Of a stretch of 56,103 bases of DNA, positions 1 to 56,103 are shown in pieces. Below the pieces are notes generated by a model that searched no databases, was not told where the DNA came from, and saw only the letters and a program-made list of their open reading frames with translations. The stretch is from NCBI GenBank assembly GCA_937121175.1, contig CAKZKD010000036.1, positions 1 to 56,103 of the forward strand, written 5' to 3'. The translations under genes were made by a program, and so were the position numbers. The stretch is from an uncultured Flavobacteriales bacterium. GTDB lineage: Bacteria; Bacteroidota; Bacteroidia; Flavobacteriales_G; Salibacteraceae. How positions within the stretch are numbered: the first letter of the stretch is position 1; each line of letters opens with the position of its first letter.

Positions 1-84
1 GTGAAGAGTGAAGAGTGAAGAGTGAAGAGTGAAGAGTGAAGAGTGAAGAGTGAAGAGTGAAGAGTGAAGAGTGAAGAGTGAAGA
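1..84. repeat. Perfect heptanucleotide tandem repeat (GTGAAGA)n
   Basis: Twelve perfect copies of GTGAAGA fill the first 84 bases and the array probably continues to the left of the window. Because the unit is 7 bp, every plus-strand frame meets TGA. The minus strand (TCTTCAC) is open in all frames, so it could in principle be read as a heptapeptide repeat. No start codon or gene body for it is visible here. Confidence 0.95.
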
Positions 85-164
85 TAAAAATTAAATTAGG
101 TTTGACTGGTGTAAATAGCTAGTTCTTACTTGAAAAATCAATACATATTGTTAGCAATAAACAA

Positions 165-206
165 TCTTGAATCCTGAATCTTGAATCCTGAATCCTGAAT
201 CTTGAA
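165..206. repeat. Second heptanucleotide tandem repeat (TCYTGAA)6
   Basis: Six adjacent copies alternate between TCTTGAA and TCCTGAA, about 80 bp from the first heptamer array and 34 bp upstream of the next gene. The unit differs from the first array in sequence but has the same 7-bp period. It lies in the leader of the 240-485 gene. Confidence 0.9.
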
Positions 207-239
207 CTCTATACCTATTAACGTTACTAAATAAAAAAT

Positions 240-485
240 ATGGAAGAAGAAAACGCATTTGTACGATTAATCTGGGACTTTAGAGGAGCCGATGGACAGA
301 AAACAGCTGAACACCACGCTGTGCATCTTAATGAGTTCTTTGAGCGAGAAAATGAACCGAACATAAAAATTGGCACCATCGAACTAGCTGATAACCATGT
401 AATTGCTTTTGCAGAAGTTCCTATGGAAAAAATGATTTTGTACAGAGACGCCTTAAAACCAAATCGTGGCGAATACGTTGACTAG
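240..485 (+). CDS. Small acidic hypothetical protein, 81 aa
   Basis: I do not recognise a named family. The protein is acidic, without signal peptide or membrane segment. It has an alternating hydrophobic pattern (VRLIWDFRG near the start, IKIGTIELADNHVIAFAEV in the middle) suggesting a small alpha/beta fold in the cytoplasm. It starts at ATG directly after an A-rich stretch and ends 5 bp before the convergent lipoprotein gene. It stands alone, so context gives no functional clue. The heptamer arrays upstream could affect its expression, but this is inference. Confidence 0.7.
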   Translation: MEEENAFVRLIWDFRGADGQKTAEHHAVHLNEFFERENEPNIKIGTIELADNHVIAFAEVPMEKMILYRDALKPNRGEYVD

Positions 486-489
486 TCGT

Positions 490-1098
490 CTATCGCTCTT
501 GAAACTCGATACTTCCAGTTTCAATAAAAACACCGATGGGTGTATTGCTATTTAAGTCATATTTCCATCGCATTTCTTTGGACTTTAACATGTCCAAATT
601 GTAAACGCGTCCGTTAACTTGGCCATCCCAAGTCTTTACATCTACTTCTGCAAAACCCTCTACCCGTCGCTCCCAGCGATCTGGAAGCAATAACAGCTGC
701 TCTTTATTCTTTACTTCACCATAACCACCAGCAAAACTCCAAGTTCCAGTTTCGAGCGTGTTAATTGTTTGAGAGCCAATTGCTGTATCTAAATATCCCG
801 CTGGAAAGGTCTGCGTTATATCAATGGTAAATCGACCATCGCGTTCAAACGTGTATTTTTTTTCTGAGGGAATGCTAGCCAATTCAACTTCACCAATTTT
901 TATTGATTCAGTTTCACCATCAAACGCAAATAAGGTATCTCCTTTTGTAGTTTCGGAAAATGAAACCTTCCATTCGTTAGTAAGTCTTGCTTTTCGAGTT
1001 TGTAAGGAGAATAAAGGGTCGTTCTCCCCTTTTTGGCAACCTGTAAGGCAAATTCCAATCAATGCTATTGCAAAATACTTACGAATGAAAAACGCCAT
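490..1098 (-). CDS. Hypothetical lipoprotein, 202 aa
   Basis: The N-terminus is a lipoprotein signal with lipobox LTGC (Cys near residue 21), so the mature protein should be lipid-anchored in the envelope. The body is beta-rich with alternating strands (YTFERDGRFTIDIT, TGTWSFAGGYGEVKNKEQLLL), resembling the lipocalin-like domains common in Bacteroidota lipoproteins; no catalytic motif is visible. Its ATG touches the end of the upstream barrel gene, so the two are probably co-transcribed from beyond 1859. Confidence 0.75.
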   Translation of the reverse strand: MAFFIRKYFAIALIGICLTGCQKGENDPLFSLQTRKARLTNEWKVSFSETTKGDTLFAFDGETESIKIGEVELASIPSEKKYTFERDGRFTIDITQTFPAGYLDTAIGSQTINTLETGTWSFAGGYGEVKNKEQLLLLPDRWERRVEGFAEVDVKTWDGQVNGRVYNLDMLKSKEMRWKYDLNSNTPIGVFIETGSIEFQER

Positions 1099-1859
1099 CA
1101 GTTCCTAATATTAAAGAAGTAACTCAAGGTAAGATTGAGATTGGAAGATAACCCGACCGTAGTTGCAGCAGAACGTTCTGCACCTACTTCACGACTACTG
1201 GTTGATGAACCACTAACTGGCGTATTTACGGTAACACGTTCCCAATCACCCCCTTCTCTTGTATGGTAAATACCCAATTGATACTCAGCACCTAGAGACA
1301 AGTTTCTTGCTATATAATAGTTGAATCCAACTAAAGCTGTTGCACCAAATACAAACCCTCCGTCTTTCTGATACGTAATTTCATTCTTATTCGTTCCAGT
1401 TGTATCAATAAACTCAGATGTAGTACTGTATTTTGATTTACCAATAAATCCTAGCGACATTGCTCCACCAACATACGGATCAAGACGTTTGTCATCCAAA
1501 AAATGAAATTCAAAGCCAGGGCTAATATATGCTCCAGCTTGACTAAATGTAGAGTCCATATTTATTTGACCAGAACCTAAAGAATCAGTAAAGGTAGAGG
1601 TATAAGATACAGTGTTTATGCCAAGTCCTACACGGTAAACAATCCGATTTGTTCCGTAATATTTCCCTAAAATTAAATCCGAACCAACTGGATCTTTAAC
1701 TGCCGTTAAACCGATATTATTTATAATTCCAGATACATTCATGGTAACACCAAAGTATCCTGCAGTTGGAATGTATTGTTTTTCTTGTTTTTCAGCATCT
1801 GTTTGGGCGCTCGAACTAAAGGATAATATCGTTAATAAAGCAACAAATAGGTTTTTCAT
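1098..1859 (-). CDS. Outer-membrane beta-barrel protein, 253 aa
   Basis: It has a signal peptide (MKNLFVALLTILSFSSSAQ) and then a series of amphipathic beta strands typical of small porin-like barrels (GYFGVTMNVSGI, YISPGFEFHFLDD, YVGGAMSLGFIG, LSLGAEYQLGIYH). The last strand ends NLTLSYFFNIRN, an aromatic-rich C-terminus as expected for insertion by the Bam machinery. Location is therefore outer membrane; substrate unknown. The stop overlaps the start of the next gene, a lipoprotein, and the two likely form a two-gene envelope operon. Confidence 0.8.
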   Translation of the reverse strand: MKNLFVALLTILSFSSSAQTDAEKQEKQYIPTAGYFGVTMNVSGIINNIGLTAVKDPVGSDLILGKYYGTNRIVYRVGLGINTVSYTSTFTDSLGSGQINMDSTFSQAGAYISPGFEFHFLDDKRLDPYVGGAMSLGFIGKSKYSTTSEFIDTTGTNKNEITYQKDGGFVFGATALVGFNYYIARNLSLGAEYQLGIYHTREGGDWERVTVNTPVSGSSTSSREVGAERSAATTVGLSSNLNLTLSYFFNIRN

Positions 1860-1907
1860 TTCAGCGTTTTTTTTGTCGAACGTTTTTTTTTTCAGATTAG
1901 TATCCGG

Positions 1908-2558
1908 CTATTCTTTTTCTTGGAGCATCGGCACAAAACTAAATTCGCCGTAAGACTCTTCCAAAACAGTTCCATCTTCGTTTTTTATCAAACGTTTCAT
2001 TTCTTGTACGGCTCCGTCACCGACAGGAATCACCAATTTTCCACCGGGTTTTAGTTGTTTTATTAATGCTTCAGGGATAAACGGTGCTCCACAAGTAACA
2101 ATTATACTATCGAAAGGTGCAAAAGCTTCTTTGCCAATGTATCCATCACCATAAAACAACTTTGGCTTATACCCTATTTTCGGCAGGAATACTTTGGTTT
2201 TATCGTACAAATACCGCTGTCGCTCAATGCTAAACATCTTCGCGCCCATTATCATAAGAATCGCCGTTTGATAACCACAACCTGTTCCAATTTCCAAAAT
2301 CTTGTCGCCTTTCTTTACTTCAAGTAAACTCGACTGAAATGCAACAGTATAAGGATGAGAAATGGTTTGTCCTGCACCAATTTGAAAAGCCATATTAGAA
2401 TACGCCTGTTTTAGAAACGTATCGTCCAAAAAATAATGTCTTGGAAGGGTATCGATTGCGTTTAATACAGCCTCATCAGTTATACCCTTTTCTTTAAGAG
2501 TATTTACCAATTTGCGACGCATTCCTTGGTGCTTAAAATTGTCTTCCAACTTTTGCAT
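1908..2558 (-). CDS. pcm: Protein-L-isoaspartate O-methyltransferase
   Basis: This cytoplasmic enzyme methylates isoaspartyl residues in damaged proteins using S-adenosylmethionine. Visible family features are the N-terminal helix (HQGMRRKLV), the conserved GAGQTISHPY block near residues 60-70, the SAM-binding motif EIGTGCGYQTA near residues 90-100, and the C-terminal PVGDG segment. I chose the ATG at 2558 (MQKLED) because family members begin there. A good Bacteroidota promoter also ends just upstream of it; a start at 2591 would put the promoter inside the gene. Length (216 aa) is normal. Confidence 0.93.
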   Translation of the reverse strand: MQKLEDNFKHQGMRRKLVNTLKEKGITDEAVLNAIDTLPRHYFLDDTFLKQAYSNMAFQIGAGQTISHPYTVAFQSSLLEVKKGDKILEIGTGCGYQTAILMIMGAKMFSIERQRYLYDKTKVFLPKIGYKPKLFYGDGYIGKEAFAPFDSIIVTCGAPFIPEALIKQLKPGGKLVIPVGDGAVQEMKRLIKNEDGTVLEESYGEFSFVPMLQEKE

Positions 2559-2562
2559 GTTG

Positions 2563-2591
2563 CAAATGTAATCTAAGGCTATTATTACCAA
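2563..2591 (-). promoter_or_regulatory. Predicted sigma-A promoter of pcm (TTG-18-TACATTTG)
   Basis: On the minus strand TTG (2591-2589) and TACATTTG (2570-2563) match the Bacteroidota -33/-7 consensus with an 18-bp spacer. Transcription would begin about at the ATG at 2558, giving a leaderless or nearly leaderless mRNA. Confidence 0.6.
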
Positions 2592-2693
2592 GCGGGGAAT
2601 TATTAACCTATTTGTATTTATAACTAGTATTCCTTCTTGTGAAGGCAGATAGAACCACCGATACTTTTGATGTTAACTTTAGAAGACTTTTTT

Positions 2694-3683
2694 ATGTTGA
2701 AAATTGGAGTACTTGGTGCCGGACATTTAGGTAAAATTCATTTGAATTGCCTTCAAGGAATTGAAGAGTATGAACTCGTAGGATTCTTTGACCCTTACCT
2801 GAAAAACGCCCTTGAAACAGAAAAGAATTTCAACATTAAAAGCTTTGATAGTATCGATTCTCTGATTGAAGCTGTTGATGTCGTTGACGTGGTTACTCCA
2901 ACTTTAAGCCATTTCGAATGTGCCTCGAAAGCAATCAAAAACTCGAAACACGTTTTTATTGAAAAGCCGCTAACCAATACCATTGAAGAAGCAAAAGCAC
3001 TCATCAACCTGTCGGAAGAGGCAAATGTAAAAGTGCAGGTAGGCCATGTTGAACGCTTCAATCCAGCATTTTTATCGGCACGTGATTTTATCAATAAACC
3101 TATGTTTATCGAGACACATCGCTTGGCCCAATTTAACCCAAGGGGCACAGATGTTCCTGTGATATTAGATTTAATGATTCACGATATCGACATTGTAATG
3201 AGTTTGGTGAATTCTAACATTAAGAACATTAATGCTAGTGGCGTTGCGGTAATAAGCGATTCGCCAGATATTGCCAACGCTAGAATTGAATTTGATAATG
3301 GCTGTGTTGCTAATTTAACAGCAAGCAGAATCTCCTTAAAAAACATGCGTAAATCAAGGTTTTCGCAGCGAGACGCCTATGTTTCTGTTGATTTCTTAGA
3401 TAAAGAAGTTGAAGTAGTTCGTATTAAGGAAATTGAAGGTGACCCTGACCCACTAAGCATAACAGTGGACCCAGGAAATGGTAAAGCATTGAAAGAAATC
3501 TACTTTGACAGACCTACAGTTCCAACTACAAATGCCATACAAGAAGAATTGAGGTCGTTTGCAAAAGTTATTGCAAACAACGGAACTCCGGCAGTAACTA
3601 TTCACGATGGATATAAGGCCATGGACGTTGCACACCAAATTCTAGAAAAACTACGCCTATCCCCTAGTTTATATACCGATTAA
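2694..3683 (+). CDS. Gfo/Idh/MocA family oxidoreductase
   Basis: This is a predicted cytoplasmic NAD(P)-dependent sugar or polyol dehydrogenase/oxidoreductase; substrate unknown. The Rossmann fold opens with KIGVLGAGHLGKIH (GxGxxG), followed by the family's EKPLT motif near residue 93, where the lysine is catalytic, and the GHVERFNPA segment. The C-terminal alpha/beta domain carries LDLMIHDIDI. I chose ATG at 2694 so that the glycine-rich motif is at the very N-terminus; an upstream TTG/ATG at 2667-2670 adds only nine residues. Members next to polysaccharide genes often act on nucleotide-sugar precursors, and a sugar-phosphate transferase lies two genes downstream. Confidence 0.9.
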   Translation: MLKIGVLGAGHLGKIHLNCLQGIEEYELVGFFDPYLKNALETEKNFNIKSFDSIDSLIEAVDVVDVVTPTLSHFECASKAIKNSKHVFIEKPLTNTIEEAKALINLSEEANVKVQVGHVERFNPAFLSARDFINKPMFIETHRLAQFNPRGTDVPVILDLMIHDIDIVMSLVNSNIKNINASGVAVISDSPDIANARIEFDNGCVANLTASRISLKNMRKSRFSQRDAYVSVDFLDKEVEVVRIKEIEGDPDPLSITVDPGNGKALKEIYFDRPTVPTTNAIQEELRSFAKVIANNGTPAVTIHDGYKAMDVAHQILEKLRLSPSLYTD

Positions 3684-3738
3684 TTTTAATCAGGAGTTGA
3701 ACAATAATATATTCGCGGCATCGTTCAAAACGAACTGA

Positions 3739-4632
3739 ATGCAAAGCACCCTAAGAATATTCTGCACAACATATTTAGCGTTGTTTTTGTTGCTTATGGC
3801 CACCAGCTGTAAGCGCAACGATACCTCAGGTTTTACAGAGGTTCCGTCTTATATTATCATAAAAGATATTACAGTACAATCAGATGAGCAGTTACATGGT
3901 GCAGGCACTGACCAAATTACAGATGCCTGGGTATTTGTTGATGATGATCAAATTGGAGTCTTTGAATTGCCTTGTGAAATTCCTGTTTTAAAAGATGGAG
4001 ACCGAAATATTAAAATATTTGGAGGCATTAAACGAGGCGGAATAAACTCGCAACGAGCAAGTTACGAGTTTTACGACCCTTATGAAATTGACACCATATT
4101 GACATCTGAAGAGGCGATTGAATTATCACCTGTAGTTACCTACAATTCGAACAATGCATTTGAGTGGAAGGAAAATTTTGAAGACATATCCATTCTGGTT
4201 GATTCCACTACTGCTTCTGACGTTGCTATTCGACGTATCAGTAATCCCGACATTGTGCGTTCAGGTTTGTATTGTGGTGGAATGTTGCTCGATGCTGAGA
4301 ATAGCACGGGAATTTTTTACACGGTAGATAAAATTACAATTCCAAAATTTGCCCCTTCGTACATTGAATTTGACTACAAAACCAACGTCGAATTAAAAAT
4401 TTCGATGCAGATTTTTCTGCTAACCGGAACCATTATCCCTTCCGAAATAATAACTGTTACTGCCAGTGATGATGCAGAGGAGTCAGGATGGAAAAAAATG
4501 TACGTGTATATAGCTCCAGGAATAAGTGCAAATAATGACGCAGACCAGTTCCAATTTTATTTTACTGCAGAATTACCAAGCGCACAGCAATCTGGTTACG
4601 TTTATGTAGATAACCTAAAAGTAGTTTTCTAG
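3739..4632 (+). CDS. Hypothetical lipoprotein, 297 aa
   Basis: It has a lipoprotein signal ending in the lipobox ATSC (Cys near residue 24) followed by charged residues. The C-terminal half (about 150-297) is beta-rich with FEWKENFEDIS and SYIEFDYKTNVELKISMQIF, a jelly-roll-like pattern seen in carbohydrate-binding or adhesive domains; the exact family is not recognised. The stop lies 3 bp before the start of the next gene, a polyprenyl glycosylphosphotransferase. The pair is therefore probably one operon and the lipoprotein may have a role in surface polysaccharide assembly (inference). Confidence 0.75.
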   Translation: MQSTLRIFCTTYLALFLLLMATSCKRNDTSGFTEVPSYIIIKDITVQSDEQLHGAGTDQITDAWVFVDDDQIGVFELPCEIPVLKDGDRNIKIFGGIKRGGINSQRASYEFYDPYEIDTILTSEEAIELSPVVTYNSNNAFEWKENFEDISILVDSTTASDVAIRRISNPDIVRSGLYCGGMLLDAENSTGIFYTVDKITIPKFAPSYIEFDYKTNVELKISMQIFLLTGTIIPSEIITVTASDDAEESGWKKMYVYIAPGISANNDADQFQFYFTAELPSAQQSGYVYVDNLKVVF

Positions 4633-4635
4633 CGA

Positions 4636-6048
4636 ATGAACACCAGAATCCAAATTCTTAAGTATGTGATTGCCGATTGGCTTACGGCTGGAATTACTTG
4701 GATTTTATTCTTTTCATTCCGTAAAATTTACTTAGAAAATTCCGCCACTGGACTAGAAACTATAGACTTTAATGAACGATTTTTTTTCGGCCTGTTTGTT
4801 ATTCCATTAGGATGGTTGTTTTTCTACGCCATTACAGGTACCTACTATAACATTTACCGAAAATCGCGTTTGAAAGAAATGGGCCAAACGCTACTCCAAA
4901 CTACCATAGGAGTTATTATCGTCTTTTTTGTTTTACTGCTTGATGACCAATTGGCTGATTATAAAAATTATTATGTTTCCGTCGCTGTTCTTTTTGGAGT
5001 TCATTTTGTTACAACTTTCTCCTTCCGATTTGTTCTATCCTCCCAAACCGCTTATAAAATTCACAATAGAATATTAGGATTCAATACTTTGCTCTTAGGC
5101 AGTAATGAAAAAGCCTATGAACTATTTAAAGAACTAGAAGCTCAAAAAAATTCGAGCGGATTTAAGTTTACCGGCTACTTACATATCAACGGAAAAGATG
5201 GGCATATAATGAAGCCCTATCTGCCTCATCTAGGTCATGTAAATAATCTAAATCAGATATTAGAGGAAAACAATATTGAAGAAGTGATTATTGCCGCTGA
5301 AAGCTCTGAACATGGCAAGTTAGGTCGTGTTTTGAATGCTTTAAAAGACCGAAATGTAAACGTTAATATCATTCCTGACGTTTACGATATTTTGAGCGGA
5401 TCTGTAAAAATGACTTCTATTTTCGGAGCACCGCTTATTCAGATCAATCATGAAATTATGCCAGCCTGGCAAAAGTCCGTTAAACGAATATTAGACATTA
5501 GCGTGAGCGTGATGGCAATTCTTTTACTGTTACCTATTTATTTGATTTCTGCAATACTCGTGGCATTTTCTTCAAGGGGTTCTATATTCTATTCTCATGA
5601 GCGTATTGGCATCCACGGAAAACCTTTTACGATGTACAAGTTTCGTTCTATGTACTCCGATGCCGAAAAAGATGGCCCGCAACTAAGCAGTAAACAAGAC
5701 CCTAGAATTACCCCGTTTGGACGTTTTATGCGGAAGACTAGAATTGACGAAACTCCACAATTCTTTAATGTTATTAAAGGAGATATGAGTTTGGTTGGAC
5801 CAAGGCCAGAACGCCAATATTTTATTGACCAAATTGTGGAGCGTGCACCGCACTACTCTCACCTACAACGCATTAAACCCGGAATAACATCTTGGGGCCA
5901 AGTAAAATACGGGTACGCAGAAAATGTAGATGAAATGATTGACCGCATGAAATACGACATACTCTACTTAGAGAATATGTCGCTTTTCGTGGATTTTAAA
6001 ATTTTGATTTACACTGTCCTGATTGTACTTCAAGGACGAGGAAAGTAA
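4636..6048 (+). CDS. Polyprenyl-phosphate hexose-1-phosphate transferase (WcaJ/WbaP-like)
   Basis: It starts exopolysaccharide or O-antigen repeat units by moving a sugar-1-phosphate from a nucleotide sugar onto undecaprenyl phosphate at the inner membrane. The N-terminal part (1-150) has four hydrophobic segments. Residues 150-250 form a Rossmann-like CoA_binding_3 region (NTLLLGSNEKAYELF). The C-terminal bacterial sugar transferase domain (about 280-470) has a membrane re-entrant helix, then ERIGIHGKPFTMYKFRSM, the TPFGRFMRKTRIDE block and MSLVGPRPE. Length 470 aa is normal. It follows the lipoprotein gene by 3 bp and converges with the cold-shock gene. Confidence 0.92.
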   Translation: MNTRIQILKYVIADWLTAGITWILFFSFRKIYLENSATGLETIDFNERFFFGLFVIPLGWLFFYAITGTYYNIYRKSRLKEMGQTLLQTTIGVIIVFFVLLLDDQLADYKNYYVSVAVLFGVHFVTTFSFRFVLSSQTAYKIHNRILGFNTLLLGSNEKAYELFKELEAQKNSSGFKFTGYLHINGKDGHIMKPYLPHLGHVNNLNQILEENNIEEVIIAAESSEHGKLGRVLNALKDRNVNVNIIPDVYDILSGSVKMTSIFGAPLIQINHEIMPAWQKSVKRILDISVSVMAILLLLPIYLISAILVAFSSRGSIFYSHERIGIHGKPFTMYKFRSMYSDAEKDGPQLSSKQDPRITPFGRFMRKTRIDETPQFFNVIKGDMSLVGPRPERQYFIDQIVERAPHYSHLQRIKPGITSWGQVKYGYAENVDEMIDRMKYDILYLENMSLFVDFKILIYTVLIVLQGRGK

Positions 6049-6052
6049 GCTG

Positions 6053-6505
6053 CTAGATGTGCTTAACGCGAACAGCGTTTAGTCCTTTCATACCTTTTTC
6101 AAGCTCATAAGTAACCTTATCCCCTTCTTGAATTGGCTCTTCAAGACCACTTACGTGAACAAAGTGCTTTTCATTGCTAGCTGCATCGATAATGAATCCA
6201 AATCCTTTGTCATCGTTATAAAAGTCAACTTTTCCTTTACGGATTGGGTCTTCTTCGATATGCTCTTTCTTTGGAACTCCAAGGACTATTGACTCAGCGT
6301 CAATTTCTTCTTTCTTTACCGTTGGATCTGGCGGAGTGTCCGTAACGTTTCCATATTCGTCAACATAAGCAATCATGCTGTCCAAACCGTCACCTTTCAG
6401 GTTGTGTTCTTTACGCTCAGCTTTTTTCTTAAGCTTCTCTTCGCGCTTTTTTTGTTTTTTCTTCTCTTTTTCTTTTTTGCTAAAGCTTTCTTGCGATCTA
6501 CCCAT
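6053..6505 (-). CDS. Cold-shock-domain protein with lysine-rich N-terminus
   Basis: The C-terminal ~65 residues are a cold-shock (CSD) fold that binds single-stranded RNA/DNA: the RNP1-like KGFGFI and RNP2-like HFVHVS motifs are present. The first ~35 residues are almost entirely Lys/Glu/Arg (KKEKEKKKQKKREEKLKKK), followed by an acidic linker with IAYVDEYGNVTDTPPDPTV. This long-form architecture recurs in Bacteroidota; classic CspA-type proteins are only about 70 aa. The protein should be a cytoplasmic RNA chaperone. It is monocistronic, convergent with the transferase gene, and has a -7 promoter element 108 bp upstream. Confidence 0.88.
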   Translation of the reverse strand: MGRSQESFSKKEKEKKKQKKREEKLKKKAERKEHNLKGDGLDSMIAYVDEYGNVTDTPPDPTVKKEEIDAESIVLGVPKKEHIEEDPIRKGKVDFYNDDKGFGFIIDAASNEKHFVHVSGLEEPIQEGDKVTYELEKGMKGLNAVRVKHI

Positions 6506-6612
6506 TAATAGAATTACTTGTAATAATTAATTATCCCGTTGTGCAGGAAGTGAAATAAAATTCGGAAATCAGCAGGGTTCATCTAAAGAATACTCCCTTA
6601 ACTCCGAAGGCG

Positions 6613-6620
6613 CAAAGGTA
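6613..6620 (-). promoter_or_regulatory. Possible -7 element (TACCTTTG) of the cold-shock gene
   Basis: On the minus strand TACCTTTG matches TAnnTTTG. No clear -33 TTG is present at the usual distance. It would give a leader of about 100 nt, which fits a cold-shock mRNA with a structured 5' UTR, but this is inference. Confidence 0.35.
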
Positions 6621-6741
6621 GTTTTAATTTTTAGGCTATGCTAATCACAGTTGAATTTCAGTTTGAATAGATCAACTCCACTTTTGAAAAAACGGGAATT
6701 AGAATTAAATACGCTAAACGATAAATTTGACTGGCATAAAC

Positions 6742-6749
6742 TAACTTTG
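6742..6749 (+). promoter_or_regulatory. Possible -7 element (TAACTTTG) of the WD40 gene
   Basis: TAACTTTG matches TAnnTTTG and lies 18 bp upstream of the ATG at 6768. The only nearby TTG (6727-6729) is spaced too closely for a normal -33 box, so confidence is modest. Confidence 0.35.
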
Positions 6750-6767
6750 AAATAAGAAACAATTACA

Positions 6768-7655
6768 ATGCAATTAGAATACAACAGAGCGTTTGAAGGC
6801 CATACAGGGCCAGTTTATGCGCTAGCTCATTCCCATTCTGCACATTGCTTCTACTCCGCCGGCTCGGATGGTTTGATAGCGAAATGGAACTTACAAAAAG
6901 AAAACGCAATTGGAGTAGCCAAATTACCACACAAGGTTTTTTGTATGCAATTGCTTACAAACTCACTGCTAGTGGCTGGAACTTCCTCTGGCGGTATCTA
7001 CCTATTAGATTTAACAAAAACCAGCGGACCGCGCAACATTCAATTCGACACTTCTATTTGCTATAACATCTGTAAAATCAATGCGAAACTATTCGCCACG
7101 ACCCATGAAAGCGGAAAAGTTGTTTTTTGGACTCCAGAAAGTGGTTCAGTTGTAAAGTCGATTCAATTAACCGACAAAAAAGTAAGAGGAATTGCAAGTA
7201 ATGAAAGCCATGTATATATTGGATGCGGAGATGGAAGTATTTCTGTCATTGAAATTGAAACGTTAGACGTAGCTCACTCCTTTCAAGCTCACCAAATTGG
7301 ATTCGGGGTAAATTGTCTGATGATTGATGCTACCTCTAATCAACTCATTTCTGGAGGAAAAGATGGGCACCTAAATTTTTGGGATTTGAAAACGTTAGCA
7401 TCCTTGGCCAAGATTCCTGCACATAATTATGCACTTTACGACTTACAGTTGAAAGGTACATCTTTGTTTACATCAAGTAGAGACAAGAGTATAAAAGCAT
7501 GGGATATTGAAACGAGGCAATTTTCTTGTAAACGAATCCGTGAAAAAACCGAAGGTCATTTACATTCTGTAAACCGAATTCTCTTGTTGGACAATCAATA
7601 TCTGATTTCGGCAGGAGATGATAAAAAAGTAATAGCTTGGAAGCTGAGTTTATAA
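6768..7655 (+). CDS. WD40 repeat beta-propeller protein, 295 aa
   Basis: The whole protein is made of WD40 repeats, about seven blades. Typical pieces are FEGHTGPVYALAHS at the start, SAGSDGLIAKWNL, SGGKDGHLNFWDL, TSSRDKSIKAWDI and SAGDDKKVIAWKL at the end. No signal peptide is present, so it is probably a cytoplasmic protein-interaction scaffold. No enzymatic domain is fused to it. It is followed 27 bp later by the large T9SS protein gene in the same direction, which may be co-transcribed, but the functional link is unknown. Confidence 0.88.
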   Translation: MQLEYNRAFEGHTGPVYALAHSHSAHCFYSAGSDGLIAKWNLQKENAIGVAKLPHKVFCMQLLTNSLLVAGTSSGGIYLLDLTKTSGPRNIQFDTSICYNICKINAKLFATTHESGKVVFWTPESGSVVKSIQLTDKKVRGIASNESHVYIGCGDGSISVIEIETLDVAHSFQAHQIGFGVNCLMIDATSNQLISGGKDGHLNFWDLKTLASLAKIPAHNYALYDLQLKGTSLFTSSRDKSIKAWDIETRQFSCKRIREKTEGHLHSVNRILLLDNQYLISAGDDKKVIAWKLSL

Positions 7656-7682
7656 CTATTTTTAAACCGACTTAAAGCTATA

Positions 7683-10193
7683 ATGAATCGTCTCCTACTC
7701 GTTTTTGTTCTATCCGCACTGGTTGTAGCAAATTGCAATTTAAAAGCACAGCGCTTCTTGGATTGGGGCAAAACCTTTGGCCAACAAAACTGGGAACAGG
7801 CAAATGCCCTTGCAAGCGACGATAGCGGAAACGTATTTGTGTCCGGTGATTTCTGGATTCAGACCGATCTTGACCCTTCTCATGATTCTTTAATTGTACA
7901 AATACAAGGATTTGGTTCGGATGGATATATTCAAAAGCTAGACAAAGATGGTCAGCTGGTTTGGGGAAAGCGCATTGGAGGTAACCGAAACGACGACTGC
8001 ACTGCTCTATGTGTTGATAATGCTGGAGCTGGGCATGTTTATGTTGCGGGTGTATTCAGTGATTCCATCGATTTTGATTTGGGGCCTAGCACCAATATCG
8101 TAAAAACACTAGTTGGCGGCAACGCTTTTCTCTTAAAACTAAAGTCCAACAGCGACTTCGAGTGGGTGCGAACGTTTGGTGGATTCGGCAATGAATCCAT
8201 TACCGCCATTGAGGTTGACGCAAGCTCAAATGTTTACACTTGTGGATTATTCTCAGATACATTTGACATTGACCCTGTAGGAACAGGAATGATTGTGCAA
8301 TCGGCTGGGGATCATGATGCATTTATCCAAAAATTAGACAGCAACGGAAACCATCAATGGACTTTAACATTTGGCGGAACAGGATTCGATAATGCGAATA
8401 AAATATCTTTTGACCAACATGGTAATATTCTCGTTATTGGTTTGTTTAGCGATACTTTAAGTATTAGCAATAAAAACCTGATTTCCAACGGAAAACAAGA
8501 TGTGTATTTTGCTAAAATTCGACCAACTGGTACTGTTGTTTGGGCCTATTCAATTGGTGGAACGGGTGCTGACCGTGGCACTGATATAGTAAGCACACTT
8601 GACAATAACCTTTTGGTGTGTGGTGATTTTGAAAACCGACTTTCCCTAAGACCCAATTCTGCCCAACCTTTGGTGAATAGTAATGGGCTAAAAGATGCCT
8701 TTTTAATCAGTGTTGACAGCAATGGCGTATTTCAATGGGGACAAACTTGGGGAGGCGCAAATAATGATTTACCATCTGCTGTACTCATGGACTCCTCGGA
8801 AATGATTATGTGTCTGGGTAACTTTTTTGGTCAAGTAGATTTTGATCCAGGAACTGGCAGTTCGGTTGGAGATTCAAAGTCGGGAGAAGATGGCTTTATT
8901 TCCTACTTTGACAAACGTGGAAATTTCATAGACTTCCAGCAATTTGGTGATAACACTAAAACCAATATCAACAAGGCCATTCTCACTAAAAACGATAAAA
9001 TAGTTACTTGCGGAAATTTCGAGAACACATTGGACATTGACCCAACGTATCGAATAAACAATCAGAACTTTAATGGATACATCGATGTATTTGTGCAGCA
9101 ACTAAAATCACTTTGCATTACTGAACGAGATACTGTAGATGCAAAAAACTGCTACAGCTACCCTGCTCCAAGCGGCAAGACAACTTGGTTCTCATCAGGT
9201 CAGTACATCGATACGGTATATTCATCAACACATTGCGACAGTATTTTGGTAATTAATCTACAAATTTCAAATGGAGTAAACCCAGACACGGCCAAGGTGC
9301 AAGCCTGCGACACCTACAGTCCATTGGGTAGTCAGAAACAGTTTACTTCCTCTGGTTTATTCACAGACACGGTTTCCAGTTTTTCGGGCTGCGATAGTAT
9401 TGTAAACTTTGAACTCACGATGAGCTATTCTAGTCATTTCCGGTTTAGCTCCACCAACTGTGGCCCTTATCGGTTGCCGAGTGGAAAAATGGCCACAAGC
9501 ACAAAAATCTATTTGGATACCATTAGCAATAATGCGGGCTGTGATAGCGTAATAACAGCCGATTTAATCATTCATCCAACCTATAACCAATCAAAAAAAG
9601 TGACAACCTATTGTGATTACGCATCTCCAAGCACACGGAATTTTTGGACAAAAAGTGGTTCGTACATCGACACGCTAACCACAGCGTTTGGCTGTGATAG
9701 TATTATTAATATCGACCTGACTATAAATCGGCTAAGCGCGCTCGTTATATCCAGAGGTGAAGAATTAATTGCTCAGAACACCGATGCAAACTTCCGATGG
9801 ATAGATTGTGATAATGAATTACAAGCCATTCCCAATGCCACTAAGCGAAGCTTTACACCTGCCAAAGGAGGAAACTATGCTGTGGTCTTAAAAAAGGGCA
9901 ATTGCACAGATACATCACTTTGCAAATCTGTGGTGAAAGCTAATATTGAAGAGTATATTCACTATCCAATTACCGTCCACCCCAACCCATTTACCGAACA
10001 ATTTTCGATTCGATTGCCGAAAACCGATATAGCGACTGTAACCGTTTACAATGCAGTCGGCATGCCTATTTTGAGAATAGAAAACTATACATCAAACAAA
10101 AATGTTGAGTTTACTGAACCAGCCGGATTGTATTTTATTGTCGTACATCCTGAACAATATGAAACCGCAACCCTACGCTTAATAAAGCAGTGA
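7683..10193 (+). CDS. Secreted T9SS protein with SBBP beta-propeller and Cys-Asp repeats, 836 aa
   Basis: It begins with a signal peptide (cleavage near LKAQ). Residues ~25-480 contain about seven repeats of the SBBP type, each with 'W.K.FGG...D....I..D..GNVYV.G.F...DFD', predicted to form a beta-propeller. Residues ~480-720 hold four copies of a ~55-residue module around C.xY..PSG...W..SG.Y.DT...GCDSI...L. The last ~80 residues (HPNPFTEQFSIRLPK ... YFIVVHPEQ) are a T9SS type A sorting domain. The protein should therefore be exported by T9SS and attached to or released from the surface. It may act in adhesion; no catalytic residues are evident. Confidence 0.85.
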   Translation: MNRLLLVFVLSALVVANCNLKAQRFLDWGKTFGQQNWEQANALASDDSGNVFVSGDFWIQTDLDPSHDSLIVQIQGFGSDGYIQKLDKDGQLVWGKRIGGNRNDDCTALCVDNAGAGHVYVAGVFSDSIDFDLGPSTNIVKTLVGGNAFLLKLKSNSDFEWVRTFGGFGNESITAIEVDASSNVYTCGLFSDTFDIDPVGTGMIVQSAGDHDAFIQKLDSNGNHQWTLTFGGTGFDNANKISFDQHGNILVIGLFSDTLSISNKNLISNGKQDVYFAKIRPTGTVVWAYSIGGTGADRGTDIVSTLDNNLLVCGDFENRLSLRPNSAQPLVNSNGLKDAFLISVDSNGVFQWGQTWGGANNDLPSAVLMDSSEMIMCLGNFFGQVDFDPGTGSSVGDSKSGEDGFISYFDKRGNFIDFQQFGDNTKTNINKAILTKNDKIVTCGNFENTLDIDPTYRINNQNFNGYIDVFVQQLKSLCITERDTVDAKNCYSYPAPSGKTTWFSSGQYIDTVYSSTHCDSILVINLQISNGVNPDTAKVQACDTYSPLGSQKQFTSSGLFTDTVSSFSGCDSIVNFELTMSYSSHFRFSSTNCGPYRLPSGKMATSTKIYLDTISNNAGCDSVITADLIIHPTYNQSKKVTTYCDYASPSTRNFWTKSGSYIDTLTTAFGCDSIINIDLTINRLSALVISRGEELIAQNTDANFRWIDCDNELQAIPNATKRSFTPAKGGNYAVVLKKGNCTDTSLCKSVVKANIEEYIHYPITVHPNPFTEQFSIRLPKTDIATVTVYNAVGMPILRIENYTSNKNVEFTEPAGLYFIVVHPEQYETATLRLIKQ

Positions 10194-10209
10194 TGTTTAC
10201 TTTTGACAC

Positions 10210-11007
10210 ATGTTGAAATACCTTTTGTATCTATTCGTTACGTTAGTTGTGCTGTCAGGTTGCTCGGGCGATTCTGAGGGTAAAAACATCAAAATAAAAT
10301 CGCCCGCTAAGAAAACCACAGTTCCCAAAAAAAAGCGTGTTAAGATTAAAAAGAAACCAGTCATTAAACCTATGATTACCAAAGATTCGGTTGCTGTAAA
10401 ACTAACTGAATATGGCAAAAATCATAAGGAAACCATTGTTGACATTTACACAACAAAAGGAAAAGTTAGAATTCGATTGTACAAAGACACTCCCCTACAC
10501 CGAGCTAGTTTTTTACTTATGGCAAACGAAGGGTATTTTACACACAGTGTATTTACGCGAGTAGCGCCTTGTTTTATTGCTCAAGGCGGTGGAACTTATA
10601 CCAAAGAGCAAACTGCGGTTTCCAGAAAAACAGGAGTTTATACTATTCCTGCCGAGTTTAAACGACATAGAACTCATAAACAAGGAGCAGTTGCAGCAGC
10701 CCGCGAATACAAAAAAAACCCAGACAAACGCTCTGATCCATTTGCATTTTACTTCGTGGAGGGTACACTTTACAATGACCCTACATTGGACCGATACGAA
10801 AATGAAAATGGTTATAAATTCACTAAAAAACAGCGAGAGTATTACGTTTCCAAACCCGGTGCAGCACACCTAGATGGTCAGCATACTGTATTTGGCGAAA
10901 TTATTAGCGGTTATTCAGTAATTCCAAAAATCACGCAAGTAGAACGCGACTCAAAAGACTGGCCGATTCACGATATTTTTATTGATAGTGTTGTGGTTGT
11001 GAAATGA
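10210..11007 (+). CDS. Cyclophilin-type peptidyl-prolyl isomerase lipoprotein
   Basis: A lipoprotein signal with lipobox LSGC near residue 18 is followed by a basic linker (KKTTVPKKKRVKIKKK) and a cyclophilin domain from about residue 70. Recognisable cyclophilin motifs are VRIRLYKDTPLHRASFLLMA, FTRVAPCFIAQGGG (the family's FHRVI..F.iQGGD) and HTVFGEIISGYSVIPKI. The enzyme should catalyse prolyl isomerisation of envelope proteins, anchored in a membrane facing the periplasm. Between the two conserved blocks is an insertion (residues ~140-200, AREYKKNPDKRSDPFAFYF) typical of Bacteroidota members. Confidence 0.88.
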   Translation: MLKYLLYLFVTLVVLSGCSGDSEGKNIKIKSPAKKTTVPKKKRVKIKKKPVIKPMITKDSVAVKLTEYGKNHKETIVDIYTTKGKVRIRLYKDTPLHRASFLLMANEGYFTHSVFTRVAPCFIAQGGGTYTKEQTAVSRKTGVYTIPAEFKRHRTHKQGAVAAAREYKKNPDKRSDPFAFYFVEGTLYNDPTLDRYENENGYKFTKKQREYYVSKPGAAHLDGQHTVFGEIISGYSVIPKITQVERDSKDWPIHDIFIDSVVVVK

Positions 11008-11210
11008 TTTTCAATGGTTTAATTACCAATTTTCAATTTATATTGAGTTTAAGTACTTGAAGGCTTACAAAATTTCGAACCTAATCTGCATTGTAAAATG
11101 GATTCCTAATTATCCTGTAAATACAAATCGTTGAACATTGGCAATTGATTACATCAAAAAACTTCAATTGACTCATTGGAAATTGACCCATTGAAAATGG
11201 AAAAATTAAA
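11007..11210. other. Convergent intergenic stretch with repeated ATTG-type words
   Basis: This 200-bp gap separates convergent genes. The 11-mer ATTTTCAATGG at 11007-11017 reappears inverted as CCATTGAAAAT at 11188-11198. The right half holds degenerate near-repeats such as CATTGGAAATTGACCCATTGA. No ORF or strong hairpin with a T-run is visible; it may serve as a weak bidirectional terminator. Confidence 0.35.
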
Positions 11211-12752
11211 TCAAGCTTCCTCTAAATCGTGAAATTGATGCTGGCGCACAGTAGTCTTTAATTTACGAACGTACTCCTCTTCAAGCCATTGTACGAAGTT
11301 TTCGGAGTTGCTGGTAATGCAATACGAATACGCTTTGATGCGGTATTTGATTTCATCGTTCAAAAATTCAATCAATTCCAATGCGTCGCCTAAATCCTCA
11401 CTGTTGTCTATGATTACTTTAGCGTGTTTGTCATGCGAACGATTTAGTACTTCTTTTGCTCGAAGAGCTTCTGCGACTACTTTTTTGTATTCAGCTTTTA
11501 CGTCGAACTCCATTTCCTCTGGAGTTGAATTTTTAAAGTGTTTTCGAATAACTTCAGGCATTTCGTATTTAAAATTGCGCTGTAAATCATCGTCGCTCGA
11601 AAGATTGTTGATGTAAGAAAGCGGGGCTCTAAAAATTTCTTTCCAGTCGATGTAGGAATTCCACAATCCAAAACGCAGCGCATTGTTTCCCAAATCTAAT
11701 ACTGTAAACTCAGGCTTAGAAGGTAAGAATCGACTTCCTCTACCAATCATTTGGTGATAAAGTGTCAATGATTTTGTTGCTCTGTTTAGGATAATCGTTT
11801 CTACTGTAGGCTCATCAAAACCAGTAGTAAGAATACTTACCGAAGTTAAAATTGCTTTTGGGGTCACTTTGAACCAATCGAGAATTTCTTTCCGTTCTTT
11901 TTCAGTGTTGGTATTGTCTAAGTGGCGAATATCATAGCCGGCGTTCTCAAAGGTAATGGCAACGTTTCTTGAAGTTTGAATACCATTATTGAAGATAAGC
12001 GTCTTTTTATCCTTAGAGCGCTCTTCGTAGGCCTGCAAGAGCTTTTCTTGCATTTCAAAGTTAGAATACAATCGTTCTGAAGAGGCTACTGTATAATCAC
12101 CATTTACCCCTACCGACAACGACTTTAGGTTTACGTTGTAGCTGTATGTTTTTGCTTTTGCCAAAAAGTTGTTCTTCACCAATTCAGATATCGACTGACC
12201 CACAATAAGACTATCGTAGTTATCTTTCATAGGTAACTTTAGGTTAGAACTAAGTGGCGTTGCAGTAACTCCTAGGATATTACAATGTGCAAAATAGCGG
12301 AATAGCTTTCTGAAGCTATTATAATGCGCTTCATCAATAATTACCAAACCCAATTGACGAAGGTTAATTCGTGAATCTTGAATTCTATTGCTAAGGGTTT
12401 CCACCATGGCCACGAAACAAGCGAATTCGTCTTGGTCTGGTAATTCCTTAACCTTACTGTCAATGATTTTGCTCGGCACACCAAATTCTTCAAGCATACG
12501 AGAAGTTTGCGCACACAGCTCAACACGGTGCGTAAGAATCAGTACTTTTTTCTTGGTGTCGTTTATGTACCGTCTGGCAAATTCTGAGAAGATGACCGTT
12601 TTACCACCACCTGTAGGTAATTGGTACAGTAGGTTTACTTTTTCGTCTGGTTTTTCGATTTGTTCGAAAATTTGGTCAATGGCATCGTGCTGATAATCAT
12701 AGAGCTTTTTTCCAGTTTTACGTTCAAATTTCTCTATAGAATTAAATACCAT
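11211..12752 (-). CDS. DEAD/DEAH-box helicase (SSL2-like), 513 aa
   Basis: This is a superfamily 2 ATP-dependent helicase or translocase. Domain 1 has a Q-like start (LYDYQHDAIDQIF), Walker A PTGGGKTV near residue 48, Walker B/DEAH IIDEAHY near 138, and motif III VTATP near 165. Domain 2 (about 220-380) has LTSVSILTTGFDEP and motif VI IGRGSRFLPSK. The C-terminal ~130 residues are charged and helical and of unknown role. Length and lack of a nuclease domain match the small 'DEAD/DEAH box helicase family' proteins common in Bacteroidota. Genome-maintenance or defence roles are both possible. It is monocistronic. Confidence 0.88.
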   Translation of the reverse strand: MVFNSIEKFERKTGKKLYDYQHDAIDQIFEQIEKPDEKVNLLYQLPTGGGKTVIFSEFARRYINDTKKKVLILTHRVELCAQTSRMLEEFGVPSKIIDSKVKELPDQDEFACFVAMVETLSNRIQDSRINLRQLGLVIIDEAHYNSFRKLFRYFAHCNILGVTATPLSSNLKLPMKDNYDSLIVGQSISELVKNNFLAKAKTYSYNVNLKSLSVGVNGDYTVASSERLYSNFEMQEKLLQAYEERSKDKKTLIFNNGIQTSRNVAITFENAGYDIRHLDNTNTEKERKEILDWFKVTPKAILTSVSILTTGFDEPTVETIILNRATKSLTLYHQMIGRGSRFLPSKPEFTVLDLGNNALRFGLWNSYIDWKEIFRAPLSYINNLSSDDDLQRNFKYEMPEVIRKHFKNSTPEEMEFDVKAEYKKVVAEALRAKEVLNRSHDKHAKVIIDNSEDLGDALELIEFLNDEIKYRIKAYSYCITSNSENFVQWLEEEYVRKLKTTVRQHQFHDLEEA

Positions 12753-12780
12753 ATCTCGCTTTCTCCACTTTTTCGATTTG

Positions 12781-12788
12781 CAAAAGTA
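12781..12788 (-). promoter_or_regulatory. Possible -7 element (TACTTTTG) of the helicase gene
   Basis: The minus strand reads TACTTTTG, a match to TAnnTTTG, 29 bp upstream of the helicase ATG. A -33 TTG at the normal spacing was not found. The remainder of 12753-12968 holds no recognised gene. Confidence 0.35.
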
Positions 12789-12968
12789 ACGAGATCAAAA
12801 GGTTTTAAAAAACCTATTTTATAAATGTTTTGAAATAGTAGGATATTCCTAAGTGAATCTACTGAGATTAAAGCATGCAGTTGAGTAATTGATGCGTGTA
12901 AGCGGCCCTAAGTACTTTTCCATAAAATGCTATGGCTTGAGGTACATAAGCAAAAGAAGAACTTTCTT

Positions 12969-13922
12969 CTACTCTTTCTCTTTCTTGGGTTTCTGAAATA
13001 TGATTGCACACAAGGAGATAAGTGCAGCAACCGCTAAAGCGCCTAAACCGATTCCTACTGCTACGAATGCTACGTACAACGGAAGAAATAGAAGCCCTAA
13101 ACCTTCAAGTTCCATTATTGCCAGAATAGAAAACACAGAAATGGCAGTACCAAAAGCCCCGGCACCAATACTAAATCCAGTTAATAGAGGAACTAACCAT
13201 ATTTTCTCCGAGTGTATTTTCCACAAGCTTTGCTCCTCGGCTAATTTACTCTTGTATTTTCTTCTTAACATCAAACCAGACAGCAGCAAAATCGCCCCAA
13301 GAACAGCCAACGGAATACCAATCCACAAAAACAAAGCGCTAAAAGTTGGTAGGGCTAATGAAGTCAATAGGATATGAGTTGAAACAGATATTGAAGCGAG
13401 AACAACACTAAACAAGCCAATATTCCCTCTGCGTTGAGCTTTTTTCTTGAGTTTCGTTAATTCTTCCGATTCCCTGACCTCTTTCGCAGCGCTATCGGCA
13501 GCAAATTCTTGTGGAAAAGTTTCCTTTCCTGCCTGAATAGTTTTAAACCCATTATCAGCTCTTACAAAAAATGTGGTATGCTGTGATTCTACAGTAACAA
13601 TTCTCGCAGAATTGAGCACGGAGCTGTTTATTGTAGGTTCGGTATTAATTTTAGCAAATCTGTTGCTTGTATTTGACCCTTCTCTTCGATTGAAATTTAA
13701 ATTGTCATGAACATTCTCTGCTGGTTGAATTCGCCTATCTGCCTTATAAAACCCTCTGAAATGATAACCTCTTGAATATTGTCGTTTGCTAAATACTTTT
13801 TTTGAGTTTGACGCCGTTTTATTTACGGAATTGCAGCCAATGGTTAATATCGTAATCGCTACAAACCAAGAATATAGTGTACTGAAACGAAATAGGAAAG
13901 GAACTTTATTTGTACGGCTCAT
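12969..13922 (-). CDS. Membrane-anchored hypothetical lipoprotein, 317 aa
   Basis: The N-terminus has a hydrophobic segment ending in a lipobox-like TIGC (Cys near residue 30). Residues ~40-140 are hydrophilic and basic. Residues ~165-310 contain about four strongly hydrophobic helices with Gly/Ala/Leu (LPTFSALFLWIGIPLAVLG, LVPLLTGFSIGAGAFG, LGLLFLPLYVAFVAVGIG), and the end is Lys-rich (FQKPKKEKE). The combination of a lipobox-like segment with several membrane spans is unusual; the first segment may simply be a transmembrane helix. I do not recognise the family. Confidence 0.65.
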   Translation of the reverse strand: MSRTNKVPFLFRFSTLYSWFVAITILTIGCNSVNKTASNSKKVFSKRQYSRGYHFRGFYKADRRIQPAENVHDNLNFNRREGSNTSNRFAKINTEPTINSSVLNSARIVTVESQHTTFFVRADNGFKTIQAGKETFPQEFAADSAAKEVRESEELTKLKKKAQRRGNIGLFSVVLASISVSTHILLTSLALPTFSALFLWIGIPLAVLGAILLLSGLMLRRKYKSKLAEEQSLWKIHSEKIWLVPLLTGFSIGAGAFGTAISVFSILAIMELEGLGLLFLPLYVAFVAVGIGLGALAVAALISLCAIIFQKPKKEKE

Positions 13923-13943
13923 TGGTGACTAAGTTAACTATTA

Positions 13944-13972
13944 TTCAGCTGCTGCTCAGCTGATTGGACCAC
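13944..13972. repeat. REP-like direct repeat, left copy
   Basis: This 29-bp stretch contains CAGCTG-CTGCT-CAGCTG, able to form a hairpin, and runs into GACCAC. It matches 14678-14706 with one mismatch and lies downstream of the transposase stop. Confidence 0.75.
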
Positions 13973-14153
13973 CCCCGCTCGTGCGCGATTGTATCGCGTT
14001 CGACCATTAGTATTTTTACACAACAACCACATTTTCTAATAACCCTTTTTCACCAGCATAATCCCCCGCTCGTGCGCGATTGTATCGCGTTCGACCATTA
14101 GTATTTTCACACAACAACCACATTTTCTAGTAACCCTTTTTCACCAGCATAAT
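13972..14153. repeat. 91-bp tandem duplication at the RAYT 3' end
   Basis: Two head-to-tail copies (13972-14062 and 14063-14153) differ at only two or three positions. Each contains the last codons of the transposase ORF plus the REP-like hairpin CGCGATTGTATCGCG and its GC-rich flank. The left copy is therefore an extra, untranslated copy of the gene end. Confidence 0.92.
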
Positions 14154-14838
14154 CTTTTGCACTGCTGTAAAGGTAATCTTCTGTATAATCAACCATTCCA
14201 GCTTTTACCGGATTTTGATGGACGTATTCTATCTTTTCATCAATGACATGATTTGACCAAAGTTCTATTGGTCGATTGTCATGTCTCCAAAACTGGTATT
14301 GTGAAACATTAGAAGAATTTTGTGCTGCATTTTTAAATTGCTCCAGCATCCACTCTCTCCTACTCTCCGAAGAATTTTCTTGGATTGCTTCTACTATCTT
14401 CTTACTCGTAAACCGTTTAAAATCGCCAAGTACTTGTTCTGGTTTTCCTTCATTGGTAATCCTAAATACCAAATGAATATGATTGGTCATAATTACCCAA
14501 GCAAATATTTCCATGCCCTTTTTCTTTTGACAATAAGTCAAGCTGTCAACAACTATGTTCTTGTATTCAACTCTTGTAAAAACATCTATCCATTCTACAA
14601 CCGCAAAGCTCACAAAGTAGATTCCTTCAGGATTATGAAATTTATAGTTGCGGCTCACAGAAACTAAAGTATATATTTTCAGCTGCTGCTCAGCTGATTC
14701 GACCACACGATGCAATCGTGCGGGAGCGGGGGGGGGTAAACTAGCAACCACATTGTTGCCAACAACCATACTCCCCCCACACTCAATATCTCTATCTTTA
14801 TCAAAAGTTCGGTTTTGGAGGTAGTAGTCGGTTACCAT
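14107..14838 (-). CDS. REP-associated tyrosine transposase (Y1/HUH), fused to a cassette-repeat N-terminus
   Basis: The transposase domain carries the HUH motif inside MTNHIHLVFRI and the C-terminal RAYT signature with the likely catalytic tyrosine in KIEYVHQNPVKAG and EDYLYSSAKDY. RAYTs nick and mobilise REP palindromes as single strands. The native start is probably GTG at 14658 (SRNYKFHNPEG), the usual N-terminus of the family. The open frame continues ~60 residues upstream to an ATG at 14838. That extension begins VTDYYLQNRTFDKDRDIECGG, which is the module that opens the neighbouring cassettes. It is therefore an in-frame fusion created by insertion next to that repeat; whether the fused protein is made is unknown. 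Confidence 0.85.
   Translation of the reverse strand: MVTDYYLQNRTFDKDRDIECGGSMVVGNNVVASLPPPAPARLHRVVESAEQQLKIYTLVSVSRNYKFHNPEGIYFVSFAVVEWIDVFTRVEYKNIVVDSLTYCQKKKGMEIFAWVIMTNHIHLVFRITNEGKPEQVLGDFKRFTSKKIVEAIQENSSESRREWMLEQFKNAAQNSSNVSQYQFWRHDNRPIELWSNHVIDEKIEYVHQNPVKAGMVDYTEDYLYSSAKDYAGEKGLLENVVVV
14678..14706. repeat. REP-like direct repeat, right copy
   Basis: This copy is 28/29 identical to 13944-13972 and lies about 20 bp upstream of the probable native GTG start of the transposase, followed by the hairpin CACGATGCAATCGTG. Confidence 0.75.
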
Positions 14839-14847
14839 GAGTTCTTG
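14757..14847 (-). repeat. Cassette junction repeat, copy C (partly diverged)
   Basis: It shares the segment encoding DYYLQNRTFDKDRDIECGG and the upstream GTTCTTG with copies at 16247-16350 and 17748-17851. The ends differ, with MVT instead of MIQ at the start and NN instead of SD after MVVG. It begins 2 bp after the preceding lipoprotein stop codon and runs into the RAYT element. Confidence 0.8.
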
Positions 14848-14849
14848 AA

Positions 14850-15542
14850 TTATCTTAGAACTAATGTGTAATATGTGGTATCTGAAATTACGTCTAATTC
14901 AATTTCCTCAAAAATATCTGGTTCAATTGAGTTATTATCCCAGCCGTCTTTACAATCGTAATATACTTTGATGGTCGCTGGTTCGGGAGATTGAACCATG
15001 AAATAAGTTAAGTAATCCTTACTTCTATCCCACCCTACCTTGCCTGGAATGTCAAGGTAGTTTTCATACCTTTCAAAGTATTGATGAAACTCTCCAGAGC
15101 ATTCAGGTAAATCATCAAGAATAAAACAACCTAATCGTGATTCAGTTCCACTTGCAATATCAATCTTAATCTTTAATACTTTAGATACGGATACGGGAAT
15201 TGGTACTGTTTCGCTTTGTATTACATGTTTATTGTTCAATTCACAATTTTTATAGAATCCTGGATTAAAATGCTCCTTTAAACCAAAATTAGTATGCACT
15301 TCTTGACCCCTATAATTCCATTTTTTTGAGAGAAACACCTTACCATTAGCATCACTTTGATATTCAGCATCGTTATGATATACCATTACTCCTTCAACCC
15401 CTTGCTTAGTTTGAATATCGAAAACGTTTATTTCAACTTCTTTGATTCTTTTTTTACAGGAGAGAATGAAAAAAGTAAGTGATAACGTTAAGCAAATTAC
15501 TTTAATGTTGTACAACCAGCTTTTTCGAACCCAAGTATTCAT
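14850..15542 (-). CDS. Cassette lipoprotein, 230 aa (paralogue of 16360-17013)
   Basis: A membrane-spanning signal ends in ILSC, a lipobox, followed by KKRIKEVEINVFD. This opening matches TKKIKEVKIIAFD in the paralogue at 16360-17013. The first ~60 residues resemble a carboxypeptidase-regulatory-like beta sandwich (GVEGVMVYHNDAEYQSDANGKVFLS). The rest is diverged, but both proteins keep similarly spaced cysteines. The gene overlaps the end of the tail gene 15502-16341 by 41 bp, the same arrangement as in the other cassette, so the pair is translated together. It presumably partners the T9SS tail protein on the surface (inference). Confidence 0.75.
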   Translation of the reverse strand: MNTWVRKSWLYNIKVICLTLSLTFFILSCKKRIKEVEINVFDIQTKQGVEGVMVYHNDAEYQSDANGKVFLSKKWNYRGQEVHTNFGLKEHFNPGFYKNCELNNKHVIQSETVPIPVSVSKVLKIKIDIASGTESRLGCFILDDLPECSGEFHQYFERYENYLDIPGKVGWDRSKDYLTYFMVQSPEPATIKVYYDCKDGWDNNSIEPDIFEEIELDVISDTTYYTLVLR

Positions 15543-16341
15543 CTTTTGATTTTATTTCTATAAAGTAAGTTCCAGAAGCAAAGTCAGATATTTCAATTGA
15601 AAATTCCTTTTTCCCAGTTTCTATTTCCTGTTCAAATAATACATTCCCTAATACATTTGAAATTTTAACTTTTGTAAATAGAACTTCCGAATCTATTTTA
15701 ACCAATGTATTTGCCGGGTTCGGCTTCAAGGTAAATTCAATTGTATTTATCGACTCCTCCTCCTTCCAATCATTATCGTTTAATTCAGATATTTTTTCCT
15801 GCACAACTACAATACTAGATGGTACACAGCCATCAACTTTAGCAGTAAGAGAATATTGTCCTTTTTCTATATAATCTGGAATTGTGAACTCATTGGAACC
15901 GATTGATATGTTAGTCTTATACCCTTTTAGGTTCCAATTTAGTACATCCAGTTCACCCGAAACGGAATAAACTATTTCATTTTGAATATTGGAAGTAATA
16001 ATTCTACCACAGCCTTGGTTACCTGAATTATCAGACCTTTTATTTGGGTCTGTTCCATCAACTCGTGCTTTAAAACTAGAGCCTTTAGTTGCTTTAAAAC
16101 CAGCTTTAAGTTCAATTGAATCTTTTGCTTCAAGGAAAAGAGAATTACCCTGATTAACAACAACATTTCCGTTTGATTCGCTTTTTTTTGTTTCAGTAGT
16201 CGTTAACGAAGAATAAAAGTCATCATCATATAAATATTTGTCTGGTGGCAACACATCACTCCCCACCACCATTTTACCCCCACACTCAATATCTCTATCT
16301 TTATCAAAGGTGCGGTTTTGAAGGTAGTAGTCTTGAATCAT
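15502..16341 (-). CDS. Orphan T9SS tail cassette, 279 aa, without signal peptide
   Basis: It begins MIQDYYLQNRTFDKDRDIECGG, the same residues found internally (about 674-696) in the lipase-like protein 16982-19861, and is homologous to that protein's C-terminal end throughout. Residues ~55-95 form the stacked beta segment (SLFLEAKDSIELKAGFKATKG) common in Bacteroidota surface proteins. Residues ~200-279 are a T9SS sorting domain (LKPNPANTLVKID ... GTYFIEIKSKDE). It has no signal peptide, so the T9SS domain cannot work by itself. This points to a silent cassette or a remnant that needs recombination into the full-length gene. Confidence 0.75.
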   Translation of the reverse strand: MIQDYYLQNRTFDKDRDIECGGKMVVGSDVLPPDKYLYDDDFYSSLTTTETKKSESNGNVVVNQGNSLFLEAKDSIELKAGFKATKGSSFKARVDGTDPNKRSDNSGNQGCGRIITSNIQNEIVYSVSGELDVLNWNLKGYKTNISIGSNEFTIPDYIEKGQYSLTAKVDGCVPSSIVVVQEKISELNDNDWKEEESINTIEFTLKPNPANTLVKIDSEVLFTKVKISNVLGNVLFEQEIETGKKEFSIEISDFASGTYFIEIKSKDEYLGSKKLVVQH

Positions 16342-16350
16342 AAGTTCTTG
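16247..16350 (-). repeat. Cassette junction repeat, copy B (104 bp)
   Basis: It is identical to copy A (17748-17851) at all but about five of 104 positions, while the flanking tail-coding sequence is far more diverged. It starts 9 bp after the stop codon of the lipoprotein 16360-17013 and supplies the ATG of the orphan tail gene. Confidence 0.9.
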
Positions 16351-16359
16351 GCAATATGA

Positions 16360-17013
16360 CTAAAATATTATTTCTATAAAATTTGTATCTCCGAATTGTA
16401 CCGGAAAATCAAATGATGTATCCGGAATATCATTGAAATTACATTCAGAACCGTAATAAACTCTGACCCCTTGTAAATCAGAATCTGGATATATAGGATG
16501 ACTAAACGAGTTTCCTTGATTAAACCCTGGTAATTCTAATTTTCCATCACTGTTTATCTCAATTTCAGAACCCACTTCTCCAACACACTCTATGTTACTA
16601 AAAATTATACAACCCTCAGATAATGAACGATTATTATTAATTACTCTGACTGTATAAACAGTTTTTTTTCGAAATGGAATCATTAATAAAGATGATTCAA
16701 TTTTATAAGCGGTTGTTGGTTCACAATTATCCTTTAAACCTGCATCTCCATACTCTTCTAGAAAACTCGGTATTCCGATAAAATTTCCAGTTAAATCTCT
16801 ACGGCTTGTTAATATTGCTGCACCGTTTTGGTCGGTTATTAAAGTTTCTCCGGATTCTAAATAGAGCGTTATTCCGGGAATTCCTTTAGCTTCGATTAAA
16901 TCAAAGGCAATTATTTTAACCTCCTTTATTTTCTTAGTACATGAATATAAAGTGAATAGAACTATAAGAAATAGAATTACTTTAGTGCGATACAACAAAT
17001 CTTTTTGTTTCAT
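16360..17013 (-). CDS. Cassette lipoprotein, 217 aa
   Basis: The signal ends in LYSC (lipobox) followed by TKKIKEVKIIAFDLIEAKGIPG. It shares its opening and overall layout with 14850-15542: a regulatory-like beta sandwich (GITLYLESGETLITDQNGAAIL), then a Cys-containing C-terminal half. It overlaps the end of the lipase-like gene by 32 bp, so it is probably translationally coupled to it. It should be an outer-membrane or periplasmic lipoprotein; the cassette arrangement suggests a matched partner of the upstream tail (inference). Confidence 0.75.
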   Translation of the reverse strand: MKQKDLLYRTKVILFLIVLFTLYSCTKKIKEVKIIAFDLIEAKGIPGITLYLESGETLITDQNGAAILTSRRDLTGNFIGIPSFLEEYGDAGLKDNCEPTTAYKIESSLLMIPFRKKTVYTVRVINNNRSLSEGCIIFSNIECVGEVGSEIEINSDGKLELPGFNQGNSFSHPIYPDSDLQGVRVYYGSECNFNDIPDTSFDFPVQFGDTNFIEIIF

Positions 17014-19861
17014 AATCTCGATTTTTAAAATGTGCTCTGACTAAATAAGTGCCATTACCATAGTTACTAATGTTCATTGCACATTTATTTAGCTTTGGCT
17101 TATATGCTTCAATTTCCTTTCCGTACATATCAAATACTTCAACAACCTCAATAATTTCACTTGATTGCAAAACAATTTCTTTATCAGCTGGGTTCGGTGA
17201 TAATATTAAATTACTTTCTACAATATTATCATAGATTATTTCATCATTTTTCGTCTCTATTTTTGCTTGAGCAACTGATATAACAATTGTTGGAATTGAA
17301 CACCCTATAGTATTAACTTCAATTGAATACTGACCTTTACTTGTACCCTTTGGAATCGTGAAAGAATTACCCGATGACTGAACCATTGAATTATAACCGA
17401 CCATTTGCCATTGAATTGCTTCTTCGGCATTTGATACCGTGAAAGTCCTTTCGCCGCCAACAATGTTTGTGTTAATTTGGCCACAGGAAGTCTGGCTGTT
17501 ATCAGAACGAGTATTAGGATTTGTTCCATCTACTTTTGCATTAAATTCTGCACCATTCTCAACTTTAAAACCAGTTTTAAACGTTATTTTATCTTTAGCT
17601 TCAAGTAATAACTCAATGCCTGATTTCACGGTTATAATTCCAATATTTTGGCTTTTTTCTGTTTCAGTAGTGTTTAAGCCACTTGCTATATATTTCCCAT
17701 AATTGTATAAATAATTTTTACCTACATATGGCGGTACACTTATACTTGGCAACACATCACTTCCCACCACCATTTTACCCCCACACTCAATATCTCTGTC
17801 TTTATCAAAAGTTCGGTTTTGGAGGTAGTAGTCTTGAATCATAAGTTCTTGAAAACAAATAATGTCTCTGATTATGGTTTCTTGAAAAATAAAGGGGTGC
17901 TGCATATTTTCTTTTCCTGGAACATTTACCGAATATACTTCATCAAATGGGGTCAGGTTGTTATTTATAAAGTACGATTTCCCTTTTCCTGAATTTCGGT
18001 CGTAATTATAAAAATTAGCACCTGTAAAATAACTGTCCGAGACATCCATAGCAGATAAGGTTGAGACCATCATAGGTATATTCATTACTTTTTGTCCCCT
18101 AGAATAAATATCAGCTACTAACATACTTCCAGGAGCATTCTCCCACGGTTTGTCTCCAAAATCTTTTTTTCCTCTTCTGTATTTAGGTAGGCGCTTTTTG
18201 CTTAATCTTACAAATTCCCAATATTTAAAATTCGTTTTGTTCAATGGAGAGCATTTACCCCAAAAATGGAAGTACGTTATTGGCGGTAGAGGTACGATTT
18301 TCTGAATCATTTTTGTACCTGAACCAAACCCATGATCATTTCCTCGGTTACTGCCGCAAACCAAGGACACCTTTCGGCAGTTTTGCGGCCAGCCTACCGT
18401 ATTTAGCCAATTTCTGAGCTGTGTATGTTTTATCTGACCAACTGGATTATTGTGTTGGACCACCATCTGCAATGCCGCAGGTGAGTTAATGGCATCGTAA
18501 ACATCCTTAACTTTGGGGATATACTTATTAGTATTGAAAATACTTAAAATGGGTGCCCAATTTTGTTTACGAACTATCCAAGAAGGTACTTCCTGTAAAA
18601 TGTCCCGATATAGCGTCTGTAAAAATGGCGCAACACTAGCCCCTTTGTGTGGTGTGTCGCTGGTAATTAAAGTGCCAATTTGGTGATCATACCCCGCACT
18701 CTCCAAGCCTGCTAGAGCTCCGCGACTTATAATACCACCCATACTCAAGCAAAGCATTGCCCCCTCATGTTTTTCAACGAAATTTTGTCCGGCCGAATTC
18801 TGTTTATGGACAACAAACTGAATAAAATGCTGAATATAATTAATGTTATCAAATATATTTCCTCTACCGTCTTTAAAATTAGTAATGTAAACATCATAAC
18901 CCGCACTTCTGAGAAGCGGTATGTAGTCTATCATTCGCGAGTAGGATTTTCGTGCATCGGTAGTATTCAATACATCAAACCCTTCAACGAAAATAAATGG
19001 CTTATTTGATTTGTTGTCTAGCCCTTTATAAAACAAATAATCTAAACCACCATTTGCGTTGGTCGATCTAGACCCAAAAGATTCACCAGAAGTGTCTGTG
19101 GTATCCGTAACTTCTCCAAATATAGCATCGGTTAGAAAAGAGACTACAGATAGCACGTCTATGTAACTGTAGCACAGAGTAGTATCACCAATACTATCAA
19201 CAACCCTGTAAATAAGATTTTTTTCTCCTGAAGTGAGGTAACTAATTGGTACAATGGTTTCTGAGTTTAAACTAATACTCTGAAATCCATTATTATCGTC
19301 GAAGTCAACAGATAAGTTTACAATATTGTCCTGGGTAAAAATTAATTGTGGGTGGAATTTAAAATTTACCTGACCCTGAGAAATAAACTTGGCTAATGGA
19401 GCAGCGCATAAAAAATTAAATTCTTTAAAAACAAGAGCTTGGCCACTGTCATAATGCAATTCAATGACCGTATCCTTAACATATTCGCCCTTCAAAAAAA
19501 TAAGAGGGTTAGCAATCGTGCTCACTTGCTCATCCAAATAATATATGTCGTTATATTCGTTTTCCAACTCTTGTCTGCTGGGAATGCTCAGCAAACTATT
19601 CGTGCGCATTACCGGGGTTCTATAATCGTCAAAATCTTCGTAGTTGAAAATCATTGCCTCATGTTCATCCCAAGTTTCAAAATGATAGCCTGTTAAAAAC
19701 CCTCGATTGAACAAAAAATCAGTTTGCATTGCCGATGTATCTAGCGTGTCGTAAAACGCCTCAATATCTTGAATTAGGGTATCAATCTCTGGCGTTTGTG
19801 ATTTTCCGTGATAGCTAAAAGCTAGGCTGAGCATCAACAAAAAGAATGGTAAACATCTCAT
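16982..19861 (-). CDS. Secreted lipase/esterase-like alpha/beta hydrolase with T9SS tail, 959 aa
   Basis: A signal peptide (ending near KSQ) is followed by a ~230-residue beta-rich region. An alpha/beta hydrolase domain (about 280-500) comes next, with KPFIFVEGFDVL, the nucleophile elbow CLSMGG and SDTPHKGASVA, all typical of PGAP1/lipase-like enzymes; the usual first Gly of GxSxG is Cys here. From ~674 the protein has the DYYLQNRTFDKDRDIECGG junction module, then the stacked beta segment, then a T9SS sorting domain (LSPNPADKEIVLQ ... GTYLVRAHF). It should be exported to the cell surface and may cleave lipids or esters. Its ATG overlaps the stop of the upstream gene by 4 bp. Confidence 0.82.
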   Translation of the reverse strand: MRCLPFFLLMLSLAFSYHGKSQTPEIDTLIQDIEAFYDTLDTSAMQTDFLFNRGFLTGYHFETWDEHEAMIFNYEDFDDYRTPVMRTNSLLSIPSRQELENEYNDIYYLDEQVSTIANPLIFLKGEYVKDTVIELHYDSGQALVFKEFNFLCAAPLAKFISQGQVNFKFHPQLIFTQDNIVNLSVDFDDNNGFQSISLNSETIVPISYLTSGEKNLIYRVVDSIGDTTLCYSYIDVLSVVSFLTDAIFGEVTDTTDTSGESFGSRSTNANGGLDYLFYKGLDNKSNKPFIFVEGFDVLNTTDARKSYSRMIDYIPLLRSAGYDVYITNFKDGRGNIFDNINYIQHFIQFVVHKQNSAGQNFVEKHEGAMLCLSMGGIISRGALAGLESAGYDHQIGTLITSDTPHKGASVAPFLQTLYRDILQEVPSWIVRKQNWAPILSIFNTNKYIPKVKDVYDAINSPAALQMVVQHNNPVGQIKHTQLRNWLNTVGWPQNCRKVSLVCGSNRGNDHGFGSGTKMIQKIVPLPPITYFHFWGKCSPLNKTNFKYWEFVRLSKKRLPKYRRGKKDFGDKPWENAPGSMLVADIYSRGQKVMNIPMMVSTLSAMDVSDSYFTGANFYNYDRNSGKGKSYFINNNLTPFDEVYSVNVPGKENMQHPFIFQETIIRDIICFQELMIQDYYLQNRTFDKDRDIECGGKMVVGSDVLPSISVPPYVGKNYLYNYGKYIASGLNTTETEKSQNIGIITVKSGIELLLEAKDKITFKTGFKVENGAEFNAKVDGTNPNTRSDNSQTSCGQINTNIVGGERTFTVSNAEEAIQWQMVGYNSMVQSSGNSFTIPKGTSKGQYSIEVNTIGCSIPTIVISVAQAKIETKNDEIIYDNIVESNLILSPNPADKEIVLQSSEIIEVVEVFDMYGKEIEAYKPKLNKCAMNISNYGNGTYLVRAHFKNRDYETKRFVVSH
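17748..17851 (-). repeat. Cassette junction repeat, copy A (inside the lipase-like gene)
   Basis: This 104-bp segment encodes ELMIQDYYLQNRTF through the ECGGKMVVGSDVLP region of the full-length protein. Copies B and C repeat it at the start of downstream cassettes. In-frame exchange at this repeat would replace the whole C-terminal tail. Confidence 0.9.
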
Positions 19862-21237
19862 TTCGCCTCTATTTTCTCATTCAACTCAATCATATAAAGC
19901 GTAAGTTCCTCAACTTTCTCCATGAGTAGTAAGTTCATCTCCTTAAGTTTCATGTTTTCTTGAATTACCTCTTCCGCAGTCGGCGCGCCGGGTAAATGTC
20001 CGTTTTCTTCAATGTATTTTTTAAGTTCATCAATCGGCATAAGGTTATAGTCTTCCTCAAAAACATAATCCGGAAATGAGCCGGTTTTTACTTCAATTTC
20101 ACGAGCATATAAATACCCGTCATGGGTAACTGTAAAGTTTTCAGTACTGTTTTGCTGAATACTCAATACTTTTTGTTTGGATGAGCTACTTGTTGAGTAT
20201 AGAGTCAATACGCCGTTGTGAACTTCTACATCTGCTCCATCAACAAAAACATCGTCATCAACAAATAGTTTACCGTCTAGATACGTATCCCCATCTTCTA
20301 CTCTCAATTCACCTTGTTTAAGCTTTAATCCTCCTGCTTGAGGATTTATTTCCACATTTCCTTGGTTACCTATGGTAACTCCATACGTTACTCCACCCAC
20401 TATATATTCAGATTTGAAGGCATAACCAGAAGTACTTGCACTGGTGGTATAAAAACCACTTGGGCTGTTGGGGTGTGAGTAGCTCGTGAAATTATACCCC
20501 AAAGATGGAGAAGTAATACTACCAGTAATCACATTACCTAAGGTTTGAATCTCTCCACTACCACGGATAAAAAACATCTCACTTGGTGGGTTTTGGTCGT
20601 ATAGTTTTCCTACAAAAAAATTAGCGTTGCTACTGGTAACTGCCGAGCAAAACGCAGTACCTTCAGTATTGTTTGTTCCTCCAGAGATAGCCACCAAAGT
20701 AGGCGTAAACACATTTAATTTACTACCATCGAGACTTCCAATATAATTTGGATCCATAATTTCTATAGAACTCATACTATGACCGCCCACATATACTTTG
20801 TTTACTGAACTTGAATAAGCCAGAACTATATCTTCGTTATACATTCCTGGATTTGCATTCAACATCAATGGTCCGTGGGTAGTCCAAATAGCATTCTCGC
20901 CTCCTTCTTCCCCAATCCAAACAGAGCTATCTCCAACTTTAACCGTTTTTGCAACCATCATCGAATCGCAAAATGCCGTGCGCAATGGCCTTAATCTGCC
21001 ACTTGGAGTAATAGTTAGTATGCGGTCGTTAGTTAATGAAGTGTCTTTGTAAAAATTGTATTTCAGCACTCCTTCAAAAGTGGCTTTATCTCTAAAGATG
21101 GATTTACCGTTAACGTCTAGGAGTTTGTTTGGGCTTATAGTACCAATACCAACGTTACCAGAAGTTGGCAATGTGTTTTGGGCACAAACTATTCCTGAAA
21201 TCAGAATAGCGCAAGGAATTAAAAGTAGTTTTTTCAT
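19858..21237 (-). CDS. Tail-fibre-domain-like secreted protein, 459 aa
   Basis: The ATG at 21237 gives a normal signal peptide (MKKLLLIPCAILISGIVCAQ); the frame extends 23 codons upstream without a signal. The N-terminal motif NVGIGTISPNKLLDVNGKSIF is typical of Bacteroidota proteins with phage tail-fibre-like N-termini. The middle is repetitive beta structure (EIQTLGNVITGSITSPSLGY). Near the end is YVFEEDYNLMPIDELKKYI, and the last 40 residues are a coiled coil (NMKLKEMNLLLMEKVEELT), as in trimeric fibres. Its stop overlaps the hydrolase start (ATGA), so the two are co-translated; it may be a surface fibre or chaperone partner. Confidence 0.78.
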   Translation of the reverse strand: MKKLLLIPCAILISGIVCAQNTLPTSGNVGIGTISPNKLLDVNGKSIFRDKATFEGVLKYNFYKDTSLTNDRILTITPSGRLRPLRTAFCDSMMVAKTVKVGDSSVWIGEEGGENAIWTTHGPLMLNANPGMYNEDIVLAYSSSVNKVYVGGHSMSSIEIMDPNYIGSLDGSKLNVFTPTLVAISGGTNNTEGTAFCSAVTSSNANFFVGKLYDQNPPSEMFFIRGSGEIQTLGNVITGSITSPSLGYNFTSYSHPNSPSGFYTTSASTSGYAFKSEYIVGGVTYGVTIGNQGNVEINPQAGGLKLKQGELRVEDGDTYLDGKLFVDDDVFVDGADVEVHNGVLTLYSTSSSSKQKVLSIQQNSTENFTVTHDGYLYAREIEVKTGSFPDYVFEEDYNLMPIDELKKYIEENGHLPGAPTAEEVIQENMKLKEMNLLLMEKVEELTLYMIELNEKIEAK

Positions 21238-21353
21238 GTTCTTGAGATTTAGATTGGTTTCAAAGGTTAGTCCCAATAGAGTGTTTTCCTTATGCTCATT
21301 TAGCATAAAATGAAGCGCTAATTCTATTAACTTAGCCTTCGAAACTGAACTAA

Positions 21354-21758
21354 ATGAAATTAATTAACCACGACTGGGGTTTCCACCTCAGACTTTTACG
21401 ACAACACAAAGGGAAAACCCAAGAAGATATAGAGCATTCTTCTGAAATTAGCCAAACATGTATCACAAAACTTGAGAATGGAAAAACGCGCTTTCAAGAC
21501 TACCACTTACTTAAAATTGCGATTGGTTTTGACATTCCTGTGAGCCATTTAGTGTATTACCTCGAGAATGGGAAATTTGACACTTCTGCTGCTGAAATTG
21601 AAGCTAAACAAGCAGCTAACCTAATTGAATTAAAAAATGTGCTCAGTCATTCTCAAGGTTTAATTGCACAACTAGAAGAAAATTATGAAAGACTTATTAA
21701 AGCAGGCGAAAAAGACAAACTGAGCGAATTCAATGACCTATTGAAGCACCTGCCATAA
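21354..21758 (+). CDS. XRE-family HTH regulator, 134 aa
   Basis: Residues ~8-65 form a helix-turn-helix of the XRE/Cro type (HLRLLRQHKGKTQEDIEHSSEISQTCITKLENGK). The C-terminal half is a helical coil (LKNVLSHSQGLIAQLEENYERLI) likely used for dimerisation. It is transcribed divergently from the fibre/lipase/cassette operon with only ~115 bp between starts, so it is a good candidate regulator of that locus (inference). Confidence 0.85.
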   Translation: MKLINHDWGFHLRLLRQHKGKTQEDIEHSSEISQTCITKLENGKTRFQDYHLLKIAIGFDIPVSHLVYYLENGKFDTSAAEIEAKQAANLIELKNVLSHSQGLIAQLEENYERLIKAGEKDKLSEFNDLLKHLP

Positions 21759-21835
21759 AAAAATGAGCATATTCTGTTTGCTTCAACTCTGTTAATCGTG
21801 AGATTAACTGTGCAGCAATTCTACTCCACAGTTAA

Positions 21836-21866
21836 TTGCCTTAAAAAAAGGACTTGATTATATTTG
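21836..21866 (+). promoter_or_regulatory. Predicted sigma-A promoter (TTG-20-TATATTTG)
   Basis: TTG at 21836-21838 and TATATTTG at 21859-21866 match the Bacteroidota -33/-7 consensus with a 20-bp spacer. They lie 22 bp upstream of the ATG of the IF2_N-domain gene, giving a short leader. Confidence 0.65.
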
Positions 21867-21888
21867 CAGCCCCAAAATCAGGTAGTTT

Positions 21889-22737
21889 ATGCGTTTAGGT
21901 CAATTGTCACGTCAAGTAAATGTCTCTCAGAAAGAAATTGTTTCTTTTTTGAAGAAGGAACGCGGCATCGAGCTGAAGGTTCATCCGAACGTAAAAGTGG
22001 AAGACGAATTTGTAGAACTCATCGCCAATCAGTTTGAAGTTAAACCTTCTGCAGAAGCTACCACAGAAGAACCGGAAGCTGCTGAAACTAAATCTGAAAC
22101 CAAGGAAGAGGTACTAACTGAAGTTATTGACGCAGATGAACAAGAAGAATCCACCGAAGAAAAGGTTGTCGAAATAAAAGAATATTTGCCTGGTGAAGAG
22201 TTTATTCGCCCTTCTGGGCCAATAGAAAAAATAGAAACTGAAATTCCTCAATTGGATGGAATTAAGGTCGTTGGTAAAATTGATCTGCCTGAGTTTCACA
22301 AACAAGAACCAGCTCCAGACAAAGCCCCTGAGGACGAAAACGGAGAATCAACTGTTTCTGAAACTGGAGAAAATGAGGCGGCAACTGCAGAATTACCCAA
22401 TGCTACTCCCCTATTCAAACGGCCTAATCGCAGAAAAAAGAAAGAAACTGAAAAACCAAAACGCACAAAAAAGGTAGTTAGCGAAGACGAGAAAAAGAAA
22501 AAAGAATTAGCCAAGGAAGAAGCTAAACGAAAGGCCATTAAAAAAGCTAAGAAAGAGGAAGCTCGGAAAAAGCATCTGGAGCTGGTAAAGAGTTATCAAA
22601 AACCCCAAAACCCAAAAGCAAAGTCAGCTAAGACTAAATCGAAGTCAGTGCAACATGCAACACCAAAACCTACTCCACCTAAAAAACAACCCAAAACCAT
22701 ATTTGGAAAAATATGGCGTTGGATGAATACTGAGTAA
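21889..22737 (+). CDS. Stand-alone IF2_N-like domain protein with charged tail, 282 aa
   Basis: The first ~50 residues (MRLGQLSRQVNVSQKEIVSF, then LKVHPNVKVEDEFVELI) resemble the IF2_N domain found at the N-terminus of bacterial IF-2. The GTPase domains are absent. The rest is low-complexity: acidic to ~residue 180, then extremely Lys-rich (KKKKELAKEEAKRKAIKKAK), ending in IFGKIWRWMNTE. It is probably a cytoplasmic RNA- or ribosome-interacting protein, but that is inference. It is driven by its own predicted promoter and followed by a convergent gene. Confidence 0.75.
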   Translation: MRLGQLSRQVNVSQKEIVSFLKKERGIELKVHPNVKVEDEFVELIANQFEVKPSAEATTEEPEAAETKSETKEEVLTEVIDADEQEESTEEKVVEIKEYLPGEEFIRPSGPIEKIETEIPQLDGIKVVGKIDLPEFHKQEPAPDKAPEDENGESTVSETGENEAATAELPNATPLFKRPNRRKKKETEKPKRTKKVVSEDEKKKKELAKEEAKRKAIKKAKKEEARKKHLELVKSYQKPQNPKAKSAKTKSKSVQHATPKPTPPKKQPKTIFGKIWRWMNTE

Positions 22738-22773
22738 TGGTTGGTTAGTTATTAGCGACGTAGTTTTCAGTAA

Positions 22774-23013
22774 CTAGTGGCTATGAGCTCCTTGACTTCC
22801 TTCTGCCTCTTTTTCAACTGGCCTCAATTCCATTTCGCAAACAGGGCAAATTCCTTCTTTGTCATACGTCTTTCCATCCTCACAATCCATTGGACATTGA
22901 TAAATAGCTGCTTCTGCTGTTTCGGTTTTAGTTTCTCCTCCACAAGAGGTTATGGTTAAAGCACCCAAGGTTAGTGCTGAGAAAATTCCTAAGGTGATAA
23001 ATCCTTTTTTCAT
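22774..23013 (-). CDS. Small heavy-metal-binding-domain lipoprotein, 79 aa
   Basis: The ATG at 23013 begins a normal lipoprotein signal (MKKGFITLGIFSALTLGALT, lipobox TSCG); a longer frame to 23073 adds a non-signal leader. The mature part has YQCPMDCEDGKTYDKEGICPVCEMEL, the Cys/Met pattern of the heavy-metal-binding domain found on Cu/Ag efflux CusB-type proteins, and ends in HSH. It likely binds copper or another soft metal in the periplasm. TACTTTTG at 23038-23031 on the minus strand is a possible -7 element. Confidence 0.8.
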   Translation of the reverse strand: MKKGFITLGIFSALTLGALTITSCGGETKTETAEAAIYQCPMDCEDGKTYDKEGICPVCEMELRPVEKEAEGSQGAHSH

Positions 23014-23073
23014 GTTTTTGTTCTTTTTTGCAAAAGTAAAACGTAATTGTTTTTCAGCCATATCGTAACGCAA

Positions 23074-23586
23074 CTAAAGATTGTCATTAATTGTCCAAAA
23101 AGCCCCACTGTTAAACCACTCCTGCTCTTCTGACATTTTTGCAATGAGCTCCATTCTGCGTTTAAACTCAAATTCGATGCCTTGTGTTTCGCAGTATTTT
23201 ACAGCTTCCGCAAAAGATTTTAGCATACTGACGTAAAACGACTCTTGAATTACATATTTCTCGGACCGATAAGCCATGGCAATTTCTACATTAAAAAACA
23301 TGAGGTCGGCCACTTGCAGTGGGTCCACTCCTATTTGTATAAAATGTTTGATAAATTTATGCGCAACCGACCTACGCATTTTTGCCCGTCTCCTTTTTCC
23401 GGTCGGGAAATATTCGAGCCCAATTTTGGCTTTAGCGTCTTCTATTAATTTCTTTTCGTTCGGATTAAAAACAAAATTGTAGTAGGTTTTTACTTCCTTA
23501 AAACGGTCGTATAAATCGATGCACTGCTCCTCCAATTGCTCTTTGGTAAGCTCTTGTAAATATTTCTTTAATGCCCGTTTGCTCAT
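23074..23586 (-). CDS. Hypothetical basic protein, 170 aa
   Basis: The family is not recognised with confidence. The protein is helical, basic and without signal peptide. Conserved-looking parts are ELTKEQLEEQCIDLYDRF near the N-terminus, GKRRRAKMRRSVAHKFIKHF at ~60-80 and an acidic/aromatic end (EEQEWFNSGAFWTINDNL). This resembles the 'DUF6155'-type proteins of Bacteroidota, but I rate that only as possible. It starts 6 bp downstream of the pentapeptide-repeat gene stop, suggesting a shared transcript. Confidence 0.65.
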   Translation of the reverse strand: MSKRALKKYLQELTKEQLEEQCIDLYDRFKEVKTYYNFVFNPNEKKLIEDAKAKIGLEYFPTGKRRRAKMRRSVAHKFIKHFIQIGVDPLQVADLMFFNVEIAMAYRSEKYVIQESFYVSMLKSFAEAVKYCETQGIEFEFKRRMELIAKMSEEQEWFNSGAFWTINDNL

Positions 23587-23592
23587 TCTAGT

Positions 23593-24153
23593 CTATTCAA
23601 TTTTAATTTGAAAGCTATGCAATAATCCACTTATTTCCGAAGCGCTGAATTTAGCTTGCTTAATTCGATTTTGAACTGGGTCAATTGCATAATCTAAACA
23701 ATATCTAAAATCACAATCAGCTAAATTGGTATTCAGGAATACCGCTCCAGAAAAAATACTTTCCTGAAAATTGGAACCACTGAAATTGCCATCAGAAAAC
23801 TCACATTCTGAGAAATTCGATTTCAGCAAGGAGCATTCTTTTAGCGTTAGGCCATAAAATGATGACAGGTTAACTGCGCAATCTTTAAAGTGAATTTCTA
23901 ATAAAAAAGGTTTAGCGCCCTCAAACGAATTTCCAATCATTTTGCAATTCGAAAACCTCACGTTTTGCAGTTGTGCGTCGTTCCATTTGCAATTTGAAAG
24001 GTTACAAGAATCAAAAATGCAATCTTCAAACTTGGCAGTATTGAAAATAGAATTGCTCGCATCTATTGACAAGAAGGTGCAATTCACAAATTCTGCTTCT
24101 TGGAATACAACTTCATCTTCTGATTTAAAGGTCTGATTTTCAATAAAACTCAT
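23593..24153 (-). CDS. Pentapeptide-repeat protein, 186 aa
   Basis: Most of the protein is made of five-residue steps with Phe/Leu at the centre (FEDCIFDSCNLSNCKW, FSNCKMIGNSFEGA, NFSECEFSDGNFSGSNFQES), predicted to form a right-handed quadrilateral beta helix. Cys is unusually frequent at the positions normally held by Asn/Asp. Some members (Qnr/McbG) protect DNA gyrase by mimicking DNA; nothing here proves such a role. It is cytoplasmic and probably co-transcribed with the downstream 170-aa gene. Confidence 0.82.
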   Translation of the reverse strand: MSFIENQTFKSEDEVVFQEAEFVNCTFLSIDASNSIFNTAKFEDCIFDSCNLSNCKWNDAQLQNVRFSNCKMIGNSFEGAKPFLLEIHFKDCAVNLSSFYGLTLKECSLLKSNFSECEFSDGNFSGSNFQESIFSGAVFLNTNLADCDFRYCLDYAIDPVQNRIKQAKFSASEISGLLHSFQIKIE

Positions 24154-24330
24154 ATTGCTTTAATCCTGTTTTAATGAGAGTAAAAATGCAAAAAAGTAGG
24201 TCATTATAACACATTCGTTGGCCAAAAGAACTTGTTTCAGCATATACGTTGAGAGTGAAAATGCATATTTGAACTCATCACTTTTTCTCGAATAACCACT
24301 TAAGTCCAATAACGGTTTAATATTGCACCA

Positions 24331-25113
24331 GTGTTAGCTTTTATACATATCGACTTTCTGGATATACTGGATATTTTTCTGGTGGCTTGGTTACTTTACC
24401 AATTGTACCACATTGTAAGAGGTACGCTGGCCATCCGAATTTTCATGGGGCTTTTTGCTATCTATCTTTTCTGGAAGATTGTAGAAGCGCTAAATATGGA
24501 ACTGTTATCCGAAATTCTCGGTCAATTCATTGGTGTTGGAGTCATACTACTCATCATTGTATTCCAGCAAGAATTACGAAAATTCCTGCTCATGATAGGA
24601 AATACCGACTTTATTAATAATCGGATTTTCAAACAAAACTTGTTTCACTTTGGAGGTAAGGAGGAGCCTGAACTTTCCGTAAACACAGAGATAATTGCAA
24701 AAGCCTGTATTCGAATGTCAAAGACTAAAACTGGTGCATTAATCGTAATTTCAAATACTCCTGACATTGACTTTTACATAGGTAGCGGTGAAATACTAAA
24801 TGCTAGATTAAGTAGTAATATATTGGAGAATATCTTCTTTAAAAATGCGCCTATGCACGATGGTGCGGTACTAATTCGAAACAACACGGTATTGGCTGCG
24901 AGTTGTGTTTTACCAGTTTCTGACAAAAAAGACCTACCCTCTGATTTAGGAACGCGTCATCGCGCTGCGTTAGGAGTTTCGGAAGAAACGTCCGCAATTG
25001 CCATTACCGTATCGGAAGAAACGGGGAAAATTGCGACAACAAAAAGTGGTGAATTGAAGCAAAATATTACCCCTGCCAATTTGAATGCGCACCTTCAGCT
25101 GCTATTAAAATAA
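24331..25113 (+). CDS. cdaA: Diadenylate cyclase CdaA
   Basis: This membrane-bound enzyme makes c-di-AMP from two ATP. Three N-terminal hydrophobic helices (LDILDIFLVAWLLYQLY, IRIFMGLFAIYLFW, FIGVGVILLIIVFQQEL) precede the DisA_N catalytic domain. The two catalytic signatures are present: DGAVLI near residue 176 and GTRHRAALG near 210. The likely start is GTG at 24331. Length (260 aa) is usual. No cdaR-like regulator follows; the next gene converges 5 bp away. Confidence 0.93.
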   Translation: MLAFIHIDFLDILDIFLVAWLLYQLYHIVRGTLAIRIFMGLFAIYLFWKIVEALNMELLSEILGQFIGVGVILLIIVFQQELRKFLLMIGNTDFINNRIFKQNLFHFGGKEEPELSVNTEIIAKACIRMSKTKTGALIVISNTPDIDFYIGSGEILNARLSSNILENIFFKNAPMHDGAVLIRNNTVLAASCVLPVSDKKDLPSDLGTRHRAALGVSEETSAIAITVSEETGKIATTKSGELKQNITPANLNAHLQLLLK

Positions 25114-25118
25114 TTAGC

Positions 25119-25808
25119 CTACTCTGACTTGCAATATTTGTCGATGAACTGGAAGGCATCTTCGTTGCCAAGTTCTTTGGCTTTGTTAAAACTTTTACAC
25201 GCAGAAGATGTTTTACCAAGTTTCAGTTTACAAATGGCCATCTGTAGATGGTAATTATGATTAGTTGGCTCACCCCTATATAGCTCTTTGAGCCTTTTTA
25301 ATGCTTTTTCAAAATCTCCACTTTTAATTAAGTCTTCACTTTCTTGGTCAGCTTGGTTTGGAGGAGGTGCTTTTTTTGGAGGCATTGCATTTCTGCTCCT
25401 AACATAGCCCTCTTGGTGAGCAGAGCTTCTTGGGTTAACCGAGAATTTTAATGGTAAATAATAAATCATTGAGGTTGGCTTTCCATTAATTGTCCCTGGT
25501 TTCCAATTTGGCATTTTATCGAGTAGCTCAAAAGCGACCGTATCACAACTAGGAGAAATGCTTTTTACGATTTTATAGTCTTTTAAACTACCGTCTTTAT
25601 CGACTATAAACGAAACGAACATTATTCCTTCAAAATAATTCTTCTTTCTTATTTCTTCTGGCATTCTCAAGTACCGATAAAGAAATGAATAAAGATTTTC
25701 CTCACCACCTGAGAACACAGGTCTAATCGTATCATTCTGGGCGTTACCTGTTATGAATATCAGGAAGCTCAAGGCAATTATCGCGATGGTTTTCATTTGT
25801 TCTTTCAT
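25119..25808 (-). CDS. TonB_C-domain/TPR periplasmic protein (copy 1 of 3)
   Basis: The ATG at 25808 gives a signal peptide (MKTIAIIALSFLIFITGNAQ); an upstream TTG adds nine residues. The TonB C-terminal-like domain (about 20-120) has GGEENLYSFLYRYLRMPEE, SFIVDKDGSLKDYKIVKSIS and WKPGTINGKP. The C-terminal ~75 residues are TPR-like (GDFEKALKRLKELYRGEPTNHNYHLQMAICKLKLGK). It lacks the transmembrane anchor and Pro-rich linker of a true TonB, so it is probably a periplasmic adaptor, not an energy transducer. It is paralogous to the next two genes. Confidence 0.8.
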   Translation of the reverse strand: MKEQMKTIAIIALSFLIFITGNAQNDTIRPVFSGGEENLYSFLYRYLRMPEEIRKKNYFEGIMFVSFIVDKDGSLKDYKIVKSISPSCDTVAFELLDKMPNWKPGTINGKPTSMIYYLPLKFSVNPRSSAHQEGYVRSRNAMPPKKAPPPNQADQESEDLIKSGDFEKALKRLKELYRGEPTNHNYHLQMAICKLKLGKTSSACKSFNKAKELGNEDAFQFIDKYCKSE

Positions 25809-25872
25809 GGGTTTATTACTTAAATTTTTCTTCAATGTACTTATACTCCTTAAAACGTTTCATACTGAACTC

Positions 25873-26664
25873 CTAGTTACAGGTTTCAAGGATGTATTTG
25901 TCAACCTCTGTACTTCCCAATTCTTTTGCTTTCATAAAGCTCATACACGCCGATTCAGGCTTTCCCAATCCATTTTTTGCCAATCCCATTTGTAAGTGAT
26001 AATGGTGATTTAGGGGCTGACCACGGTATAATTCCTTGAGCCGTTGCAATGCTTCTTTGAATTTCTCTTTTTTTATTAGCTCTTCACTTTTTGCATCTGG
26101 ATAATAAGTTGTGTAAACGTCCATTCGTGCCTTCTCATGCATATTTCTCATACTATCCAATTCTTTATGGGTAAGCTGCGAAAACCAAAGTTGCGCCTGT
26201 TTTATTCTTTCTTCCTTATTTGAATCAGAGGTTTGAGTATAATCAACTGTGCTTATTCTTATTGGCAATACTTGGGCACTATTCACAGGCCTCCCTGCTT
26301 GAGTGGCAGAATTCCAATCTGGCATAGCGCTGATTAGGTCTAAGACCGCTTCATCGCATCCATAGCCTAGTCCCAACATTATTTTCGGGCTTTTTACTCT
26401 TCCTGCAGAATCAATAACGAACATCACCTTCACATAACCACTGATATTATTTTCTTTGGCTCTTATTGGAACACGCAAATGCTTTCCGATAAATTCGTAC
26501 AATTCTTCTTCACCGCCTACAAATGTGGCAGGTACAACAGTGTCAATTTGAGCAACAGATGGGTAGGCACATACTAAAAGATAAAGTAAAGACCAACAGC
26601 TACTTAACCTTGCCAATTTGAAAAAAGAGATTTGAATTTGTTCATTCTGATTACTTACTTGCAT
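25873..26664 (-). CDS. TonB_C-domain/TPR periplasmic protein (copy 2 of 3)
   Basis: It has the same architecture as its neighbours. A hydrophobic signal with a long N-region ends near VAQ. The TonB_C-like domain has GGEEELYEFIGKHLRVPIRA, FVIDSAGRVKSPKIMLGLGYGCDEAV and WNSATQAGRP. The TPR tail has KFKEALQRLKELYRGQPLNHHYHLQMGL. An extra helical insert (KEERIKQAQLWFSQLTHKEL) separates the domains. Its start overlaps the stop of the upstream copy, so copies 2 and 3 are translationally coupled. Confidence 0.8.
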   Translation of the reverse strand: MQVSNQNEQIQISFFKLARLSSCWSLLYLLVCAYPSVAQIDTVVPATFVGGEEELYEFIGKHLRVPIRAKENNISGYVKVMFVIDSAGRVKSPKIMLGLGYGCDEAVLDLISAMPDWNSATQAGRPVNSAQVLPIRISTVDYTQTSDSNKEERIKQAQLWFSQLTHKELDSMRNMHEKARMDVYTTYYPDAKSEELIKKEKFKEALQRLKELYRGQPLNHHYHLQMGLAKNGLGKPESACMSFMKAKELGSTEVDKYILETCN

Positions 26665-27329
26665 TTTTCAGCTATGTACTTTTTAGCTTCGTTACTCCCT
26701 AATTCCAATGCCTTTTCAAAACTCTTACAAGCCGCTTCCGTCTTGCCAAGCCCAAGCTTTGCTACACCCATTTGTAAATGAATAGAGTGGTTTGTTGGAT
26801 TGCCTCTATACGCAGTTTTTAATTGTTGGAGTGCTTCCTTATATTGTTCAGCTTCTAGTAGCCCATCCGCTTCCGCATCTCTTGTATTTGGTTTAGGTTT
26901 TGGCTTGGAAGGGTTGTAACTGTTACTTTGAAATCTGACGGGTAATGTGTATTTAATTTCAACTGGTTTACCATTTTTTTTCCCTGGAGTCCACTTAGGC
27001 ATTGACTTTATCGCTGCAATTGCAGCTTCATCACAGCCATAACCCAGTCCTTCTAGAACTTTAACATCTTTAATATTTCCAAGAGAATCAACTGTGAATT
27101 CAGTTTTAACGGCACCATTTACGTGGTTATCCTTTGCCTCCTGAGGAAAATTTAAGTTTTTTTGTAAGTGCATAAACAATGCACCTGCTCCACCTACAAA
27201 TTCGGGCATGTCCAAATTTTCAAAATCACCAGACGAACTCTTCTTCCCGTCAAGCACTATTGCCGAGTCGGTTTGCGCATAACCTAAAAATGCTACAGAT
27301 ATTAAGACTAGGAAGATGATTGATTTCAT
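26655..27329 (-). CDS. TonB_C-domain/TPR periplasmic protein (copy 3 of 3)
   Basis: This is the first gene of the triplet in transcription order. It has a signal peptide (MKSIIFLVLISVAFLGYAQ) and a TonB_C-like domain with PEFVGGAGALFMHLQKNLNF, EFTVDSLGNIKDVKVLEGLGYGCDEAA and WTPGKKNGKPVEIKYTLP. A Pro/Lys-rich linker (NPSKPKPKPNTRD) and a TPR tail follow (QYKEALQQLKTAYRGNPTNHSIHLQMGVAKLGLG). The linker makes it the most TonB-like of the three. It probably arose with copies 1 and 2 by tandem duplication. Confidence 0.82.
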   Translation of the reverse strand: MKSIIFLVLISVAFLGYAQTDSAIVLDGKKSSSGDFENLDMPEFVGGAGALFMHLQKNLNFPQEAKDNHVNGAVKTEFTVDSLGNIKDVKVLEGLGYGCDEAAIAAIKSMPKWTPGKKNGKPVEIKYTLPVRFQSNSYNPSKPKPKPNTRDAEADGLLEAEQYKEALQQLKTAYRGNPTNHSIHLQMGVAKLGLGKTEAACKSFEKALELGSNEAKKYIAEKCK

Positions 27330-27362
27330 ATTCAAGAATTTATGACAAACTTAATTGAACTG

Positions 27363-28118
27363 CTAAAACTCAGTTTCTATTTCCAGTTCTTCTTTTTCCT
27401 TGAATGCGCTAAAAGGCACCATAATACCAACATGCCAGGCAAAATAATCGCCGCTGCTCAGTAATTGATTGGTTTTAATAACACCATTGTTCACTTGGTA
27501 AGTCAAGTCAATGGTTCCAGTGGTCTTAAATCCGGAAAAATAATTTACACCAAAAGAAACTCCTACTTTATTATTCGTGAAAAGCTCCATACCTATTCCG
27601 GCCTCAAGTAGTCCAAAAACCTTAGCGTAATTATTGTTACTTACCTCCCAAATTGTAATGGAATCGGTTGCCGAACTTACTGTAGAAAAGCCTGACCCAC
27701 CGGTTCCAAATTCTGTATTAAAGCATAAGTGGTAACCCAGTTGCCCGTAGAATGCAAACTTTTCTTTTTTAGCAAATATCCGAGCCTTTATTCTCAGTGG
27801 AATTTGAATAGTTGTTATCGAATTAGAGGAAGTACCAAAGTTTCCAAAATCGTCGTTAATTTCTACGGCATAGCCTTCATAATAATATTTGCGGATAATA
27901 CCTGTTTCAACCGAAAAGTAATTATTGAATTGCCTACCAATTTCTAATCCAAATGAACTAGAAATTATAGCCGATTCTTTGATGGTATTGCTAGCCGATT
28001 GCAACTCCCATTGGTCGAAATCCATTCCCCCGTGAATACTTGCATAAAATCCTTTTTGGGAATAAGAAATGCTGTAATTCAATGAGAGTATTAAGAAAAG
28101 AAAAACATTACGTTTCAT
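27363..28118 (-). CDS. Outer-membrane beta-barrel protein, 251 aa (paralogue of next)
   Basis: A signal peptide (cleavage near SYSQ) is followed by barrel strands (GFYASIHGGMDFDQW, FGLEIGRQFNNYFSVETGI, IQIPLRIKARIFAKKEKFAFYGQLGYHLC, KVGVSFGVNYFSGFKTTG). The residue series matches the next upstream gene position by position, e.g. FSVETGI/FSFESGI and YFSGFKTTGTIDLTYQVN/YFAGFKSIGYFDLAYQIN. The two are therefore tandem duplicates. The expected location is the outer membrane; function is unknown. Confidence 0.8.
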   Translation of the reverse strand: MKRNVFLFLILSLNYSISYSQKGFYASIHGGMDFDQWELQSASNTIKESAIISSSFGLEIGRQFNNYFSVETGIIRKYYYEGYAVEINDDFGNFGTSSNSITTIQIPLRIKARIFAKKEKFAFYGQLGYHLCFNTEFGTGGSGFSTVSSATDSITIWEVSNNNYAKVFGLLEAGIGMELFTNNKVGVSFGVNYFSGFKTTGTIDLTYQVNNGVIKTNQLLSSGDYFAWHVGIMVPFSAFKEKEELEIETEF

Positions 28119-28147
28119 CTATTCAAAACTAGCCATTTGGGCTGTCT

Positions 28148-28900
28148 TTACGAATTTGGCTTTTCATTCTTTTTAAAAGGCTTTAAAGGAATACGAGTTG
28201 ATAAATGCCAAGCAAGATAACTACCGTTGCTAACTAATTTGGCTGTGCGTAAACTTTCGCTGTTTATCTGATACGCTAAATCGAAATACCCAATGGACTT
28301 AAAGCCTGCAAAATAGCTGCATTCAGCAGCCAAAAGAATATTGTGAAATAACTTCCATTCTACTCCTATACCTGTCTCCAACAACCCAAAGGACGAATGA
28401 AAACCATAATTGTAAGATTCGAACAGAAGAAGCGTTTCGTTCCTGTTTTTCAGAACTGAAACTTGAGGCTGATTGCGGTTTACATCAGTTGTATTGATTG
28501 GAATGCACCATCGATACCCAACTTTTGTTGTAAATGCCCATTTTTCAGCTTTATTGAAAATTTTGCTGCGAAACACAATAGGAATTTGAATAACACCAAT
28601 ACTCCTGCTTTTCGATTGAAAATTCCCGAATCTTTCGCCCGTAAAAACACCGTAACCCTTGTTGTACGTCTTGTGGGATATGCCAGATTCAAAAGAGAAA
28701 TTTTTAGCTATTTCGTAGCTAATAATTACACCACCCGAATAGGATGTAATGGGAGTTTGTCCAATTAATTCATTGGGTTCAAGCATTGTGTGATTGTCAA
28801 CATCTAAACCTCCGTGAGCTCCCAGGAGCCATTGGTGTTGACTTGAAACATTACTCGCTACAAAAATGCAGCAGATTATGATGGACAATTTTGGAAGCAT
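28148..28900 (-). CDS. Outer-membrane beta-barrel protein, 250 aa
   Basis: The start at 28900 yields a signal peptide (MLPKLSIIICCIFVASNVSS); the frame extends 10 codons upstream. Barrel-type strands include WLLGAHGGLDVDNH, VIISYEIAKNFSFESGI, IQIPIVFRSKIFNKAEKW and YLAWHLSTRIPLKPF near the C-terminus. It is a tandem paralogue of 27363-28118, 29 bp apart and on the same strand. Confidence 0.8.
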   Translation of the reverse strand: MLPKLSIIICCIFVASNVSSQHQWLLGAHGGLDVDNHTMLEPNELIGQTPITSYSGGVIISYEIAKNFSFESGISHKTYNKGYGVFTGERFGNFQSKSRSIGVIQIPIVFRSKIFNKAEKWAFTTKVGYRWCIPINTTDVNRNQPQVSVLKNRNETLLLFESYNYGFHSSFGLLETGIGVEWKLFHNILLAAECSYFAGFKSIGYFDLAYQINSESLRTAKLVSNGSYLAWHLSTRIPLKPFKKNEKPNS

Positions 28901-28952
28901 ATTTTCGGTTTCGTACCTGAACGAAACCATGCTTCCAATATTGTTCTAAAAA

Positions 28953-29123
28953 CTAAACCGCGGCTTTGTCAATCTGAACGGATAATGCATCCGCTTCGGC
29001 GTACTTTTTATCGCTTGCCGAACGATCTATTTTACTCAATTTAAACGCTTCGTTCAATAACTTTTTTCGTTTGTCAACTAACTTTTCACGTTCCGATTTT
29101 CCTTTGAATAAGTTCCCAAACAT
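28953..29123 (-). CDS. Small Lacal_2735-type protein, 56 aa
   Basis: This short gene reads MFGNLFKGKSEREKLVDK at its start and ends in SASDKKYAEADALSVQIDKA. That matches the Lacal_2735 small-protein family of Flavobacteriia (MFG..KKKSE.EKL followed by SRxxSDKKYAEA). It is a helical, highly charged cytoplasmic protein of unknown function. It is 5 bp downstream of the UbiB-type kinase gene and likely belongs to that operon. Confidence 0.8.
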   Translation of the reverse strand: MFGNLFKGKSEREKLVDKRKKLLNEAFKLSKIDRSASDKKYAEADALSVQIDKAAV

Positions 29124-29128
29124 ATTAT

Positions 29129-30445
29129 TTAGTTTATAAATTTCTCATAGTTATTTACCTGAATATCAGACGCCTTTAGGTCGTGCAATAAATTGTATAA
29201 CCCGAAGAATGTTCTGTTTATGTAGATAAAGTGTTTCGAACCGCGATTACCATTCATTTTGCGCAATTCTGTGTCTTTAGAATAACGCTCTCCGAGCTCG
29301 GTCATCTTACCAAAGAATTTTTCGTCTGAAAAATCAAACGTTTCAGTATTGAATGGTCTAGTAAAAACACTTAACAATTCGTGAAACATTTGAGTGAAAA
29401 ATTCGGTTTCTTCTTTACTGTCCTCGCTTTTGAGAATTTCCAGTTCTTCCATTTTCGTTTTGAAAAACGCTGGCTTATTCAAGTTCTCTTGTTTAGCCAA
29501 TTCAAAATATGGAATATAAAAATCGTCTGGAATAGCTTTCATGCAACCAAAATCCAAAACGATCAATTCCTTATTTTCATTCACCAAAAAATTACCCGGA
29601 TGTGGGTCAGCATGCACCTTTTTGAGCACATGCATTTGGTACATAAAAAAATCCCACAGCGTTTGTCCTATTTTGTTTCCATCTTCTGGTGTGAAATTAG
29701 AAGCAGTAAACTCAGATAGATGAACTCCCGTCATCCAATCCATGGTAATGATGCGCTCAGAAGAAAGCTCTTCGTAGTAGTTTGGAAATCTTAGATTGGG
29801 AATGTGCTTGCAGGAATTAAGCACTTCAAGACTCTGCTCCAACTCTAAGTTGTAGTTGGTTTCATCAATAAGCTTGTTTTCAACTTCTTTAAAATACTTA
29901 TCGGAATCTTTTCCTTTGATGTTGAACATTTGAATAGCGATGGGTTTCACCAAAGCCAAATCGCTAGAAATGCTATCTGCAACACCGGGATATTGAATTT
30001 TGACTGCTAATTTTTTACCGTCTTTCTCTGCTCTGTGCACTTGACCAATACTTGCAGCGTTTTCCGATTTAAGATTAAACTCGTCAAACAATTCGTTTGG
30101 CGCTTTTCCGAAGTATTTTTTAAAAGTTTTGAGAACTAATGCAGGCGAAAGTGGCGGTACCGAAAATTGCGAAAGGCTAAACTTATCAATGTAAGCTTGG
30201 GGCATTATGTTTTTGTCCATGCTCAGCATTTGAGCGACTTTGAGCGCACTCCCTTTCAGATTCTTAAGGCCATCATAAATATCCTCGGCGTTGTTTTCAT
30301 TTAATCTGGACTTTGCCTCAACCTCAGTTTTGGTAATTTTATCGCCGTAGTACTTGAGGTAATTCACACCCACTTTGGCACCCGTTTTTACAATTTTGGT
30401 TGCCCGTTGAATTTTCGATACTGGTATGCTGTCTATAGTTTCCAT
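29129..30445 (-). CDS. AarF/UbiB-family (ABC1) kinase-like protein, 438 aa
   Basis: This atypical kinase-like ATPase family supports isoprenoid-lipid (quinone) metabolism. Family motifs are the KxGQ-like helix LKGSALKVAQMLSMD at ~60, the Ala-rich loop ENAASIGQVHRAEKDGK with AVKIQYPG at ~130, the catalytic KVHADPHPGNFLV at ~275, and the LDFGCM metal site. It is cytoplasmic or membrane-peripheral. It directly follows the TetR-like regulator gene (4 bp apart), an arrangement I know from other Flavobacteriia; the regulator may control the kinase. Confidence 0.9.
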   Translation of the reverse strand: METIDSIPVSKIQRATKIVKTGAKVGVNYLKYYGDKITKTEVEAKSRLNENNAEDIYDGLKNLKGSALKVAQMLSMDKNIMPQAYIDKFSLSQFSVPPLSPALVLKTFKKYFGKAPNELFDEFNLKSENAASIGQVHRAEKDGKKLAVKIQYPGVADSISSDLALVKPIAIQMFNIKGKDSDKYFKEVENKLIDETNYNLELEQSLEVLNSCKHIPNLRFPNYYEELSSERIITMDWMTGVHLSEFTASNFTPEDGNKIGQTLWDFFMYQMHVLKKVHADPHPGNFLVNENKELIVLDFGCMKAIPDDFYIPYFELAKQENLNKPAFFKTKMEELEILKSEDSKEETEFFTQMFHELLSVFTRPFNTETFDFSDEKFFGKMTELGERYSKDTELRKMNGNRGSKHFIYINRTFFGLYNLLHDLKASDIQVNNYEKFIN

Positions 30446-30449
30446 AGGC

Positions 30450-31094
30450 TTATTTCGCCATTTTTTCTTTAAAAAGGAATTTTCCTAAATCAATTAAACC
30501 TTCAAAGGGTTTGCTGGCCACCAAATCCACCGTTGTGTTGATGGATTTTTCAATGAACACATCCGTTTTCTCAAAACCTGGAGAAGTGTCTTCCATCCAA
30601 AACTTTAAAGTGAACATAAACTGCGCCCACGCTATTTCCGCCAAACTTTTTGCCTTTATTCGGTTTAAGTTTTCTTTGACCAAATCGACACTTTCTATGT
30701 CCAGGTCGTCTATGTATGCTTTAAAATGCGTTCGCAACGGCGCTAGTGTTTTCAGAGCATCTAAATTCTTACTTCCAAGCGCATGTAGCACGTAGCTTCT
30801 GTTTCGGTTAAGCAATTCAAAAAAGGTAAAGTAGAAACTCAGTAATTTGTTTTTCGCATCAAAGTCTGCATAATCGTCGTTTTTATGCAGCAATTCCAAT
30901 GTTTTCACAAAAAACTCATTGAACACTTCTTGCTCCAATACTTGGAATGATGCGTAATGCTGATAAAATTCTTGTTCCGATATTTTTAATTCCTTAGCGA
31001 ATACAAATACGTTTTTTGGTTTTTCTCCATTTTCTAGGAGAAAATTCATGTACGCTGATAGAATATCTTTTGAGGTAATTTTTTTCTTTGTCAT
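30450..31094 (-). CDS. TetR-like transcriptional regulator, 214 aa
   Basis: The N-terminal ~60 residues form a TetR-type HTH (ITSKDILSAYMNFLLENG, FVFAKELKISEQEFYQHYASFQVLE), although the recognition helix is diverged. The remainder is all-helical (FVKTLELLHKNDDYADFD, LAEIAWAQFMFTLKFWMED), as in TetR ligand-binding domains. It is the first gene of the regulator/UbiB/small-protein operon and probably autoregulates it. Upstream, 31095-31283 holds the divergent T9SS gene leader and no other gene. Confidence 0.78.
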   Translation of the reverse strand: MTKKKITSKDILSAYMNFLLENGEKPKNVFVFAKELKISEQEFYQHYASFQVLEQEVFNEFFVKTLELLHKNDDYADFDAKNKLLSFYFTFFELLNRNRSYVLHALGSKNLDALKTLAPLRTHFKAYIDDLDIESVDLVKENLNRIKAKSLAEIAWAQFMFTLKFWMEDTSPGFEKTDVFIEKSINTTVDLVASKPFEGLIDLGKFLFKEKMAK

Positions 31095-31283
31095 AATAAC
31101 TGTACAACGAATTGTAGATAATAAGGTTTAGGTAACGGAACTTTTTAACAACGCCTATTTATAGGTCAATCAATATCGTACTTAAGCAACTTCGAATTAA
31201 TGCGCTTACATTGCACCGATACAATTTTAAGATAAAGTTGTATTTTTAACCTGATTAATATGAACCGTTCATTTTAAATAATT

Positions 31284-32207
31284 ATGAATAAAATCAACCC
31301 GTTTATCACTCTCCTTTTTGTTGCAGTATTCAGCTTTACGTCTCAATCTCAAATTGAAACCATAGATTTTGAAACTATTTCTAAACATATTGACATAGAC
31401 TCTTCCAATGCAAATAATATTTGGGTTGTAACTGAACCAAACAAGGTTATTCTTAACGCTCCTCACTCTGGTTCAAAAGCTATTTTGACAGACTCTGGAA
31501 TGGCTTACCCAGCAAAAAACACCTCCTCTTTCACCCTGGGATTTAACATAAGTGGTTCAAGCCCTTCTGTCACATTTAGGCACAAGTTTGATACTGAAAA
31601 AAATAAGGACGGAGGGTACATAGAGTTCAGAACCGACGGAGATACCATCTGGACGTTACTTCATGACACAATTCAATTAAATGAACATGAAAGTTTTGCA
31701 CCCTACTACTTTGGTTCCATGAACTTATATTCACCTTCAGATACTTTATTTAATGGAAAAAGTGGTTTTTCAGGGAAACAAGACAATTGGAAAATTTCAT
31801 CGATCAACTTCATTTGTATGGCAGTAAAAAAGAGCTTTCCATTTTATTTGCGCTTTACTTTTATTTCTGACTCGACGCAAAATACCCACGAAGGATGGCT
31901 TATAGATGATATTATTATTCGAACAGATGGGGAGTGTACAAGTATCGAAGAGAATCAGCAGGAAGTAAAACTAAACATTTGGCCAAATCCAGTGAAAACT
32001 AAAACCAAAATAATCCTTGATAATTTAAACAAACAGCAATATCAGTTTGAAATTTATAATTTAGAAGGCAAAAGAGTACTCCTAAAACACATAGAACAGT
32101 CTACGTTTGAAATTAATCGTTCAAACATGTCTTCAGGAATTCATTTTTACAGACTAATTGACAATACTGGGCTGCCTGTTGCAACTGGAAAGTTGATTTT
32201 TAATTAA
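31284..32207 (+). CDS. Secreted T9SS-sorted protein, 307 aa
   Basis: A signal peptide (ending SQSQ) precedes a beta-sandwich-like domain (about 25-215: FTLGFNISGSSPSVTFRHKFD, GGYIEFRTDGDTIWTLLHD, GWLIDDIIIRTDG) resembling MAM/jelly-roll domains of Bacteroidota surface proteins. A C-terminal T9SS type A sorting domain follows (LNIWPNPVKTKTKIIL ... YNLEGKRVL ... GIHFYRLI). It should be exported and surface-bound, with binding rather than catalysis likely. It is followed 30 bp later by an alpha/beta hydrolase gene. Confidence 0.82.
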   Translation: MNKINPFITLLFVAVFSFTSQSQIETIDFETISKHIDIDSSNANNIWVVTEPNKVILNAPHSGSKAILTDSGMAYPAKNTSSFTLGFNISGSSPSVTFRHKFDTEKNKDGGYIEFRTDGDTIWTLLHDTIQLNEHESFAPYYFGSMNLYSPSDTLFNGKSGFSGKQDNWKISSINFICMAVKKSFPFYLRFTFISDSTQNTHEGWLIDDIIIRTDGECTSIEENQQEVKLNIWPNPVKTKTKIILDNLNKQQYQFEIYNLEGKRVLLKHIEQSTFEINRSNMSSGIHFYRLIDNTGLPVATGKLIFN

Positions 32208-32237
32208 CTTTTTTACAGAACTGTTGTATTTTCATTA

Positions 32238-33008
32238 ATGACATGTCTTAATCATTATGTGTACCCGAATCAAGAAGAACAAAAATGGGTAGTGTTTATT
32301 CACGGTGCTGGGGGAAGTAGCAGCACATGGGATCGCCAAATAGGTTCGTTTAAACTGCACTACAACGTGTTGACCATGGACTTGAGAGATCATGGAGGTT
32401 CTAAAAACATGGAGCCATCCTACCCTTCATATAATTTGCAGATTGTAGTGGACGACATTCTTCATTTAATTGACCACCTAAAAATCAGCAAAGCCTCTTT
32501 TGTAACTTTATCTATGGGTTCATTTCTCATGCAGCGACTAGCCATTCAGAAACCTGAGCTTATTGAAAAATGCGTTCTGGCAGGCGCCGTTTTCTCTGGC
32601 ACATGGCAATTGCGCTGGTTTACAAGACTTGCATTAGTTTTTAATAGTCTATTCACCTACAAGCAGATGTACACCATTTTCAGCTGGATTTTAATGCCCA
32701 GAAAAAATCACCAGTTAGCGAGACGGCTTTATAAGATTCAAGCGCACAAACTAACACCGCAAGAATATCTAAAATGGGTAGCGCTTTACGATGACTTTTT
32801 TAGTACCTTGGATGAATTCAGAAACTGGAAAGTAGGTTTCCCTACTCTTGTGCTAATGGGCGAGCAAGACTATGTTTTTATGTCTGGCGCACATCGCTTC
32901 GTAAAAAGACAGCCGAATGCTCAATTAGAGTTGGTTTCGAAAGCGGGTCATGTTTGTAACATTGATAATTCGATGGAGTTTAATGAAAGGTGTATAGAGT
33001 TCCTTTGA
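32238..33008 (+). CDS. Alpha/beta hydrolase, 256 aa
   Basis: A cytoplasmic alpha/beta hydrolase of the 'small molecule ester/lactone' kind. It shows the oxyanion-hole motif FIHGAGGSSSTWD, the nucleophile elbow TLSMGSF near residue 96 (first Gly of GxSxG replaced by Thr), the acid LVLMGEQDYVF near 218, and the catalytic His in KAGHVCNID near 240. Length is normal. Substrate cannot be told from sequence. Confidence 0.88.
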   Translation: MTCLNHYVYPNQEEQKWVVFIHGAGGSSSTWDRQIGSFKLHYNVLTMDLRDHGGSKNMEPSYPSYNLQIVVDDILHLIDHLKISKASFVTLSMGSFLMQRLAIQKPELIEKCVLAGAVFSGTWQLRWFTRLALVFNSLFTYKQMYTIFSWILMPRKNHQLARRLYKIQAHKLTPQEYLKWVALYDDFFSTLDEFRNWKVGFPTLVLMGEQDYVFMSGAHRFVKRQPNAQLELVSKAGHVCNIDNSMEFNERCIEFL

Positions 33009-33059
33009 TGAATCTATATTGAGGAAATATATATCATGAAACCAGCAAAAAACTAATCC

Positions 33060-33067
33060 TAAATTTG
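33060..33067 (+). promoter_or_regulatory. Possible -7 element (TAAATTTG) of trhO
   Basis: TAAATTTG fits TAnnTTTG and lies 38 bp upstream of the trhO ATG. No -33 TTG occurs at the standard spacing. Confidence 0.4.
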
Positions 33068-33105
33068 CATCTCAAAATAATTCCTTACTTCAACTGGTTT
33101 GTAAC

Positions 33106-34179
33106 ATGAAATTGCACAACAAGGTCGATAAAAGGGTTCTAAGAGAGCAATTGCTTGCTAGCGACGAGGAGCGTACCACTATCTCCTTTTACAAATATGC
33201 GTCGGTAAAGAACCCACAGATTTTCAGAGATCATTTATTCATCAATTGGGACGAACTGGGCGTTTATGGTCGTGTTCACGTTGCTACAGAAGGCATTAAT
33301 GCGCAAATTTCTGTGCCAACGCAAAACCTAGATGGTTTTGTAAAAACCGTAAATGAGATTGAATTCCTTGAAAACATTCGATTAAATTTTGCCGTTGAAG
33401 ACGATGGAAAATCGTTTTACAAGTTGGTAATAAAGGTTCGAGATAAAATCTTAGCGGACGGACTTAACGACAAAACGTTTGACTCATCAAACAAAGGCCA
33501 GCACTTGCACGCTAAAGAATGGAATCAATTGATGGAAGACCCCAACTCTATCCTAATTGACATGCGAAACCATTACGAAAGTGAAGTTGGTCATTTTGAC
33601 GGAGCAGTTGCTCCTGACGTTGACACGTTTGCATCTTCATTGGACGTCATTGACAAAATGATGGAAGAGCACAAAGACAAAAACATAATGATGTATTGTA
33701 CTGGAGGCATCCGTTGCGAAAAGGCCAGTGCTTGGTACAAGCACAAAGGCTATAAAAATGTATATCAACTCGAAGGAGGAATAATTAAATACGCCCACGA
33801 GATTAAAGATGAAAAACTAGACAATAAATTCAAGGGCAAAAACTTTGTGTTTGATGAACGTTTGGGCGAAACCGTTGGCCAAGAGGTAATAGCGCAATGT
33901 CATCAATGCGGAAAACCGTGCGATACACATACTAATTGTAAAAACGTTGCTTGTAACCTACTATTTATTCAATGCGAAGAATGCGCAAAATCTCACGTTG
34001 GAACGTGTTCTTCGGAGTGTCATGACATTATTCAACTTCCAGAAGAAGAGCAAGCTGCTTTGCGAAAAGGTAAAAAAGTAGGTCAGAACATTTTTAAGAA
34101 AGGCCGCTCCCCTCACCTAAAGTTCAAACACGAAGGAGACAAAGCCATTCCTGAAATGCCTGGACTTAGGAAATTGTAA
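33106..34179 (+). CDS. trhO: tRNA uridine(34) hydroxylase / rhodanese-like TrhO
   Basis: TrhO (YceA) hydroxylates U34 of tRNAs to 5-hydroxyuridine with O2. The N-terminal acylphosphatase-like region (FYKYASVKNPQIFRDHL, GRVHVATEGINAQIS) is followed by a rhodanese domain. Its active Cys lies in MYCTGGIRCEKASAW near residue 200, followed by the QLEGGIIKY helix. The C-terminal part (about 260-320) has many Cys (CHQCGKPCDTHTNCKN, FIQCEECAKSHVGTCS), a zinc-binding-like extension present in family members. Length 357 aa is normal. Confidence 0.92.
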   Translation: MKLHNKVDKRVLREQLLASDEERTTISFYKYASVKNPQIFRDHLFINWDELGVYGRVHVATEGINAQISVPTQNLDGFVKTVNEIEFLENIRLNFAVEDDGKSFYKLVIKVRDKILADGLNDKTFDSSNKGQHLHAKEWNQLMEDPNSILIDMRNHYESEVGHFDGAVAPDVDTFASSLDVIDKMMEEHKDKNIMMYCTGGIRCEKASAWYKHKGYKNVYQLEGGIIKYAHEIKDEKLDNKFKGKNFVFDERLGETVGQEVIAQCHQCGKPCDTHTNCKNVACNLLFIQCEECAKSHVGTCSSECHDIIQLPEEEQAALRKGKKVGQNIFKKGRSPHLKFKHEGDKAIPEMPGLRKL

Positions 34180-34182
34180 ATC

Positions 34183-35397
34183 TTACTGTTTAAATTTTGC
34201 TTTTAAGCCAAGTGTGAATACATCAGCTGTCAAGCCGTCAGAGCGATTATAGTGAGCAAATCGTAAGCTAATTTGATTGACAACTGCTAGCTTGTGCTTC
34301 TTCTTTCCGTATTTAAATCTGAACAAGCCAAATAATGGAGAATAAGAAATTCCTACACCATATTTATTACTGGTAAAGGTAGAAAGGTCGTAATCAGACG
34401 TATACCATTCCTGCGTACTTTGATGCACTCTATAATCGGCAAAATACTTAGCGCCCTGTTGAACATGAAATCGATAAAACGGGTAAACTCTAAATGTTTG
34501 TGATAGCTTAATTGGCACTTCCAGCTCAAACGTACTTCCCGATAAGCCCCAGCTATCGCTGTAATAACGATAGAACAACTTGGAAATTAGGAATTCGTTA
34601 ATATGATAATTTAATTTTAAACCTACAGGGTATTTGAGTCGTTGACTCGGTAACATTTCAATTTCAGGCATCGTTTGGTCCACAAAATAAACCCTGTGAA
34701 ATGGAGTTGATAAAAGCCCAGATTGAACAACAAAATCAAAAGTCAAAGAGGCTGCTAACTTTCTCGTCAAATTCATGTAACCGTTTAGAGATGTGTTGAC
34801 TGAATGCCTCTTATCAGTATTTAAATATTCAAGGGTGCCAAATCGTAGTTCAGAAGGATAGATCAACTTCCAATTATCATAAAAATATTTAGACTTAATG
34901 CTAATTCCTTTATTCTTATCCTTGGCATCAATACTGTATGAAAACCCGCCAGAAAATGAAAAGACATCCCATTCCAATGATGTTCCAGCGCTTATTCCAA
35001 ACTCATTTTTTTTCTTCTTAACTTTATAGTCAGCTGTTAAATAACTCCTTTCATCCTTAGCCGATGCTCCAGAAACATGACTTGGGTCTAGGTATGGGTT
35101 GTTGATGTTATCGGAAGATGCCGAACTGTAGAAATCAATTCCACCATCTAGGTTAAGCGTTTTATTACTATCAATTGGGATATTTATATTTATTGCCGGA
35201 GCTATATTATTTAGTTCCTCTGTGCCTCTGCCTCCTGTTACAGGTGAATGAACTCCCGATTGCCAATAATAACTTGATAAGAAGTTGACTTCAATATCTT
35301 CTTTTTTAATTTTTGTGGAGTCATCCTGAGAAAATACTCTCACCATTGAAATGCTAAGTACAATTCCAAGGACAAGTGATTTAAAATTTAATTGCAT
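34183..35397 (-). CDS. DUF3570 outer-membrane beta-barrel protein, 404 aa
   Basis: The last gene of a five-gene operon. A signal peptide (ending near VFSQ) is followed by a long series of barrel strands (VNFLSSYYWQSGVHSPVTGG, SDNINNPYLDPSHVSGAS, FSGGFSYSIDA, YYSDSWGLSGSTFELEVPI). The opening FLSSYY.Q.G..SPVTGG.GTEEL and the size identify DUF3570. It is expected in the outer membrane, paired with the DUF4266 lipoprotein. The ATG at 35397 is preferred; it overlaps the DUF4266 stop by 10 bp. Confidence 0.85.
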   Translation of the reverse strand: MQLNFKSLVLGIVLSISMVRVFSQDDSTKIKKEDIEVNFLSSYYWQSGVHSPVTGGRGTEELNNIAPAININIPIDSNKTLNLDGGIDFYSSASSDNINNPYLDPSHVSGASAKDERSYLTADYKVKKKKNEFGISAGTSLEWDVFSFSGGFSYSIDAKDKNKGISIKSKYFYDNWKLIYPSELRFGTLEYLNTDKRHSVNTSLNGYMNLTRKLAASLTFDFVVQSGLLSTPFHRVYFVDQTMPEIEMLPSQRLKYPVGLKLNYHINEFLISKLFYRYYSDSWGLSGSTFELEVPIKLSQTFRVYPFYRFHVQQGAKYFADYRVHQSTQEWYTSDYDLSTFTSNKYGVGISYSPLFGLFRFKYGKKKHKLAVVNQISLRFAHYNRSDGLTADVFTLGLKAKFKQ

Positions 35398-35609
35398 CCA
35401 CACCCTCCTCCTGACTTTCCACTGTTCGCTCCAGAAGCTCCTTCCCTATATGTCTGGAAAGAGTTTTCAAAGCTTTTGATTTTATCTTCTGACAGCTGCA
35501 TGTCCTTATCATTTAAGTACATTTTTTGGTATTCCTTAATGGAAACACAGCCAACTAAACAGCATCCTACTAATCCCCCAATAAATATTTGAATTATATA
35601 CTTCTTCAT
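35388..35609 (-). CDS. DUF4266 small lipoprotein, 73 aa
   Basis: This tiny lipoprotein has lipobox LVGC, then VSIKEYQKMYLNDKDM and the family's C-terminal GGGCGCN. The Gly-rich Cys-containing terminus suggests metal or cofactor chemistry; the segment YREGASGANSG just before it has GAS/GAN tracts that might be flavin-acceptor-like, but this is speculation. It overlaps both the ApbE gene (4 bp) and the DUF3570 gene, so these are tightly coupled. Confidence 0.88.
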   Translation of the reverse strand: MKKYIIQIFIGGLVGCCLVGCVSIKEYQKMYLNDKDMQLSEDKIKSFENSFQTYREGASGANSGKSGGGCGCN

Positions 35610-36598
35610 TTTACATTTATAAAGTTCTTATTCATATTGCGCGAAACAAACATTTCATTCTTTGTGTCAATAACAACGCACTCTACACCGTCAAGTTTAT
35701 CAATTAACTGAATACCCTTTTCTCTTCCAAGAATAAAAACCGAAGTAGCAAGTGCATCTGCAATCTCAGCATCGATGCAGACAATAGTTACACTAGCCAA
35801 ATGCTTTACTGGCCATCCCGTTTTTGGATTGATGATATGACAGTATTTTTCTCCATTGATAGAAAAGTACTTTTCATAATTACCTGAGGTCACAACTGCC
35901 ATATCGGAGGTATTAATCCAAGATAATACTTTGCTTTTATCAACAGGGTTTTTGATACCAATTGACCAATCGTTACCGCTGGTCTTTTTCCCCCAACACA
36001 GCAAATCGCCGCCTGCATTGACCACACCACTTTGAATTCCCATTTCAAGTAAAAGTTTTTTTACTCGATTAGCGGCATAACCTTTTCCTATCCCCCCAAA
36101 GCCTATTTTCATCAAGGAGTCCGATAGAAAAACTGTTTTATTGGCTTCATTCAATATTATTTTTGAATAATCAATATGCTTTACTGACTCTACTAAGGCA
36201 GTTTTATTTGGTATCCTATTTTCATTAAAATTTTCAAAATTCCATACCTTATCTATGCTTGCAAAAGAAATATCAAATAAACCTTCCGTTAGTCTCGATA
36301 CTTTTTTTGCTCTTCTTATCAGAAAAAACAGCTCCTCATTTACCTGAACTGGAGTCTTTCCGGCATTATTGTTTATAAGAGTTGTTTGACTACCCGAATC
36401 CCAAGACGAAATCAATCTTTCAATACGAACAACTTCATTTATACCTGCTTCAACGCCAGCAATTGCAACATGCTCGTTATCATGTACTGCTGTAAAAGAA
36501 AATGACACCCCCATAAGAATCGTGTCTTTGGTAGAAGAAACCAAGGCTTGGCTTTGGCTGTAAACAACCAGGAATAGAATAAATAGTGATGTTTTCAA
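35606..36598 (-). CDS. apbE: FAD:protein FMN transferase (ApbE), secreted
   Basis: ApbE attaches FMN covalently to Ser/Thr of extracytoplasmic proteins, using FAD and Mg2+. A signal peptide (ending near SQSQA) is followed by the family blocks MGVSFSFTAV, ERLISSWDSGSQTTLINNN, DISFASIDKVWNF, GFGGIGKGYAANR and GVVNAGGDLLCWG. Residues binding Mg2+ near the C-terminus (CIDAEIADALATSVFILG) are present. Within this operon its acceptor should be one of the neighbouring proteins. Confidence 0.92.
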   Translation of the reverse strand: MKTSLFILFLVVYSQSQALVSSTKDTILMGVSFSFTAVHDNEHVAIAGVEAGINEVVRIERLISSWDSGSQTTLINNNAGKTPVQVNEELFFLIRRAKKVSRLTEGLFDISFASIDKVWNFENFNENRIPNKTALVESVKHIDYSKIILNEANKTVFLSDSLMKIGFGGIGKGYAANRVKKLLLEMGIQSGVVNAGGDLLCWGKKTSGNDWSIGIKNPVDKSKVLSWINTSDMAVVTSGNYEKYFSINGEKYCHIINPKTGWPVKHLASVTIVCIDAEIADALATSVFILGREKGIQLIDKLDGVECVVIDTKNEMFVSRNMNKNFINVK

Positions 36599-37057
36599 CT
36601 ATTTTGTAAATGCAGTTAGCTGAGCGATATACTCTTGCGCAGACTGTTTAGGGTGTTGTAATTCACCAATCATTTTTCCCTGCGCATTAAGTACTACTAC
36701 GGTAGGAAATGCTCCTGACTTATTGTATTTCTCCGCCAACCCTTCATTATGAGTGGTTTGCTCGGCAGAAAGCTTGTTTTTCTTCTTCATGGGAAAATCT
36801 GCCTGAAGAAGTACTAGGTTCTTACTAGCAAATTCAGAAAACTCTGAAGACTCAAACAACGTTTTTTCAAGACGAATACAGTTAGAGCACCAATCTGAAC
36901 CAGAAAAGCTTAACAAAATAAATTTTGATTCTTCTTGCGCGATTTTTTTGGAAGATTCAAAGTCCTTATTCCATATCATTTCGGATGGAACATAACTTAC
37001 TAATGCTAATGTCATTACGAACATGCAAGTTGATAAAAGTTTTTTATTCATTCTCAT
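36599..37057 (-). CDS. Periplasmic thioredoxin-family protein, 152 aa
   Basis: A signal peptide precedes a thioredoxin fold with the active-site motif SGSDWCSNCIRLEK (CxxC) near residue 55 and the cis-Pro loop GAFPTVVVLNAQG. The insertion FPMKKKNKLSAEQTTHN is typical of the DUF255-like/thiol reductase subfamily in Bacteroidota. It likely keeps cysteines of the neighbouring DUF4266 or haem-motif protein reduced. Its ATG overlaps the upstream stop by one base (TAATG). Confidence 0.88.
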   Translation of the reverse strand: MRMNKKLLSTCMFVMTLALVSYVPSEMIWNKDFESSKKIAQEESKFILLSFSGSDWCSNCIRLEKTLFESSEFSEFASKNLVLLQADFPMKKKNKLSAEQTTHNEGLAEKYNKSGAFPTVVVLNAQGKMIGELQHPKQSAQEYIAQLTAFTK

Positions 37058-37497
37058 TAATCTAAGTTTATATCTTCTTCAATCCCTGTTCCATGACAAG
37101 AATTACATTGACCTGTGTAGATTTTATCATCCATGAATTCTATTGCACCATTTCCGTCCCTAACACCAACCTTCAGGCCTTTTCCAAAGTTAATATCCTC
37201 GGTTGTATAACCATTGCCTTTTTTATCAACTTCTATACTCCGCACCAAGGCTCCAGTTTCAGAGTTGTACAATTCAATATTTGAGTTCTTAGTGTTTCCG
37301 TAGATTGTACCTGCTGCAGTAAAAATGCCTTCTGCACCACCGCCTTCTGTGTAATGGCAATCCATGCAGTTTTGTCCATTTCTGTGACTTTCATCCTCAT
37401 CATGAGCACTAATTAGGGTCTTAATCTCAACTTTTTGAAACTTCTTACATGCATAGAATATAGATAAGAAGAACAGTGCTAATATTAACTTTTTCAT
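37057..37497 (-). CDS. Lipoprotein with two CxxCH haem-binding motifs, 146 aa
   Basis: This is the first gene of the operon. The ATG at 37497 gives MKKLILALFFLSIFYACKK with lipobox-like YAC. Two haem-attachment motifs occur, CMDCH near residue 45 and CNSCH near 132, with a beta domain between (AAGTIYGNTKNSNIELYNSE). It resembles a small c-type cytochrome with an inserted domain and is probably an extracytoplasmic electron carrier or sensor. With ApbE, thioredoxin, DUF4266 and DUF3570 it suggests a redox-linked envelope complex. Confidence 0.82.
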   Translation of the reverse strand: MKKLILALFFLSIFYACKKFQKVEIKTLISAHDEDESHRNGQNCMDCHYTEGGGAEGIFTAAGTIYGNTKNSNIELYNSETGALVRSIEVDKKGNGYTTEDINFGKGLKVGVRDGNGAIEFMDDKIYTGQCNSCHGTGIEEDINLD

Positions 37498-37694
37498 CGT
37501 TGTAAGTTTGATAGTATAAAAATATCCCAAATTCTATGGGAAGAAAAACAATATCGTTGTAAACGTTTGTTTCATAGATATATTTCACAAATCATTTTCA
37601 CTCGCATTGTATCAGATCAACGGAATAAATCTAAATTATTAGCTTGAAAATATTGTAGATTATTTAAGTAAAGTTCTTAAGAAAACATTCAATT

Positions 37695-38036
37695 CTAATC
37701 CTCTTTCCAAACTGCTAATTCATTCCCGCTTGGGTCAGTAAACTGAAACCGGCTCCCGCCTGGAAAAGAAAAAATGTCTTTTACAATAACTCCTCCAGCT
37801 TGCTTTACCTCGCTTTTAGCAGTCAAGAGGTCATCATGAACAAGAACAACCAAAACGCCATTTTCAATAGGTTCTTGGGTGTATTCAAATCCACCGGCCA
37901 GTCCCCGAGTTTCAAATGCTGTATAATTTGGCCCATAATCGGTAAATGACCAATCAAATGCTTTTGTATAAAACGCTTTTGTTGCTGCTAGGTCGTTGGA
38001 TTTGAATTCTACGTAATTTAAATCTCCATTTTTCAT
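37695..38036 (-). CDS. VOC (glyoxalase/bleomycin-resistance) family protein, 113 aa
   Basis: It is one paired beta-alpha-beta-beta-beta domain of the vicinal-oxygen-chelate fold: LNYVEFKSNDLAATKAFYTKAF at the start, GGFEYTQEPIENG in the middle and FTDPSGNELAVW at the end. The His/Glu metal ligands of glyoxalase I are not all present. It is cytoplasmic and the substrate is unknown. It stands alone. Confidence 0.88.
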   Translation of the reverse strand: MKNGDLNYVEFKSNDLAATKAFYTKAFDWSFTDYGPNYTAFETRGLAGGFEYTQEPIENGVLVVLVHDDLLTAKSEVKQAGGVIVKDIFSFPGGSRFQFTDPSGNELAVWKED

Positions 38037-38152
38037 TCACCTAAAGTAAGCAGTTATCGTTTGCTTAAACAATCTTGGCACGGCAAATAAGCATCGAATG
38101 AGATTCAATCCAGATTTATGGAGCGAAAATCATAATCTATACAGCAGAAAAT

Positions 38153-38160
38153 TACCTTTG
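38153..38160 (+). promoter_or_regulatory. Possible -7 element (TACCTTTG) for the 38197 operon
   Basis: TACCTTTG is an exact TAnnTTTG match 36 bp upstream of the ATG. A -33 TTG is not obvious. Confidence 0.45.
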
Positions 38161-38196
38161 CGCTGAAGCACAATAACTCAAAAAACAATTTAAGAG

Positions 38197-38403
38197 ATGA
38201 AAAAACTAGTACTTGGTGCATTTACTGTTGGCTTACTTGCTATAGGATGTGGCAATGCAGAAGCAGAAAAAGCTGCACAAGAAAATGCAAAAGCAGAAAA
38301 AGAAATGAAATCCCTAGATTCAGCGACTGCTGTGATTGAAGGGGTAAATGCAGAAATAGAAGCTTCTTCTGAAGAAGTAGATAATTTACTAAACGACTTA
38401 TAA
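38197..38403 (+). CDS. Small hypothetical lipoprotein, 68 aa
   Basis: The signal MKKLVLGAFTVGLLAIGCGN has an AIGC lipobox. The mature ~50 residues are Glu/Ala/Lys-rich helix (AEKAAQENAKAEKEMKSLD) ending in EEVDNLLNDL, a probable coiled coil. It lies 8 bp upstream of the 233-aa protein of similar composition, in an operon that ends at a strong terminator. It may be a Lpp-like lipoprotein, but no homology is claimed. Confidence 0.75.
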   Translation: MKKLVLGAFTVGLLAIGCGNAEAEKAAQENAKAEKEMKSLDSATAVIEGVNAEIEASSEEVDNLLNDL

Positions 38404-38411
38404 GCGGAATT

Positions 38412-39113
38412 ATGAAAACGATAAAACTATCTATTGCCCTTGCAGGAATGTTCTTGCTAATTGGAAACACAACTTTCGCTCAATTCAACAAGGATGATTT
38501 AAAGAAAGAAGCAGCAAAACTTGAAATAGAGGCTAAAAAAGCCATTGATGCAGAAGTAAAAAAAGCTGAAGATGACCCTGATGCAATTAAAGCTAAAGCT
38601 GAAGAAGTGCTGAATCAGGTTCAAGAAAATAGAGCTGCTAAAAAGGAAGCAAAGGCTGAGGCGAAAGTTGAAACTGAAATGACCGAGGAAGAAGTTACTT
38701 CTGCAAAAGAAGAGATTATTGAAGAATCTGACGAAAGTTCAGTAGAATCTGTTGAAGAGTCTGAAGCTGAAGCTAGTACTGAAGGAGCTGAAACTTCTGG
38801 TGAAAGTACAGAAACCGATGCCTCTGCTGATGATGCACCTGCTAAGTTGACTATGAAGGAGCGCGCTATGCAAGCCATGAAAAAGAACGAGGAAAAAACG
38901 AAAGAGTTAACTAAAAACATTGACTCTGGTGATGCCAAGGTAACAGAAGGAAAATCTAAAATTGCTGAAGCAAAGGCAAAACTAGAAGCTGATGTAGCAG
39001 CTGGAAACTTGTCTGACCAAGAAGCAGAAATTCAAAAAGGCAAAATTGAAGCTGCCGAAAAAGCGATTGAAGAATTGGAAAAACGATTAAACGCTGCTAA
39101 AGGAATCAAATAG
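38412..39113 (+). CDS. Secreted Glu/Ala/Lys-rich coiled-coil protein, 233 aa
   Basis: A signal peptide (ending near TFAQ) is followed by low-complexity, strongly helical sequence (AKLEIEAKKAIDAEVKKAEDD, EAKAEAKVETEMTEEEVTSA, SEAEASTEGAETSGESTETD). It ends in a long coiled coil (AEAKAKLEADVAAGNLSDQEAEIQ). The protein is extracytoplasmic. Composition drives the appearance, so no function is inferred. A hairpin terminator follows 22 bp after the stop. Confidence 0.75.
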   Translation: MKTIKLSIALAGMFLLIGNTTFAQFNKDDLKKEAAKLEIEAKKAIDAEVKKAEDDPDAIKAKAEEVLNQVQENRAAKKEAKAEAKVETEMTEEEVTSAKEEIIEESDESSVESVEESEAEASTEGAETSGESTETDASADDAPAKLTMKERAMQAMKKNEEKTKELTKNIDSGDAKVTEGKSKIAEAKAKLEADVAAGNLSDQEAEIQKGKIEAAEKAIEELEKRLNAAKGIK

Positions 39114-39135
39114 ATTCTATTTCAATATTGATTTT

Positions 39136-39164
39136 AAAAAGGGGCTAATAGCCCCTTTTTTTTA
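39136..39164 (+). terminator. Rho-independent terminator
   Basis: Stem GGGGC, loop TAATA, stem GCCCC, flanked by five As and at least eight Ts, extending the stem to ten pairs. It ends the 38197-39113 operon and could also act on the minus strand for the convergent metallopeptidase gene. Confidence 0.9.
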
Positions 39165-39186
39165 TGCCGAAAAAAAATTTATCGAA

Positions 39187-40026
39187 TTACCAATTATCTA
39201 AAACCCATTTGTTTTTTTCCAAATAGTTATCTGGTATGGCGTTTAAATTCGCTCGAATTTGATTTCTATACTCCAACAATTTCGGATATTGGTAAAAGAA
39301 CCGAACCTTCTCATATTTCACGAGGTTCTTGGATGGTTTATCGCATAGAACAAAAAACGTCCAAGATTCCGCAATGTCTTCCTCAGGGCTTTCGGCTGCG
39401 TAGTCCGTCATAAAGTTCTCTTCATTATCAAGGTAAAACTTGTACAGTTTATTCAACCGAATTGGCTCAACTCTTATCTTATCAATTTTATCCCAATTTT
39501 CTAGTAAACCATCGTTCCAAAATTGCTTTACAAATTCACCCAAATAACTTCCGTCGATTGCATAACCCTCTGAAGTTAAGTAGCCTATTGAATCGTTTTG
39601 ATATTCATCATCGGTTACCAAAACCTGTTCTGGGTTAAGTGTAACAAGATGCCCAAATTCATGAATAGCAGTATGTATAAAATCAAGAATGTAAATAGAA
39701 TCTGTACTGTTTAAATTAAAATCGATGGTATCTAAGTCAACCTCCCAAGCCGTGTTCTGGTCATTTAAAGGAGACATCCCTCCCAAATCTTCTTGTTCGC
39801 CATCTGTAAACAAACGCAGGCTTGTGATATATTTTTCAAGTGGTTCGGGCGGTAAAAGATTAAGTAAATAAGCCCAATATTTTTGCCCGGTGTTGTCCTC
39901 TACTCTATTTTTTAGAACTAGCTCATTCTGTTTAACATCCCATTGCACACCACTAGCGAACTGATTGGACTGGGCAATGGATACTCTGCAAATTAGGACG
40001 GTAATCCAGAGCAACGAAAATTTCAT
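39187..40026 (-). CDS. Putative extracytoplasmic metallopeptidase (HEFGH), 279 aa
   Basis: A signal peptide (MKFSLLWITVLICRVSIAQ, start at 40026) is followed by a domain carrying FIHTAIHEFGHLVTLNP. HExxH is the zinc-binding signature, and a later acidic region (EDIAESWTFFVLCD) could supply the third ligand. It therefore looks like a gluzincin-type peptidase, secreted to the periplasm. The family is not identified. It converges on the 38412 operon terminator and is separated by 16 bp from the DinB-like gene upstream. Confidence 0.75.
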   Translation of the reverse strand: MKFSLLWITVLICRVSIAQSNQFASGVQWDVKQNELVLKNRVEDNTGQKYWAYLLNLLPPEPLEKYITSLRLFTDGEQEDLGGMSPLNDQNTAWEVDLDTIDFNLNSTDSIYILDFIHTAIHEFGHLVTLNPEQVLVTDDEYQNDSIGYLTSEGYAIDGSYLGEFVKQFWNDGLLENWDKIDKIRVEPIRLNKLYKFYLDNEENFMTDYAAESPEEDIAESWTFFVLCDKPSKNLVKYEKVRFFYQYPKLLEYRNQIRANLNAIPDNYLEKNKWVLDNW

Positions 40027-40042
40027 AGTAAAACTCAATACT

Positions 40043-40696
40043 TTACTTTTTAGCTGAAGGCAAACGACTCTTTATAAACTTGAATTGTCCATTATGATTG
40101 GACTCATGTTCGCAAACATGAAACCATTTGCAATAATTGTTAGTAGGTCCCCAAACAAATTTCTCATCGACCTTCAATAACCAGTCGTCATCACGTTTAG
40201 CAAATTCTTTCAAGGTATTTTCTCGTACAAGGCTTAATTTGTCCAAATAGAATTGAAGTTCATTTCCTCTAATTTCTTTTCTGGCTCTATCACCAAGCCC
40301 CGAAGCAATATCCCACTCTTCTTTTTCTTTTTTATCCCATTCGCCCCAGGGAATCCCCTCAAAAGTGTGTAATTGATAATAGCGTTCCGTAGCCGCCAAG
40401 TGCATTAACATTGCTCCTATAGAATTTGCTTTTTCATCTACCAAATGATCCAAATCTTCCACAGTGAAACCCTCAACAGGATAAAGCACAACTGTTCTCA
40501 TCCAATTCATCATAGAGACAAGGGTTCCAATTTGGGGTGTAAAACCCTCTTTGGGGCCAACAATATTCATTTCATCCAATGAGGATCTTTCAGTTGCCAC
40601 GCTCGATAACGGAAATGTGAGCAACCCTCCAACTCCTAACGTTGTAATAGAGGACTTTTTCAGAAATTCTCTTCGGTTTAATGTGTTCTTTTTCAT
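40043..40696 (-). CDS. Tat-exported DinB-superfamily protein, 217 aa
   Basis: The ATG at 40696 gives a twin-arginine signal (NRREFLKKSSITTLGVGGLL); a longer frame to 40795 adds a non-signal leader. The body is a four-helix DinB-like bundle (VEDLDHLVDEKANSIGAMLMHLAATERYYQ ... HVCEHESNHNGQFKFIKSRL). His residues in LMHLAAT and EHESNHNGQ are positioned as the metal ligands of the family. Tat export suggests a cofactor is bound before transport. Confidence 0.82.
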   Translation of the reverse strand: MKKNTLNRREFLKKSSITTLGVGGLLTFPLSSVATERSSLDEMNIVGPKEGFTPQIGTLVSMMNWMRTVVLYPVEGFTVEDLDHLVDEKANSIGAMLMHLAATERYYQLHTFEGIPWGEWDKKEKEEWDIASGLGDRARKEIRGNELQFYLDKLSLVRENTLKEFAKRDDDWLLKVDEKFVWGPTNNYCKWFHVCEHESNHNGQFKFIKSRLPSAKK

Positions 40697-40869
40697 ATTT
40701 GATTTTTTTTGACTTACAGCACTAATCAACGGTATTATTTCTTGCAATGGGTAAGAAGATGAATACGCATTTAAAATAACCAAGCCTATAAACACACTAA
40801 AGCAGAATCAAGCTACTTTGGGATGTCGATTTAAAGGGATTTAAAAAATACCGTTAACGGCTAAAAATA

Positions 40870-40897
40870 AAAAAAGCGACTGAATTACTCCAGTCGC
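40870..40897 (-). terminator. Rho-independent terminator downstream of katG
   Basis: On the minus strand GCGACTG and CAGTCGC form a 7-bp stem with an 8-nt loop, followed by a T-run (the A-run at 40870-40875 on the plus strand). It lies 30 bp downstream of the katG stop. Confidence 0.85.
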
Positions 40898-40926
40898 TGT
40901 TCCAAAATGATAAATACTATAACTAA

Positions 40927-43236
<2,310 letters not shown>

Positions 43237-43308
43237 TTAAGTTATTATTTATAAAAACTATATTATCAATCCTAATATTGACCTTGTAGATGTTACATAT
43301 TTGCAACT

Positions 43309-44244
43309 ATGAATATTCAACAGTTTCAGTACGTACTTGCCGTAGTAGATTCAAAAAATTTTGAAGATGCCGCAGAACGTTGTTTTATCACGCAATCTAC
43401 CTTAAGTACTATGATAGGCCGATTTGAAAATGAAATAGGGATTAAGATATTTAATCGAAAAACCAAGCCTGTATCAATAACCGTCGAAGGGAAGAAAATA
43501 ATAGAACGCCTGCGTATAATTACTCATGAAGTTGGGGCGCTACAGAACGTTATTCAAGAAATAAAAGGAGAAATGGTCGGTGAACTCCGCATTGGAATTA
43601 TTCCTACAGTGGCGCCTTACCTTCTACCCTTATTTTTGCCGGATTTTGCTGGTAAGTTCCCCAACGTAAAGATTATCGTAAAGGAAATGCCTACCGCTCA
43701 AATAAGGGAACAACTAAAAAACCGTACGTTGGATGTTGGTATGTTAGCCATACCAATTGAAGACAGTGAATTGACTGAATACCCACTATTTTCTGAGCCT
43801 TTTATGGTGTATGACTGCAGTGGAAAAGAACTACCTAAAACGGTCGCTATTGAAGATTTAGATTATTCAAACCTATGGCTATTGCACGAAGGGCATTGTT
43901 TACGTACTCAAGTGTTTCAGATTTGTGAGCAATCACACTTAAACCCCAAAGCGAATAGCAATTTCGAATTTGAATCGGGTTCAATGGGCAGTTTGCTCAA
44001 CTTTACAAAGGCCAGTGGCGGAATGACAATTGTGCCACAGCTTGCCATAAATCATTTGCCAATAAGCGAACATCAATGTTTAGTCCCATTTACCCAGCCA
44101 GTGCCAGTGCGCTCAATTGGTTTGCTTACGCACAAACATTTTGTTAAAAAACGATTGATTGATGAACTGCAAAAAACCGTAAAAAATTCGGTTGATGGTT
44201 TGATACCGAAAATAGGTAGGGAGCAAATAATCAATCCAATTTAG
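43309..44244 (+). CDS. oxyR: OxyR-type LysR regulator
   Basis: It has an N-terminal LysR HTH (MNIQQFQYVLAVVDSKNFEDAAERC ... TLSTMIGRFENEIGIKIFNRK) and an effector domain from ~90. The redox Cys pair is visible in LHEGHCLRTQVFQICEQ near residues 200-210, spaced as in OxyR (GHCLRDQ...C). Oxidation by peroxide would form the disulphide and activate katG, which is divergently transcribed from the shared 99-bp region. The ATG at 43309 gives the usual N-terminus. Confidence 0.93.
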   Translation: MNIQQFQYVLAVVDSKNFEDAAERCFITQSTLSTMIGRFENEIGIKIFNRKTKPVSITVEGKKIIERLRIITHEVGALQNVIQEIKGEMVGELRIGIIPTVAPYLLPLFLPDFAGKFPNVKIIVKEMPTAQIREQLKNRTLDVGMLAIPIEDSELTEYPLFSEPFMVYDCSGKELPKTVAIEDLDYSNLWLLHEGHCLRTQVFQICEQSHLNPKANSNFEFESGSMGSLLNFTKASGGMTIVPQLAINHLPISEHQCLVPFTQPVPVRSIGLLTHKHFVKKRLIDELQKTVKNSVDGLIPKIGREQIINPI

Positions 44245-44256
44245 AACAAAAAACAA

Positions 44257-45108
44257 CTAGTTATTTCCTGATTCTAAAAACTCTATTCTTTCCATAGCGG
44301 CACTATGACCATAATCCGCAGCTTTATAATACCATTTTAACGCTTCTGATTTGTTTAATTCTTCAATTTCATAAACAAAGCCAAGTAAATTCATAGCGTC
44401 CACATGCCCGTTTTGCGCTGCTTCGAATAATTTGAGTTTTGCTTTCGTTAGATTTTTTTTAGTGCCTATGCCATTAAGGTATATTTCTCCGAGATAGTAT
44501 TTTGCCTCAAGGTTTCCAGATTTCGAAGCGTTTTCGTACTTAGCAATCACATCATCGGCTGGTTCATAAATGCTCGTGAACTTGTTTACAATATTTACAG
44601 TATCTACATTTTCAAATTCATTGAAATGCTCAAACTCCATCACCTCCATGTCACTAATAATTTCCAACTTATCTGCAATTGCATGATTCTCTAAAACAAA
44701 CACACGCATAAATTCCAACGAATTACTGTTTCCAGTTAGGCGAAATGTATCGCTTATTTGATCAATGTTTACAACCGAAGCCTTCGTCGTAAATGTGATG
44801 GTATTGTTATCTCCATCGATGATATATACAACATGACTAGCATTCGAGGTGAACATAGAGTTTATATGCTCGAAAATCAACTCGTTATTTTCACCATTAA
44901 AAATAATCTCCTGCGTTTGCGAACCGACGTAATTTGTATTCTGCGAATTGTGTTCTACTTTATTGCTTCCGGATTTGGTTACAGTTGTGGTCTTTGTAGT
45001 TGTTTTATTACTGATAACTCTCTTTTTCTGAGTATAAGAATGATTGCCATGACTGCCTCCGCAAGAGGCAAAAAGGACAATTAACATGAAATAAAAGGCG
45101 TTCTTCAT
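44257..45108 (-). CDS. Lipoprotein with DUF3060-like and SEL1-like domains, 283 aa
   Basis: The start at 45108 (MKNAFYFMLIVLFASCGGSH) gives a lipobox-containing signal; the frame extends 42 codons upstream into the neighbouring gene. After a Ser/Thr-rich linker, residues ~50-140 are beta repeats of the 'NNELIFEHINSMFTSNASHVVYIIDGDNNTITF' kind, as in DUF3060. The C-terminal ~100 residues are SEL1/TPR repeats (YLGEIYLNGIGTKKNLTKAKLKLFEAA, NLLGFVYEIEELNKSEALKWY). It is probably an envelope protein-interaction factor. Confidence 0.78.
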   Translation of the reverse strand: MKNAFYFMLIVLFASCGGSHGNHSYTQKKRVISNKTTTKTTTVTKSGSNKVEHNSQNTNYVGSQTQEIIFNGENNELIFEHINSMFTSNASHVVYIIDGDNNTITFTTKASVVNIDQISDTFRLTGNSNSLEFMRVFVLENHAIADKLEIISDMEVMEFEHFNEFENVDTVNIVNKFTSIYEPADDVIAKYENASKSGNLEAKYYLGEIYLNGIGTKKNLTKAKLKLFEAAQNGHVDAMNLLGFVYEIEELNKSEALKWYYKAADYGHSAAMERIEFLESGNN

Positions 45109-45151
45109 ACAATTGGACAACGATAATCGATTCAGGTTATTGCTATTGAAC

Positions 45152-45823
45152 TCATTGACAATATTTATCAAAGTACATTTTAGATTCCTTCGATTCATTA
45201 GCAATACCCGTTGCCCAATCGGCGCAAGCGGCATTTTTGTTTTTAAGCTGATAATAGGTAATTCCTCTGTTCGTTAGCCCGGCGTTAGAAAATGGATTGA
45301 GTTTTAGAAGTTCATTATAATCCAACAATGCTAGATTTAATTGCTGCGTTTTAAGATAAGAATTTCCTCTGTTCTGATAATAATATGGAATCAAGAAAAA
45401 GCCCTCGTCCCTAGCTTTCGATGCGTTAATTGCTTTTGTATAAGATACAATTGAACCCTTTACATCTTTTAGATTACGCTGTAATTCGCCGGTGTAGAAA
45501 TACAGCTCATCGTTAGCCTCAAAAACTCTATTCCCTTGCTGCATCAGGATTAGTATTTCTTGAGTTTGAGTTTTTTCAATTAACCATGCCTGATACAATT
45601 GTAGATAAGCTTTTTCATATTCATTGTGCGCAGAAATAGCAGCTGTTAAATTTTTGATTGCTTCTTTACTGTTTCCAACTTCTATGTTTTCGATTCCAGT
45701 ATTGGTGAATTGAATTGCCATGCCTAAGTTACCGGCATTGGTAGTGTCCTGAGCAACGCCAATTACGTAAAAAAGAGAAAGACAAAAGACTAGAAATGAT
45801 GGCTTAATTGACGAGTAATTCAT
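45152..45823 (-). CDS. Secreted TPR protein, 223 aa
   Basis: A signal peptide (ending VAQ) is followed by about four TPR units (AIQFTNTGIENIEVGNSKEAIKNL, ELYFYTGELQRNLKDVKGSIVSYTKAI, YQNRGNSYLKTQQLNLALLDYNELLKLNP, TNRGITYYQLKNKNAACADW). It should be periplasmic and mediate protein contacts. It lies 33 bp downstream of the S41 peptidase gene on the same strand, so the two are probably co-transcribed. Confidence 0.82.
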   Translation of the reverse strand: MNYSSIKPSFLVFCLSLFYVIGVAQDTTNAGNLGMAIQFTNTGIENIEVGNSKEAIKNLTAAISAHNEYEKAYLQLYQAWLIEKTQTQEILILMQQGNRVFEANDELYFYTGELQRNLKDVKGSIVSYTKAINASKARDEGFFLIPYYYQNRGNSYLKTQQLNLALLDYNELLKLNPFSNAGLTNRGITYYQLKNKNAACADWATGIANESKESKMYFDKYCQ

Positions 45824-45855
45824 TTGGGTAAATATAAAAATGTATGGTACAATTG

Positions 45856-46851
45856 CTATTGCTCATTAATCCAGCGAATTGCTTCCTGTACTACTTGTTC
45901 ATTTTCAATCAACACATCGGGCTTAATTGGTCCATTGTACGATTTTCCATTTCGGTCTGCATAAACCGCAACGGTAAGTAACAATTGCGCTCCATCCGAT
46001 AATGGAAACAGGTCGTTGCATGTTGTTGAACCCCATGATGGTTGTCCGAATGTTTTAGCGTTTTTTTCTCCTATGAAGGAAACCAGAACCGTTTCACCTG
46101 AACTTGCCGTACTGCGATCTATCAGAACTGCAATCGGTAAATTTTTATTCTTGAGCGTATAAGCTTCGCTCGTTCTCCCAATAATGCTGTCGTTGTCGTA
46201 AACCGCATTCTCTCGAACAGTCCAATTTTTAGTTTCTCCATTCGGATAAACATAAGCACCTATAATATCATTTGTATAAAGGGGGCTAATACCGGCGTGC
46301 ATTGGCCAATTATTTCCACCTAAATTTCCACGAAGGTCCACTATCCAACCTTTCAGTTTACCTTTATCTAAGGTGCGAATCACGCTTAACAATGTATCGG
46401 CAAAAAGTTGGCAACTCCGCTCGTTACCACTGTGAAACCAGGGTAAATTAATGTAACCGACCCCATCAATCAACTTACCATAAGGTACTGGGCCAGGAAT
46501 TGTATCTTTTATTTCTTCTGAGTTTTCAGGTCTTTTCCATTCATCAGTTTCTTGTGCAGTCATTAAGAAGGAATGTCCATCTTCCAGCAGTTTCAAACTC
46601 TTTTTTATTGCGGGATAGGTTTCCTCCACGGTTTGGGCATTTTTTGCCGCATCGAATAGCACAGTTTCAAATTCTTCCCAATCGATTGAACCTCGATTTA
46701 TGGAACGCTTTTGCACAATATCTAAATACTCAAATAAGTATGTTTTGGCTACAGCGCTTGTTGTTTCCTGTGCGAATACAAGGCAACAAAAGGCATTGAA
46801 GATGATGACTAGACCGATTTTTGGAAGAATTATCCTTATTACATTCACCAT
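45856..46851 (-). CDS. S41-family peptidase, 331 aa
   Basis: The ATG at 46851 gives a signal peptide (MVNVIRIILPKIGLVIIFNAFCCLVFAQ). The peptidase domain resembles tail-specific proteases: a segment GWIVDLRGNLGGNNWPM and the catalytic-Ser region DRSTASSGETVLVSFIG near residue 250, followed by GSTTCNDLFPLSDGAQLLLT. No separate PDZ domain is evident. It is an extracytoplasmic serine peptidase likely acting on envelope proteins. Confidence 0.82.
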   Translation of the reverse strand: MVNVIRIILPKIGLVIIFNAFCCLVFAQETTSAVAKTYLFEYLDIVQKRSINRGSIDWEEFETVLFDAAKNAQTVEETYPAIKKSLKLLEDGHSFLMTAQETDEWKRPENSEEIKDTIPGPVPYGKLIDGVGYINLPWFHSGNERSCQLFADTLLSVIRTLDKGKLKGWIVDLRGNLGGNNWPMHAGISPLYTNDIIGAYVYPNGETKNWTVRENAVYDNDSIIGRTSEAYTLKNKNLPIAVLIDRSTASSGETVLVSFIGEKNAKTFGQPSWGSTTCNDLFPLSDGAQLLLTVAVYADRNGKSYNGPIKPDVLIENEQVVQEAIRWINEQ

Positions 46852-46977
46852 AAGAATCAAATTTACACGCTAATACTATTCGATTTTTGATTTGAGCGGT
46901 CAACATATTCACTAAACCTGAATGATTAATTTAGCGGTTTAATGTGCGCTAAAACAAACAAAACCCGCCCAAAATAA

Positions 46978-48825
46978 ATGAATAGAATCAACAACAACCA
47001 AGGATTAGTAGGCAATACAGCTTTAGTCTTAGTTTTCATTTCAATTTTCGCTTACACACCACTACTAGGAGACCCTACGCAGAATATTAGGTTCTTTTTA
47101 GGTGCTCTATTCTGTTTAGTAACCTTTCTATTATTATGGACGCAAGAAGTTAGGATTGGCTTTATAACCGTAAGCTTCTTCGTATTTATTCTCTTCTTAG
47201 CTTCTACCCTATCATTCTCGGATTTCTTTGCTACTTCCTTTAGTGAACTAATTCGTTGGTTTACTCTATTTCTCATTTTTTTAGCGTCTAAAATCTTATG
47301 GCCAAAAATTCGAGTAATCCATGGATTCTACTTTGTTTTGGCAAGTATTAACTTGCTTTCGTTAACAACACTCCTTGGAGGTATTTTTGATAGTGCAGCA
47401 CCAACTTTTGAGGTTTACCTTGCTGGAATTCAGGGAAATAAAAACATGAATGCGCAGTTATTTACCCTTGTCAGTTTAGCTTCGTTAAGCCTGTTTTTTG
47501 ATAAAAAAGTACTTTCTGCTCTACAACGAAAATTGTCTCTCGTTATGTTTTTTATCGGCGCGTGTTTTGTTTTTATCTGTGCATCAAAGTCCGCCCTATT
47601 ACTGATGCTAATTGTTACATCTTACTATTTATTCGAGAACGTTTTTAAGGATAAACTTTCTCGCCTTATTAGGTTGACACTTACGGTAAGCATATTGCTA
47701 TTACCGTTTATTCTGCCCTTTTTTTATTTTGGGTTAAATGGTAATTACGTTGGAGCCAAAGACCGACTAATACTTTGGGATAAGGCTATGCAAATGCTTG
47801 CAGACCGTCCCATTTTTGGACATGGTTTAGGCAGTTTTAAAATATTACATCCATTTTATGGCGATAACTCCATTTTTCTACAAACAGGAGATGTTATTTA
47901 TGTGCGGGTTCACAACGACTTTCTTCAGCTTTTAGCCGAAACAGGCATTGCTGGATTTCTAATGTTCAGTTTGCTGATAGGTATGGTCTTGAAGGGGATT
48001 TGGACGGTTCGAAATCAAAGCAATTCGAGGCAAGACTCAACATTCGTCTTTCTGGCTTTATATTCTATTCTAGTTTTTTCTCTTTTTTCATTTCCACTAG
48101 AAAGATACGCTACTGCAGTAATTTTTACTCTTGTCATTTCGTGGGTCGCGTACAAAACTGAATTGCATCAAAACAGTTTTTCTCTTCCAATTCGAAAAAT
48201 TTCGTTTCTAATTCTTCCGCTTAGTTTGGGGCTTGTAATTGTTTGGGGTTCTATTCTAACAAGTGAAGGCATTGATTATAAATTTTCTAAAAATCAGCGG
48301 AATCTCTCAATGTCCAAAATTAATTTGGCTGTAGAGAAATCTAACACTGCTTTTTATTCATTGAACCATCTGGCAACTCCTATTGAGCTATTTGCAGGTA
48401 ATAAACTATTAAACAAAGACCCCAAGCAAGCACTCAACTATTTTGAACAGGGATTACAAAAGGCACCATACCACCTTTCACTCAATTTATACGCTATTAA
48501 AGCCCATCAAAAATTAAAAACACCAGAGAAAGCCCAACCATATGTGCACTTCTTAATGAACCGTTTTCCACACTTTGAACAAGGCCTTGTAGCGAGCTCA
48601 AATAACTACCTATTTTTAGATCAATTGGATAGCGCTCTCTTTGTATTGGAAAAAAGTGAAAGCGTAAGCCTAAAGTATTCAGGTCAACGTTGGAATCTTA
48701 TTAAAAACCTATTTTATTACAAAAAAATGAAGGTTCCGACCGATTCTATCCATTGGTTAAAACAAAGTACGGCGAACGCGAAAATCGGTGTACTCTTTGA
48801 TCCAGAAAGGAAAGATTTTGAATAG
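46978..48825 (+). CDS. O-antigen ligase-family (Wzy_C) membrane protein with TPR-like tail, 615 aa
   Basis: About eleven hydrophobic spans run from residue 10 to ~430. The large periplasmic loop near residue 250-330 has the Wzy_C motif (KDRLILWDKAMQMLADRPIFGHGLGSF ... HNDFLQLLAETGIAGF), where His/Asp residues are conserved. The C-terminal ~180 residues are soluble helical repeats (NYFEQGLQKAPYHLSLNLYA, KLKTPEKAQPYVHFL), TPR-like. The family joins or polymerises undecaprenyl-linked polysaccharide. It may use precursors initiated by the transferase at 4636-6048, although the genes are far apart. Confidence 0.85.
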   Translation: MNRINNNQGLVGNTALVLVFISIFAYTPLLGDPTQNIRFFLGALFCLVTFLLLWTQEVRIGFITVSFFVFILFLASTLSFSDFFATSFSELIRWFTLFLIFLASKILWPKIRVIHGFYFVLASINLLSLTTLLGGIFDSAAPTFEVYLAGIQGNKNMNAQLFTLVSLASLSLFFDKKVLSALQRKLSLVMFFIGACFVFICASKSALLLMLIVTSYYLFENVFKDKLSRLIRLTLTVSILLLPFILPFFYFGLNGNYVGAKDRLILWDKAMQMLADRPIFGHGLGSFKILHPFYGDNSIFLQTGDVIYVRVHNDFLQLLAETGIAGFLMFSLLIGMVLKGIWTVRNQSNSRQDSTFVFLALYSILVFSLFSFPLERYATAVIFTLVISWVAYKTELHQNSFSLPIRKISFLILPLSLGLVIVWGSILTSEGIDYKFSKNQRNLSMSKINLAVEKSNTAFYSLNHLATPIELFAGNKLLNKDPKQALNYFEQGLQKAPYHLSLNLYAIKAHQKLKTPEKAQPYVHFLMNRFPHFEQGLVASSNNYLFLDQLDSALFVLEKSESVSLKYSGQRWNLIKNLFYYKKMKVPTDSIHWLKQSTANAKIGVLFDPERKDFE

Positions 48826-48910
48826 ATTTAGAATCCCTCAAACTGTTATCACATCAATAAAATATCCAGTAGAAGCCAACAGGCAAATTAGCTACCAGTA
48901 ACCTCGATTG

Positions 48911-49540
48911 CTACTTGAAGTTTTTGGTTTCTACGAGTGTTCCTTTTGGGTCGAAAAACTGCCATATCCCCTTTTTCGTAGAGGCTTCAAAATTTAACTC
49001 CTTATAATGTGATGGAAAGCTTTTGTACTGACCTTCAAAATTTAGTTTTCCATTTTTATGATAGCCTCTTGTCCTATTCCAGTATGCTCCGCTATAATAA
49101 TTCGCCTCCAATTTAATTTGTCCATTTTCCCAATATTCCGTGTACGGAAATAATGAATCAGGAGTTAAAACTAAACTTTTCCATTTTTGACCATTTTCGT
49201 AATAGTATTCCTTATACAACCAAGCCATAGTTGTTTTGTGTGAGATATTATAAGCCCTTATTTTACCGTTATAATAAAAATATTTTTTATAAATCGAATC
49301 ACCTTTGATTTGAAATTCTGAAACTTTTAACTCGTTCTTGCTCACTATAAATGATATGTCACTTTTGCAGAAATTGCATGTGTGTGGTCTAAGAACTGAC
49401 CAAGGAACATAAAGTGTGTCTTTCCATTCGTCATCAAAATATTTAAAAACAACAACTGAGTCATGTTTTAAATGGATGACCTGCTGAGATTTGAGATTGT
49501 AGGAAAGCACAATTAGAAATATACCCAAATACAGTTTCAT
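48911..49540 (-). CDS. MORN/YwqK-like repeat protein, 209 aa
   Basis: After a short signal (ending near KSQ) it carries about four YwqK-type repeats: YKKYFYYNGKIRAYN, YKEYYYENGQKWKSL, YTEYWENGQIKLEANY and RGYHKNGKLNFEGQY. These are beta-hairpin repeats of the MORN type that appear in 'toxin-antitoxin YwqK family antitoxin' annotations, usually without proof of such a role. It lies on the same strand as the adjacent cassette genes and could be the last member of the attC-like array, though no clear attC-like site follows its stop. Confidence 0.78.
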   Translation of the reverse strand: MKLYLGIFLIVLSYNLKSQQVIHLKHDSVVVFKYFDDEWKDTLYVPWSVLRPHTCNFCKSDISFIVSKNELKVSEFQIKGDSIYKKYFYYNGKIRAYNISHKTTMAWLYKEYYYENGQKWKSLVLTPDSLFPYTEYWENGQIKLEANYYSGAYWNRTRGYHKNGKLNFEGQYKSFPSHYKELNFEASTKKGIWQFFDPKGTLVETKNFK

Positions 49541-49611
49541 ATTAATTTGTACTAAGACTTTTTAAGAAAGGGTTCGTAGCCATTTAGAATTTAATTAATT
49601 GCTTATTAAGA

Positions 49612-49736
49612 TATATTGTACCTAGCGTTTCTGTATAAACAAGAGTAGCAAAAGTTTTTTTTGCCTTCGATTGTTCCAGGCCTTTCGATTCGAATTTAAA
49701 CTATCGCTAGCAATTGCCTTTTGGCGCCTGTTATAT
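49612..49736 (-). repeat. attC-like site 1 (degenerate)
   Basis: The right half, GCTAGCAATTGCCTTTTGGC followed by GCCTGTTATAT, matches the family. The left half (TTGTACCTAGCGTTTCTG) is degraded. It lies 70 bp downstream of the esterase stop, and the 48911-49540 gene begins about 70 bp beyond it. Confidence 0.5.
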
Positions 49737-49805
49737 GCTATTAATTTTCCAAATAATCTATTGGTCGGTTTAAATTACTTCTACTCCATTAAAAATTGAA
49801 AGATT

Positions 49806-50984
49806 CTATTGCTTATACAGTTTGTCATGTGTTTTAATTCCATTCTTATGAGATATTTCAATTAATAATATTCCTGAAGGGAAATTTGAAATATCAATAT
49901 TTATATTTTTAGTAGTTGTTAATAGAAGCTTTCCTTCGATTGAATAAAAATTGATTTTGTTTATTGAAATAGTTGATTCAATCGAAATTTGATGAATAGC
50001 CGGGTTTGGAAATATCCTATTCACTTCGTTAGCTGTTTCTTCAACCCTAACAATTGAATTATCGCACAACCTGTGTTTCCTAAAAAAATCCCAAATTTCA
50101 ACAGAAGCATCAATATCCATATTATTTTGGCCTAGTTCTGAACGATGTTTAAAAGTTGCCCCTGGCCAACCGTGACCACCTCCATTTACCTTGTAATGAA
50201 CCACTTCTTTATCTGAACTTAATGGTGCGTAGTAATACTTAGTAATTGTAGAACTATCTGTTGTTGAAATATTCGGTAATGTTGTTATGATCGGTTTATG
50301 GTTGCAATTGTTATAGTTATACCAAATTCTTAAAACCGTAGCAACGGAATCTAAGTTCTGCGATACATATCCATAATAGAGAGCGTCCACATCTTGGTCA
50401 CCATGAATATGAAAAACGGGAACTGGAGCTATGGGATTGCAATTGTATGAATGGCTTTTTTGTCCGCTTACAGGTGCAATTGCTGCTAATCTATCACCCG
50501 AAGTACAGGCCATTGAATAAGAAATATAAGCACCCGTAGAGAAACCAGTCATGTAGATTCTGCAAGTATCTATATTATAATCTTGGATAATTGAATCAAG
50601 CATCTGGTTTAAAAATCCTATGTCATTCCACCCAAATGCATTATCGTGATCCCATAATGCCCAATCAGGATGTCTAATGCTGGTATCTTTTCTAGAATTG
50701 GGATAACAAATTAGAAAGCCTGCAGTATCCGCAACTAGGTCAAAATGAGTGTATCGTTCTATTTGTAAGTTCATGGTGTCACCACCATAAAATTCCCCTG
50801 GATGAAGAACTAATACAAGAGGTGTCTTGGTCAGACCGGTATAAGAGCTTGGCTTATATATGTTGTAATTTCTTTTGACACTATCGTGAACAAAAAAATG
50901 AATATCCTTCGTTCCCGTGCCAAATTGCGCCATCCCCATAAAAGAGAAATGCAACCCTATTATTAAAAGAATAAATTTATTCAT
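49806..50984 (-). CDS. Cassette gene: T9SS-secreted esterase (PHB-depolymerase/feruloyl-esterase-like), 392 aa
   Basis: The ATG at 50984 begins MNKFILLIIGLHFSFMGMAQ, a normal signal; upstream frame sequence belongs to the neighbouring attC-like site and is not used. The alpha/beta hydrolase domain (about 20-300) has LVLVLHPGEFYGGDT (oxyanion loop), the nucleophile elbow MTGFSTGAYIS, HGDQDVDALYY (acid) and GGGHGWPG (His). This resembles polyhydroxybutyrate depolymerase/LpqC esterases. A T9SS sorting tail follows (IFPNPAIHQISIE ... GILLIEI). It should hydrolyse esters outside the cell. Confidence 0.85.
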   Translation of the reverse strand: MNKFILLIIGLHFSFMGMAQFGTGTKDIHFFVHDSVKRNYNIYKPSSYTGLTKTPLVLVLHPGEFYGGDTMNLQIERYTHFDLVADTAGFLICYPNSRKDTSIRHPDWALWDHDNAFGWNDIGFLNQMLDSIIQDYNIDTCRIYMTGFSTGAYISYSMACTSGDRLAAIAPVSGQKSHSYNCNPIAPVPVFHIHGDQDVDALYYGYVSQNLDSVATVLRIWYNYNNCNHKPIITTLPNISTTDSSTITKYYYAPLSSDKEVVHYKVNGGGHGWPGATFKHRSELGQNNMDIDASVEIWDFFRKHRLCDNSIVRVEETANEVNRIFPNPAIHQISIESTISINKINFYSIEGKLLLTTTKNINIDISNFPSGILLIEISHKNGIKTHDKLYKQ

Positions 50985-51007
50985 TTTGTGGAGGATTAGT
51001 CTATTAC

Positions 51008-51140
51008 TCAGAACGCCCATGGCCAAGTTAGGTACAGGGTTTAAATGTACCACTTTGGTTTTTATATGAAGGTTTGTTCTAAGCATTTGGTTTAAAATTT
51101 ACCCTATAGCTAGCATTTGCCTTTTAAGTGGCTGTTAGTA
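51008..51140 (-). repeat. attC-like site 2
   Basis: The left arm AGAACGCCCATGGCCAAG and the right arm CTAGCATTTGCCTTTTAAG plus TGGCTGTTAGTA are inverted relative to one another and ~130 bp apart overall. The esterase ATG is 24 bp from the left end. It is the same length as site 6. Confidence 0.65.
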
Positions 51141-51348
51141 GCTGGCAATAGTTGAGATTTACGCTTATTCTTGAGTTCTAAAATACTTAACTTTTCTATT
51201 GTTGTTAGTCTATTTGTCTAAAAAGTTATTTTATTATCTGATTGGAACTGGTTTGTGGCAATTGCAAACTGTTACCGAATTTCTTTAGCCTAAAGATTAT
51301 TATCTCAGATTTCCTTGATTAAGGATCCTATCTAATATCAAATTACCT
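51141..51348. other. Non-coding cassette stretch between site 2 and the next gene
   Basis: About 200 bp with no ORF or hairpin that I can support. It is the 3' part of the cassette carrying the 51349-52185 gene, longer than the usual few bases between stop and attC. Confidence 0.4.
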
Positions 51349-52185
51349 TTAGTGAAAGACCATAATTTTACTCAACTCCGAAGGTCTTCCATCTAATTCT
51401 AACTGCACAAGATAAACACCATTTTCCATTTCGCTTGCATCGATTAAGTACTCCTTTTCGTTTAATATTTCATCTTCAAATATTAATCTGCCATCAATGT
51501 TGAAAATCAAAATTTTAGCCAATGTTGCATTGTCTTCAAATCCTATTTTACAATAATTTGAACATGGATTTGGGCTTAAATTTAGTGCTTCGAACTTTGA
51601 ATGAGTCTCTATACCTGTCGTGTTGCTCAATTGAAAATTATCAATGCCGGCATTTCCTGCACCCGCAGCCGTGTCGGCCCTAAACAACTTAAAACCAATA
51701 GTATAAGCTGTAGAAGAGAAATCACTATAAAAAGTGTGTGAAAAGGTTGACCATGTGTTTTTCGATGAAGAAAACACAGGTGTTTGTGCCACATCTTCGC
51801 CATCAATAAATAAATGCCATTGTACATCGGCAGAACCTGCACGCGCATCAGAACCGCTGTAATCAAAAGAAATTGTATAGTCGGCTTCAATTGCAAAACC
51901 CGTCAGATTCATATAATACCCGTCACCTCTGGTAGAAGATTCGGACTTACCGCTTGCGTAAACTAGACCATCTGCCGCCTTAGATGGAATATTCGTCGGA
52001 CACACATCCGTTTTGACTTCTTTCATTGGGTAAATACCGTCCCCCCAGGTTATCCAACTTTGTGGCGAACCTATAGGTTCACATAAATGGCTCAATCCCC
52101 AAATCTCAAATGAACTATTACGGAATTCTTGAGCGCTAATAAACTGGAAAATAAAAATTGTAAGTGCTAATAATGTCAATCTCAT
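51349..52185 (-). CDS. Cassette gene: secreted T9SS protein with jelly-roll-like domain, 278 aa
   Basis: A signal peptide (ending SAQ) precedes a beta-rich ~180-residue domain (FRNSSFEIWGLSHLCEPIGSP, YYMNLTGFAIEADYTISFDYSGSD, WSTFSHTFYSDFSSTAYTIGF), resembling carbohydrate-binding or MAM-like sandwiches. A T9SS sorting domain follows (NLSPNPCSNYCKIGFEDN ... GVYLVQLELDG). It should be surface-exposed and may help attachment. It lies in a cassette between attC-like sites 2 and 3. Confidence 0.82.
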   Translation of the reverse strand: MRLTLLALTIFIFQFISAQEFRNSSFEIWGLSHLCEPIGSPQSWITWGDGIYPMKEVKTDVCPTNIPSKAADGLVYASGKSESSTRGDGYYMNLTGFAIEADYTISFDYSGSDARAGSADVQWHLFIDGEDVAQTPVFSSSKNTWSTFSHTFYSDFSSTAYTIGFKLFRADTAAGAGNAGIDNFQLSNTTGIETHSKFEALNLSPNPCSNYCKIGFEDNATLAKILIFNIDGRLIFEDEILNEKEYLIDASEMENGVYLVQLELDGRPSELSKIMVFH

Positions 52186-52326
52186 GGTCTCAATTTTATT
52201 TACTAAAATTTAACCCAAATATAGAATTCCAATTTAGAAGAGAATCTTCTTCTTCATAGAGATTAACTGGTCATATTTACTTGCTGACATTTCGTTGCTT
52301 GTCCTTCTATCCAGGTGAATTGCTTG

Positions 52327-52376
52327 CTAGTAAAGTTCCGCTGCCAAGGCTATTTCTTATTTGGCCGCTGTTAGGC
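52327..52376 (-). repeat. attC-like site 3 (compact)
   Basis: The left arm AAAGTTCCGCTGCCAAGGC and the right arm TTGGCCGCTGTTAGGC are inverted, separated by a short spacer. The site is ~50 bp, shorter than its neighbours. GTTAGGC ends 4 bp before the hydrolase stop codon on the minus strand (reads GCCTAAC after the stop). Confidence 0.6.
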
Positions 52377-52380
52377 TATG

Positions 52381-53244
52381 TTATTTTAAATCTGAAAATA
52401 TTTCTTTAGCATGGTTGAATACAATCAAGTGTCCTTCCTCAGGGAATTTTTGAAGACTAGAATTCCCAATTTTGCTTTGCATAAAATCTGCCCATTCAAA
52501 AGGAACGTTATTGTCTTTTTCTCCTTGCCAAAATTGTACAGGGACTTGAATTTTATCTAATGAAAACTCCCAATCTTTAACCAGTATATTGGAAATTTCG
52601 TAGGCAATTCCCGTGCTATCATTTCTAAAAGCTTCCTTAAACATGTTTTCAATAACTTTCATCACTGAATCATTTTTTAGAATTTCTTGATCTGGTTTGC
52701 TCATAATTTTTAAGAATCCCTGTAAGGCCTTTTTAGGATTCTTAGCTAATTGCCTTTTTTGAAATTTCAGCATTATTTTTAAGAGAAAAGGAAAGAATTT
52801 AGCAAGCCCCAACATTGCTTTCACTTCTTTGGATAGATACTTTTTGCTGTCTTTGTTATAAGGCGCAAACCCACTAATAATTGCAGTCTTATAAACTTTA
52901 TCAGGGAACAAATAAGATAGTCCAAGCGCAAAAGGTGAACCCGCTGACATTCCCGCAACAGAGAATCTGTTAATCTTTAAATGCTCTGCTAAACACACTA
53001 CGTCTCTAGCAAAACTGAGTATAGAACCTTTTGAGTTGAAATCCGACATTCCATGTCCAGGTCTATCAATTGTAATTATCCTTAAATTATTCTCAATAGC
53101 AAATGACATATCATAATGCATTTCTAACCTGGAACTCTGAGAACCATGACAGTATATAATGGGATGCCCCTCAGTCTTTCCGTATTCTGCAAACCCTAAT
53201 TTTCTATTGTCTTTTAGAATTATATATTGCTCAATTTTACTCAA
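52381..53244 (-). CDS. Cassette gene: alpha/beta hydrolase, 287 aa
   Basis: The hydrolase has YCHGSQSSRLEMHYD (oxyanion loop), RIITIDRPGHGMSDF, the nucleophile elbow SVAGMSAGSPFALGL, and the acid and His near the C-terminus (QFWQGEKDNNVPF, PEEGHLIVFNH). No signal peptide, so cytoplasmic. I place the start at TTG 53244 (LSKIEQYIILKDN): upstream, the open frame to 53373 encodes LPWPRGVRQ from the attC-like arm, which is not a real N-terminus. This start is 21 bp from the site's GTTAGGC, as expected for an integron cassette. Confidence 0.8.
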   Translation of the reverse strand: MSKIEQYIILKDNRKLGFAEYGKTEGHPIIYCHGSQSSRLEMHYDMSFAIENNLRIITIDRPGHGMSDFNSKGSILSFARDVVCLAEHLKINRFSVAGMSAGSPFALGLSYLFPDKVYKTAIISGFAPYNKDSKKYLSKEVKAMLGLAKFFPFLLKIMLKFQKRQLAKNPKKALQGFLKIMSKPDQEILKNDSVMKVIENMFKEAFRNDSTGIAYEISNILVKDWEFSLDKIQVPVQFWQGEKDNNVPFEWADFMQSKIGNSSLQKFPEEGHLIVFNHAKEIFSDLK

Positions 53245-53264
53245 ATTTTGTGCTTCTTTATATT

Positions 53265-53488
53265 GCCTAACGCCCCGCGGCCAAGGCAAGTAGGGCCTCA
53301 GGGAGAGCAAGTTGCACGTTGGCCAAATATCCATTCCTATTGCGTTCTGATTGTCGAGCGCTGGAACCAACACGCTTGCTGAATATTGTACTTACTTCGG
53401 TTCTCGGGTTCATGTTTCTTAGATTTCTATCCTTTCAAATTTACAACAAGCCGCCTACTTGCCTTTTGGCTGCTGTTACCTGTTAGTG
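53265..53488 (-). repeat. attC-like site 4 (224 bp)
   Basis: GCCTAAC then GCCCCGCGGCCAAGGCAAGTAGG on the left; CCTACTTGCCTTTTGGCTGC then TGTTACCTGTTAGTG on the right. The arms pair for ~25 bp, apart from a short unpaired spacer and bulged bases. The stop of the antitoxin gene is 4 bp beyond the right end. Confidence 0.82.
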
Positions 53489-53491
53489 CGG

Positions 53492-53824
53492 TTAAGCTAC
53501 TTTAATATTGCCTTCGTTTATTTCCACACTGAATTTGACTTGCGCTTTCAATGCTCGAAATACTTTCAAAACAGTTTCGATTGTAACGTTTTTTGTACTT
53601 TTCTCAATCTTTGAAATTTGAGCCTTTTGAACACCAACAAGTTTTCCAAGTTGTTCTTGAGTCAAGTTCCTTTCCTTGCGTACTAACTTAATCATTTCTC
53701 CAAGCACTTCGAGTCTCAAGTCAAATTCGTATTTCTCGCGGTCTGATGAACCAACCTCACCAATATGCTTGTCCTTTATTTGGTCAAGCGTCATCATTTT
53801 CATTTTTTTCTGCGTTGCTTTCAT
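53492..53824 (-). CDS. higA: Cassette gene: HigA-type XRE antitoxin, 110 aa
   Basis: An XRE HTH spans ~50-105 (MIKLVRKERNLTQEQLGKLVGVQKAQISKIEKSTKNVTIETVLKVFRAL). The N-terminal ~45 residues (TLDQIKDKHIGEVGSSDREKYEFDL) are the toxin-interacting part typical of HigA. It follows the toxin gene by 11 bp, giving the toxin-first HigBA order. It likely neutralises the toxin and represses the operon. Such pairs stabilise cassette arrays. Confidence 0.85.
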   Translation of the reverse strand: MKATQKKMKMMTLDQIKDKHIGEVGSSDREKYEFDLRLEVLGEMIKLVRKERNLTQEQLGKLVGVQKAQISKIEKSTKNVTIETVLKVFRALKAQVKFSVEINEGNIKVA

Positions 53825-53835
53825 AATCCAAATTT

Positions 53836-54168
53836 TTATTGTTCAAAGTATTCGTCTCTAATTATCTCAGCCTTCTCGATTTCCTTTTTTGGAACTTTGT
53901 CGACCTTTTTTACGTTTCCGTGAGTCGAAACCACAAGAGTTTCCGTTTCTCCTGATTTATCCCAGAATGCAAAAAGTCGATATTGAAGACCTCGATACTT
54001 TGTTCTAAACTCCCAAATTTCAGCCGTCAGCTTCTTGAATAGTTTCGGGTCATTTTCAAAACGAGCTTTGTCAATGTTATAAATGACCTTAGCTTTTGAT
54101 TTCGATTCTAAAGATTCGATAAACTCAATTGCTTGTTCAAGAAATACAACTTCAAACTTGGGATTCAT
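53836..54168 (-). CDS. higB: Cassette gene: RelE/HigB-type toxin, 110 aa
   Basis: A RelE/ParE-superfamily (Gp49-like HigB) fold: VVFLEQAIEFIESLESKSKAKVIYNI at the start, LTAEIWEFRTKYRGLQYRLFAFWDK in the middle and VSTHGNVKKVDKVPKKEIEKAE near the end. It is a probable ribosome-dependent mRNA interferase or a related growth inhibitor. It forms a type II toxin-antitoxin pair with the downstream XRE gene. Confidence 0.87.
   Translation of the reverse strand: MNPKFEVVFLEQAIEFIESLESKSKAKVIYNIDKARFENDPKLFKKLTAEIWEFRTKYRGLQYRLFAFWDKSGETETLVVSTHGNVKKVDKVPKKEIEKAEIIRDEYFEQ

Positions 54169-56103: not shown

What the first reader, a model, noticed from the sequence alone, without database searches (positions are those of the whole stretch)
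14757..17851. Tail-plus-lipoprotein cassettes joined by a conserved 104-bp repeat behind a secreted lipase-like gene
The C-terminal end of the 959-aa lipase-like protein (from residue ~674) is repeated downstream as an orphan gene starting at the same DYYLQNRTFDKDRDIECGG module. Each copy is followed by a paralogous lipoprotein with the same overlap. The 104-bp junction repeat is ~95% identical between copies A and B while the tails and lipoproteins are strongly diverged. The orphan tail has a T9SS domain but no signal peptide, so it makes sense only if recombined into the full-length gene. This resembles the orphan-tip arrangement of Rhs/CDI toxins, here applied to T9SS cargo. Inference: a tail-switching locus.
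Basis: partly seen in the sequence, partly recalled or inferred. Interest (0 to 1): 0.82.

Follow-up and report, generated by a model that had tools for sequence, protein, structure and literature searches.

The report
Swappable tail cassettes behind secreted lipase
A bacterium of the Bacteroidota keeps spare alternative rear halves, each paired with its own lipoprotein gene, behind a secreted lipase gene, and comparison with a related genome shows that these rear halves have been swapped between the active gene and the spare rack through a shared 104-base stretch.

Summary
The 104-bp repeat occurs three times, only here in the genome. Copy A lies inside the single full-length, signal-peptide-bearing, T9SS-tagged lipase gene. 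Copy B starts an orphan tail. Copy C starts a third cassette, now broken by a REP-associated tyrosine transposase.

A genome of another genus in the same family (MAG HKST-UBA67) carries the same kind of array with a different fused tail. The counterpart of tail A plus lipoprotein A is the third, orphan cassette there (tail 54%, lipoprotein 73% identical; other types 35-44% and 23-32%). AU tests show conflicting histories: tails and lipoproteins group A with its counterpart (A+B rejected, p<0.001), while the junction groups A with B (A+counterpart rejected, p<=0.0105). Synonymous divergence A-B is lower inside the repeat than outside, but equal between A and its counterpart.

So cassette exchange at this junction is well supported on evolutionary time; within-strain switching is untested. 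The junction lies 16 residues after the probable catalytic His, so the enzyme stays and only the tail and its lipoprotein change. Best guess for function: a lipase effector with cognate protective lipoproteins, organised like CDI/Rhs orphan cassettes but with the enzymatic end constant. Only 2 genomes found.

The parts
16982..19861 (-). Full-length T9SS-secreted lipase-like (PGAP1-type alpha/beta hydrolase) gene, 959 aa: signal peptide, hydrolase domain (Ser373 in SMGG; conserved His655), then tail A from residue 671
17747..17851 (-). Junction repeat copy A, inside the full-length gene (starts CAAGAACTTATG)
16982..17842 (-). Tail A: junction module, 3-coathanger stack domain, Ig/PKD-like region, T9SS type A sorting domain
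16360..17013 (-). Lipoprotein A (217 aa, lipobox YSC), start overlaps the tail A 3' end by 32 nt; 73% identical to lipoprotein W of HKST-UBA67; model of Ig/CnaB-like beta-sandwiches
16246..16350 (-). Junction repeat copy B, 95% identical to A; starts 9 nt after the lipoprotein A stop codon
15502..16341 (-). Orphan tail B (279 aa), same domains as tail A, no signal peptide
14850..15542 (-). Lipoprotein B (230 aa), start overlaps the tail B 3' end by 41 nt
14743..14847 (-). Junction repeat copy C (79% to B), groups with junction Y of HKST-UBA67 (support 94)
14107..14838 (-). Junction C fused in frame to a REP-associated tyrosine transposase (RAYT); cassette C has lost its tail and lipoprotein
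   Evidence: NF047646, E=2.1e-26
13944..14160 (.). REP-like palindromic elements and a 91-nt tandem duplication at the RAYT 3' side; partner palindrome at 14678-14735; short copies elsewhere in the genome
19858..21306 (-). Fibre-like gene (NVGIGT repeats, EELTLYMIELNEKIE end) overlapping the lipase start by 4 nt; the same gene precedes lipase homologues in other Bacteroidia

Best explanation
A cassette-exchange locus for a T9SS-exported lipase. The constant part is the signal peptide plus the whole hydrolase domain. The exchangeable unit is junction + tail (coathanger stack, Ig-like region, T9SS sorting domain) + its own lipoprotein gene. The unit in first position is fused to the hydrolase and exported; units behind it are silent orphans, because they lack a signal peptide. 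Homologous recombination between junction copies, either within the array after duplication or with incoming DNA that carries another array, loads a different tail onto the hydrolase and pushes older units downstream, where they persist or decay (copy C). Shown: the anatomy; the same type fused in one genome and orphan in another; phylogenetic conflict between junction and cassette. Inferred: that recombination is ordinary RecA-type and that it still happens. Most likely function (inferred): interbacterial antagonism, in which the lipase is the toxic activity, the Ig-like part of the tail sets specificity, and the lipoprotein is a cognate immunity or holding partner that blocks the lipase during transit or on arrival from kin. 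My estimates: cassette exchange 0.85; lipoprotein as cognate partner of its tail 0.65; immunity function in particular 0.4.
For: Same-type cassette in two states: tail W of HKST-UBA67 (third position, no signal peptide) is 54% identical to fused tail A outside the junction, and its lipoprotein is 73% identical to lipoprotein A, against 35-44% and 23-32% between other types. The hydrolase stretch next to the junction is 48/68 identical between the two fused genes, but they bear different tails, A and X. AU tests: every tree with A+W is rejected by the junction (p<=0.0105); every tree with A+B is rejected by tails (p<=0.0007) and by lipoproteins (p<=0.0005). Synonymous contrast inside/outside: A-B p=0.018, X-W p=0.008, X-Y p=0.0001, but A-W p=1.0. 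Left edge of all six junctions is at the same base, mostly straight after the previous lipoprotein stop codon. The junction lies 16 residues after the His that is invariant in homologues. Orphan ORFs B, Y and W are all intact; chance of no stop in B at the junction's dS of 0.37 is about 0.0015 under neutral substitution. Lipoprotein Y2 stands without a tail. Lipase homologues elsewhere in Bacteroidia have a small lipoprotein next to them in 6 of 13 cases against 6 of 65 control genes (p=0.0036). The T9SS component SprA is present in both genomes.
Against: Only two genomes carry the array, and each contributes one sequence; within-strain variation was not seen. Outside the A-W pair the synonymous contrast is not cleanly within-genome (B-X, a cross-genome pair, is also low, p=0.008). 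No toxic activity or immunity was tested; the lipoprotein fold (Ig/CnaB-like) is equally usual for surface anchors or adhesins. The lipoproteins next to other lipases could not be shown to be one family with these (hhalign probability 37%). HKST-UBA67 is a short-read MAG contig of 5.6 kb at low coverage, so its array could hold assembly errors.
Confidence: 0.66

Rival explanations
1. Plain tandem duplication and divergence of the gene's 3' end; the junction looks alike only because selection keeps its sequence. No exchange takes place and the orphans are relics.
For: The junction protein sequence is nearly invariant in all copies, so some constraint exists. Cassette C is plainly a relic. Tandem direct repeats with even 1.5-kb spacing fit duplication.
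Against: Amino-acid constraint does not explain junction and cassette trees that reject each other, nor synonymous divergence that is low for A-B but not between A and W. A and B share ATTCAA where all other copies have GTAACC-like codons. Orphan ORFs are intact.
Confidence: 0.13
2. Cassette exchange is real, but it serves surface or adhesive variation: the lipoprotein is an anchor or assembly partner of the tail at the outer membrane, and different tails give the lipase different targets or hide it from phages or grazers. No antagonism.
For: Lipoprotein model resembles pilin/CnaB and Bacteroides adhesion-type folds. A fibre-like gene is coupled upstream. All tails share one fold, unlike toxic tips.
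Against: The lipoproteins lack the acidic lipoprotein export signal described for surface lipoproteins of Bacteroidota (PMC5080379; here C-TKKIKEV, C-KKRIKEV, C-NRIKEV), so they may face the periplasm. A tailless extra lipoprotein (Y2) is easier to understand as retained immunity.
Confidence: 0.3
3. The lipoprotein is a dedicated periplasmic chaperone or holdase that keeps the lipase inactive until T9SS export; it must match the tail because it binds it, and this has nothing to do with competition between cells.
For: Translational overlap of every tail with its lipoprotein; periplasm-facing lipoproteins suggested by the missing export signal; lipase-lipoprotein pairs recur in the class.
Against: Gives no reason to keep alternative tails or an extra tailless lipoprotein.
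Confidence: 0.2
4. Assembly artefact: collapsed or chimeric repeats joined unrelated cassettes.
For: The other genome is a MAG contig whose two ends resemble each other over 77 nt at 97%.
Against: Two separate assemblies show the same architecture with open reading frames intact; the repeat is only 104 bp, shorter than common reads, and lies inside a 56-kb contig.
Confidence: 0.03

Closest known systems
Rhs main gene plus rhs-CT orphan / rhsI (Salmonella LT2; PMC3967940) and CDI cdiA-CT/cdiI orphan modules (PMC3150448)
   Same: Long exported protein with an exchangeable C-terminal part; orphan 3' fragments downstream without export signals; each paired with a small downstream gene; near-identical block at the junction (522 bp at 95% in LT2 rhs, 104 bp at 95% here); same module fused in one genome and orphan in another
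   Different: Here the tail is a homologous coathanger/Ig/T9SS sorting module, not an unrelated toxin domain; the enzyme is the constant part; T9SS instead of T5SS/T6SS; partner gene codes for a lipoprotein and overlaps the tail; no VENN or DPxGL motif
TANFOR polymorphic toxins of Bacteroidetes (PMC7073777)
   Same: Bacteroidota, associated with T9SS genes, C-terminal variable part and a downstream partner gene
   Different: TANFOR proteins vary in C-terminal toxin domains; here no TANFOR hit was seen and the variable part includes the T9SS signal; no orphan tails or lipoproteins are mentioned there (term search gave 0)
T6SS lipase effectors Tle with lipoprotein immunity Tli (PMC9860674)
   Same: Lipase with an adjacent lipoprotein gene; lipoprotein immunity to a periplasm-acting lipase
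   Different: Not T6SS-linked here; specificity would lie in the tail rather than the lipase; inhibition untested
Orphan immunity arrays by sequential effector displacement in Vibrio cholerae (PMC5361080)
   Same: Older units pushed downstream by newer ones, partner genes kept
   Different: Here orphan tails are kept too, so units can be reloaded

Membership tests
T9SS type A cargo | N-terminal signal peptide and C-terminal Por_Secre_tail domain, in a genome with T9SS | tested here: met
   PF18962 E=2.4e-7, TIGR04183 above cut-off; SprA_N in genome; signal peptide judged by eye from MRCLPFFLLMLSLAFSYHGKSQ. Orphan B has the sorting domain but no signal peptide.
Rhs/CDI-type orphan cassette system | Same module fused in one genome and orphan in another, with a shared junction block | tested here: met
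Rhs/CDI-type orphan cassette system | Rhs YD repeats or CdiA/two-partner secretion, VENN or DPxGL motif | tested here: not met
   Pfam and NCBIfam scans show none
Rhs/CDI-type orphan cassette system | Variable tips are unrelated toxin domains with specific immunity proteins | tested here: not met
   All tails are homologous, 35-54% identical, same domains; immunity not testable here
TANFOR polymorphic toxins | N-terminal TANFOR domain | tested here: inconclusive
   No such hit in Pfam or NCBIfam scans, but whether those libraries hold a TANFOR model was not checked
Lipase (PGAP1-like alpha/beta hydrolase) | Nucleophile Ser in a GxSxG-like elbow and catalytic His in the fold | tested here: inconclusive
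   SMGG with Ser373 and an invariant His (His655) in the alignment of homologues; first Gly of the elbow is Cys; PGAP1 hit below gathering score (18.6 vs 24.3); activity untested
Tle/Tli T6SS lipase effector pair | Linked to T6SS; lipoprotein blocks lipase | not testable with these tools
   No T6SS gene recognised by eye in the ORFs of the 56-kb window; inhibition needs an experiment
Site-specific inversion system (shufflon) | Inverted repeats and a recombinase gene nearby | tested here: not met
   Junction repeats are in direct orientation; no recombinase recognised by eye in the window apart from the RAYT
REP-associated tyrosine transposase (copy C) | Y1 HUH transposase domain flanked by REP palindromes | tested here: met
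   NF047646 above cut-off, palindromes on both sides

The most novel reading that the evidence does not exclude
A new kind of polymorphic competition system of Bacteroidota: a T9SS-exported lipase of constant activity whose exchangeable, same-fold tail together with a cognate periplasm-facing lipoprotein defines kin groups, with orphan tail-lipoprotein cassettes as a reloadable reservoir, so that specificity is switched without changing the toxic activity.
Probability: 0.33. Interest if true: 0.86.

Novelty: new variant of a known kind. Interest (0 to 1): 0.7.

Why it matters
Orphan-cassette reloading is known from Rhs, CDI and Maf toxin loci. Here the same genetic logic appears on T9SS cargo, and what is exchanged is the secretion/recognition end together with a lipoprotein, not the active domain. 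It gives T9SS biology a testable case of a cargo-specific lipoprotein partner, and suggests a route to strain-level diversification of exported enzymes that annotation pipelines would miss, because orphan tails look like truncated genes. It also points to a recurring, undescribed pairing of T9SS lipases with small lipoproteins across the class.

Tried and rejected
The search for related loci with tail B alone in genome contigs: no relative; with the tail alignment: only HKST-UBA67 again. A first tail profile that included the transposase row (A3) pulled in RAYT proteins and was replaced by a clean one (A4). Searches of 42 genomes of the order, 395 of the class and 395 of the phylum with the clean tail profile found no other array; the lipoprotein profile likewise. 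AlphaFold2 on the tail gave a poor model (pLDDT 57; only the sorting domain confident), so no fold search was made on it. No PDB sequence match for the hydrolase. I first took the sequence before lipoprotein Y2 for a tail remnant; since lipoprotein and tail genes overlap there, it is better read as a lone lipoprotein copy. Promoter and terminator scans gave no more than chance. Considered and rejected: site-specific inversion (direct repeats, no recombinase seen), TANFOR membership, toxin-tip variation.
Full report
What is there. On the minus strand, a fibre-like gene (21306-19858) overlaps the start of a 959-aa lipase-like gene (19861-16982), followed within a few bases by lipoprotein A (17013-16360), orphan tail B (16341-15502), lipoprotein B (15542-14850) and a third cassette start. 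The 104-bp repeat has three copies: inside the full-length gene (17747-17851), at the start of tail B (16246-16350, 95% to A) and at 14743-14847 (79%). A whole-genome search finds no other. The third copy runs in frame into a REP-associated tyrosine transposase (NF047646, E=2e-26) with REP-like palindromes on both sides, so cassette C has been broken; neither its tail nor a lipoprotein remains.

Anatomy. Both tails hold a coathanger stack domain (NF045639; above cut-off in B, below in A) and a T9SS type A sorting domain. Between them lies an Ig-like stretch. The full-length gene has a signal peptide by eye; tail B does not. In an alignment of 14 homologous hydrolases the nucleophile Ser373 (SMGG) and a His that is invariant among them (His655) are kept, and the junction begins at Gln671, just after that His. 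The exchanged part therefore leaves the hydrolase domain whole. Each lipoprotein gene starts inside the 3' end of its tail gene (32-44 nt overlap), which suggests coupled translation (inference).

A second array. Of 35 genomes of the family, 42 of the order, 395 of the class and 395 of the phylum searched, only one more has these tails: a genome of another genus in the family, MAG HKST-UBA67. Its 5.6-kb contig holds, in order: the end of a full-length hydrolase with tail X and lipoprotein X; orphan tail Y with lipoprotein Y and an extra, tailless lipoprotein Y2; orphan tail W with lipoprotein W; then 77 nt that are 97% identical to the hydrolase part at the other end of the contig. The hydrolase stretch before the junction is 48/68 identical between the two genomes, yet the fused tails differ: A against X are 39% identical, lipoproteins 32%. 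The counterpart of A is the orphan W: 54% (tail) and 73% (lipoprotein). Thus the same cassette type is fused in one genome and orphan in the other.

Test of exchange. With A and B from this genome and X, Y, W from the other, I compared all 15 topologies by the AU test. The junction supports A+B and rejects all trees with A+W (p<=0.0105). Tails reject all trees with A+B (p<=0.0007) and lipoproteins do too (p<=0.0005); both put A with W at 100% support. Synonymous differences per site are lower in the junction than in the tail for A-B (0.29 against 0.61, p=0.018), X-W (p=0.008) and X-Y (p=0.0001), and equal for A-W (0.578 against 0.581). The cross-genome pair B-X is also low (p=0.008), so the pattern is not purely within-genome; that fits traffic between genomes as well as within. 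The left edge of the repeat is the same base in all six junctions and mostly follows the previous lipoprotein stop codon directly, as expected if whole junction-tail-lipoprotein units move by crossing over in the junctions. Orphan reading frames B, Y and W are intact; at the junction's synonymous divergence, a neutral tail would be stop-free with a chance near 0.0015, so orphans are either recently displaced or kept by selection.

Where specificity may lie. Between the A and W cassettes the Ig-like region keeps 61% identity against 32-40% between types, while the coathanger part is alike across types (47-71%) and the sorting domain is poorly kept even within the type (39%). The lipoprotein is the best-kept type-specific part. 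This suggests, without proving it, that lipoprotein and Ig-like region recognise each other. Lipoproteins Y and Y2 share the first domain (75%) and differ in the second (41%).

Function. Hydrolase homologues in other Bacteroidia often sit beside a fibre-like gene and a small lipoprotein gene: 6 of 13 lipases against 6 of 65 control genes (p=0.0036). The lipoproteins of those loci could not be shown to belong to one family with these. The lipoprotein model (pLDDT 75) resembles Ig/CnaB-like sandwiches. After the lipobox cysteine these lipoproteins have basic, not acidic, residues, so they lack the surface export signal described for Bacteroidota (PMC5080379), and may face the periplasm (inference). 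A lipase with a periplasmic lipoprotein partner recalls T6SS Tle/Tli pairs (PMC9860674). I judge a cognate partner likely (0.65) and immunity in the strict sense possible (0.4); a holdase or an anchor remain open.

Comparison with the known. The logic is that of Rhs and CDI orphan modules: orphan fragments without export signals, paired partner genes, a near-identical block for recombination, and the same module fused elsewhere (PMC3967940, PMC3150448). It differs in the secretion route, in the homologous same-fold tails, and in the constancy of the enzyme. It is not filed as a member of Rhs/CDI. A term search of the TANFOR paper gave no mention of orphan cassettes or lipoproteins, and the literature searches made here found no T9SS case; absence from this library is not proof of novelty.

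Limits. Two genomes only, one of them a MAG at low coverage; no population data; no experiment.

Noticed in passing
window 13944-14838: A REP-associated tyrosine transposase with flanking REP-like palindromes and a 91-nt tandem duplication of its 3' end sits in the third cassette; one more transposase relative and short REP-like copies lie elsewhere in the genome.
   Followed up: partly
L069 1-77 and 5503-5579: The two ends of the HKST-UBA67 contig are 97% identical over 77 nt of hydrolase sequence, so a further, recent copy of the gene's 3' part probably follows cassette W, or the assembly loops on itself.
   Followed up: partly
L107 70-6275, L103 8430-12010, L108 6257-11024, L112 5980-10420, L111, L106: T9SS hydrolase genes across Bacteroidia are repeatedly neighbours of a fibre-like NVGIGT gene and one or two small lipoprotein genes; an undescribed recurring gene set as far as searched here.
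   Followed up: partly
L101 6245-6946 (G000 contig 37): A distant relative of the cassette lipoproteins (E=4e-10 with the profile) stands alone elsewhere in the same genome, next to another small lipoprotein gene.
   Followed up: no
L102 1575-2942 (G170): Two tandem paralogous lipoproteins of the same size class, the first of which matches the cassette lipoprotein profile (E=7e-9), without a lipase nearby.
   Followed up: no
G012 contig 5, 291-5366: Three T9SS sorting domains in tandem at about 2.3-2.5 kb spacing, each matching tail A at 37% identity; looks like another tandem family of T9SS cargo.
   Followed up: no
window 53492-54168: A pair of small genes resembling a HigB/HigA-type toxin-antitoxin module, judged by eye.
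   Followed up: no
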